NCBI GenBank assembly: GCA_019509785.1 | Contig: JAEKLQ010000085.1 | Coordinates: forward strand, 9,448 to 47,952 | Length of the DNA: 38,505 bases | Reading direction: 5' to 3' | DNA from: Fibrobacterota bacterium | Lineage (GTDB): Bacteria > Fibrobacterota > Fibrobacteria > UBA11236 | Shown: positions 1 through 38,505 of the stretch, in pieces | Layout of the letters: each line of letters starts with the position of its first letter | Numbering within the stretch: the stretch's first letter is position 1 | The notes under the pieces: model-generated | What the model saw: the letters and a program-made list of their open reading frames with translations, nothing else | Told to the model about the DNA's origin: nothing | The model's database searches: none | Position numbers and translations under genes: made by a program

Positions 1-1180
1 GGTAGTAATGCCAGGCCGTATCCACCGGCCCGAAGTCGCTGAGGATCGCCTTCGTCTGCGTCTTCTGCCCATCGGGACGGACGTCGAGGAGGCCAAGGTA
101 GATGCTTTTAACGCCCGGACCGCCTTTGCCCCAGAAAGCCAGGGCCCCGTGGGCTTCGCGCGGCTTCCGTATATCGATGTTTTTCCCCGCACCCAGGGCC
201 AGGGTCACGCCGGAATACTCTTCCGGATCCATATAAGCGGCCAAAACGTTTTTCCCGGGTTGGTCGGTCGGCTGTACCTTGGCGCGGGTTCTGCCGCCGT
301 AAACGTAAGGGAACCCGCCCGCGGCGATATCGTCCCCGAAGAAGGTGTGCAACACCTTGCCATGCTTGGCTTCGGCGACGGGCGGCATCGGCACGGTTTC
401 CTTCTTGTCGTCCCAATCTTCCTGATGCGTTTCCACCGCCGGAGCGAACACGTCTCGCAGCACGAAGATATCGTCCACCCAGACGCGGAAGGCCTTGTTA
501 TCGCTCTTCTTGATCTCGAGGCGGAACTCCGCCACCTGGTTCCAGTCGAAGGCATTGGGGATTTCGACGCGCTTCTTGGGATCCCAGAACACGCCCTTGC
601 GGCCGAACTTGGCGAGGGGAATGCTGACCAGCCGCCATTGGTTGGTGATGCCGCCGAAATCGTTGAGGGGGAGACGCACCACGGTTTTCTTGCCGTCGCG
701 GTTCTCATCGTCGACCAGGGCAACCCAGGCGATTTCGCCGCCTTGATTTCCCTTGACCCAGAACTGCAAGGCGCCTTTGGAATAGTAGGGAGTGAAATCG
801 TACAGGAGGTTGTACAAGCAGACCGAGCCGCCGGAATAATCGTCGGCGACCAGATCGAATTGGAGGGCGACTTCGCTTTCATGCCCGGATTCCTCGGGGA
901 TGAAGATCTTCGAAGCGTCGGGGTAGGTGTATTGGTAGCCGCCCGAGACGAAATCGTCATCGAAGAAGCGGGCTACGATCCGGGGATCGCCGGCTTTTAC
1001 GGTGGACTCATCGGCGGCCCCCGCGGCTTTGAGGGGCTTGAAGCTCAAGGAGCAGCCCCCGACGGCCAACGCCGCTAACGCGAGGGCAAGTATCGCCATC
1101 GACTTGGACGCGCGGGTTCGAACCGTCGCGAGGGGCGCGCTATCCGGAAGGATGCGGGAGGACGGACAAGGTTGGGCCAC
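1..1180 (-). CDS. Carbohydrate-binding-like lipoprotein, two tandem beta-sandwich domains (partial, C-terminus off window)
   Basis: This minus-strand frame stays open to the window edge, giving about 393 codons without a stop. I chose the GTG at 1180-1178. It lies 19 bases after the stop of the upstream gene, has GGGAGAAG about 7-10 bases upstream, and puts basic residues (RTRASKS) before the hydrophobic core. The inner ATG at 1099 would leave a signal peptide with no positive charge and no ribosome site. The core ends in the lipobox AVGGC, with Cys at about residue 43. The mature part shows two similar units: GALQFWVKG followed by LPLNDFGG and a Trp-rich strand, then GALAFWGKG followed by LSDFGPVDTAWHYY. 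This resembles CBM11/galactose-binding-type jelly rolls. As the last gene of the uptake operon it may bind glycans at the cell surface. The family call is inference; the lipoprotein nature and the internal repeat are visible. Confidence 0.7.
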   Translation of the reverse strand, partial: MAQPCPSSRILPDSAPLATVRTRASKSMAILALALAALAVGGCSLSFKPLKAAGAADESTVKAGDPRIVARFFDDDFVSGGYQYTYPDASKIFIPEESGHESEVALQFDLVADDYSGGSVCLYNLLYDFTPYYSKGALQFWVKGNQGGEIAWVALVDDENRDGKKTVVRLPLNDFGGITNQWRLVSIPLAKFGRKGVFWDPKKRVEIPNAFDWNQVAEFRLEIKKSDNKAFRVWVDDIFVLRDVFAPAVETHQEDWDDKKETVPMPPVAEAKHGKVLHTFFGDDIAAGGFPYVYGGRTRAKVQPTDQPGKNVLAAYMDPEEYSGVTLALGAGKNIDIRKPREAHGALAFWGKGGPGVKSIYLGLLDVRPDGQKTQTKAILSDFGPVDTAWHYY

Positions 1181-1198
1181 GGCTTTGCTTCTCCCGGC

Positions 1199-3175
1199 TC
1201 AGAAATGGACGGTCATGAACACGTCGGTCAACAATTGCGAGAAATCGTGATCGCCGCCCGCGGCGGGCGTGGGCTCGTCGACCTTGATTTGCCCGACCGT
1301 GAAGAGCAGGTGCGCGCCGGCCGCGACCTTGTAGTCGATCCCGCCGGCGGTATGCGTCTGTACTTGCTTCGCTTCGGTGGCCGCGCGGTCGACGGTGGTG
1401 GTGATTTGCTGCCAGCCGCCGAGCACGGTGAACCGCTTCCAGAAGTTCCATTGGGCCCCGGCATTGATGAAGTCGCTGGTGACCTTGGTCAAGGCGTGCA
1501 GCGTGTCCCCGGCTATGCCGTCATTGTCGGCGGTGGAACGCATGAAGCTTCCGGCCAGCGTTAGGGGCAAGGACAGGCCCATGAGGCCGCCGGCTTCGAC
1601 CTTGAGTCCGCCTCCGGCCTGGGTGAATTTGGTGACGGGCAGCGAGCGAACCGTATCCACCATGACCCCGGTCGCGTTCTCCAATGCGGCGTAGGAGCCT
1701 TGCACCTCGATATTCCCGTTCATGGCATCCGCGGTGAGATCGGATTGGATCCCCTTGCGGTTGGGCGTGGCTTGGCCGAAAGGCATGACCAACTGGACGG
1801 CGGTGTCGATGCGCGAGGCCGCGAAGGCCGCCATTTCGCCCTGGGTCATGATTGAGCTGTTCCAGGAATTCTTCTGGAAGGGCGCCCTGGCCCACAGGTT
1901 CGTCGCGACGCCCGGTACGAACTTGTAAACGTGATCGTAAAGGGCATCGAAGGTGGAATAATTGCGGGCGCGGGGATCGTTGATGCGCACTCTCGTCGTG
2001 TCGTTATCGATATTCAGGACACGTTCACCCACGAAAGTCGGGCTCTGGGCCAGCTCGTTGCGGTAGCCCGCATCATTCGATACGTAATTCACTCCGGCTT
2101 TGAGCGCGAAGGCCTTACCCGCCGACCAGTTCCCTTGCAGGCGCGCCAGGAGCGCATTCCCGACTATCTGGTTATGGGTGACCCCTGTTGCGGTCTTAGT
2201 CGCGTAGAAATCCGTGTCATCCGTTGATTTGGCGAATTCGGCCGAGAGGGATACGTCCCAATCCTTGGTGCCGAGCAGGGAAGCGAGATCGTAGCCGGCC
2301 CGGCCGCTGGCGATCGAGGTATGTTGGGCGGCGGTATCCGCGGTCGGCGCCGCGAAGCTGCCCTTCTTGTCGAAGATCAACAGATAGCTGGCGCCCAAGG
2401 AGATGCCCAATGGCGAGGCCAAATCCAAGTTGCTGGCTGCCAGGTATTTTTCCGACAAGGCCCGTTCGATGAAGTCGGTCGGCTTGTCGCCATTGCCGAT
2501 GTTGGTCTCCACGTTGCGCAGACGTGAACCGAGTACATCGTAGTGGAACTCCTTGAGCAAGGCGCGATCGCTGTTATCCACCGAGGCGTCGAAGGCAAGG
2601 TCCACGCCTTGCATCAGGCGTTTGTTGTCCTGCAGGAACACCTCGTCCATGGCTTCCCGGCGATCGCCGGCGAACAAGGCGGGCTCGTATTCGACCTCGG
2701 GAGACGGGGCCCACAAAGTCAGCGGGCTGTACTTACGCAGGAAATCGCCCGCGGAATAGGTGAACATGCCTTTCACGTTCCCGTCGATGCTGAGCCAGCG
2801 GGTGTTGATGGGATTGCCGATATCGGAGAAGAAGTTCCGCCAATCCTGGTGCATGCGCATGATAAGGTGGCCCTCGGTGGCGGAGTTCGGCCGGGCCCGG
2901 ATATCGAAATCCACCGAGGTGTATTCCACGCCTTCTTCGGAGCGCAGGGAGGGGATGGAACCCGGCCCTTCGATGGAGGAATGCAGGTATTGGGAACGGA
3001 AAGCCCCGCCCACGGATATCCCTTCCTTCGAGAGGATATTCTCGAGGACCTTGGCCGTGCCCGAATCCGGCGACACCGGTTCGGCGGCGCCGGCACGCGC
3101 GGCCAGAAAGGCCGTCAGGGCCAGGATGAGGGTCCCCGGGACCCTTACGGTTATTTGCTTCGGCAGGATGGGCAT
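1199..3175 (-). CDS. Predicted outer-membrane beta-barrel protein, putative oligosaccharide porin (second of pair)
   Basis: 658 residues. The start is ATG 3175-3173 (MPILPKQITVRV...), with AGGAG five bases upstream; the frame is open further 5' but that would overlap the previous gene's stop. A signal peptide with a hydrophobic run and an ARAGAAEP cleavage region leads into a protein rich in alternating amphipathic strands. It ends in VFMTVHF, a terminal aromatic typical of barrel proteins handled by BamA. It shares the motif SPLTLW with the upstream gene (SPLTIW there) and a similar overall plan, so the two look like diverged paralogues. The gap to the upstream gene is only 11 bases, so they are co-transcribed. 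No TonB box or SusC-like plug is evident. Its place after a CUT1 importer suggests passage of the same sugar across the outer membrane. The exact family is not recognised. Confidence 0.7.
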   Translation of the reverse strand: MPILPKQITVRVPGTLILALTAFLAARAGAAEPVSPDSGTAKVLENILSKEGISVGGAFRSQYLHSSIEGPGSIPSLRSEEGVEYTSVDFDIRARPNSATEGHLIMRMHQDWRNFFSDIGNPINTRWLSIDGNVKGMFTYSAGDFLRKYSPLTLWAPSPEVEYEPALFAGDRREAMDEVFLQDNKRLMQGVDLAFDASVDNSDRALLKEFHYDVLGSRLRNVETNIGNGDKPTDFIERALSEKYLAASNLDLASPLGISLGASYLLIFDKKGSFAAPTADTAAQHTSIASGRAGYDLASLLGTKDWDVSLSAEFAKSTDDTDFYATKTATGVTHNQIVGNALLARLQGNWSAGKAFALKAGVNYVSNDAGYRNELAQSPTFVGERVLNIDNDTTRVRINDPRARNYSTFDALYDHVYKFVPGVATNLWARAPFQKNSWNSSIMTQGEMAAFAASRIDTAVQLVMPFGQATPNRKGIQSDLTADAMNGNIEVQGSYAALENATGVMVDTVRSLPVTKFTQAGGGLKVEAGGLMGLSLPLTLAGSFMRSTADNDGIAGDTLHALTKVTSDFINAGAQWNFWKRFTVLGGWQQITTTVDRAATEAKQVQTHTAGGIDYKVAAGAHLLFTVGQIKVDEPTPAAGGDHDFSQLLTDVFMTVHF

Positions 3176-3186
3176 GGATGCTCCTA

Positions 3187-5619
3187 TCAGAACCACATTT
3201 TGATTTCCGCCGAGTAGAAGGGCGTGGCCCAATCATTCGCGGAGAAGAATTTGTCCTCGTGTTTCATCCACTTGGCCCGGCCATGGAGGCCGACGCGCGC
3301 GGCGAAATCCCAATCGAAACCGGCGCCATAGGCCCAATCCGTGTAGGCGATCGGGACGTTGGCCACTACGCTAGCGCCCGTTTCGTCCTTAAGGGCCATA
3401 TAGGCCATGTCCGAACGCCAGCTTTCGTAGCCAGCCAGCCCGAGGAAGAAAAGCTTGTCGGTTATCGCGATGGCCGGTTCCGCCCGCATGTAGAGTCCCC
3501 AGAGCATCATATCCTTGGGCGTGAACGCGACCGGCTTCAGGGTCGACGAGACGCCGTTCAGGGCCATGTAACCGCTGAGGAAAATCTCATGGGAATATCC
3601 GATCATCGGGCCGATGTCCACGGCCCCGTCCAAATCCAGGTTGAAGGAATACTTCTGGTGGACAGGGACGAATTGGGAACGGGCGGAGACCGATTGCGGA
3701 ATCGACTGGGTAAGGTTGGAATCGGCTTGGGCGGCGTTCTCGTAGGGCACGAAGCTTTCGAAGATGGAGAGGTAATCGCTACGCAAAGCGCCACCGGCAT
3801 AGCCTACCGGGTTGTTGTATGCGCTCTGGCTATGGAAACTCTCGTCCCCCAGGCGCTTGTTGTAATGTCCGTCGGTGATGGAGAAGTCCACCGGGTCATT
3901 TCCCCAGCGGTTATAGGAGCTCATGAAAACGCTGTTGAAGTCCTGTCCGTTCAGGCGGTAGGGGAAGTAAAGCACGTCCTGCGCTTTTTCGACCTGGAAG
4001 TGCTGGCCGTAAAGGAAGCGCAAGTGGCCGTACCCGACCTGGGGCGAAACCGAAAGGAACATGCCGGCCATGTTCTGCGTGTAGGGGGAAGCTTCGCCGC
4101 GGGCGATGAATTTTCCGGCGCCCACCAGGTTCGAGCCCACGGGATAGAAGCCGTCCACGGGAGCGGCGAAAGAGAAAGGCGAGTAGAATCCTTTGGGTAT
4201 GTAGGCCAGATCCGCTTGCACGGGTACGCCATACTTCGAAAGGATTTTGGCATAGAGCGCGGGGACCGGGTTGGCATGCTTTTCCCAGCGCTTTTCGTGC
4301 GTGAGGAGGATGGTATTTCCCGAGGCATTGCGGGTCGAATCCAGGGTGAACCGGGATTTCACCGTATCGAGATAGCTCACCGCGGCATCCACATGCAGAG
4401 ACAGGTTATCGTTCAATGATCCGCGCAGATCCACGGAACTGACGAAGGGATCCTTATAGAATCCGGATCCGTGGGTCACGGTATAGCGCTGTCCGGTAGG
4501 GGCGTATGTGTAGATGGTGTCGCTAACCAGGAAATTCTTCCGCCAGGCCGGGTTCTCGGTAATATCCGGCTTGTAGACGAACCCGACGACATTCAGTCCC
4601 AAGGTCATGTCATGGATAATCTTGGTATTGGAGATGCGGGCATTGTACATGTGCCGGTAGGAATCCCCGATGCCGACCTGCTTCACGTCGTTGCTCAGGT
4701 CGGCCAGGCCGAGATCGTTCGAGAAATCGATGAACTCGCGTTCGAAGTTGTCGTAACGCTCGAAGGCGGCCCACATCACCTGGGTCTCGAACCCCAAGGG
4801 CAAATCGATGCTGCGCAGGTCTATCCCGTTGAATGCCTTCTTGTTCCAGGCGGCGCGCCCGGCCTTTTCGCCCTTGGCGATGTTGTATTCGTAGTAGCGT
4901 GAGATGGGTTGTTCGATTTCGTAGGGCAGATAATCCCAGGCAAAGGTGCGCGGCTGCGATTTCCAGATGGTGAGAGGGGAGGATTCGGTCCAAAGGACGT
5001 TCCCCATGCGCACCCAGAAGGAAGCCGGGATGGTCCGGATGGCCAAGCCCGCCGCCATGTCTTCGTGGATGATGGCGGGATTATCGGATTTATCGTGGCG
5101 GTTCTGTACGGGGGTGAAACCGGTCGGGATATTGGGGTTGACCGGGACATTGCCGTTGGTATAAATGCCCGGCAAGGTATTCTGGAAGCCGATTTTGGAC
5201 CAGAGCACCGCATTGCGGTTGGCATGTACCACCATGGCCAGGCGCAGCATGGATTCATTGCCTTCCCAGTTGGCCTGGGTCCAGGTTTGATCGTCGGAAA
5301 GGTAGGCGGGGTAATTGTAGAAGTCGTGCTCGGAGATCCGCAGGCGGCCTTCCCCGGAAAAGGAAACCGGGCTCGAACCGCCGAAAAGCAAGGTAGAGCG
5401 CACCTTGGATTCCAGCTCATCCATCGGCGGGAGGTTGGCTGTATCGGCCGTGGAGGCCGCGGCTCCGGAGACGGATCCAGCGGCAACCGTCGGGGCAGGG
5501 GAGGGAGCAGCGGGCCCGGCCGCGTCCGCTGCGGCGTCGGCAGGCGAGGTAAGCGCGCAAGCCAGCCATGCGGCGCAAAACATGGGCAGATGCAGGATGC
5601 CGTATCCGGTCTTTCTCAT
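3187..5619 (-). CDS. Predicted outer-membrane beta-barrel protein, putative oligosaccharide porin (first of pair)
   Basis: 810 residues from ATG 5619 (MRKTGYGILHLPMF...). A TTG ten codons upstream is possible but would add residues before a normal signal peptide. After the signal (ALTSPADA) comes a low-complexity Ala/Pro/Ser/Thr linker to about residue 60. The rest is strand-rich, with many Tyr, Trp and Asn residues, and ends in SAEIKMWF with a terminal Phe as expected of an outer-membrane barrel. The motif SPLTIW is shared with the downstream neighbour. It lies 101 bases after the MalG-type permease gene on the same strand and 11 bases before its paralogue. The Ala/Pro linker at the mature N-terminus could span periplasm or surround a periplasmic partner. 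I do not recognise a named porin family. Confidence 0.7.
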   Translation of the reverse strand: MRKTGYGILHLPMFCAAWLACALTSPADAAADAAGPAAPSPAPTVAAGSVSGAAASTADTANLPPMDELESKVRSTLLFGGSSPVSFSGEGRLRISEHDFYNYPAYLSDDQTWTQANWEGNESMLRLAMVVHANRNAVLWSKIGFQNTLPGIYTNGNVPVNPNIPTGFTPVQNRHDKSDNPAIIHEDMAAGLAIRTIPASFWVRMGNVLWTESSPLTIWKSQPRTFAWDYLPYEIEQPISRYYEYNIAKGEKAGRAAWNKKAFNGIDLRSIDLPLGFETQVMWAAFERYDNFEREFIDFSNDLGLADLSNDVKQVGIGDSYRHMYNARISNTKIIHDMTLGLNVVGFVYKPDITENPAWRKNFLVSDTIYTYAPTGQRYTVTHGSGFYKDPFVSSVDLRGSLNDNLSLHVDAAVSYLDTVKSRFTLDSTRNASGNTILLTHEKRWEKHANPVPALYAKILSKYGVPVQADLAYIPKGFYSPFSFAAPVDGFYPVGSNLVGAGKFIARGEASPYTQNMAGMFLSVSPQVGYGHLRFLYGQHFQVEKAQDVLYFPYRLNGQDFNSVFMSSYNRWGNDPVDFSITDGHYNKRLGDESFHSQSAYNNPVGYAGGALRSDYLSIFESFVPYENAAQADSNLTQSIPQSVSARSQFVPVHQKYSFNLDLDGAVDIGPMIGYSHEIFLSGYMALNGVSSTLKPVAFTPKDMMLWGLYMRAEPAIAITDKLFFLGLAGYESWRSDMAYMALKDETGASVVANVPIAYTDWAYGAGFDWDFAARVGLHGRAKWMKHEDKFFSANDWATPFYSAEIKMWF

Positions 5620-5720
5620 CGTTTGTCCCAAGGCTCCCGCGCGTGACAAGGGCTTCGTCCAGTCCCCAGCGCGGTTCGGAGTTAGTGGCGAAATGTATTA
5701 ATCAGGTTGTCCCCCGGGCA

Positions 5721-7637
5721 CTATTCTTTTACGGCGCCCGCGGTTAGTCCCGAAACGATATGCCGTTGCATCAGGAAAAAAAGCAGCATGACCGGGATGG
5801 TGGAGACCGTCGCCGCCGCCATCATGAGATCGTACCGATTTTGGAAATTACCCACGAAAAGGCGGATACCAACCGGTATGGTATAGGTCTTTTCGTCGGT
5901 AAGCACCCAGGCGAACATAAGTTCATCCCACGCGGAGAGGAAAACATACACGCCCGTCGCGATGATTCCCGGCAATGCGGACGGGATGATGATTCGGAAA
6001 AACGCCTGCAGGGGCCCGCAACCGTCCACGAGGGCGGCTTCTTCCAACTCCTTGGGAAGGGACGCGAAAAATCCCCGCAGGATCCAGATGGAGAAGGGAA
6101 CGAAATAGGCGGCGTAGGTGAGGATCAAGCCGCCGTAAGTGCCCTTTATGATCAGACCGGTGGCGCGGCTGAAATTGATGAACATCAGGTAGAGGGGTAA
6201 GAGCAGCATGATACCGGGCACCATCTGCGTCGCCAGCACCGAATAGCCGAACAGGTTCTTGCCCGGGAAATTGAAGCGCGCCAGGGCGTAGCCGCCCATC
6301 GAAGCCAATACCATGGCCACCAGCATCACGCCGATGCAAACGATGAAACTGTTTTTCAGGTAGAGCCCGAAATCGATGTTGCGCCAGAGGTCCACGTAAT
6401 TGCGCCAATGGATGTACAGGGACGGGAGCGGGGCCGCCGCTTCCGCCACGGGTTTGCCTGCGGCGTCCAGCAAGGACAAGGAGCCATTGGGCCCGCCCAA
6501 TAGGGCGCCGCCTTCCGGCAAAGGCAGGATGGCGGTTATGCGATGGGCGGTGATGTCCTCCGATCGGCCATCCACCTGGGGAAAGCGGGGAAGGAATTCA
6601 ATGGCCTGATCCGACTGGGTCCCCGGGTCCGGGTTGGCCGGGCCCGGCTGGCTCGCCTGGCTTGCCTTACCCTCCTGCGCCGCCGGGTAAGCATCCGGAA
6701 GTGAAGTCGCGCCATGGGAATCGCCCAGCCAGATGCGGCCAGGGCTGCGGCCGAAGGCGGTGATGATACCCGCTCCTTCCTTGCGGTCCAGCCACGTAAG
6801 CACGGAGTCGGCCGAGAGATCGTAAATGAAGGCGCGGGAATCGGCGCTCAACAGCAGTCTGCGGCTATCCAGGGGGAGAATGCGGTTCGGCACCGCGGGC
6901 AAGCGGCCGGCGCGCAGGGAAACGTCCGGGCGGCTCCCGTCGGGGGAGTGCAGGAAAATGCCTTGGTTGGTCAATACCGCCAGCTGTCCATCGACGCTGT
7001 CCGGACGCGTGAAACCGCGCAACAGACCGGCCTCTTTTCCGGGGAAGCCGGCCGCGGGTTTGAATTCGCCCGTCGCCGGATCGAATGAGGTGACGCCGGG
7101 GTAACCTTGGACCTGATAGGCCAGATATAAGACGGGACCCATATGATAAAGGCCCGATCCCGAAACTTCATTCACCCACAGGGTATTCCAGGCCGGACCG
7201 TACGCCGCCGCCATGCGCTCGATCCCGTAGGTTTTCACCAGGGAAAGCTTTTCCGCATCCACTTCTTGCAGGCCGCGATTGCTGGAAAGCGCCCAGAGGA
7301 TGGCGGGCTTCCCGGCTTGGGCCGCATCCAGCCAGAAGCTGGTGGCGAAGGTCCCCAACTCCAGATGGGAAACCTGTTTCAGGTTCCCGTCGAAGCGGGT
7401 GAGGCCGCCATCGGCAGTCCCCGCCAGGTAGCCGTCCGCCATGCGGGCGAGGAAGATGACTTCGTTCTGCCTCCGCCCGGGCATAACCTTGCCGGACAGG
7501 ATTTCCCCGTTGTCCTTAACGCCGCAATAGACCATCCATGCGATGGGGATCAGATGCAAGGCGACCAGGATCCAGGTGAAGACGGTCAGGAACCGGCCGG
7601 ACCATCTGCGGCTGGTAAAGCGGCTGGTATTGCTCAT
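5721..7637 (-). CDS. MalG-type ABC sugar permease with large propeller-like periplasmic insert
   Basis: 638 residues, more than twice the usual 270-300 of MalG-type CUT1 permeases. Residues about 15-40 form the first membrane helix, followed by the familiar GVKDNGEI stretch. The permease resumes at about residue 410 with NYVDLWRN and LKNSF, then five helices and the EAA coupling loop (EEAALVDGCGPLQAFFRIIIP). Between them lie some 350 residues with about seven recurring units ending in motifs such as LTRFDGNL, TSFDPATGEF, IFLHSPDGS, FIYDLSADS and LSLLDAAGK, the look of a seven-bladed beta-propeller. By topology this domain should sit in the periplasm, next to the binding-protein docking face. 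A Pro/Gly/Gln/Ser linker (about residues 330-350) interrupts it. The frame is continuous across the insert, so this is not an assembly join between genes. The role of the insert is unknown. Confidence 0.85.
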   Translation of the reverse strand: MSNTSRFTSRRWSGRFLTVFTWILVALHLIPIAWMVYCGVKDNGEILSGKVMPGRRQNEVIFLARMADGYLAGTADGGLTRFDGNLKQVSHLELGTFATSFWLDAAQAGKPAILWALSSNRGLQEVDAEKLSLVKTYGIERMAAAYGPAWNTLWVNEVSGSGLYHMGPVLYLAYQVQGYPGVTSFDPATGEFKPAAGFPGKEAGLLRGFTRPDSVDGQLAVLTNQGIFLHSPDGSRPDVSLRAGRLPAVPNRILPLDSRRLLLSADSRAFIYDLSADSVLTWLDRKEGAGIITAFGRSPGRIWLGDSHGATSLPDAYPAAQEGKASQASQPGPANPDPGTQSDQAIEFLPRFPQVDGRSEDITAHRITAILPLPEGGALLGGPNGSLSLLDAAGKPVAEAAAPLPSLYIHWRNYVDLWRNIDFGLYLKNSFIVCIGVMLVAMVLASMGGYALARFNFPGKNLFGYSVLATQMVPGIMLLLPLYLMFINFSRATGLIIKGTYGGLILTYAAYFVPFSIWILRGFFASLPKELEEAALVDGCGPLQAFFRIIIPSALPGIIATGVYVFLSAWDELMFAWVLTDEKTYTIPVGIRLFVGNFQNRYDLMMAAATVSTIPVMLLFFLMQRHIVSGLTAGAVKE

Positions 7638-7655
7638 CCCGGAACGCTCATCTGC

Positions 7656-8588
7656 TCATTTGCCCGTAAGCTGATCGCGGAAGATCCGGTACCAGATGAA
7701 GACGAGGGTCATCATGGCCAGCATCAGCAGGGAGGACATCGCCGCGCCGGTCCCGAAGTCCCACATCTGGAAGGAATTGCGGAACAGATCGGTCATGAGC
7801 AGATCGCCGTACTTGCCGGGGTATCCCGCGCCGTTGCCGAACATCATGATCACGATATTGAAGGAGTACACGTTGAAGATCATGCCGTGCAGGATGAGGA
7901 TGGCCCAGACGGGCTTGAGCAAAGGCCAGGTGATCTTCCAGAAGGAATGCCACTTGTTCGCGCCGTCGATTTCGGCCGCTTCGTATACGTCTTTGGGGAT
8001 GCTTTGCAGTCCCGCGAGCAGCATGAGCATGGAAAAGGGCCATTGCCGCCAGATCGTAGGAATGACGATCGCCCACAGGGTGTTGGGGCCGATCAGCCAG
8101 GTCGGCTTGGTCGAGAAGATATGCAGCCAATCCGTGAGGATGATGTTGACCAGCCCTACGTCCCGTTGCCACAGGAAGCCCCACAGCAATCCGACCACAT
8201 AAGTTGGTACGATCCAGGGGAATAGCATCAAGGTACGGGCCGCGGAGCGGAAGCGGAATTCGCGATTCACCAACAGGGCCATGGCCATGCCGGTCCCCAA
8301 GGTCCCGATGGTGACCAGGATGGCGTATAGAACGGTATTGCGAACCGCGTCCCACAGGCCGGAACGGATGGGGCTGGCGGGGTTGAACAGGATCTGCCGG
8401 AAATTCTCCAGGCCCGCCCAGGGGGCGGAGAGGTAGGCCAGCAGCATTTCCTTGCGGCTGCGCAGGAAGCCCAGGTATAAGCCCTGCAGGATGGGCAACG
8501 CCTGCAGAAGCAGCATGCCCAACGCGGTAGGGAGGAGGAAAAGGTACGGGACCTTGTTCCGCCTGAAGGCCTGGGCCAATTTCTTCAC
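7656..8588 (-). CDS. MalF-type ABC sugar permease
   Basis: 310 residues from GTG 8588 (VKKLAQAFRRNKVPYLFLLP...). The GTG overlaps the TGA of the binding-protein gene in a GTGA arrangement, which implies translational coupling; upstream in-frame sequence reads as the binding-protein gene in another frame and is rejected. It has six predicted helices and the CUT1 coupling motif YEAAEIDGANKWHSFWKITWP. It would pair with the MalG-type subunit encoded 18 bases downstream to form the inner-membrane channel. Its length and layout are ordinary, in contrast to its partner. Family assignment is firm; the transported sugar is not shown by the sequence. Confidence 0.9.
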   Translation of the reverse strand: MKKLAQAFRRNKVPYLFLLPTALGMLLLQALPILQGLYLGFLRSRKEMLLAYLSAPWAGLENFRQILFNPASPIRSGLWDAVRNTVLYAILVTIGTLGTGMAMALLVNREFRFRSAARTLMLFPWIVPTYVVGLLWGFLWQRDVGLVNIILTDWLHIFSTKPTWLIGPNTLWAIVIPTIWRQWPFSMLMLLAGLQSIPKDVYEAAEIDGANKWHSFWKITWPLLKPVWAILILHGMIFNVYSFNIVIMMFGNGAGYPGKYGDLLMTDLFRNSFQMWDFGTGAAMSSLLMLAMMTLVFIWYRIFRDQLTGK

Positions 8589-10006
8589 TGGGCCGCCGCC
8601 GCCATGGATTTCTCGAGCACTGCCCGCTGTTCGGGATGAGTCTTGAACTGGGTTTCGATCTGGTTGTCGATATCCTTCACGGCGGCGTCGACTTCGGCCC
8701 GCACGGCGGCCTCGGAGTAGGGGCCGTTCACTTCGGCGGCGATGTCGAAGAGGTTGCCCATGCGCTTCATCAGGATGGAGGTCTCGATTTCGCCCCAGTA
8801 GGGCACGGCCGCATAGCACCGGCCGTATTGCACCATGTCCTTGAACACGGCGCGCTTGGCGTCGGCGGTGAAGTAGGGGCTGTTGAAGGCGGCCTTCAAG
8901 GCGGGTAGGAAGCCGGACATTTCGGAATAGTTCACTTGGGCGGCGCTATCGGCGGTCATGTAGCGGATCAGCATCTTGGCCAGATCGGGGCGCTTGCTGG
9001 ACTTGAACACGGCGAGGTAGGAACCGCCCATGAACAGGGAACGCTTGGCCGGGCCGGCGGGGGGAAGCAGTACCCCGTAATTGCCGGCCACGTGGCTGCC
9101 GGCCGAGCCGCCCTGCTCCGGGGGCCTTTCCAGGAAGGTGTTCTTGATGGTGGATTCGAACATGCTGGCGATGCGGCCGGCGTCGAAGTCCGCCGAGACC
9201 TGGGCGGTGTTCTTCTCCATGTTGCCCTTGGGATTCAGGCCCTTATGCACCATGTCCAGATAGAAGAGAATACCCTTCATCGATTCCGGGCTGTTCAAGG
9301 TGCACTTGTCGCCCATCGGGTTGAGGAAATCGCCGCCGGCGCTCCAGATCCAAGGGGCGAAATTATGCACCACGTTCCAGTCGTTCTTGCCCGGGAAACC
9401 GATGGGTTCGATGGGTTGCCCATCGTTCTTGAGCCCTAAGGCTTTGATCTTTTCCAAGCCGGCCAGGTAGCCGTCCCAGGTATCCACGGTCTTGGGATCC
9501 ACCTTGGCCTTCGCGAAGACATCGGTACGGTAGAACATGGGACGCACGTCGAGGAACCAGGGTAGGGAGGTGACGTGGGCCGATGCCCGGGGTTTCACCT
9601 GGGCCCAGGTGCTGGGCAGGAATGTGTCCTTAACGTGGAGCTCGGCATCCATGTCGTCGAGAGGGAGCAGCGCGCCTAAATCGGTTATGAAAGGGGTCCA
9701 GGTGGCGCCCAATTGCACCACGTCGGGGCCGTCGCCCGAAATGGCGGCCGTGGTCAGCTTGGTCCAGGCGCTGCCCCAATCCAACACCGAAATCTTCACG
9801 TTCACGTCCGGATGGGCCGCCTTGAAAGGCTCCAGCAACGTAATGATATCCGCTTCAGGTTTGGGCGAGTTGGGCATCACCCAAACCAGCAGATCGCCGC
9901 CGCCCTTGGGCGCCTTCTCTACCTTCTCCGCCTGCTTCGCTTCCTTATTGCAGCCTGCGAGCAGTGCCGCCAGCGCCGCCGCCGCCATGGTGGTCCGGTA
10001 TGTCAT
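8585..10006 (-). CDS. CUT1-type sugar-binding lipoprotein of ABC importer
   Basis: 473 residues, ATG at 10006 with GAGAGGGA about seven bases upstream. The signal peptide ends in the lipobox LLAGC (Cys19), so the protein is tethered by lipid. The mature part opens with a Lys/Glu/Gly linker and then LLVWVMPN, followed by the family-1 pattern LEPFKAAHPDVNVKISVLDWG and GDGPDVVQLG, typical of extracellular solute-binding proteins for oligosaccharides. The residues immediately after Cys (NKEAKQ) resemble those of the unrelated binding protein at 12882 (NKESKP). It lies between the ATPase and permease genes, so the complete importer is encoded together. The ligand is unknown; beta-glucoside is suggested only by the neighbouring GH1 gene. 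Confidence 0.9.
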   Translation of the reverse strand: MTYRTTMAAAALAALLAGCNKEAKQAEKVEKAPKGGGDLLVWVMPNSPKPEADIITLLEPFKAAHPDVNVKISVLDWGSAWTKLTTAAISGDGPDVVQLGATWTPFITDLGALLPLDDMDAELHVKDTFLPSTWAQVKPRASAHVTSLPWFLDVRPMFYRTDVFAKAKVDPKTVDTWDGYLAGLEKIKALGLKNDGQPIEPIGFPGKNDWNVVHNFAPWIWSAGGDFLNPMGDKCTLNSPESMKGILFYLDMVHKGLNPKGNMEKNTAQVSADFDAGRIASMFESTIKNTFLERPPEQGGSAGSHVAGNYGVLLPPAGPAKRSLFMGGSYLAVFKSSKRPDLAKMLIRYMTADSAAQVNYSEMSGFLPALKAAFNSPYFTADAKRAVFKDMVQYGRCYAAVPYWGEIETSILMKRMGNLFDIAAEVNGPYSEAAVRAEVDAAVKDIDNQIETQFKTHPEQRAVLEKSMAAAAQ

Positions 10007-10046
10007 CAGGGTTCCCTCTCTGCGATATCGATTCGGAATAAGTCCG

Positions 10047-11099
10047 TCAGGGGTCGAAGAAATGCAAATGCGCCGATTCGGGGATCAGGGTCACCCTATC
10101 CCCGCGGCCGATGCGCGTTTCCGGATCGATCCGCGCCACCGCGCGATGCTCGCCGGACCGGCAGTACACCAAGGTTTCCGCCCCCAGGGGCTCGACCACT
10201 TCCACTTCGGCCGGCAGCCCTTTGTCCGAGCCGCCGGCCACCAGGCGCAAATGCTCGGGCCGCACGCCCAGAACCGACCTGACCGGAGGCTTCACCTTGA
10301 AATCGCCAAGGGTCACGCCGGTCGCGCCGGCGCCGGGAACGGTCAATGAATCTCCATCCCACGCGCAAGGCAGGAAATTCATGGGCGGCATGCCGATGAA
10401 GCCGGCCACGAACTTGTTCACCGGCGATCGATACAGATCCATGGGCGGGCCGTATTGCTGGATCACCCCATCCTTCATGCAGACGATGCGATGGCCCATG
10501 GTCATGGCCTCGGTCTGATCGTGGGTCACGTAGATCATGGTGGTCTGCAGTCGCGCCGAGAGGCGCGAAATCTCCACCCGCATCTGCACCCGCATCTTGG
10601 CATCGAGGTTGGAAAGCGGTTCGTCGAAGAGGAACACCTTCGGCTTACGGACGATGGCGCGGCCCAGGGCCACGCGTTGGCGTTGCCCGCCTGATAGGGC
10701 CTTGGGCTTACGGGAAAGGTACGGCGTTATGCCCAGCATCTCGGCCGCCTCGGCCACGCGGGCCTTGATTTCCGCTGACGGGAGCCTGCGCAGCTTCAGG
10801 CCGAAAGCCAGGTTCTGCTCCACGGTCATGTGGGGATAGAGCGCGTAGTTCTGGAACACCATGGCGATGTCCCGGTCCTTGGGGGCCACATCATTGCAGC
10901 GCTTCCCATCGATGAAGAGTTCGCCCGAGGAGATCTCTTCCAGGCCGGCGACCATGCGCAACAAGGTGGATTTGCCGCATCCCGACGGGCCGACCAGGAC
11001 CAGGAATTCCTTGTCCCGGACGTCGAAGGACAAGTCCTTCACGGCGGTTACCCCGCCTTCATAGACCTTGCTGATGTTCTTAAGTACGACTTCGGCCAC
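10047..11099 (-). CDS. MalK/UgpC-type ATPase of sugar ABC importer
   Basis: 350 residues from GTG 11099 ([16 protein letters not shown]...). The frame is open for about 170 codons further upstream, but that sequence overlaps the divergent GH1 gene and its coding bias is wrong. All ATPase motifs are present: Walker [10 protein letters not shown], signature LSGGQRQR, Walker B VFLFDEP, D-loop SNLDAK and the switch His in [10 protein letters not shown]. The C-terminal 110 residues carry the MalK-type regulatory fold with [11 protein letters not shown]. It is the first gene of the minus-strand operon, 40 bases ahead of the binding protein. Many genomes share one such ATPase among several CUT1 importers, but here it is dedicated by position. 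Confidence 0.92.
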
Positions 11100-11249
11100 G
11101 CTGCATTTTGTGGAAATCGGCCGAATCCGGTTCGAAAAACAGGATCGGCCGGAAAGTTTTCCCGAAATGTAGCCTATATTTCGGTCCTTTCGAACTGGCG
11201 GTTCTTTCGAACCGGGCGGTCCATTCGGACCTGGGAAAGGTACGCGCAT
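11100..11249. promoter_or_regulatory. Divergent control region with repeated TTCGAA sites
   Basis: These 150 bases separate the minus-strand uptake operon from the plus-strand beta-glucosidase gene and are AT-richer than their surroundings. TTCGAA occurs at 11131, 11189 and 11206. The last two lie in near-identical 16-base direct repeats, 11183-11198 and 11200-11215 (pattern GGTYCTTTCGAACYGG), spaced 17 bases. The second also forms a perfect small hairpin CGGTTC-TTTC-GAACCG (11199-11214). A TATATT sits at 11175-11180, just before the repeats, and could be a -10 element for the GH1 gene. A sugar-responsive repressor binding here could control both directions; no regulator gene is in the window. 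Confidence 0.5.
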
Positions 11250-12659
11250 ATGTTGGGCAGGTCGGATAAGGGTTTTCCGGACGGCTTCATCTGGGGAGCG
11301 GCGACGGCTTCCTTCCAGGTGGAGGGTGCGTCCCGGGAAGATGGCCGGGGCGAGAGCATTTGGGATCGCTTCTGCGGCACGCCCGGCAAGGTGGCCGGTG
11401 GGCATAACGGCGATACGGCTTGCGATCATTATCACCGTTGGAAAGACGATATCCGCCTGATGAAGGACATGGGGATCCAGGCCTACCGGTTTTCCACCGC
11501 CTGGCCGCGGGTCATCCCCACGGGGGACGGGCCGATCAACAAGGCGGGACTCGACTTCTATGATCGCCTGGTGGACGGGCTGTTGGAAGCGGAGATCACC
11601 CCCTTCGCGACGTTGTTCCATTGGGATCTACCTCAGGCCTTGCAAGACAAAGGCGGCTGGCCTAAACGCGAGGCCGTCTTGCCCGGCTTCACTCTCTATG
11701 CCGAAGCCGTCGTCCGGCGCCTGGGCGATCGCGTGAAGAATTGGATGACCCACAACGAGATGCCTTGCTTCATCGGGAAATCCTATGACGAGGGAAAGCA
11801 CGCGCCTGGATTGCATGTCTCGCGCAAGGAGCTGAATAACGCCTACCATAACGCCTTCTTGACCCATGGAATCGGGGTGCGGGCCGTGCGGCAATTCGCC
11901 CAAAAGGGCGCGGAAGTGGGCCTGGTCAACAACCCTGTCGTGAGGATACCGTTCATCGAGACCCCCGAGTACATCGAGGCGGTCCGGAAGGCCTTCGTGC
12001 GCGCGAACGCGCAGATCAACGAACCCATCTTCAAAGGCGCCTATGCCGACTGGTGGCTGGAAGAGCAAGGCGCCGATCGGCCGGATGTTCTTCCGGGCGA
12101 TCTCGAGCTAATCTCCTCGCCGACCGATTTCCTCGGCCACAACGTTTATTTCGGCGCGTTCACCGAACCCTCCGACGATCCCAAGGGCTTCAACGTCCTG
12201 CCTTTCCCCTCCGGCTTTCCGAAGCTGGATCTGGATTGGCTCAAGCCGGTCCCGCAGTCCATCTATTGGTGCACGCGTTTCCATAACGAATGCTATGGGA
12301 TAAAGAAATCCTACGTGACCGAGAACGGCTGCGCCTGCCAAGACATGGTGACGCCGGAAGGCCGCGTGATCGATCTCGATCGCGTCCAGTGGATCCGCTA
12401 CCACGTCCTGGAGTCCCAGCGGGCCGCGCGCGAGGGCCTGGGGCTGGCCGGCTTTTTCCAATGGAGCCTGTTGGACAACTTCGAATGGTCGGAGGGTTAT
12501 TTCAAGCGCTTCGGGATCGTGTACGTGGACTACGAGACCCAGAAGCGGATCCCGAAGGAGAGCGCGCGGTACTACAGCGAAATTATCCGATCGAATTCGC
12601 TCTCAGGTAGCGGCGGCGTTCCGCGATTGATGACCTTAAGCGGATCCAACCTTCGCTAG
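11250..12659 (+). CDS. Family 1 glycoside hydrolase, probable beta-glucosidase
   Basis: 469 residues from ATG 11250 ([20 protein letters not shown]...), with GGGAAAGG nine bases upstream. The frame runs further 5' through the divergent promoter but without a gene-like sequence. GH1 hallmarks are in order: the N-terminal [18 protein letters not shown] signature, [11 protein letters not shown], the acid/base Glu170 in THNEMP, the nucleophile Glu358 in YVTENG, and [17 protein letters not shown]. The canonical NEP is NEM here, with the catalytic Glu retained. There is no signal peptide, so it acts in the cytoplasm on imported disaccharide or short oligosaccharide. About 20 residues after the usual GH1 end (Ser/Gly-rich) have no obvious role. 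It lies between two importers, divergent to one and 222 bases ahead of the other. Confidence 0.93.
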
Positions 12660-12690
12660 CGGATTTAGGGAAAGGCCCGGGAGCCAATGC

Positions 12691-12712
12691 GAATCGGGTC
12701 GTAGTCCGATTC
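12691..12712. other. Stem-loop after the GH1 gene, possible weak terminator
   Basis: GAATCGG at 12691-12697 and CCGATTC at 12706-12712 can form a perfect seven-base-pair stem with an eight-base loop, 31 bases after the GH1 stop. No T-run follows, so termination by it alone is doubtful. It may instead protect the 3' end of the message. Confidence 0.35.
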
Positions 12713-12778
12713 ATGGAAAAGGTTCACTACCGCTTAACGGAAAATCGCGGCTGCCATTTTGGGCCTCCGCTCTCTATT

Positions 12779-12825
12779 CATTTTTTAAATCCCCCGATTA
12801 CTATATTTGGCCGTTTGTCAACGGC
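12779..12825 (+). promoter_or_regulatory. Putative promoter and operator of the second importer operon
   Basis: An AT-rich stretch stands out here. TATATT at 12802-12807 is a likely -10 and is part of TATATTTG, which fits the TAnnTTTG element known from Bacteroidota. A T-run at 12781-12786 lies upstream; no good TTGACA is present. Directly downstream, GCCGTT-TGTC-AACGGC (12810-12825) is a perfect six-base-pair inverted repeat overlapping the expected transcription start, a natural place for a repressor or a leader hairpin. CTATATTT is also found before the GH1 gene at 11174-11181. Confidence 0.45.
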
Positions 12826-12881
12826 GAAAATCAAGCTTTGTTTCCCTGGGCAAGTAAGACTTCCCGAAGAGAGAGGAATCG

Positions 12882-14690
12882 ATGATGGGCATGAAAAGAC
12901 TCGGCATCCCCCTGGCGATCGTGGGGCTACTCCTTATCGCGGGTTGCAACAAAGAAAGCAAGCCGGCCGGCCAGGAAGAAACCAAGGCGGGCGGTTTCCC
13001 CCGCAGCAAGACCCTTTACATGGGCGGCTCCCAATGGGGCGATCCCAACTCCTTCAACCCCTTGACGGATTGGCCCGCCTGGCCCGTGAACGATAAGTTC
13101 AACATCATGTTCGAAACCTTGCTCGCCTACAATACCTTGAGCGGAAAATTCGAGCCTTTGTTGGGCACGCTCGAATCGCAATCGGCCGACAGCGTGGTCG
13201 TGACGTTGAATCCCGCCGCCAAATGGAGCGATGGACAGCCCGTCACCTCCGCCGACGTGAAGTTCGTCTATGAATTGGGCAAACGCTACAAGGGCGCAGC
13301 CACGGCTTATGCCATCGATTTCGTTTCCGATATCAAGGTGAGCGCGAACCCCGACAAGTCCGAACGCCTGACCTTCATGGTCAACAAAAAGGGCCGTAAC
13401 AATCCCCTGGTCGTTCTCGATTTCCTGCAAGCCATCCGCATCCTGCCCGCCCACGTATTCGAACCCAAGCTGGCCCAACTCAAGGATCTCGCCGAGGTCC
13501 AGAAACTGAAATGCGATTCCAATCCCGTCGTGTCGGGGCCGTATAACCTGGAAGCCTATTCCAACGAGAAGATCATCCTCAAGCGCCGCGAGGATTATTG
13601 GGGAAATGCCGCTTTGCATGGCGGAAAGGCTCCGGCCCCCCAGTTCATCATCCATCCCATCTATAAGAGCAATGACGCCTTCGCCATCGCCCTGGCCCAG
13701 AACGAACTGGACGCCACCCAGACCTATATCCCGCGCATCTGGATGAAGAAGAACGCCGGCGTGCTGACCTGGTACGATAAGGAACCCTACTTCGTGCCCG
13801 GCGCTATTCCCACCCTGCTCATCAACTCCACGCGCTATCCGCTTTCGGACAAGGCCTTCCGGCGCGCCATGGCCTTCGCCATCGACTACAAGAGCATCAA
13901 GGATCTGGCCGTCTCCGGTTACAGCCCGAACCTGAAGCCCGGCGCCATCATGCCCTTCGGCATCGAAGGCGGCTACTACAATGACGAAGACGCCCAGAAA
14001 TACGGCGCGGCCTTCAACGCGGAAACCGCCAAGAAGATTTTGGCTGAAGCCGGCTACAAGTCCGTTTTTAAACCCGACGGCAGCTTGGATAAGATGCTCG
14101 ACGCCAAGGGCAAGCAAGTGCCCACCTTGTTCGTGAAGAGCCCGGCCGGGTGGTCGGATTGGGAAGCCATCGTAACCTTGGCGGTCAAAGGCATGCGCGC
14201 GGCCGGTATCGACGTGCGCGAAGGCTTCGTGGACGCGGGGCTATACTGGCAGAGCCAGCCGGTGGGCGATTTCGATCTGGAAATGATCAAGCCCGCCGCC
14301 AGCGTTACGCCGTCGCAGCCCTGGTCCCGTCTGGCAGCCTTGATGTCGTCGCGCACCTGGGCGCCTCCCGGCGAAAAGATGAACGAGAACCAGGGGCGTT
14401 TCAACAACCCCAAGGGCAAGGGCTACATCAAGGCCGTCGACAGCCTGCTGTCGGTAATCCCCACCTTGACCGACAAGGCCGCGCTCACCCAGGCCTACCG
14501 GAACCTGAACGTCATTTTCATGCAAGAGCAGCCGGCCCTGCCGCTGTGCTATCTCCCGGAGCAGTTCTACCAGGTCAACAACAAGACCTGGACCAATTGG
14601 GCCACGGACGCCAATCCCTATGCTCCGCCGAATCTGCCTTGGGCGGGCGCCGCGACCAAGATGCTGTGGGAATTGAAGCCGGCCAAGTAA
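12882..14690 (+). CDS. Family 5 extracellular solute-binding lipoprotein (peptide/oligosaccharide ABC importer)
   Basis: 602 residues, ATG 12882, with GAGAGGA just upstream (an ATG three bases on is equally possible). A short basic N-terminus and hydrophobic core end in LLIAGC, so Cys22 is lipidated. The family 5 pattern follows: an N-terminal domain with GDPNSFNPL, the WSDGQPVTSADVKFVYE segment, then RRAMAFAIDY and a long C-terminal lobe ending near LPWAGAATKMLWELK. The family binds peptides, nickel, or, in thermophiles and archaea, cello- and other oligosaccharides. The neighbouring GH1 gene makes a sugar ligand credible but not proven. It is the first gene of a five-gene operon encoding the whole importer. 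Confidence 0.9.
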   Translation: MMGMKRLGIPLAIVGLLLIAGCNKESKPAGQEETKAGGFPRSKTLYMGGSQWGDPNSFNPLTDWPAWPVNDKFNIMFETLLAYNTLSGKFEPLLGTLESQSADSVVVTLNPAAKWSDGQPVTSADVKFVYELGKRYKGAATAYAIDFVSDIKVSANPDKSERLTFMVNKKGRNNPLVVLDFLQAIRILPAHVFEPKLAQLKDLAEVQKLKCDSNPVVSGPYNLEAYSNEKIILKRREDYWGNAALHGGKAPAPQFIIHPIYKSNDAFAIALAQNELDATQTYIPRIWMKKNAGVLTWYDKEPYFVPGAIPTLLINSTRYPLSDKAFRRAMAFAIDYKSIKDLAVSGYSPNLKPGAIMPFGIEGGYYNDEDAQKYGAAFNAETAKKILAEAGYKSVFKPDGSLDKMLDAKGKQVPTLFVKSPAGWSDWEAIVTLAVKGMRAAGIDVREGFVDAGLYWQSQPVGDFDLEMIKPAASVTPSQPWSRLAALMSSRTWAPPGEKMNENQGRFNNPKGKGYIKAVDSLLSVIPTLTDKAALTQAYRNLNVIFMQEQPALPLCYLPEQFYQVNNKTWTNWATDANPYAPPNLPWAGAATKMLWELKPAK

Positions 14691-14700
14691 GGATTCCGTC

Positions 14701-15771
14701 ATGTTGAAACAGTATCCCACCCTCCGTTACATCCTCCACCGGGGGGGCTGGTATTTCCTGACCTTCCTGGTGGCCGTAACGATCAACTTCTTCCTCCCGC
14801 GCCTCGGGACCAGCAATCCCGTGGACATCATCATGGGGAAAGCCGGTTCCGGCTTGGATACTGAAGCCGCGCGCGAAAAGGAAGAATCCTATCTCAAGGA
14901 ATTCGGCCTGGTACAAGTGGATGCGACCGGTACCATCCTGCGCGGGGCGGACGGCAAACCGCTCAAGTCGTCGAACGTTTCCCAGTTCTTCAATTACGTG
15001 AAGATGTGCTTCCAAGGGGATTTCGGAACCTCGTTCCAGAAATACCCGAAGAAGGTGACGACCATTATCGCCGAGGCGGTGCCGTGGACCTTGGCATTGC
15101 AGCTCCCCACCATTCTGTTCGGCTGGTTGGTGGGCAATATCCTGGGCGCGCTGGCGGCCTACCGGCGCGGGGTATTCGACCGGGTCTTCTTTCCCCTAGC
15201 CCTGCTCTTAAGCGCCGTGCCCTTCTTCGCCTTCGGCATGTTGCTGGTGTACGTATGCGCCATCCGGAACGGCTGGCTGCCCGCCATGGGCGGTTACGCC
15301 GGTGATATGGTGCCGGGCTTCAACCTGGACTTCATCAAATCGGCGGGGTCCCATTACATCCTTCCCTTCTTTTCCATCTTCCTGATCCTGGCCGGCGGCC
15401 AAGCTATCGGCATGCGGTCGATGGGCATTTACGAGCTCGGCACCGACTACATCAAGTACGCCAAATGGCTCGGCATCAAGGAAAACAAGATTCTGCTTTA
15501 CCTGTTCCGTAACGCCATGCTGCCCCAGCTCACGGGGCTGGCCCTTTCCCTGGGCGGCATGATCGGCGGCGCGCTCATTACGGAAATGATCTTTTCCTAT
15601 CCGGGCTTGGGCATGGCCATCCTTAGCGCCATCCAGGGGCAGGACTATCCCATGATTCAGGGTTGTACCTTGCTTGTCACCATCAGCGTGCTGATCGCCA
15701 ACTTCACCGTGGACATCCTCATCGGCTTCCTGGACCCGCGCGTCAAAGCCGGACAGATGGGGGGCAATTGA
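14701..15771 (+). CDS. DppB/OppB-type permease
   Basis: 356 residues, ten bases after the binding-protein stop, with AAGGA about eight bases before the ATG. A first helix (residues about 15-35) is followed by a long periplasmic segment to about residue 125. That segment carries a charged stretch and is longer than in E. coli DppB. Five further helices follow, with the typical DppB signature near YIKYAKWLGIKENKILLYL and the closing GFLDPRVK. It pairs with the DppC-type subunit encoded immediately downstream. The long first periplasmic loop is common in DppB relatives serving sugars, which mildly supports an oligosaccharide substrate; this is inference. Confidence 0.9.
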   Translation: MLKQYPTLRYILHRGGWYFLTFLVAVTINFFLPRLGTSNPVDIIMGKAGSGLDTEAAREKEESYLKEFGLVQVDATGTILRGADGKPLKSSNVSQFFNYVKMCFQGDFGTSFQKYPKKVTTIIAEAVPWTLALQLPTILFGWLVGNILGALAAYRRGVFDRVFFPLALLLSAVPFFAFGMLLVYVCAIRNGWLPAMGGYAGDMVPGFNLDFIKSAGSHYILPFFSIFLILAGGQAIGMRSMGIYELGTDYIKYAKWLGIKENKILLYLFRNAMLPQLTGLALSLGGMIGGALITEMIFSYPGLGMAILSAIQGQDYPMIQGCTLLVTISVLIANFTVDILIGFLDPRVKAGQMGGN

Positions 15772-16608
15772 ATGCTTAAGCTGCTCAAGAACCTGCTGAA
15801 GTCGCCATCCTTCATCATAGGCATGGGACTCTTTCTCCTCACCATCGGCGGCGCGCTACTGCTGCCGTTCTTCTACCACGTGAACTTGGGTTTGCAATCG
15901 AGCTCCTATGCCAGCCCCAGCGGCAAATTCCTTTTGGGATGCGACCATTTGGGACGGGACATGGTCTCTATGCTGATCGAAGGCCTGCGATCCTCGCTCT
16001 ACGTGGGCTTGCTGACGGGCGTCATCGCCACCACCTTGGGGACCGCGCTGGGCATTTACGGAGGCTTCAAGGGCGGCTGGATGGACGACGTGGTCAATCT
16101 CGTCACCAACCTCTTCCTGGTGATTCCCTCCTTCGTGGTCCTGATCCTGATCAGCTCCAGCCTGTCCAAAGGCCGCTCCCTCACCTTGATCGGCCTTATC
16201 ATCGGCCTGACCACCTGGACCTGGAGCGCCCGCGCCGTGCGCGCGCAGGCGGCCTCCTTGAAGTCGCGCGACCATATCGCCCTGGCCCGCATCAACGGGT
16301 CCGGAACCCTCCGCATCCTCGCCGTGCATATCCTTCCCTACCTGGCCTCCTACGTCTTCATGGTTTTCATCCTGCAAGTGGCATCGGGAATCCTGTCGGA
16401 AGCCGCCATCAGCATGATCGGCCTGGGCCCGTTGGATACGGTCTCGCTGGGCACCATCCTCAACGATGCCAAGAACCAAGGCGGTTTCGGGGACGGCATG
16501 TGGTGGGCGTTCATGCCCGCGACCGTCATCATCACCGTCCTGGTGTTCGCGTTGTACATTATCAACACGTCGATGGAAGGGGTGTTCAACCCCCGGCTGC
16601 GGAAGTAG
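15772..16608 (+). CDS. DppC/OppC-type permease
   Basis: 278 residues; the ATG follows the TGA of the previous gene with no gap, so translation is probably coupled. One N-terminal helix (IIGMGLFLLTIGGALLLPFF) is followed by LLGCDHLGRDMVSMLIEGLRSS, the DppC hallmark GTDxxGRD-like region, five more helices and the coupling loop near IALARINGSGTLRILAVHILP. It ends in the family's usual short tail GVFNPRLRK. With the DppB-type subunit it forms the inner-membrane channel. No unusual features. Confidence 0.9.
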   Translation: MLKLLKNLLKSPSFIIGMGLFLLTIGGALLLPFFYHVNLGLQSSSYASPSGKFLLGCDHLGRDMVSMLIEGLRSSLYVGLLTGVIATTLGTALGIYGGFKGGWMDDVVNLVTNLFLVIPSFVVLILISSSLSKGRSLTLIGLIIGLTTWTWSARAVRAQAASLKSRDHIALARINGSGTLRILAVHILPYLASYVFMVFILQVASGILSEAAISMIGLGPLDTVSLGTILNDAKNQGGFGDGMWWAFMPATVIITVLVFALYIINTSMEGVFNPRLRK

Positions 16609-16616
16609 GAGTTATC

Positions 16617-17591
16617 ATGCCGACCTTCGAAGTTGATCATTTAAGCCTGCATTACCTGACCCGTTTCGGGGACAAGATCCAGGCCGTGTCGGACGTTTCC
16701 TTCACCATGGAACAGGGCGAAATCTTAGGGATAGCCGGCGAATCCGGCTGCGGCAAATCCACCCTCGTGAACGGCCTGATGGGCCTGTTCATCCCGCCGC
16801 TCTATCCCACGTCCGGCGACGTACGCGTAGGGGGCGAGTCGCTCATGAATCGCACGCCCGTGGAAATCCGAAAGAACGTGCTGAGCCAAAAGGTCTCCAT
16901 GATCCCCCAGGGGGCCTTCAACGCCCTTAATCCCACCCGCAAGATCAAGGACATCGCCGCGGACGTGATCGCCAGCCATAGCGGCGGCCATACCAGCAAA
17001 AAGGATATCGAAGCCCGCCTGCGCCAACGCTTCGATTTGTTCGGCATGGATACGGAACGCGTCTTGAACGCTTTCCCCATCCAACTCACGGCCGGCGAAC
17101 GCCAGCGTTCGGTGATCGGCATTTCCACCTTGCTCAATCCCCAGATGGTCATCGCCGACGAGCCCACCTCGGCGCTCGACGTGACCACCCAGAAGGTCGT
17201 GATCCGCATGATCTTCGACTTGTTGGACAAGGGCATTTTCAACACCATGATTTTCATCACCCATGAGCTGCCCCTGCTCCGCCACGTGGCGAACAATATC
17301 GCCATCATGTATGCGGGCGAGTTCGTGGAAAAGGGGACCAACGAGCAAATCGTGTTTGATCCCCGCCATCCTTATACCAAGGCGCTCATGGGGTCCATGC
17401 TCAGCGCCGAACCCGGCCAGAAAAGCCGCAAGCCCGTCTCCATCGAAGGCGCGCCACCCAGCCTGGCCAAGGTCCCCCCCGGCTGCCGTTTCGCCGCGCG
17501 CTGCCCCGTGGCGCGGCCCGACTGCAAAACCGAAAAGCAGGAACTGCGCATGGTGGCCGGCCGCCTCGTAAGGTGCAAGTATGCCGAATAA
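16617..17591 (+). CDS. DppD-type ATPase with altered signature motif and Cys-rich C-terminus
   Basis: 324 residues from ATG 16617, with TAGGAG six bases upstream. The frame is open back into the previous gene, but only as a shadow. Walker A is GESGCGKST and Walker B MVIADEP with D-loop SALD. The signature is LTAGERQR (from residue 157) instead of LSGGxxQR: the second and third positions differ and the fifth position is Glu. In the dimer this would weaken the ATP site formed with the partner's Walker A. The C-terminal oligopeptide-transporter extension holds four cysteines (GCRFAARC, PDC and RCKYAE), the arrangement reported to bind a [4Fe-4S] cluster in DppD-type ATPases. The 3' end overlaps the next gene by 11 bases. 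Confidence 0.88.
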   Translation: MPTFEVDHLSLHYLTRFGDKIQAVSDVSFTMEQGEILGIAGESGCGKSTLVNGLMGLFIPPLYPTSGDVRVGGESLMNRTPVEIRKNVLSQKVSMIPQGAFNALNPTRKIKDIAADVIASHSGGHTSKKDIEARLRQRFDLFGMDTERVLNAFPIQLTAGERQRSVIGISTLLNPQMVIADEPTSALDVTTQKVVIRMIFDLLDKGIFNTMIFITHELPLLRHVANNIAIMYAGEFVEKGTNEQIVFDPRHPYTKALMGSMLSAEPGQKSRKPVSIEGAPPSLAKVPPGCRFAARCPVARPDCKTEKQELRMVAGRLVRCKYAE

Positions 17592-18372
17592 TCCGACCGC
17601 CCCCGTTTTTTACGCCAGGAATGTGACCAAGACTTTTGGTCATGGGAAGACCCTGGTCAAGGCCGTCGACGACGTTTCCTTTTCCATCGCGGACGGGGAA
17701 ATCGTCTCCATCGTGGGCGGCTCGGGCTGCGGCAAAAGCGTGTTGGCCAAGGTAATGCTCGGCCTATACAAGCAGAACCAAGGCGAATTCACCTACCGCG
17801 GCAAGGCCATCACGGATACCCGCAGCCATTGGAACGAAGTCCAATCGGTGTTCCAGGATCCCTTCAGCTGCTTCAACCAGTTCTTCAGCATCCGCTCCCA
17901 GCTCAAGGACTCGCTGAACATCCTGAAGATCAAGCCCTCCAAAGCCGAAGCGGATGCGCGCGTGGACGCGGGGCTATTGGCGGTGAACATCACTCCCAAG
18001 GATATCGAAGGCAAATACCCGTTCGAACTTTCCGGGGGCCAGATGCAGCGTATGCTGCTGGCGCGCATCTTCGCCCTGCGGCCCAAGGTCCTGATCGCGG
18101 ATGAGCCCACTTCCATGGTGGACGCCTGCGTGCGCGCGAACATCCTGGACTACCTGATGAAGCTGAAGGTGGAGCTGGGCATGACCATCATCTTCGTGAC
18201 GCACGATATCGGCCTGGCCTATTACGTGAGCGATCGGCTTTTCATCATGCACGAAGGGAAGATCGTGGAATCGGGAACGCCGGATGAGGTGACCCAGCAT
18301 CCGAAGAGCCCGCATACCGTGCACCTGCTCGAGGATATTCCCGAGATCCATAAGGAATGGCTTAAGCGTTAA
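17581..18372 (+). CDS. DppF-type ATPase, short form
   Basis: 263 residues, shorter than the usual 310-330 of DppF/OppF because the cysteine-containing C-terminal extension is absent; it ends shortly after HPKSPHTVHLLEDIP. Walker A is GGSGCGKS followed by Val rather than Thr, the signature is canonical LSGGQMQR, Walker B is VLIADEP, the D-loop SMVD and the switch His is in FVTHD. It starts at ATG 17581, 11 bases inside dppD, so the two subunits are made in a coupled way. Its intact signature next to the altered one of the partner suggests an asymmetric ATPase pair with one strong and one weak site. Last gene of the importer operon. Confidence 0.88.
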   Translation: MPNNPTAPVFYARNVTKTFGHGKTLVKAVDDVSFSIADGEIVSIVGGSGCGKSVLAKVMLGLYKQNQGEFTYRGKAITDTRSHWNEVQSVFQDPFSCFNQFFSIRSQLKDSLNILKIKPSKAEADARVDAGLLAVNITPKDIEGKYPFELSGGQMQRMLLARIFALRPKVLIADEPTSMVDACVRANILDYLMKLKVELGMTIIFVTHDIGLAYYVSDRLFIMHEGKIVESGTPDEVTQHPKSPHTVHLLEDIPEIHKEWLKR

Positions 18373-18789
18373 TCGGGGCGAGATGACGAAAAAGGGGAGG
18401 GGAAAGCCTTCCCCTCGCTCCGGCCTCCTCTGGCGCTCGCGCCTTGCGCGCGCCCCCTGCGGTGGCCTCCGCGACCCCATCTGCGGGGGCTCCACCCCCG
18501 CAACGCCCCCATCCTTCCAACTTCTCCAGGATCCGGAAACATCCGGGATAGCGGCCACAAGCTATCGTAACGGAGATCATAAGCAACATCGGCGGCAGCG
18601 CTCCGAGAGTGGCGACAGCCGCATCCGGTTCCGTGGTCCGCCCGCTCGCACGGCCTCAGCGACGGAATCCATTTATAGAGGCGCCCTTGACGGCTTCCCG
18701 GTCCCGCACCTAGGTTTTGCTCGCGCCCACACCTTACAGCGACCGTCTTCGCCTGCCTGGTCGGGGCCGCGGCCTTCGCGCGCGTCGGC
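18373..18789. repeat. Non-coding stretch with a cluster of hairpins, REP-like
   Basis: Between the importer operon and the next gene lie 417 bases without a credible gene; open frames on both strands are low-complexity. Four adjacent stem-loops occur in about 110 bases: GAGGGGAA-AGCC-TTCCCCTC (18397-18416), GGCGC-TC-GCGCC (18432-18443), GCGG-TGGCCT-CCGC (18459-18472) and TGCGGGGG-CTCCA-CCCCCGCA (18482-18502). The first is preceded by an A-run on the plus strand, so on the minus strand it would read as hairpin plus T-run. The group looks like an extragenic palindromic repeat that may recur in the genome. From about 18540 to 18789 I see only a weak TTGACG (18687) / TAGGTT (18711) pair with an 18-base spacer. 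Confidence 0.5.
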
Positions 18790-19524
18790 ATGGAACCGGA
18801 TCCCCCTCGCGTCACGACCGCACCCGCGCCCGGAGGGACCGGGCCTGAAGCGGTAGCCCATTGGATTTGGGGCGGCCGCGCGCTTAGCCCCGAGGCCGCC
18901 AAAGGCCGCGTCTATCTCTTCCAGGGCTTGATCAAAATGCAGGACGGTAAAAACCCGGACAGCGGGAAGCGGAACAACGATAACCAGGAGGACCGCTTCC
19001 TGTTCGTGAAGCAAGGCCTGTTTCCTTTCCCCGCCGGCGCCAGGGATTTGTTCTTGGTATTCCGCGCCCAGGCTCTCGACACCGCCGGCGATCTCGCCGC
19101 CCTGCTGGCCGGTTCCCGATCCGCCTGGCGCGGCCATGGCAATTCGGTCTCCGGCTTTCAACTCGACTACGATTGCCCCACGGGGAAACTCCGGGGTTAC
19201 GCCCGGTTCCTCGCCGGTCTCAAGCGCGGCCTCGGTCCCGGGACCGCCCTGAGCGTCACGGGACTCACCGACTGGGCCCGCAACGGGTCGCCGGAGGATC
19301 TGCGCCTGCTCGCCGCCTCGGTCGACGAGGTGGTGTTCCAACTCTATGAGGGCCGCGAGCGGGTCTCCGAGTTACGGCCCGCCCTGACGCGCTTGGAGAG
19401 CCTGGGGCTTCCCTACAAAGCAGGGCTTCTCAGCACGGATACGTCCGGCATCGCCATCCTGTCCCGCTCCGCCGACTTCCCTCATTGCCGCGGTATGGTC
19501 CTCTTCCCCGTGCCCGGCGCCTAG
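18790..19524 (+). CDS. DUF3142-like protein of unknown function
   Basis: 244 residues from the first ATG (18790). The pattern VYLFQGLI, then SGFQLDYDCPTGKLRGYARF, then LSVTGLTDWA and VDEVVFQLYEGR resembles DUF3142 proteins as I remember them, which look like a TIM-barrel with glycoside-hydrolase-like strands; no activity is known to me. The start is uncertain. The same frame is open back to 18691, and the upstream codons would encode a basic stretch and a hydrophobic ATVFACLVGAAAFARVG, as in a signal or anchor, but no ATG, GTG or TTG exists there. Ten bases separate it from the next gene, so it heads a three-gene unit with two exported proteins. Confidence 0.6.
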   Translation: MEPDPPRVTTAPAPGGTGPEAVAHWIWGGRALSPEAAKGRVYLFQGLIKMQDGKNPDSGKRNNDNQEDRFLFVKQGLFPFPAGARDLFLVFRAQALDTAGDLAALLAGSRSAWRGHGNSVSGFQLDYDCPTGKLRGYARFLAGLKRGLGPGTALSVTGLTDWARNGSPEDLRLLAASVDEVVFQLYEGRERVSELRPALTRLESLGLPYKAGLLSTDTSGIAILSRSADFPHCRGMVLFPVPGA

Positions 19525-19533
19525 GAAACCTTT

Positions 19534-21609
19534 ATGCGAACCCGCTTTGCATTGCCGGCTGCAATAAAGCTTGCGCTGTCGATTGCGTTGCTCCTGTGCC
19601 CCTCTCCCTCGCGCGCCTGCAGCGAGGGCTTCGGGTCCGAACCGATTTCGCGGCACCTCGTCGATTTCGGCGGCGGGAACCGGCAATATGATCGGATCCT
19701 GAAGCATTTCCATCCGAACACCGCCCAGCCCTGGAACGCCTTTGGGCCCAAGGAAGGGCCTTATTCCAAATGGTCGAAGCCGCAGCTGGATTCGCTGCTC
19801 AAGCTCCGGGGTCTCGACACCTTGCCGTCGGGTACTTTCAGTTCCAGGCGCTTCGGCGATATGTATGTCGCCGGATGCAGTAACACCAACGAGACCCTGG
19901 CTGAGTTCGCCGTGAACGTGGATGCCGATCCGTTGGCGCGCCGCGGCCTCAGGGATCTGATACTGATGCGGATCCGGATGCTCAATACGTGGCGATGCGA
20001 AGACGGCGATTCCGTTAGGGTGGGGCTGGCGGCGTTCCAGGAATTTTCCGCACGCAAGGATATGGGGGGATACCCCGGCTACCTGTACGCGGCCGCCCTC
20101 TTCTACGCGAAAGCCCATCAGGATGCGGCGCACTTCGCCGAGGGGCTCTACCATAGCCCGTCGCCCTGGGTGGCCGAAGCGGCGCGCATCCTCGCGGCTC
20201 GCGCCTATATGGCCGCGGCGCAAACCCGCTGGGACGGTTGGTCCAATCCGGCCGGTGCGGTGGATACGACCTTGCTTTCGCGCTCTGCCGCCGAATACGC
20301 CGCCTACCTGGAAGCCTACCCTCAGGGCCGCTACCGTCGATCCGCCCAAGGCATGAACCGCCGCTTCCTCTACCTGAAAGGGGACCGGAAAGCCCTGACC
20401 GCGGCTCTGCTCAAGGAAATCGAAGACGCCCGCCTGGCCTGGGCCGGCGATTCGTCTACGAGCGCCCGTCTCACCCTGGCTTTGCTTGATTTCCAAAAGC
20501 GGTACCGCGATACGACCACGTGCCCCTACGCCTGCCCGTTACCGATGGCCAAATGCGTGACCCCTGATCTCACCGATTCCATGGCCGCGGTGCGGCTGGC
20601 AGGATTGGAATCGGCCAAGGACGCGTACCGGCAGTATCCCGGCCTCTTCGACTATTACCGCACCGCGCTCCAGTCCCGTCTCAACGATCGCAAGGCCTTT
20701 CTCAAGGAGTATGGCGGCATCCAACCCGGCAGCGGACTCTTCCAACGCGCGCGGACCGCCCTGGTCGCGGACGCCTTCGAGAAAGACGGCCAATGGGCCA
20801 AGGCGCGCGCCCTCTGGGAAGGCTTGAGCCGGGCCAATCCCGATAGCGGAGCCTATTTCCAAAGCCGCCTGGCTATGAACTACCGCTGGCGCCAGGACAT
20901 GCCGGGATTGCTGGACTCCGCCTCCGCCGTGCGCGACACCATGGTGCTCGGAGCCGCCATCCACGCCTACGCGTCCGATAGCTGCCTCCAGGCCTGGCTC
21001 GCCCTTCCGCACCTCAAAGGTTTCGCGCGCCGGGCCCTCGTCCGCCGCCTGCTTAGCCGCTGCCTCAAGGAAAAACGCTACGGCGATTTCAACGCCCTGT
21101 TCGCCTCGTTCGCCCAGGCCGATAGGGAATATTTCCAGTCCGTGGAACCAGCCGTGCAGCTATTGGCCAAGGACTCCTTGAGCCCTAAGGGCCTTAACGA
21201 TCTGGGGTGGTTCATCATCGACAAGGCCGGCAGGGAACCGATTCGCTGGAATACCGGTCGTCCCGGCCCTTACTTGATGGGCGATACCGATACCTATGTC
21301 GAATACGAAATCCCGGACCCGCCCGACCGTAAACCGCCTTGCTGCGGCGAAGCCCCCGGGCCCACTCCGGACAGCATGGGCCGGGCCCATGATCTCTTCT
21401 TGCTGGCGACGCGGCAATTCGGCCCCAAAGACAAAAGCGAGGAGGAGCCCCGCGCGATCTATTACCTCCTGCAATGCTATACGCGCGACGTCCGGTTCCG
21501 ATCCAGCCGCGGGCAAGCCACGCTGGAACAACGCTGGGTTTGGTATCGGAAGCTGAACCGTAAATACCCGAAGTCCCCTTGGACAGCCAAGATGGGGGCT
21601 TTACAGTGA
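19534..21609 (+). CDS. Large exported helical-repeat (TPR-like) protein, unknown function
   Basis: 691 residues, ATG 19534, with AGGA upstream. The signal peptide (MRTRFALPAAIKLALSIALLL, cleavage near SRACSEG) has no clear lipobox even though a Cys follows soon after. The mature protein is helical, with repeated Ala/Tyr/Leu-rich pairs such as YAAALFYAKAH, AARILAARAYMAAA and ARTALVADAFEKDGQWAKARALWEGL, the look of degenerate tetratricopeptide repeats. A cysteine-bearing segment (TTTCPYACPLPMAKC) near residue 330 and CC near residue 605 could form disulfides. Its stop overlaps the next gene's start (TGATG), so the metallopeptidase-like protein is probably made with it. I do not know a named family. 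A scaffold or substrate-binding role is only a guess. Confidence 0.75.
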   Translation: MRTRFALPAAIKLALSIALLLCPSPSRACSEGFGSEPISRHLVDFGGGNRQYDRILKHFHPNTAQPWNAFGPKEGPYSKWSKPQLDSLLKLRGLDTLPSGTFSSRRFGDMYVAGCSNTNETLAEFAVNVDADPLARRGLRDLILMRIRMLNTWRCEDGDSVRVGLAAFQEFSARKDMGGYPGYLYAAALFYAKAHQDAAHFAEGLYHSPSPWVAEAARILAARAYMAAAQTRWDGWSNPAGAVDTTLLSRSAAEYAAYLEAYPQGRYRRSAQGMNRRFLYLKGDRKALTAALLKEIEDARLAWAGDSSTSARLTLALLDFQKRYRDTTTCPYACPLPMAKCVTPDLTDSMAAVRLAGLESAKDAYRQYPGLFDYYRTALQSRLNDRKAFLKEYGGIQPGSGLFQRARTALVADAFEKDGQWAKARALWEGLSRANPDSGAYFQSRLAMNYRWRQDMPGLLDSASAVRDTMVLGAAIHAYASDSCLQAWLALPHLKGFARRALVRRLLSRCLKEKRYGDFNALFASFAQADREYFQSVEPAVQLLAKDSLSPKGLNDLGWFIIDKAGREPIRWNTGRPGPYLMGDTDTYVEYEIPDPPDRKPPCCGEAPGPTPDSMGRAHDLFLLATRQFGPKDKSEEEPRAIYYLLQCYTRDVRFRSSRGQATLEQRWVWYRKLNRKYPKSPWTAKMGALQ

Positions 21610-22847
21610 TGGGCTGTGTCCAAAAATGGACATGGCGTTTCCCGCAGAAGACGCTTCTCCTCGTGGCTGCGACATGGCTCGCAGCCGTCCTTCCAGCCTC
21701 GGCCGAACCCAATGGATTCCCGGACGCGGCCCCGAAAACCTTAGGCTTCGAATTCGCCCGCCTACAGGATCCCGATAATAACGCCCGGGTCTGGTGGTCT
21801 TTCAATCAGGCTTTCGGGCTGGCATCGCGGACCCTAGGAGAGTCGGGAGCCGACGGTAACTGGGGCGGGCGCCTGGGGGAATTCCTGGGCTTGGCCTACC
21901 TCAATCTTGCCATCGGGCATTACTCCCATGAGTTGGGGCACAACGTGCATCTGCGCGGTTGGACGATGGACGCTTCGCAGTGGGGCGCGCCTTGGCCCTG
22001 GCCGGCGTTCAATCACGGGAATCGATGCGAGACGGGCTACTGCGATGATCCCACAGATTGGATCCAGGAATCCGAAACGGGCCTCAACCAGGAAGAGTTC
22101 GACGCCTACTACGCCTATTCGCATTCCTTGTCCGGGATGAGCTTCGACGAAAGCATGGCCTTCTCTTTCCGGAAATTCTCCATCATTACCTACGACGTTT
22201 ACACGGGTCGCGTCTTCGGCCGCCGGGATCCGAACGGCGATACCTACGACTACGAGAACATGCTGAGGAGCTATGAGCATGTCCGCATGTCCAGTGGAGC
22301 GTTTATCCTGCAGGCCGCCGTTTCCGATCTTCTGACCGCGCGCTTGTGGGAGGCATGGATCGGGAATTGGAACTACCTGCATGATGGGATAAGGGAAACG
22401 CCCAATCTCGCCTGGCATGTCGGGGACTGGACGGTGCTGCCTCCCTTGGTGACCGAGTACCTGACGCCGCGGGGAGGCTTCTACGATATCGCAGTCTTCT
22501 CGCGCCCGCCAGGCGCCGGGGTGTGTGAGACGCGCCTGGGTTGGGACGCGGATTTTCTGGGAACGGGCAAGGTGAATCGCGCGCGCGTAGGCGGGGCATA
22601 CTCCAGGGAATTTCCTCTCGGCAAATCCGTGCAGGCCGCGGTTATGCCCTCCGCCTACACCACCTTACGCCGCGGCGGCCTGGTCCCGATCGGCTGGGTC
22701 GCCGGCCTCGAGGCGCGATCACGATTCTTCGATCGGTACGGGCTAATCTGCCGGTTGGAAGACGGACATGGGGACATCGTGGAGCATGTGGCGAAGTGGA
22801 AGGCGGGCGGGTTCCGGACTTCCTTAGGCGCGGAACTTAGGCTCTAA
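21609..22847 (+). CDS. Exported putative metallopeptidase with HELGH motif
   Basis: 412 residues from ATG 21609, which shares its A with the TGA of the previous gene. A signal peptide runs to about residue 34 (LAAVLPASAEP). HELGH at residues 107-111, inside GHYSHELGHNVHLRG, fits the HEXXH zinc site of gluzincin-type peptidases; a third ligand could be one of several Glu residues between 150 and 180, which I cannot fix by eye. Residues about 300-412 alternate polar and hydrophobic positions and end in LGAELRL, suggesting beta-hairpins or a small barrel. I recognise no family. It could instead be a non-catalytic protein with a chance motif. Coupled expression with the repeat protein suggests joint work in the periplasm or outer membrane. 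Confidence 0.7.
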   Translation: MGCVQKWTWRFPQKTLLLVAATWLAAVLPASAEPNGFPDAAPKTLGFEFARLQDPDNNARVWWSFNQAFGLASRTLGESGADGNWGGRLGEFLGLAYLNLAIGHYSHELGHNVHLRGWTMDASQWGAPWPWPAFNHGNRCETGYCDDPTDWIQESETGLNQEEFDAYYAYSHSLSGMSFDESMAFSFRKFSIITYDVYTGRVFGRRDPNGDTYDYENMLRSYEHVRMSSGAFILQAAVSDLLTARLWEAWIGNWNYLHDGIRETPNLAWHVGDWTVLPPLVTEYLTPRGGFYDIAVFSRPPGAGVCETRLGWDADFLGTGKVNRARVGGAYSREFPLGKSVQAAVMPSAYTTLRRGGLVPIGWVAGLEARSRFFDRYGLICRLEDGHGDIVEHVAKWKAGGFRTSLGAELRL

Positions 22848-22874
22848 GCCGAATCGTATCGCGCGCTAAGGCCT

Positions 22875-23900
22875 TCAGAACAAGGCCACCTGCCCCGACA
22901 CCTGGTACCAGGTATTCCCCAAATCATGCCGGCGGAACGCGTAATGCACCGAGAACCAGCGCCACGCCAAGGACATTCCCGCGCTAAGGAAATCGTCATC
23001 GCGGCCGGCCCGCACGAATACGAGTTCGCGATAATCCCACTCCGCCCCGAAGGCCGGAATGGATCCCCCCTCCGATTTCTGGGTAAAGCCCGCGGTCAGG
23101 GTGCTGGCGATGGAGGGAAAGCCTTCTTCCCAATCCGCCGACATGCGCCAACGGTAAGCCATATGCTCGTAGCCGAGCTGGCCCGCGATATCGCTTTGCT
23201 GCCGCGTAGGCAAAAGCTCGAGTCCCGAGAACTGGATCTTCACGTCCCGATCCGATTGCTTGGCGACGGGGTCCCAGCCCCATAGGAATTTCACGCTGGC
23301 CCCGGCATCTAGGTTCAGGTTGGAAATGAAGAAGTCCCCATCCTGCGGCCCCGCCAACTCTTCCAGGTAATACTTGGCCGTGACGCCGATCCCGAGTTCC
23401 ATGGGGATCTGCCGGCTGGCGATATCGATGCGGGGGAAGTCCGCGTGGAAGACCCGCATCAGGTTGAGCGCGCCCACGTAGAGGTTGTCCGTGAAAAGGG
23501 CGCAGCCGTCGCAGGGTAGGGGACGGAAACCCGGATCGTTGAGGCGGTCCTCGTGGGACCCTTCCAGCAACGGGCGGCTTTCGATATCGGGAGTGGTCTC
23601 CAGCTTGGCGAACAGGTTCAAGGAGGTGGTCGAATCAAGAGTATAGCTGGCGGCCCCGTTCCAGCTTTGCGCCAGGTCCCCGAAGAGAGGCAAGGTCGCC
23701 GCTTCCAGGCGGAAGGTTTTGGCGTCACCGAAGTCCGCGGGGAAATCCAGGAATTGCGTGGCCGTGTGCAGCCGCGAAGGGATGGCCCCGGAGGTGCCGT
23801 TGTCCGCTACGCTCGCGCCTTCCAGGAACGGCTCGCCGGCGAATTCTTCCGCGGCGGCCGGGATTAGGCACAGGAGGAATAAAGCGAGGAAGATCGGCAA
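22875..23900 (-). CDS. Predicted outer-membrane beta-barrel protein, unknown function
   Basis: 341 residues starting at TTG 23900, with AGGAG about ten bases upstream. No ATG or GTG exists in frame further upstream, although the codons just 5' (RRVRA) would supply a positive N-region. The signal is MPIFLALFLLCLIPAAA. The mature protein is strand-rich, with a CDGC pair near residue 130, and ends in YQVSGQVALF with a terminal Phe, as in barrel proteins. It lies 78 bases after the M23 peptidase gene on the same strand, so the two may be co-transcribed. It converges on the HELGH gene with only 27 bases between. Function unknown. Confidence 0.65.
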   Translation of the reverse strand: MPIFLALFLLCLIPAAAEEFAGEPFLEGASVADNGTSGAIPSRLHTATQFLDFPADFGDAKTFRLEAATLPLFGDLAQSWNGAASYTLDSTTSLNLFAKLETTPDIESRPLLEGSHEDRLNDPGFRPLPCDGCALFTDNLYVGALNLMRVFHADFPRIDIASRQIPMELGIGVTAKYYLEELAGPQDGDFFISNLNLDAGASVKFLWGWDPVAKQSDRDVKIQFSGLELLPTRQQSDIAGQLGYEHMAYRWRMSADWEEGFPSIASTLTAGFTQKSEGGSIPAFGAEWDYRELVFVRAGRDDDFLSAGMSLAWRWFSVHYAFRRHDLGNTWYQVSGQVALF

Positions 23901-23978
23901 GGCGCGGACTCTCCTGGCGGCAGGCCGGGAAAGGCGCCGCCCGCGTCCCCGCGAGGCGGGAACGCATCCGCTTCGATT

Positions 23979-24974
23979 TTAATCCACCAGGATGCCGGAA
24001 GGCAAAATGTATTTTTCGGGGTTCTGCGGGGCTCCATCGCGATGGACTTCGTAATGCAGATGGATGCCGGTGGCGCGCCCGCTATCCCCCATATAACCCA
24101 CCAGCCCATAGCGTTTCACCAATTGGCCCTTTTCCACCATGATCTTGGTCATATGGGCGTACTTCGTGACGTACCCATTCCCGTGATCGATGACGACCAG
24201 ATTGCCGAAGTTGCTGTTGCCGTTGCTGGTGGTGACGATACCGTCGGCGGTGGCGTAGATGGGCGTCCAGCGGCTATTGGCGATGTCCAAACCCTCGTGG
24301 AACTTCTCTTCGCCCAGGATGGGGTGCATGCGCAGGCCGAAGCCGCTGGTGATTTGGCCCTTGGTCGGCAGCACGAAAGGCGTATGCTCCCAGAGGTTAT
24401 GCCGGTAGCGTACGAACTCCTCGATCTGGTGGAAGCTGGTGCTGGCGAAGTCGATCTTGCCTTGCAATTGGCGGTTCTTCAGGGTCGAAGTCTGGATTTC
24501 CTCGGTGACCGCGGGCTCAAAAGAACCCTCCGGTTCATAGCGCTGGCCGCCCACCCCGAAAGCCCGGATGGCGGGATCGTACCCGTTCATCCCGTACAAG
24601 GCGCGGATACGCTCCTCGACGCGGCCCACGGAATCGAGGCTGGCTTCCACATCGGATTGCTCGGCCAGCACTCCATGCAGCTCGCCCTTCAGGCTGGCGT
24701 TCTGCTTGTCCCGGAATTGCAGGGAGAGCTGATGATAGCCCCAGGTGGCGCATTCGCCCGTGAGGCAGAGGATTCCCAAAGCGAGTATACCCAGGCCTCC
24801 CAGGACCCGGTTTTTCACCTTCGAAGATAGCGCGAAGAAATGGGCGCCCCGGCGCGCGTCCCATTGCAGGGAGACCAGGTATTCCTTGTTCGCCACGATG
24901 CGGAACAAGCGGGCGAAGAGGGTTTCCCCGAATCCCGGTTTCTTATAGCGTCGAATGTCGAAGTTTGCAGTCAT
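23979..24974 (-). CDS. M23 (LytM-type) zinc metallopeptidase, membrane-anchored
   Basis: 331 residues, ATG 24974, with AGGA four bases upstream. An unusually long basic cytoplasmic N-terminus (about 55 residues) precedes one membrane helix (about 57-80). Next come a predicted coiled-coil or helical region (90-195) and the C-terminal M23 domain. The zinc-site residues are all present: H226 and D230 in HEGLD, and H305/H307 in GIHLHYEV. It should therefore be an active peptidoglycan endopeptidase or hydrolase working in the periplasm on peptide cross-links. The layout is like the MepM and cell-shape M23 proteins (Csd type). It is the first gene of a two-gene unit with a barrel protein. Confidence 0.92.
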   Translation of the reverse strand: MTANFDIRRYKKPGFGETLFARLFRIVANKEYLVSLQWDARRGAHFFALSSKVKNRVLGGLGILALGILCLTGECATWGYHQLSLQFRDKQNASLKGELHGVLAEQSDVEASLDSVGRVEERIRALYGMNGYDPAIRAFGVGGQRYEPEGSFEPAVTEEIQTSTLKNRQLQGKIDFASTSFHQIEEFVRYRHNLWEHTPFVLPTKGQITSGFGLRMHPILGEEKFHEGLDIANSRWTPIYATADGIVTTSNGNSNFGNLVVIDHGNGYVTKYAHMTKIMVEKGQLVKRYGLVGYMGDSGRATGIHLHYEVHRDGAPQNPEKYILPSGILVD

Positions 24975-24993
24975 TTATCCTAAAGCCCCAAAA

Positions 24994-25022
24994 AGTGTAG
25001 TGACAGGCAGGCGAATGGTCAA
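24994..25022 (-). promoter_or_regulatory. Sigma-70-type promoter of the M23 peptidase gene
   Basis: On the minus strand TTGACC (25022-25017) and TACACT (24999-24994) are separated by exactly 17 bases. The start would fall near 24987, leaving a leader of about 13 bases before the ATG at 24974. The spacing and hexamers are good; in a GC-rich background this is unlikely to be chance but is untested. Confidence 0.6.
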
Positions 25023-25099
25023 GCGTAAAAGGTCGGCGTAAGTTGCCGTATGCCCGGAGTTTGCCCCCGCATCCGGATATTTGGTACCATGGGCGGGCC

Positions 25100-26020
25100 A
25101 TGGGCAACGTCCTCAAGCTGTTATGGTGGCTACTCATGCTCTCGGCCCTGCAGGCCTCGGCTTGCGTACTGGACGGCTTTCGCTATATCGGCTGGGGTTT
25201 ATTCGGATACTTGGTTTTGAAGGGCTTGTACTTGGCCTTCGCGGGGGTGCTGCTTTTCCGGTATCGGTCCTTCCAAAGGCAGAGGGCCTTCGAAGGCTTG
25301 GCCGAATCCTACCAGCGGATGGCGGGTAAGGATTTCGAAGGCACGGCCGTGAGGCGTCGCTCGCGCCTGAATCCGATCCTCACCTGGGCCCTGTTGGCCT
25401 TGGCCGTTATCGATGTGGCATTGGCCTGGGTTCCCGACCTCGCTGTTTTCAGGATTACCATTGGGCTCGATTTGGCGATTTGGTTACTGATGTCGCGCTG
25501 GGTCTCCCGCGCCTGTTGGCTTCGCTCCCGGGGCGCGCGCGAACGCCTCAAGGAGGCGGTGGACGATGCGCGCAGCCGCGCCCGTTCGGCCGGAACCGAT
25601 CCCGAAACAACCCCCCGGCGCGTTTCGCCGGCGCCTTTCATCGCGCTGGCGGCGTTGTCGTTGGCCTTTACCATGGCCTTGGGAGGGATGCGTTGGGCCG
25701 ACTCCGAAGCGGTTTTCCGGTTGGATGATTTGCAGCAGTGCATGGACCTCAGCATGCGCGATGCCTCGGCGCGGTTCTACCAGCAAGGCGAAACCAAGGT
25801 CTCATTGGCGGCGGAACCGTGCGTAAAGAAATCGGCGGGGCAGGTGGACTTTTCCCTGGAATGGTCCGAGGGGGAGTTGCGGTTACGGGTCGTCGAGAAT
25901 CCCGATGGGGATTATTTCGGGGACGGGACGCCGGGGAATGAAGGGTTGGCCTTGGACGGGAACGGGAATTTCCGCGCCCTTAGCGACCGGAAGCGCCCGC
26001 GCCGACTTTCGCTTCCTTGA
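25100..26020 (+). CDS. Multi-pass membrane protein of unknown function
   Basis: 306 residues from ATG 25100 (MGNVLKLLWWLLML...). The frame opens 19 codons earlier at 25043, but those residues are Pro-rich and would precede a good membrane start. Five hydrophobic segments are visible: about 4-24, 30-52, 90-112, 118-140 and 178-200. Between the fourth and fifth lies an Arg-rich cytoplasmic loop (RARSAGTDPETTPRR). The last 100 residues are soluble, with two Cys (QQCMDL and EPCVKK) and a basic C-terminus. The 3' end overlaps the convergent PHP gene by 41 bases. I do not recognise the family. Confidence 0.65.
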   Translation: MGNVLKLLWWLLMLSALQASACVLDGFRYIGWGLFGYLVLKGLYLAFAGVLLFRYRSFQRQRAFEGLAESYQRMAGKDFEGTAVRRRSRLNPILTWALLALAVIDVALAWVPDLAVFRITIGLDLAIWLLMSRWVSRACWLRSRGARERLKEAVDDARSRARSAGTDPETTPRRVSPAPFIALAALSLAFTMALGGMRWADSEAVFRLDDLQQCMDLSMRDASARFYQQGETKVSLAAEPCVKKSAGQVDFSLEWSEGELRLRVVENPDGDYFGDGTPGNEGLALDGNGNFRALSDRKRPRRLSLP

Positions 26021-26873
26021 TCTGGCTCAAGACACGATAAGGGATGCGAAGGCTTCCGGGGGCATTACGTCCGTCCGGACGCTTCACGTGGAAGTCGGCG
26101 CCGCCGGTGCAAATCAGATTGCGCTTCTGGGCGAAGCTCCGGTACTTCTGGGAATTGGCGTGGGAGAGGCCATGGCAGTAGGTCTCGATGCCCTTCAGGC
26201 CGCATTCCACCAGCATCTCCAGCAGGTCGTCGCGATTGGTCTTGCAGGGATGGGCCAGCACCGGCACTCCGCCGGCATCCAGGATCAGCTCGATGGCCTC
26301 GGCGGGATTGAGTTTCACCGCATCCATGTCCGACATCAGTTCCGCATCATTCCCGAGGTACAAATTGAAAGCGTCCTGGAAGGTGGCCACGTATTCCTCG
26401 TCCACCAACTGGGCCGCGATATGGGCTCGGCCGATGCTTCCGCCATGGGCCCTGGCCGCGACCTGCTCGTAGCTTAAGCTCAAGCCCCGCTTTTCGAGCC
26501 TCTCCAGGATGGCCTTGGCCCGATCCACGCGGCGGGCGCGCAATTCGACCAAGGTCCGATTGAGGCGCAAATGGGTCGGGTCGAACATGTATCCCAGGAT
26601 ATGGATGTCGCTTCCGCCGATGGAGGAGGAAATCTCGACGCCGGGGATGAATTCCAATCCCCGGGATTCGGCATATTCGCGGCCGTCCTCGAAGGAATCG
26701 ATGTTGTCGTGGTCGGTCACCGCGATGGCGTTGAGGCCCTGCTCCAGGCAATAGTCGATGAGGTCCCGGACCGGCAGGGTCCCGTCGGAAAAGGTGGAGT
26801 GCATATGCAAATCCACGAATTCCTTGGGCTGTGGCGCTTCGCGACCCTGGCTGGCGAATTTCGTCGATTTCAT
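25980..26873 (-). CDS. PHP-domain phosphoesterase, probably 3',5'-nucleoside bisphosphate phosphatase / RNase AM type
   Basis: 297 residues from ATG 26873 (MKSTKFASQGREAPQPK...). A TTG at 26924 would add 17 residues with no support. The PHP metal-site motifs are in order: HMHSTFSDG, TDHDN, GVEIS, HP in VPVLAHPCKT, and GADFH near the end. A helical insertion between about residues 90 and 190 matches the YciV/TrpH group, which removes phosphate from pAp-type nucleotides and trims RNA 5' ends. It acts in the cytoplasm. It overlaps the convergent membrane-protein gene by 41 bases. The start site has no ribosome-binding sequence, and a TATAAT on the minus strand (26906-26901) lies about 28 bases upstream, giving a very short leader. 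Confidence 0.85.
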   Translation of the reverse strand: MKSTKFASQGREAPQPKEFVDLHMHSTFSDGTLPVRDLIDYCLEQGLNAIAVTDHDNIDSFEDGREYAESRGLEFIPGVEISSSIGGSDIHILGYMFDPTHLRLNRTLVELRARRVDRAKAILERLEKRGLSLSYEQVAARAHGGSIGRAHIAAQLVDEEYVATFQDAFNLYLGNDAELMSDMDAVKLNPAEAIELILDAGGVPVLAHPCKTNRDDLLEMLVECGLKGIETYCHGLSHANSQKYRSFAQKRNLICTGGADFHVKRPDGRNAPGSLRIPYRVLSQIKEAKVGAGASGR

Positions 26874-26990
26874 GAGATGAAGGGGACCATGGTAATCCCT
26901 ATTATAATACAAGCCGAGACCCAAGTGTGCGCGTCCCTTGGCTACATTTACCCTTTTTCGCGTAAATGGCCACCATTAACCGTTAGATCC

Positions 26991-27017
26991 ATGATTCACC
27001 CTATCGGAGCCCAATGA
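26991..27017 (+). promoter_or_regulatory. Eight-codon upstream reading frame duplicating the start of manC
   Basis: ATG at 26991 begins MIHPIGAQ and stops at a TGA (27015-27017) that overlaps the ATG of the guanylyltransferase gene (27014). The first five residues, MIHPI, are the same as those of the main protein, and 14 of the first 16 bases match. This looks like a short tandem duplication of the start region. If translated, it would couple termination to manC initiation; otherwise it is a relic of a duplicated start. Confidence 0.4.
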
Positions 27018-28093
27018 TCCACCCCATCGTCATGGCCGGGGGGCGCGGCGAGCGCTTCTGGCCTTACAGCAATGCCCAGCATCCCAAGCAACTCCTTCCC
27101 CTGGTGACCAAGAAGACCATGCTGGAGGATACCCTGGATAACATCCGGGCTTTCCAGAAGAGCGCCCGCACGCGGCTCATCATCGGGAAGAACCTGGAGA
27201 AGCCGGTCAAGAAACTGATGGGAAAGCGGCCCGGGGTCGAGATAGTCGCCGAGCCCGTGGGCCGCAATACCGCGCCGGCCGTGGCCTTGGCCTGCCGGCT
27301 TATCCAACGGGTCGATCCGGAAGGGGTGATGCTGGTCCTCACGGCCGACCACGCCATCCAGCCGCCCGCGAAGTTCGCGCAAGCCATGCGCGCCGCCGCC
27401 GCCATCGCCGCCGAGGGTAACGCCCTGGTTACCTTCGGGATCAAGCCGGATCGTCCCGAGGTGGGGTTCGGCTACATCGAGACCGATGGGGGAGATCGCC
27501 GGGTCGAGGGCCTGGCCGCCTTCGCCGTGAAACGCTTCGTGGAGAAGCCGGATCGGGCCACCGCCCAGGCCTACGTGGACTCGGGGCGATTCTTCTGGAA
27601 CAGCGGGATGTTCGCCTGGCGGGTCGATTACCTCTGGGAGCAGTTCCGCCAGCATCAGCCGGAAATCGCCAAGGTCTTCGAGGCGGCGGGAGATCTGAAT
27701 CCCAAATCGCCCGCCTTCGCGAAAAAACTGGCGAAGATTTACAAGACCGTGCCGGCCATCTCCATCGACAACGGCATTATGGAAAAAGCCGGGTCCATCC
27801 GCGTGGTGGTGCCGGAGTTCGGCTGGGATGATATCGGATCCTGGTCCGCCCTGGAGCGCTTGCACGCCCCCGATGAGGCCGGCAACCGCAAGGTGGGCCA
27901 ATGCCTGGCGTTGGACGCGAAGGGCAATACCTTGTTCTCGGACGGCGGGCTGGTGGCCGCCTTCGGCGTCTCGGACCTGTTGATCGTGCAGACGGGCGGA
28001 GTGACCTTGGTGCTACCCAAGGATAAGGCGCCGCAGTTGAAGGAGTTGGTCAAGCTGGCGCAGATGGACGCCAAGCTGAAGAAATTCCTTTAG
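27014..28093 (+). CDS. manC: Mannose-1-phosphate guanylyltransferase (GDP-mannose synthesis)
   Basis: 359 residues, the single-domain length without a fused isomerase. The nucleotidyltransferase signature MAGGRGERFWPYS with PKQLLPL is at the N-terminus; GRNTAPA and TADHAI mark the GTP and sugar-phosphate site; RFVEKPD, WNSGMF and EFGWDDIGSW follow as in the ManC/type II PMI family. The ATG at 27014 is preceded by CGGAG five bases upstream. The product GDP-mannose feeds polysaccharide, LPS or glycan synthesis, which fits the convergent GT9-like glycosyltransferase. It converges with that gene over 47 bases. Confidence 0.9.
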   Translation: MIHPIVMAGGRGERFWPYSNAQHPKQLLPLVTKKTMLEDTLDNIRAFQKSARTRLIIGKNLEKPVKKLMGKRPGVEIVAEPVGRNTAPAVALACRLIQRVDPEGVMLVLTADHAIQPPAKFAQAMRAAAAIAAEGNALVTFGIKPDRPEVGFGYIETDGGDRRVEGLAAFAVKRFVEKPDRATAQAYVDSGRFFWNSGMFAWRVDYLWEQFRQHQPEIAKVFEAAGDLNPKSPAFAKKLAKIYKTVPAISIDNGIMEKAGSIRVVVPEFGWDDIGSWSALERLHAPDEAGNRKVGQCLALDAKGNTLFSDGGLVAAFGVSDLLIVQTGGVTLVLPKDKAPQLKELVKLAQMDAKLKKFL

Positions 28094-28108
28094 CGCCGAT
28101 CCGCCGGA

Positions 28109-28136
28109 CCCGCAACATCGCCCCAATGATGGCGGG
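28109..28136. terminator. Stem-loop between convergent genes, possible two-way terminator
   Basis: CCCGC (28109-28113) plus CATC (28116-28119) can pair with GATG (28128-28131) plus GCGGG (28132-28136), leaving a two-base bulge and an eight-base loop. It sits in the 47 bases between the convergent manC and glycosyltransferase genes. There is no T-run on either side, so efficiency is uncertain. Confidence 0.4.
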
Positions 28137-28140
28137 GGCC

Positions 28141-29250
28141 CTAGATGCGGAGCGAGTGGCTCCCGGCGGCTTCCGCCTGGGGCTCCTCGTAGATGATCCG
28201 CATACGGCCGTTCAAAGCGCTCGTATCCCAGGCCCGATCCTCTCCGCCGAAATGGGCTTCCACGTCGGTATCGCCCAGGGAGGCGAGATGCAGCAGCGGC
28301 CCGTTCACGCCGATACTGGAACGCGTACTCGCGAAAAGGCCCAGCATGGTGCCGGTCGAATCGATCCGTTGGGCCGGGAAACCGGCCGTGAGATCGGGGG
28401 GCGGGGGAGGGGTTTGGAACAGGGAACCCGCGATACTGACGATCAACAAGGAACGCCCTTCGCTCCGCTCCGCGGGATCCGCGGCGATCTTGCGGAAGAG
28501 GGCATGTTCCCGGAGCGAATTCCCGTATTGCCACAGGAAAAGACGGGTGGCCTCCGGCCGGAGGCCTTCGGATTCCAATCGGCTTCTGGCGTCCTTGATG
28601 TTCCCGGGGGCCGGGGTCAGGCGCGCCCATTTCACCGCGATGGGTGATTCGGCGGCGTCCCACAGGGCTGCCGCTTGCGAGAAGCGACGGAGAAGATTGG
28701 ACGGCTCCGAGGGCCTTAGGACCACGTTCGCGAAACCTTCGGGGGCGTCGCCATTGGCTTGCACCCGGATCGGGGCCCGCGCGGCGCGAAGGATGAAGTG
28801 GAGCAGGGGAGGCGTACTCTCGCGCAAGTTGATGGACACGTCGGGCCGGAATTCCTCGGCGACGCGGCGCAATTCCAGGAAATGGGGCTCGCCCCAGTAC
28901 AGTTCGTCCTGTCGGATCCCGATTGTTTGATCATGGCCGTAAAGGGCGGCCAGGAATGCGGTTAACTGCTGGTTGGCCAGGAAGAGAAAGACCGTATCCG
29001 GGCGCTCGCGAACCAGGCTGCGCACGACCGGGAAAGCCACCAGGTTTTCCTGCAAGCCGTCCGGCAAGGCGAGCAGGATCCGCTTACATCCGGTCAGGGC
29101 TTCGCCCAGGCGGAAAGGTTTTTCGCCGGGTCCGGCTCCGGATTTCCCGCGGAGATATTCCCACATCCTGCGTTCGGACAGGAAATTGAGCGCTTTATAG
29201 GGCCATCGCTTGCCAATGCCCGGAGCGCCGCCTGGATTTTTCGAAGCCAT
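28141..29250 (-). CDS. Glycosyltransferase family 9-like (heptosyltransferase-type) protein
   Basis: 369 residues from ATG 29250. After about 55 basic residues the GT9 pattern appears: KRILLALPDGLQENLVAFPVVRSL, then FRPDVSINLRES, and a C-terminal donor half with STGTMLGLFASTRSSIGVNG and PLLHLASLGDTD. In canonical heptosyltransferases the last part reads like DTGPxHLA; here Asp is replaced (VNGPLLHLA), so donor choice or activity may differ. A Pro-run (TPPPPPDL) lies before the donor segment. It could be a sugar transferase for LPS core or another surface glycan, in keeping with manC next to it. The start lacks a ribosome site, and a minus-strand TATAAC lies about ten bases upstream, hinting at a leaderless message. 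Confidence 0.6.
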   Translation of the reverse strand: MASKNPGGAPGIGKRWPYKALNFLSERRMWEYLRGKSGAGPGEKPFRLGEALTGCKRILLALPDGLQENLVAFPVVRSLVRERPDTVFLFLANQQLTAFLAALYGHDQTIGIRQDELYWGEPHFLELRRVAEEFRPDVSINLRESTPPLLHFILRAARAPIRVQANGDAPEGFANVVLRPSEPSNLLRRFSQAAALWDAAESPIAVKWARLTPAPGNIKDARSRLESEGLRPEATRLFLWQYGNSLREHALFRKIAADPAERSEGRSLLIVSIAGSLFQTPPPPPDLTAGFPAQRIDSTGTMLGLFASTRSSIGVNGPLLHLASLGDTDVEAHFGGEDRAWDTSALNGRMRIIYEEPQAEAAGSHSLRI

Positions 29251-29277
29251 AAGGGTTATACTGGCTAAAGATAATCC

Positions 29278-31482
29278 ATGATAGCTGCGCTCACGGCTTT
29301 GCAGATAGTCCCCGCCATCCTCCTGGCGCTTTTAGGGGCTCCCTTGCTGCCCGTATTTGGCCATACCCATTACGAGGCCAGTCTCTTGGCTGGTCTTCTG
29401 GGCCTGGCCGTGGTCTTCCTGCTGGTCACCCGATCGGGAAAGGGCCCCTACGGCATTTCGGGTTTCGCGGGCGCGGCGTGGATTTTCGCGTTGGCTTGGT
29501 GCGGCGTGCACCTGCTGGGAGGCGTCAGTTTCCGCCTGAATATGGTTTTGGCCTTGGCCGCCGCCGCATTCATCGGAACCCAATCCCATCCCCTGCATTC
29601 GGTTTATGTCATCCTCCTCACCATCGGAGTGGCGGTGGTCGAGGTTTCCAACCGGCTCTATGGCTGGCTCCCCCATGCCACGCCTACCGAAATCCAGAAC
29701 ATCCCCGAATACGTTTTCTCGATTTTCTTCCCGATCCTCACCGTGGTTTTGTTCCAGGCGGTCCTGCTCGGATTCAAACGCGGATTCGCGACCGCGGGCG
29801 CTCCCGCCCGTCCGGCGCCGCCGCCTGCCGTAGCCGCCGCGGCCTTGGCGGTGGACAAACCGGTTCCCAAGGGTTCGGTTATCATGGGCGCAGATCATAC
29901 CCACGACGACCCGGCGGCGGCCACCCAGTTCTTCAACCGCGTCTACCTGGAAAACCAGGGGGACCAGGCCCTGAAGGACATGAAGGACATCCTGCAGACC
30001 GTGGTCCTCTTCATGAGCCGGAATTTCCGGGCCTATACTTCCATCGGATTCCTGGCCTCGGAACACGCGGACAAGCTGACCATCAACGCGGTGGTGACCA
30101 AGAGCCACAACCTGAACTACGAATGCGAAATCGAATTCGGCAAAGGCCTGATCGGCTCGGCGGTCAATAAGCCCGGCGGCTTCATTACGGGGAACCTCCG
30201 CTCCTACGACGGCGATCTGCAGTACTACAAGGAGACGGAGAACATCAATTCCGTGATGATCATGCGCGTCATGGACAACCAGAGCAAGCGCATCCAGGGC
30301 CTGCTCCTGGTGGACTCCGAGAACATGCGCGCCTTCACCGATGAACACAAAGAGCTGATGAACCGGTTCACGCAGATTGCCTCGGCCATGATCACCAGCG
30401 TCAAGCTTACCTATCAGATGAACAAGGTGGCCATCCAGGCCGATCTGCAATACGAAATCGCCAAGAAGCTTTCCGAAGCCCTGAAGGTGGAGGAAGTCAT
30501 CGAGGTGCTCACCCAGTCCCTGATGCGCACCTTCGAGCATGACCGCTTGATCATCGCGGCCTACAATCCGGCCAGCTCGAAAGGGGCCATCTGGCGGGTG
30601 ATCGGGGATCCGGGCGGCGTCGCCGAGGGTATGGAGTTCGACATCCAGGACACGCGTAGCTTGTACGGGAGCGTGTTCCGGAACCGCCGGTCCATCGTTT
30701 CCCAGGGCTTCCGCCACGAGACCAAGTTCCTCCGCTTCGATCGGGACGAGCCGATGGACGCCAAGCCGCAGGACATCCTCATCGCGCCCATCCACGATGA
30801 TCGCCAGGCGGTATGGGCGGTGGTGGGCCTGGAATCCAACCGGTCCGGGACCTACTCCCAATCCGAATTGCAGTTGCTCAAGACCATTATGGCCAACGTT
30901 TCCACGGCCCTCACCAAGGCCCGCATGTATACGGAGATGGAGAAGTTGGCCACCATCGACGGCCTGACCCAGATCGCCAACCATCGCAAGTTCCAGGACA
31001 TCATGACCATGGAGATGGAGCGGTCCCAGCGCTACAATACCCCGCTTACCTTGCTCTTGATGGACATCGATCATTTCAAGAAGTTCAACGATACCTACGG
31101 CCACCCGGTAGGCGATCTGGTGCTGCAGATGGTGGCCAAGGCATTGCAAGGATCGATCCGCAATACGGATTATTGCGCCCGCTACGGTGGCGAGGAGTTC
31201 GTGGTAGTATTGATCCAGGCAGACGAGGAGCAGTCGCGCGTCCTGGCCGAGCGCGTGCGCAAGGCGGTGGAATCCATGCAGGTCCGCAACGAGGACAAGA
31301 TCCTGAGGGTAACCGTTTCCGTCGGGAGCGCGACTTTCCCGTTCGACGGCGCCGACAAGCAGGAGCTGATCGACAACGCCGATAAGGCCATGTACGCCTC
31401 CAAGCAGGGGGGCCGTAACCGGGTATCCTTCTTCTCCGAAGTGAAGAATACCCCGGCGGGGATTGCTCCGCAGCCGCATTGA
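29278..31482 (+). CDS. Membrane-bound diguanylate cyclase, GAF-GAF-GGDEF
   Basis: 734 residues from ATG 29278. About six membrane helices occupy residues 1-165, followed by an Ala/Pro linker, a first GAF-like domain (about 220-365), a second (about 390-545) and a GGDEF domain (about 560-715). The active site is GGEEF (637-641) within RYGGEEFVVVL, preceded by the metal-binding DIDHFKKFNDTYGH. RNTD (628-631) stands five residues before GGEEF, which is the inhibitory I-site RxxD. It therefore should make cyclic di-GMP from two GTP and be restrained by its product. Signals sensed by the GAF and membrane parts are unknown. It is divergent from the GT9 gene; TATACT at 29257-29262 may be its -10. 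Confidence 0.92.
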   Translation: MIAALTALQIVPAILLALLGAPLLPVFGHTHYEASLLAGLLGLAVVFLLVTRSGKGPYGISGFAGAAWIFALAWCGVHLLGGVSFRLNMVLALAAAAFIGTQSHPLHSVYVILLTIGVAVVEVSNRLYGWLPHATPTEIQNIPEYVFSIFFPILTVVLFQAVLLGFKRGFATAGAPARPAPPPAVAAAALAVDKPVPKGSVIMGADHTHDDPAAATQFFNRVYLENQGDQALKDMKDILQTVVLFMSRNFRAYTSIGFLASEHADKLTINAVVTKSHNLNYECEIEFGKGLIGSAVNKPGGFITGNLRSYDGDLQYYKETENINSVMIMRVMDNQSKRIQGLLLVDSENMRAFTDEHKELMNRFTQIASAMITSVKLTYQMNKVAIQADLQYEIAKKLSEALKVEEVIEVLTQSLMRTFEHDRLIIAAYNPASSKGAIWRVIGDPGGVAEGMEFDIQDTRSLYGSVFRNRRSIVSQGFRHETKFLRFDRDEPMDAKPQDILIAPIHDDRQAVWAVVGLESNRSGTYSQSELQLLKTIMANVSTALTKARMYTEMEKLATIDGLTQIANHRKFQDIMTMEMERSQRYNTPLTLLLMDIDHFKKFNDTYGHPVGDLVLQMVAKALQGSIRNTDYCARYGGEEFVVVLIQADEEQSRVLAERVRKAVESMQVRNEDKILRVTVSVGSATFPFDGADKQELIDNADKAMYASKQGGRNRVSFFSEVKNTPAGIAPQPH

Positions 31483-31590
31483 AGAGGGTAAAGGGTAAAG
31501 GGTAAAGGGTAAAGGGTAAAGTCGGCGCTGCGCGCCGGTGGGTCGATACGAAGGTATCCAAACCCTTTACCCTTTACCCTTTACCCCTCT
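31483..31590. repeat. Inverted heptamer arrays (GGGTAAA)5 and (TTTACCC)3 with two inner hairpins
   Basis: Starting right after the cyclase stop, GGGTAAA is repeated five times without change (31486-31520). The complementary TTTACCC is repeated three times (31566-31586), with a further CCC before it, so at least 24 bases can pair perfectly. The flanks AGAG and CTCT extend the symmetry. Between the arms are two small hairpins: CGGCGC-TGC-GCGCCG (31523-31537) and GATAC-GAAG-GTATC (31545-31558). The whole 108 bases could fold as a cruciform or cloverleaf. Each arm also has four or more GGG runs with TAAA spacers on one strand, fitting intramolecular G-quadruplexes. It may end the cyclase message, or be a mobile REPIN/MITE-like element. 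No target-site duplication is evident. Confidence 0.85.
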
Positions 31591-31618
31591 CCTAAACTCG
31601 AATTCCTACTATTTCCCC

Positions 31619-32506
31619 ATGGCGAAAATTCTCGTCGCCGGCCCCAATCCGGCCTGGCAGAAGGTCATGGTCTTCGGCGAGTTCCGTCCCGGCCAGGTTA
31701 ACCGCGCCTCGCAATCCCTCTCCATGGCCTCGGGCAAAGGCATCAATGCCGCCAAAGTTCTGAAGCGCCTGGGCCATGAGGTTACCGTGCTGCAAATCGT
31801 GGGCGGGATCAACGGTCGGAGGATCCTGGAGGCGTGCGCCAAATTAGGGTTGGCGAGCCTGCACGTGGAAGTTCCCGAAGAGTCCCGTTTGTGCGTGACC
31901 CTGGCGGACGGGCGGGGGGAAACTTCCGAGATCATCGAACCTTTCCGCCTGTCGGCGCCGGCCGTCGATCGCTTGCTGGACCTGCTGCCGCGCGACCGGG
32001 AAGCCTTCGACGGAATCGCCCTCCTGGGCACCGTCCCGCCGGGCGCCGGCGCGGGCCTGTATGACGCGATACTCGAGCGTCTGCACCCGCGCGTTTCCGT
32101 GATCGACGCCTGGCAGGATGTCGGGATCGCAGTTTTCGCCAAGGCCACCGCCGTCAAGATGAACCGCTCCGAGTACGCGAATCTGGAAAAGCGCGTGGGC
32201 GCGCCCGCCCTCGCGGGGATCCCGTTCCTATTGACCGCCGGAGGCGGGGAAGCCTGCGTGTTACGGTCGGGCCGGGTCGAGGCCCGCATCAGCCCGCCCG
32301 GCCTGGGGCAGATGGCCAATGCCATCGGGGCGGGGGACACCGTGACCGCGGGCCTGACCCATTTCCTCCTCGCGGGGGAGCCTCCCGTGGAAGCCTTCCG
32401 GCGGGCCCTGGCGATGGGCTCGGCCAGTTGCCTCAAGTACCCTCCCGCCGAATACGCCGAGGGCGATTACCAACGCTTGCTGGCCGAGACCGTGATCCTC
32501 CCATGA
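31619..32506 (+). CDS. PfkB-family sugar kinase, 1-phosphofructokinase / tagatose-6-phosphate kinase type
   Basis: 295 residues from ATG 31619 (MAKILVAGPNPAWQKVMVF...). The frame extends upstream through the heptamer element without a start in a plausible setting. The PfkB pattern is complete: NPAWQK at the N-terminus, GKGINAAKVLKRLGH, and the ATP/catalytic motif ANAIGAGDTVTAGL with the base Asp. This subgroup phosphorylates a sugar phosphate such as fructose 1-phosphate. It shares ATGA with the next gene, so it heads a coupled operon with two menaquinone genes, an odd partnership. No ribosome site is seen; the heptamer element ends 28 bases upstream. Confidence 0.85.
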   Translation: MAKILVAGPNPAWQKVMVFGEFRPGQVNRASQSLSMASGKGINAAKVLKRLGHEVTVLQIVGGINGRRILEACAKLGLASLHVEVPEESRLCVTLADGRGETSEIIEPFRLSAPAVDRLLDLLPRDREAFDGIALLGTVPPGAGAGLYDAILERLHPRVSVIDAWQDVGIAVFAKATAVKMNRSEYANLEKRVGAPALAGIPFLLTAGGGEACVLRSGRVEARISPPGLGQMANAIGAGDTVTAGLTHFLLAGEPPVEAFRRALAMGSASCLKYPPAEYAEGDYQRLLAETVILP

Positions 32507-33198
32507 TCCTGCTTTGCGCCGCCACACGCATGGAGATGGACGCCTGCCTGGGTCCCTTGGGAGAAGCATTCGCTTCCCTCCCCTCGGGACCTCGCCCGTG
32601 GACCCGCCGCCGCGGCCGCGTGCTGCTGGCCGTCACCGGGCCCGGGATCCCGCTCACCCTGGCGCGCTTGATGCCGTTGGTATTATCCGAACGTCCTTCC
32701 GCCCTCGTGGATATCGGGATCGCCGGCGCCTATGCCGGATCGGGGCTGTCCATCGGCGACCTGGTGATGGGGGAGAACGAGCGGTTCGGGGATCTAGGCA
32801 TGGAGACGCCGGAACCGCAGGCGTTCCTGCCCATGTCCGGATTCGATTGGAGCGATCCTATCTATGCGAGTCCCCTGGCCTTGAGCCTGGATCCTCTGGG
32901 GCCGTTGGATCCATCGGGGAAGGCTGCGGCGCCTAAGCGCGCGCGGGGTTGCACGGTGAACGCCTGTACCGGGACCGCCGCGACCGGCGCGCGCCGACGC
33001 GCCACGACCGGGGCCGATTTCGAATCCATGGAGGGGGCCGCCGCGGCCCTGGCCGGCCTCGAGGCCGGGATACCGGTGGCGGAACTACGCGCCATTTCCA
33101 ATGCCGCCGCGGATCGGGACATGCGTCCGGAGAACATCGGCTTGGCTTTGCGGGCCTTGGGAAGCTTCGTCTCCGCTTGGTTGGAGCGATCGGCATGA
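32503..33198 (+). CDS. mqnB: Futalosine hydrolase
   Basis: 231 residues; the ATG overlaps the previous stop (ATGA). The nucleoside-phosphorylase-like fold is marked by MILLCAATRMEMDACL, then VDIGIAGAYAGSGLSIGDLV and, near the end, GADFESMEGAAAA with RAISNAAADRD. This is the pattern of MqnB, which removes hypoxanthine from futalosine in the menaquinone pathway that bypasses the classical Men enzymes. The neighbour mqnD supports the call. An Arg/Ala-rich stretch (ATGARRRATT) before the active-site segment is locally unusual but in frame. Confidence 0.85.
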   Translation: MILLCAATRMEMDACLGPLGEAFASLPSGPRPWTRRRGRVLLAVTGPGIPLTLARLMPLVLSERPSALVDIGIAGAYAGSGLSIGDLVMGENERFGDLGMETPEPQAFLPMSGFDWSDPIYASPLALSLDPLGPLDPSGKAAAPKRARGCTVNACTGTAATGARRRATTGADFESMEGAAAALAGLEAGIPVAELRAISNAAADRDMRPENIGLALRALGSFVSAWLERSA

Positions 33199-34073
33199 AT
33201 CTCTCCATCGCCATTTCGCCTTGCCCGAACGACGTCTTCATCTTCGCCGGGCTTATAACGGGGGCGGTGCGCCGCCCTGGATACGAGTTCGCTTTCGAAT
33301 TCCTGGAACTGGAATCCCTCAACGCCGGCGCGCGTGAAGGACGCTGGGAGATCGCCAAGATCAGTTATGCCAATGCCGCGGGCCTGCCCGGGTACCGCTT
33401 GCTGCGTTGCGGCGGAGCCTTGGGCCGGGGCTGCGGCCCACTCTTGCTCGCCAACCGCGCCGGGGCGGAGGGCAAGGCCGTTTTCGATCCGTCGGCCCCG
33501 GTTCTGGTCCCCGGGCAACGCACCACCGCCCATCTCCTGCTCGAGTTCTTCCACCGTAACGGGCAAGTTACGGGGGGCGGATCCTCGCGGCCCGATGCGC
33601 CACTGAGGAAAGCGTTCGTCCCGTTCGACGCGCTCTATCGGCGCCTGTTGGGATCGGAGCCCTGCCAGGGCGTCGTCATCCATGAGATGCGCTTCACCTA
33701 CGCCCGGGATGGGCTATTTCTGGTACGCGACCTGGGCGAGTTCTGGGAGAGCGCCACCGGGCATCCCATCCCCCTGGGGGCCGTAGCGCTCGCTTTGGCC
33801 GCCGAAGCCCGCGCGCCCGGACTGGGGATAGCCGTGGAGGACGCCATCCGGGCGAGCCTGGACTGGTCCTACGCCCACGAAGCCGAGGCCCTGGCCTTGT
33901 GCCGCCACCACTCGCAATCGATGGACGAGTCGGTACTCCGATCGCATATCGCCCTGTACGTGAACGCGTTCAGCCGCGATCTGGGGCCGGAGGGCGATCG
34001 GGCGGTGGCGCATTTCCTGGAACTGCAAGCCCGCTTCTCCCTTCCTGACCCCCATTCTTTCCGCGGATCCTGA
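33195..34073 (+). CDS. mqnD: 1,4-dihydroxy-6-naphthoate synthase
   Basis: 292 residues, ATG 33195 overlapping the mqnB stop (ATGA), with GGAG nine bases upstream. The hallmark SPCPNDVFIFAGL opens the protein, followed by ISYANA and, later, a VIHEMRFTY segment with GHPIPLG, all typical of the periplasmic-binding-protein-like MqnD fold. It converts the cyclic de-hypoxanthine futalosine intermediate to 1,4-dihydroxy-6-naphthoate, two steps after MqnB. The other futalosine genes (mqnA, mqnC) are not in this window. It is the last gene before a 172-base gap and the flagellar operon. Confidence 0.9.
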   Translation: MNLSIAISPCPNDVFIFAGLITGAVRRPGYEFAFEFLELESLNAGAREGRWEIAKISYANAAGLPGYRLLRCGGALGRGCGPLLLANRAGAEGKAVFDPSAPVLVPGQRTTAHLLLEFFHRNGQVTGGGSSRPDAPLRKAFVPFDALYRRLLGSEPCQGVVIHEMRFTYARDGLFLVRDLGEFWESATGHPIPLGAVALALAAEARAPGLGIAVEDAIRASLDWSYAHEAEALALCRHHSQSMDESVLRSHIALYVNAFSRDLGPEGDRAVAHFLELQARFSLPDPHSFRGS

Positions 34074-34085
34074 AGCGGAACTTCC

Positions 34086-34125
34086 AGGGAAGAATTTTCC
34101 CTAGCTTCCCAAACCCGGGAAAGCT
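34086..34125 (+). terminator. Two stem-loops after mqnD, possible terminator
   Basis: AGGGAA-GAATT-TTCCCT (34086-34102) forms a six-base-pair stem. Immediately after, AGCTTCCC and GGGAAAGCT (34103-34125) pair with one bulged A and are followed by TT. The pair lies 12 bases after the mqnD stop. Neither has a long T-run, so this is a candidate only. Confidence 0.4.
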
Positions 34126-34203
34126 TTGCCCCCGGCCCTTACGGACTCCCGGATGACGGCCTTTTCCTGGCCCGTTTAGCCCTTTTTTCCGTCTCCGCGG
34201 GGA

Positions 34204-34219
34204 TGGTCCGGTTCTTGCT
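34204..34219 (+). promoter_or_regulatory. Sigma-54 (RpoN) type promoter of the flagellar operon
   Basis: TGGTCCG-GTTC-TTGCT matches the -24/-12 consensus TGGCACG-N4-TTGCW with two mismatches. The invariant GG (34205-34206) and GC (34217-34218) are separated by the required ten bases. The start would lie near 34230, just ahead of the ribosome site CGGAGG (34232-34237) of flgF. Rod and ring genes are RpoN-dependent in many bacteria, so the context agrees. Confidence 0.65.
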
Positions 34220-34245
34220 TTTTCCGGCCCTCGGAGGCTCATTCC

Positions 34246-34983
34246 ATGGTCAACGGTTTATATACGGCGTCCCGCGCGATGACCAATATCCTCGCCAAGC
34301 AGGACATCCATGCGCAGAACATCGCCAACGCCAGCACCAACGGGTTCAAGATGGCGCGCCTGGTGAATACGGCCGAGGTGACCGTGAGCCGCAACGATGA
34401 AGGCGAGTTGCGGGAGAAAGAGAGCCAGCAGATAAGCGAAGTCTCCACCAGTTTCGCGCAAGGCCCTATGGTCAATACCGGGAACGAATACGATCTGGCC
34501 CTCACCACTCCCGGCTTTTTCATGGTGGAAGCCGAAGATGGCGTGCGCTATACCCGCAACGGAAGCTTCAGCCTCAATTCCTACGGCGAATTGGTGACCT
34601 TGTCGGGCAAACGCGTGCTCGACGAAAGCGGGCAACCCCTGGTCATGAAGGACGGGGGCACCGTGCATTTCATGGACGACGGATCGGTGAACGTCGATGG
34701 TCAAAAGGTCGGCAAGCTCGGCATCGTGGATTTCGCGGACACCAAGAAATTGCGCTACGGCCAGGACGGTTGCTTCGGGAATCCTGATCCCAAAGGCAAT
34801 CCCGCTTCCGTTCCCGCCAATCCGGGCATCAAAAGCGGTTTCCTGGAAGGATCCAACGCGGATCCCATCAACATCATGGTGAACATGATCGCCGATTACC
34901 GGAACTATGAAGCCGCCCAGCATACCATGCATGCAGTCGACGAAACCCTGGGCAAGGCCGTGAACGAAGTCGGCAAGGTCTAA
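34246..34983 (+). CDS. flgF: Flagellar basal-body rod protein FlgF
   Basis: 245 residues, ATG 34246, with GGAGG eight bases upstream. The N-terminal rod motif (MVNGLYTASRAM with HAQNIANASTNGFK) and the C-terminal helix (NMIADYRNYEAAQHTMHAVDE) are the two halves of the coiled-coil that builds the rod. The middle carries VRYTRNGSFSLNSYGELVT as in FlgE/F/G proteins. It is shorter than FlgG and comes first in the operon, which supports FlgF rather than FlgG; some phyla call this gene flhO. Exported by the flagellar type III system, it forms the proximal rod. 14 bases separate it from flgG. Confidence 0.85.
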   Translation: MVNGLYTASRAMTNILAKQDIHAQNIANASTNGFKMARLVNTAEVTVSRNDEGELREKESQQISEVSTSFAQGPMVNTGNEYDLALTTPGFFMVEAEDGVRYTRNGSFSLNSYGELVTLSGKRVLDESGQPLVMKDGGTVHFMDDGSVNVDGQKVGKLGIVDFADTKKLRYGQDGCFGNPDPKGNPASVPANPGIKSGFLEGSNADPINIMVNMIADYRNYEAAQHTMHAVDETLGKAVNEVGKV

Positions 34984-34997
34984 CGCGAGGATAAGCC

Positions 34998-35786
34998 ATG
35001 ATACGCAGCCTATATACATCGGCCACGGGGATGAAGGCGAACCAGCTTTACATCGACAACATTTCCAACAATCTGGCCAACGTGAATACGACCGGTTACA
35101 AGAAATCGAAGCTCGAATTCCAGGAGCTGCTCTACCAGACCATCATCGATCCGGGTTCGGCCACTTCGGATGGATCGAAATCCCCGGCCGGGCTGCAATT
35201 GGGATTGGGCGTGCGCAGCGTGGCCAACCAGAAGATGTTTTCCCAGGGTAACCTGCAAGAGACCAAGAACCCGTTCGATTTGGCCATCACCGGCTCGGGA
35301 TTCCTGCAAGTGCAGTTGCCCAGCGGCGAAATCGCCTACACGCGCGACGGTTCGTTCAAGGTTTCCTCGGACGGAACCCTCTGCACTTCCCAAGGCTATC
35401 CGCTGGAGCCGCAAATCACCGTTCCCGACGGCGGGCACGATATCCAGGTGGATGCGACCGGCAAGGTCTCGGTGCAAGTCGCCGACTCGGGCACGACCGA
35501 GGATATCGGGCAGATCGAAATGGCGAAATTCCTGAACGAAGGGGGCCTTAAATCCCTCGGCAATAACCTGTACCAGACCTCCTCCGCCAGCGGCGATGCC
35601 GAAACGGGCACGCCCGGGACCAACGGCATGGGCACGTTGCAACAGGGCTTCCTGGAAGCCTCCAACGTGGAACTCGTAGAGGAAATGGTCAACATGATCG
35701 TGGCCCAACGCGCCTACGAGATTTCGGCCAAGGCCATCCAAACGTCCGATAGCATGCTCCAATTGGCCAATCAGCTGAGGTCTTGA
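34998..35786 (+). CDS. flgG: Flagellar distal rod protein FlgG
   Basis: 262 residues, the standard FlgG length, with GAGG about eight bases before ATG 34998. MIRSLYTSATGMKANQLYID, then SNNLANVNTTGYKKSK, is the family signature, with ITGSGFLQVQLPSGEIAYTR in the central domain. The closing VNMIVAQRAYEISAKAIQTSD is the C-terminal D0 helix. It polymerises into the distal rod that crosses the P- and L-rings encoded downstream. No unusual features. Confidence 0.93.
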   Translation: MIRSLYTSATGMKANQLYIDNISNNLANVNTTGYKKSKLEFQELLYQTIIDPGSATSDGSKSPAGLQLGLGVRSVANQKMFSQGNLQETKNPFDLAITGSGFLQVQLPSGEIAYTRDGSFKVSSDGTLCTSQGYPLEPQITVPDGGHDIQVDATGKVSVQVADSGTTEDIGQIEMAKFLNEGGLKSLGNNLYQTSSASGDAETGTPGTNGMGTLQQGFLEASNVELVEEMVNMIVAQRAYEISAKAIQTSDSMLQLANQLRS

Positions 35787-35788
35787 TC

Positions 35789-36808
35789 ATGAAGCGGATC
35801 ACCCTCCCGGCCCTGGCCGTCCTTTGCCTGCAAGCGTTGCCCGCCCTGGCGATCCCCGCCGGGGAAGCATCCGGCGACGGCCTGGCGGCCATGCCCGAGA
35901 AGGCCCACGAGCAGGTCGCCATCCGTTTCCAGGACGAATCCACCGTCACCGGCGAGCGCATCCGCCTGGGCGACGTGGCCCGCGTCCTGGCCGGGAGCCA
36001 ACGTGCCGTCGCGGAATTGGAGACCCTGGAGGTGGCCAAGAGCGCCGGATTCGGCCTCACTCGGCTGATCGATACGGATGTGCTTTGCGCGCGCGCCCTG
36101 AAACCCTACGCCGATCGTTTCGCTTTCGACATCGACCATAAAATGATCCGGGTTTCCACCCGGGCCGAGAAGCTGCCCACCGATACCCTGGCCCGCCTGA
36201 TCGACGCTTTCGTGGCCGCCATGCCGCGTACGAAAGGCCTGGTACGGCATTGGGAAATCTCCCGGGCGCCGGCCGAAATACTGGTCCCCGCCATTCCCCA
36301 CAGCCTGGAGCTTGCCTTCGCCGGGGCCAAGCGCAAGGGCAAGGTGGACCTCACCCTAGACATCCGCGACGAACGCCGCGCCTTGCGCCATCTTCCCATT
36401 ACCATCAATTTGCGGGTGGAAGAACCCGTGCTGGTGGCCACCCAGCGCATCGATCACGGCGAGGCCCTCACGCCCGCCAATACCAAGGTGGAAATGCGCG
36501 AGACCACGCAATTCAACGAGGCCGTCATGGGCGACCCCGCCCGCATGCTGGGCCGTCTGTCCAAGGTCACCTTGAATCCGGGCCGCATCGTCACCCCCAT
36601 GGTGGTGGCCATACCGCCGGTGGTGAAGCGGGGACAGGAAGCCAAAATCGTGTATCGCAACGGTTCGGTGAGCGTTACTTCCGGGGCCGTATGCCGGCAG
36701 GACGGCTTGGCCGGCCAGATCATCCTGGCTAAAAGCCTCGCGAGCCAGCGCCTGGTGCGGGTTCGCGTGGACGAGGATGGGACGCTCGAACCGGTCCCCG
36801 GAGGCTGA
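35789..36808 (+). CDS. flgA: Flagellar P-ring assembly chaperone FlgA
   Basis: 339 residues from ATG 35789, two bases after the flgG stop, with GAGG nine bases upstream. A signal peptide (MKRITLPALAVLCLQALPALA) is followed by two domains. The C-terminal half has the SAF-type fold: EEPVLVATQRIDHGEAL, LGRLSKVTLNPGRIVTPMV, KRGQEAKIVYRNGSV and a closing VRVRVDEDGTLEPV. It is about 100 residues longer than the enterobacterial protein, mainly in the N-terminal half. FlgA acts in the periplasm to help FlgI form the P-ring, and flgI is two genes downstream. Confidence 0.85.
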   Translation: MKRITLPALAVLCLQALPALAIPAGEASGDGLAAMPEKAHEQVAIRFQDESTVTGERIRLGDVARVLAGSQRAVAELETLEVAKSAGFGLTRLIDTDVLCARALKPYADRFAFDIDHKMIRVSTRAEKLPTDTLARLIDAFVAAMPRTKGLVRHWEISRAPAEILVPAIPHSLELAFAGAKRKGKVDLTLDIRDERRALRHLPITINLRVEEPVLVATQRIDHGEALTPANTKVEMRETTQFNEAVMGDPARMLGRLSKVTLNPGRIVTPMVVAIPPVVKRGQEAKIVYRNGSVSVTSGAVCRQDGLAGQIILAKSLASQRLVRVRVDEDGTLEPVPGG

Positions 36809-36836
36809 GCGCCGGCGCGGCGCTTAAGGAGAAATC

Positions 36837-37430
36837 ATGCGTAAATCCAATCTCATCCCGATGGCGCTCCTTTCCGCCTTCGCTATAGCGGGGGCCCAGG
36901 CCTTGCCGCATAATTATTCGCTCTACACGGACAAGAAGGCCAAGCGCGCCGAGGACGTGATCACCGTGCTGATCGTGGAAAACGCCAAGGCCAGCAACGA
37001 TACCAAGAGCGCCACGGATAAGTCCCAGGATGCGGGAGTGGATATCAAAGGCGCCACGGTTACCTGGCCCGGTGCGGTTGCCAATGGGATTACGCCCGCG
37101 GTCGGCTTTTCGGGGGGCGTGCACCAGAAATACAACGGACAGGGGACGACGGCGCGCGAAGGCGAGGTCAAGGCCACCTTGTCGGCCCGCATCGTGGCGG
37201 TCTACGACAACGGCAACCTCCTGATCGAAGGCAACAAGGAAGTCGAAGTGAATAACGAAAAGGAAATCCTACGCGTGTCCGGCATCGTACGGCCGGAGGA
37301 TATCTCCCCGGACAATACCGTGATGTCCGAGAAGATCGCGGACGCGCGTATCCAATATACCGGCTCGGGCGATAACCATCAGGCCGCCCGCCCCGGCCTC
37401 CTGGCTCGCTTTTTCAACTGGGTTTTTTGA
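36837..37430 (+). CDS. flgH: Flagellar L-ring protein FlgH, without lipobox
   Basis: 197 residues, ATG 36837, with a strong AAGGAG site. Residues SLYTDKKAKRAEDVITVLIVENAKASNDT and the later GNLLIEGNKEVEVNNEKEILRVSG with VRPEDISPDN are FlgH signatures. The N-terminus is a plain signal (MALLSAFAIAGAQALPHN) with no Cys at the cleavage site, although FlgH is a lipoprotein in E. coli and Salmonella. The protein must then be held in the outer membrane without a lipid. It forms the L-ring bushing around the rod. Confidence 0.9.
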   Translation: MRKSNLIPMALLSAFAIAGAQALPHNYSLYTDKKAKRAEDVITVLIVENAKASNDTKSATDKSQDAGVDIKGATVTWPGAVANGITPAVGFSGGVHQKYNGQGTTAREGEVKATLSARIVAVYDNGNLLIEGNKEVEVNNEKEILRVSGIVRPEDISPDNTVMSEKIADARIQYTGSGDNHQAARPGLLARFFNWVF

Positions 37431-37442
37431 ACGGGGATGATC

Positions 37443-38505
37443 ATGCGGAACGCCATCGCAAGTACCTGCATCGCTTTCGGGCTCGTCGCCTTCCCGGCCT
37501 CCGCCTCGCGCATCAAGGACGTGGCCAGGCTCGACGGCCTGGCTGAGACCCAGCTCATCGGCTACGGCCTGGTGGTGGGCCTCAAGGGCACGGGCGACGG
37601 CCCCCGTACCCAGTTTACGACCCAGAGCGTGGTCAACATGCTCCGTAACACCGGCATCGAGGTCCCCCGCGAACGCATCCAGGTACGCAACGTGGCCGCG
37701 GTCATGGTCACCGCCAAGCTGTTCCCGTTCCTGAAACGCGGATCGAACATCGACGTAACGGTTTCCAGCATCGGCGACGCCAAGAGCCTGGAAGGAGGCA
37801 CCCTTTTGATGTCGCCGCTGCAGGCTACCGATGGGGAGATCTACGCCTTGGCCCAAGGCGCCTTGAGCATTGGCGGAATCAACAAGGACGGGCCGCAGGG
37901 AAAATCCTCCTACACCAAGAACCATCCCATGGTGGGGGAGATCCCCAATGGCGCCATCGTCCAGAAGGAAGCGCCCGGCGGAGCCATGACAACGGAAGAT
38001 TTGCGTATCTCCTTGGCCAATCCTGACTACAGTTCGGCGGTGGCCATGGCCAAGAGCATCAATGCCAACTACAAGAAGCCCATCGCCGAAGCCAAGGATC
38101 CCGTCACGGTGAACGTGTCGGTCCCCGAGGAGTTCAAAGGCAAGCGCATGGAGTTCATCGCCGAAGTGGAAAACCTGGATTTCATGGTCTCGACCGTGGC
38201 CCGGGTGGTCCTGAACGAGAAGACCGGGACCGTTATCGCCGGGGGCAACGTGAGCATTTCCGAAGTGGCGGTGTCCCAAGGGAGCATCGTCGTCCAAGTG
38301 AAGGACAACCAACAGGCGCAAATATCCAACACCAACGCGGCCAACTCGGGGACGACCCAAATCCAGAACTCGACCTCGAATGAGGACGTCTCCGTCAATG
38401 AACCCAAAGCGGAAATGAAGGTCCTACCGACCAGTTCCAACGTGGCCGATTTGGCAAAGTCCCTGAACGCCTTGGGCGTGACCCCGCGCGATATCATCGC
38501 CATCT
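37443..38505 (+). CDS. flgI: Flagellar P-ring protein FlgI (partial, 3' end off window)
   Basis: 354 complete codons are visible, so probably only about 15-20 residues are missing. I chose ATG 37443, with GGGG six bases upstream; an ATG two codons earlier sits directly against that site. After a signal peptide (ending ASA) comes the family opening SRIKDVARLDGLAETQLIGYGLVVGL with GTGDG, later RVVLNEKTGTVIAGGNVSIS and a C-terminal LAKSLNALGVTPRDIIAI, the P-ring hallmark. It forms the ring in the peptidoglycan layer. A stretch rich in Asn, Thr and Ser near residues 300-325 is typical of the loop seen in other FlgI proteins. Confidence 0.93.
   Translation, partial: MRNAIASTCIAFGLVAFPASASRIKDVARLDGLAETQLIGYGLVVGLKGTGDGPRTQFTTQSVVNMLRNTGIEVPRERIQVRNVAAVMVTAKLFPFLKRGSNIDVTVSSIGDAKSLEGGTLLMSPLQATDGEIYALAQGALSIGGINKDGPQGKSSYTKNHPMVGEIPNGAIVQKEAPGGAMTTEDLRISLANPDYSSAVAMAKSINANYKKPIAEAKDPVTVNVSVPEEFKGKRMEFIAEVENLDFMVSTVARVVLNEKTGTVIAGGNVSISEVAVSQGSIVVQVKDNQQAQISNTNAANSGTTQIQNSTSNEDVSVNEPKAEMKVLPTSSNVADLAKSLNALGVTPRDIIAI

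Follow-up and report, generated by a model that had tools for sequence, protein, structure and literature searches.

A MalG-type sugar ABC permease with a predicted seven-bladed beta-propeller between its first two membrane helices in Fibrobacterota and Margulisbacteria

The window analyzed here, a stretch of 38,505 nucleotides of DNA from a Fibrobacterota bacterium, encodes a MalG-type permease of the CUT1 class of sugar importers that carries, between its first and second membrane helices, an additional domain predicted to be a seven-bladed beta-propeller. The propeller-bearing permease is a real, conserved design that is present in two bacterial phyla, Fibrobacterota and Margulisbacteria. 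The gene and its parts are the following (window coordinates).

5721..7637, minus strand: MalG-type (SugB-like) CUT1 permease with an inserted beta-propeller, 638 aa (open reading frame, BPD_transp_1, PDB matches)
7518..7592, minus strand: transmembrane helix 1, approximately residues 16–40 (hydropathy, AlphaFold2 helix 4–40)
6414..7484, minus strand: inserted seven-bladed beta-propeller, as predicted, in periplasmic loop P1, residues 52–408 (alignments with and without the insert, AlphaFold2, Foldseek, HTCS profile match, propeller Pfam families in relatives)
5721..6407, minus strand: permease body, helices 2–6, residues 411–638 (identity among congeners 93–98%, SugB/MalG PDB matches)
5967..6050, minus strand: EAA coupling motif ELEEAALVDGCGPLQAFFRIIIPSALPG, residues 530–557 (sequence, alignment)

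The frame is open throughout, with an ATG at 7637. The sole Pfam match of the 638-aa protein is BPD_transp_1 (residues 447–630, 8e-19), and the best PDB matches to residues 409–637 are SugB (8ja7/7cad; 5e-40 for 8ja7_B) and MalG (2r6g; 4e-29 for 2r6g_G). By hydropathy, helix 1 spans residues 16–34 and the second hydrophobic segment begins at residue 431. The core of the EAA motif (E532, E533, D538, G539) is invariant in an alignment of 28 relatives. The protein thus combines the BPD_transp_1 domain and the EAA motif with a MalF-type partner, a family-1 binding protein and a MalK ATPase, as is characteristic of CUT1 MalG, and, apart from the insert, is a permease of the ordinary SugB/MalG type. 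At full length it exceeds the 270–300 aa usual for a family in which only a short loop joins helices 1 and 2, and the body alone fits this norm; this departure is a variation around the CUT1 family and involves no catalytic feature.

The first-pass annotation of this DNA had described about 350 extra residues after helix 1 and before the NYVDLWRN segment, in a family that normally comprises 270–300 residues with a short loop at this site, and both statements hold. Alignment to insert-free relatives (290–300 aa, bodies 59–69% identical, helices 1 and 2 connected by a short loop) delimits the extra segment to residues ~52–408 (357 aa), flanked by a conserved (D/E)ILxGK segment before and a conserved NYxDLW segment after. 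In an AlphaFold2 model of the permease that was built on an alignment of 28 homologues, the insert is predicted to form 28 strands arranged in seven four-stranded blades (60–93, 100–137, 161–194, 206–242, 252–283, 294–348, and 369–401), with pLDDT mostly 80–95; residues 190–250 are weaker (~68–74) and the loop 322–341 is disordered. The propeller-like fold of about seven recurring units that had been suggested, with structure prediction as the check, was therefore recovered by the model instead of the lack of a compact domain, and the motifs quoted at the time (TSFDPATGEF, FIYDLSADS, LSLLDAAGK) are located within blades 3, 5 and 7.

In a Foldseek comparison with the PDB, the body of the model retrieved SugB/MalG and the insert retrieved propellers, among them BamB and the sensor domains of BT4663 and BT4673. 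Searched alone, the window insert yields no Pfam family and no PDB sequence match; among the 28 insert-bearing permeases, at a lenient cut-off, propeller families are detected as PQQ_2 (14/28), PorZ_N_b_propeller (13/28) and Reg_prop (6/28). When the 28 inserts are combined into a profile, it matches in the PDB the periplasmic, sugar-sensing propellers of Bacteroides hybrid two-component systems (HTCS) with E-values of 1e-30 to 1e-33 (2.5e-33 for 4a2l), which are inflated because these targets contain ~14 repeats (the best single stretch reaches 2e-7), and matches BamB far more weakly, at 5e-4. As modelled, the insert is a seven-bladed beta-propeller of the Reg_prop type. By topology, we infer that it sits on the periplasmic side of the membrane, in agreement with the orientation proposed initially.

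In four congeneric genomes, the insert is in frame and in the same uninterrupted arrangement. Within the genus, it is 41–67% identical, compared to 93–98% for the body, and dN/dS is ~0.19–0.30 for the insert and ~0.02–0.03 for the body (with dS near saturation), that is, about 10 times greater in the insert, whose variability among congeners equals that of the downstream outer-membrane genes. In closer pairs from Fibrobacter and Margulisbacteria, the dN/dS of the insert is 0.05–0.07. Judging by these rates, the insert is under purifying selection. Because the frame is uninterrupted in congeners, its dN/dS is constrained and homologous inserts occupy the same site in independent genomes of two phyla, the insert is not an artefact, and the two causes considered at the outset, neighbouring genes fused into one frame and a stop codon lost to a sequencing error, are excluded.

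Among Fibrobacterota, a strong match was found in 28 of 168 genomes, mostly in long frames of 600–809 aa, many of which contain an additional ~100-residue segment inside the propeller. In Fibrobacter (L011–L015, L080–L088), a segment of ~100 residues (W..N..I..LFKK..LFRWCLAE) lies between blades 2 and 3; the permease of the culturable F. intestinalis (L088) has 740 aa. Matches were obtained in 47 of 74 genomes of Margulisbacteria, ~19 of them with a full propeller and the rest with a shorter, divergent or no insert. Several Margulisbacterial permeases (L174–L177, L166) have propeller-like inserts at the same site with a weak match to the family profile (79–179 bits), which suggests a wider diversity of the insert-bearing permease architecture. 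The only match in 341 genomes of Elusimicrobiota (E ≤ 1e-80) is insert-free, and none was detected in 400 genomes of Chloroflexota at E ≤ 1e-120, a threshold that would miss divergent cases. The paralogous MalG of the source genome (L002, a 421-aa open frame) has no insert either; its surplus length precedes helix 1 and is probably an upstream non-coding frame.

The permease gene belongs to an operon that includes the following genes.

10047..11099, minus strand: MalK/UgpC-type ATPase (start probably 11099, although the frame extends to 11621; NCBIfam UgpC, 479 bits from residue 176)
8585..10006, minus strand: family-1 solute-binding protein with a lipobox, LAGC (SBP_bac_1, PDB matches)
7656..8588, minus strand: MalF-type partner permease, ~311 aa, without the P2 domain of enteric MalF (BPD_transp_1, MalF/UgpA models, length and hydropathy)
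3187..5649, minus strand: predicted outer-membrane beta-barrel, downstream in the operon (weak OMP_b-brl match; 63–68% identical neighbours in congeners only)
1199..3232, minus strand: second probable outer-membrane or secreted protein of the operon (no Pfam family; 62–63% identical neighbours in congeners only)

In the PDB, the binding protein is closest to 7c63, a sugar-binding protein from Thermus (4e-99), followed by 7x0i, which is CbpB (4e-88); both of these we take to be binders of beta-glycans and cellobiose. In Margulisbacteria, genes of GH8 or GH26-CBM9 adjoin the MalF-MalG pair (L046:5753-6910, L048:9809-15877, L049:4714-6489, L057:9441-11180), fitting breakdown products of beta-glycan or mannan as the substrate. 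By these sequence relationships, the importer appears to be a normal CUT1 system for oligosaccharides, probably beta-glucan fragments. The two large probable outer-membrane proteins that end the operon (1199-5649, minus strand) have no Pfam family above the cut-off and are possible dedicated sugar porins. The window also contains a second ABC importer operon (12882-18372, plus strand; SBP_bac_5, two BPD_transp_1 permeases and an ATPase), of the oligopeptide type by family.

The gene order MalK, binding protein, MalF, MalG is typical of Fibrobacterota, and in those genomes of the source genus that have the system it continues with the two outer-membrane genes. These two genes follow the transporter in the source genus only; other propeller loci (Fibrobacter, Margulisbacteria) have different or no genes in this place. 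Thus, the search for homologues that share both the insert and the operon, as the first-pass annotation had proposed, found MalK, the binding protein and MalF retained in Fibrobacterota but the outer-membrane genes confined to one genus. In one lineage, a gene for a soluble HisKA-receiver protein (L063:10224-11387, plus strand, also L010/L129; 388 aa, in which neither a sensor nor a membrane segment is evident) begins a few bases past the stop codon of the propeller-bearing MalG; among the genomes examined, this is the case in a single Fibrobacterota genome (G055), and the kinase was accordingly rejected as a conserved neighbour.

In Margulisbacteria, close orthologues of the permease have seven blades, four blades or none. 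Six of them (~480 aa; L049, L050, L052, L056, L057, L068) retain blades 1, 2, 3 and 7 and lack exactly blades 4–6; their insert is predicted to fold into four four-stranded blades with pLDDT mostly 83–93 in the blades and an overall pTM of only 0.46, and the model does not establish a closed ring. The four-blade orthologues could be a natural case of blade loss. In the tree of permease bodies, the four-blade and insert-free orthologues form one clade inside a Margulisbacterial clade that otherwise has full propellers, with the insert-free L061 nested among the four-blade forms, and the hypothesis that the propeller arose only once is not rejected (p-AU 0.23). Because the inserts are homologous and share one site, loss would be more economical than repeated gain; this is not proven, and the direction depends on the root of the tree. 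Given that orthologues with bodies 69% identical to that of the window permease have no insert, the propeller is, by this comparison, dispensable for transport in the relatives. A single binding protein of the same family (41–46% identical) is encoded in 22 of 22 Margulisbacterial genomes whatever the number of blades, so the propeller is an accessory and not a replacement of the binding protein; a fused receptor is ruled out by this single copy together with the presence of the binding protein gene in the operon. Orthologues with seven, four and zero blades that share the same binding protein offer a ready-made comparison for the role of the domain.

The distribution of conserved residues over the propeller bears on this role. 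Loops were derived from the strands of the model, and the D-A and B-C loops were taken as the top face by the usual propeller geometry, not by inspection of coordinates. So defined, conservation is higher in the loops of the top face than in those of the bottom face in three sequence groups, with p-values for the D-A loops of 4e-7 (source genus), 0.01 (Margulisbacteria) and 0.01 (Fibrobacter); omitting G, P, D and N weakens the effect for the D-A loops (0.006, 0.011 and 0.09 in the source genus, Margulisbacteria and Fibrobacter, respectively). Part of the conservation of the B-C loops has a structural cause (T-x-D-G turns). Of the loop aromatics that are highly conserved in Fibrobacterota, nearly all belong to the presumed top face, with W150, W154 and Y/F179 being shared; in Margulisbacteria, there are no conserved top-face aromatics.

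The reading that we favor, with about even confidence, is that the propeller serves beside the binding protein as an accessory module for docking or capture, and that its conserved face interacts with the binding protein, with the glycan chain held by that protein, or with both. It is read in this way because loop P1 of MalG, the site of the insert, has been reported to crosslink with MalE, i.e., to contact the maltose-binding protein (Daus 2007, via PMC3150292); on this report, the initial placement of the insert beside the docking face is reasonable. In the proposed scheme, a MalG-type subunit would have acquired a Reg_prop-type propeller in its helix 1–2 loop; the propeller, being in the periplasm and adjoining the docking site of the lipid-anchored binding protein, would bind this protein, its glycan chain, or both through the conserved face and would thereby hold the loaded binding protein at the channel entrance. 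The P2 domain of MalF in the enteric maltose transporters would be the functional parallel. Counted in favor of the docking or capture role are the predicted propeller fold, the lack of P2 in the paired MalF, the conserved top loops, the proximity of the binding protein to 7c63 and CbpB, the adjoining GH genes and the single copy of the binding protein at every blade number. Against it count the orthologues that do without a propeller, the rapid evolution of the insert, which is as variable as the outer-membrane genes and in this respect not what is usual where a domain contacts a conserved protein, the assignment of the top face by generic geometry, the partly structural conservation of the B-C loops, the weak D-A difference in Fibrobacter after omission of G, P, D and N, and the lack of conserved top-face aromatics in Margulisbacteria. 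The partner of the propeller and its effect on transport are what we infer.

The best PDB sequence relatives of the insert, the HTCS sensor propellers, raise the alternative that the permease is a transceptor, in which the propeller binds oligosaccharide in the manner of HTCS and the transporter either informs a kinase of the sugar supply or adjusts its own activity. The HisKA-receiver gene immediately after MalG in the L063/G055 lineage is in line with this scenario, but such a gene adjoins in that one genome only among those examined, the permease carries no fused signalling element and the profile E-value is inflated by the repeats in the targets, so that we regard it as unlikely. The version in which the permease has its propeller, as a glycan-sensing domain, in common with HTCS receptors, itself reads external oligosaccharide and gates its own transport or signals to a kinase such as the one encoded right after it in that lineage, is in our view quite unlikely. 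Another possibility is a largely neutral or purely structural passenger, a spacer that is tolerated in P1 and easily lost, as the fast evolution of the insert and its repeated reduction to four or no blades among close orthologues could indicate. We assign this a low probability given that the dN/dS is ~0.2–0.3 in the source genus and 0.05–0.07 in the closer pairs, that selective conservation of the loops on one face recurs in three groups and that the insert has been retained across many lineages of two phyla.

Besides sugar sensing and gating of transport, the first-pass annotation had suggested that the insert could hold a partner such as the outer-membrane proteins encoded in the operon. 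In this reading, the propeller would bind both of them and provide a trans-envelope path for sugar, comparable to BamB and its barrel partner. The gene order in the source genus and the presence of BamB among the Foldseek matches speak for this partnership; nevertheless, BamB is one of many propellers listed by Foldseek, its profile match is 5e-4 vs 1e-33 for HTCS, and the propeller permeases of Fibrobacter and Margulisbacteria do without these neighbours. Such a scaffold is very unlikely for the system at hand, and as a general rule the outer-membrane partnership is ruled out.

In the textbook view of CUT1 importers, capture is decided by the binding protein alone; a permease with a large domain resembling a sugar sensor where that protein docks would contribute a second extracytoplasmic site. 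The window permease is like SugB and MalG of LpqY-SugABC and MalFGK2 in its body, six helices, EAA motif and operon partners, whereas the loop between helices 1 and 2 in SugB and MalG is short and domain-free. The P2 domain of enteric MalF, which contacts the binding protein and is not a propeller, is likewise a periplasmic insert in a CUT1 permease, in MalF rather than in MalG, and is missing from the MalF encoded here. It is located between helices 3 and 4 of MalF and comprises ~180 aa (Noll 2008, PMC2246101).

The HTCS propellers of Bacteroides (BT4663, 4a2l; BT4673, 3ott; 3va6; 3v9f) share with the insert the Reg_prop-type repeats, the seven blades and the extracytoplasmic location. Unlike HTCS, in which two tandem propellers and a Y_Y_Y domain are fused to kinase modules, the protein described here has a single propeller in a transporter subunit; its chain contains no kinase or receiver module, the only other domain being the permease. 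PorZ of the Porphyromonas type IX secretion system, which binds glycan (PMC8545088), has an N-terminal propeller whose Pfam family also matches the insert-bearing permeases (see above for the count at the lenient cut-off), although PorZ is a surface protein with two propellers and not a transporter.

The closest parallel in position comes from Thermotogales, where MalG1 and MalG2 contain, after helix 1 and before helix 2, a hydrophilic region of ~500 aa whose fold and function were not identified and which, according to its description, no other MalG has (Noll 2008, PMC2246101). Because of this region, the initial claim that no CUT1 permease of this kind had been described was too strong. In the openly licensed literature, no MalG, sugar ABC or CUT1 permease with a propeller was found to be described. 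Compared by the published description, the Thermotogales proteins have their large region at the same site of MalG as the propeller, but, unlike the window system, belong to an enteric-like Mal lineage with a P2-bearing MalF. The propeller suggests a fold to seek in this long-unexplained region of Thermotoga MalG.
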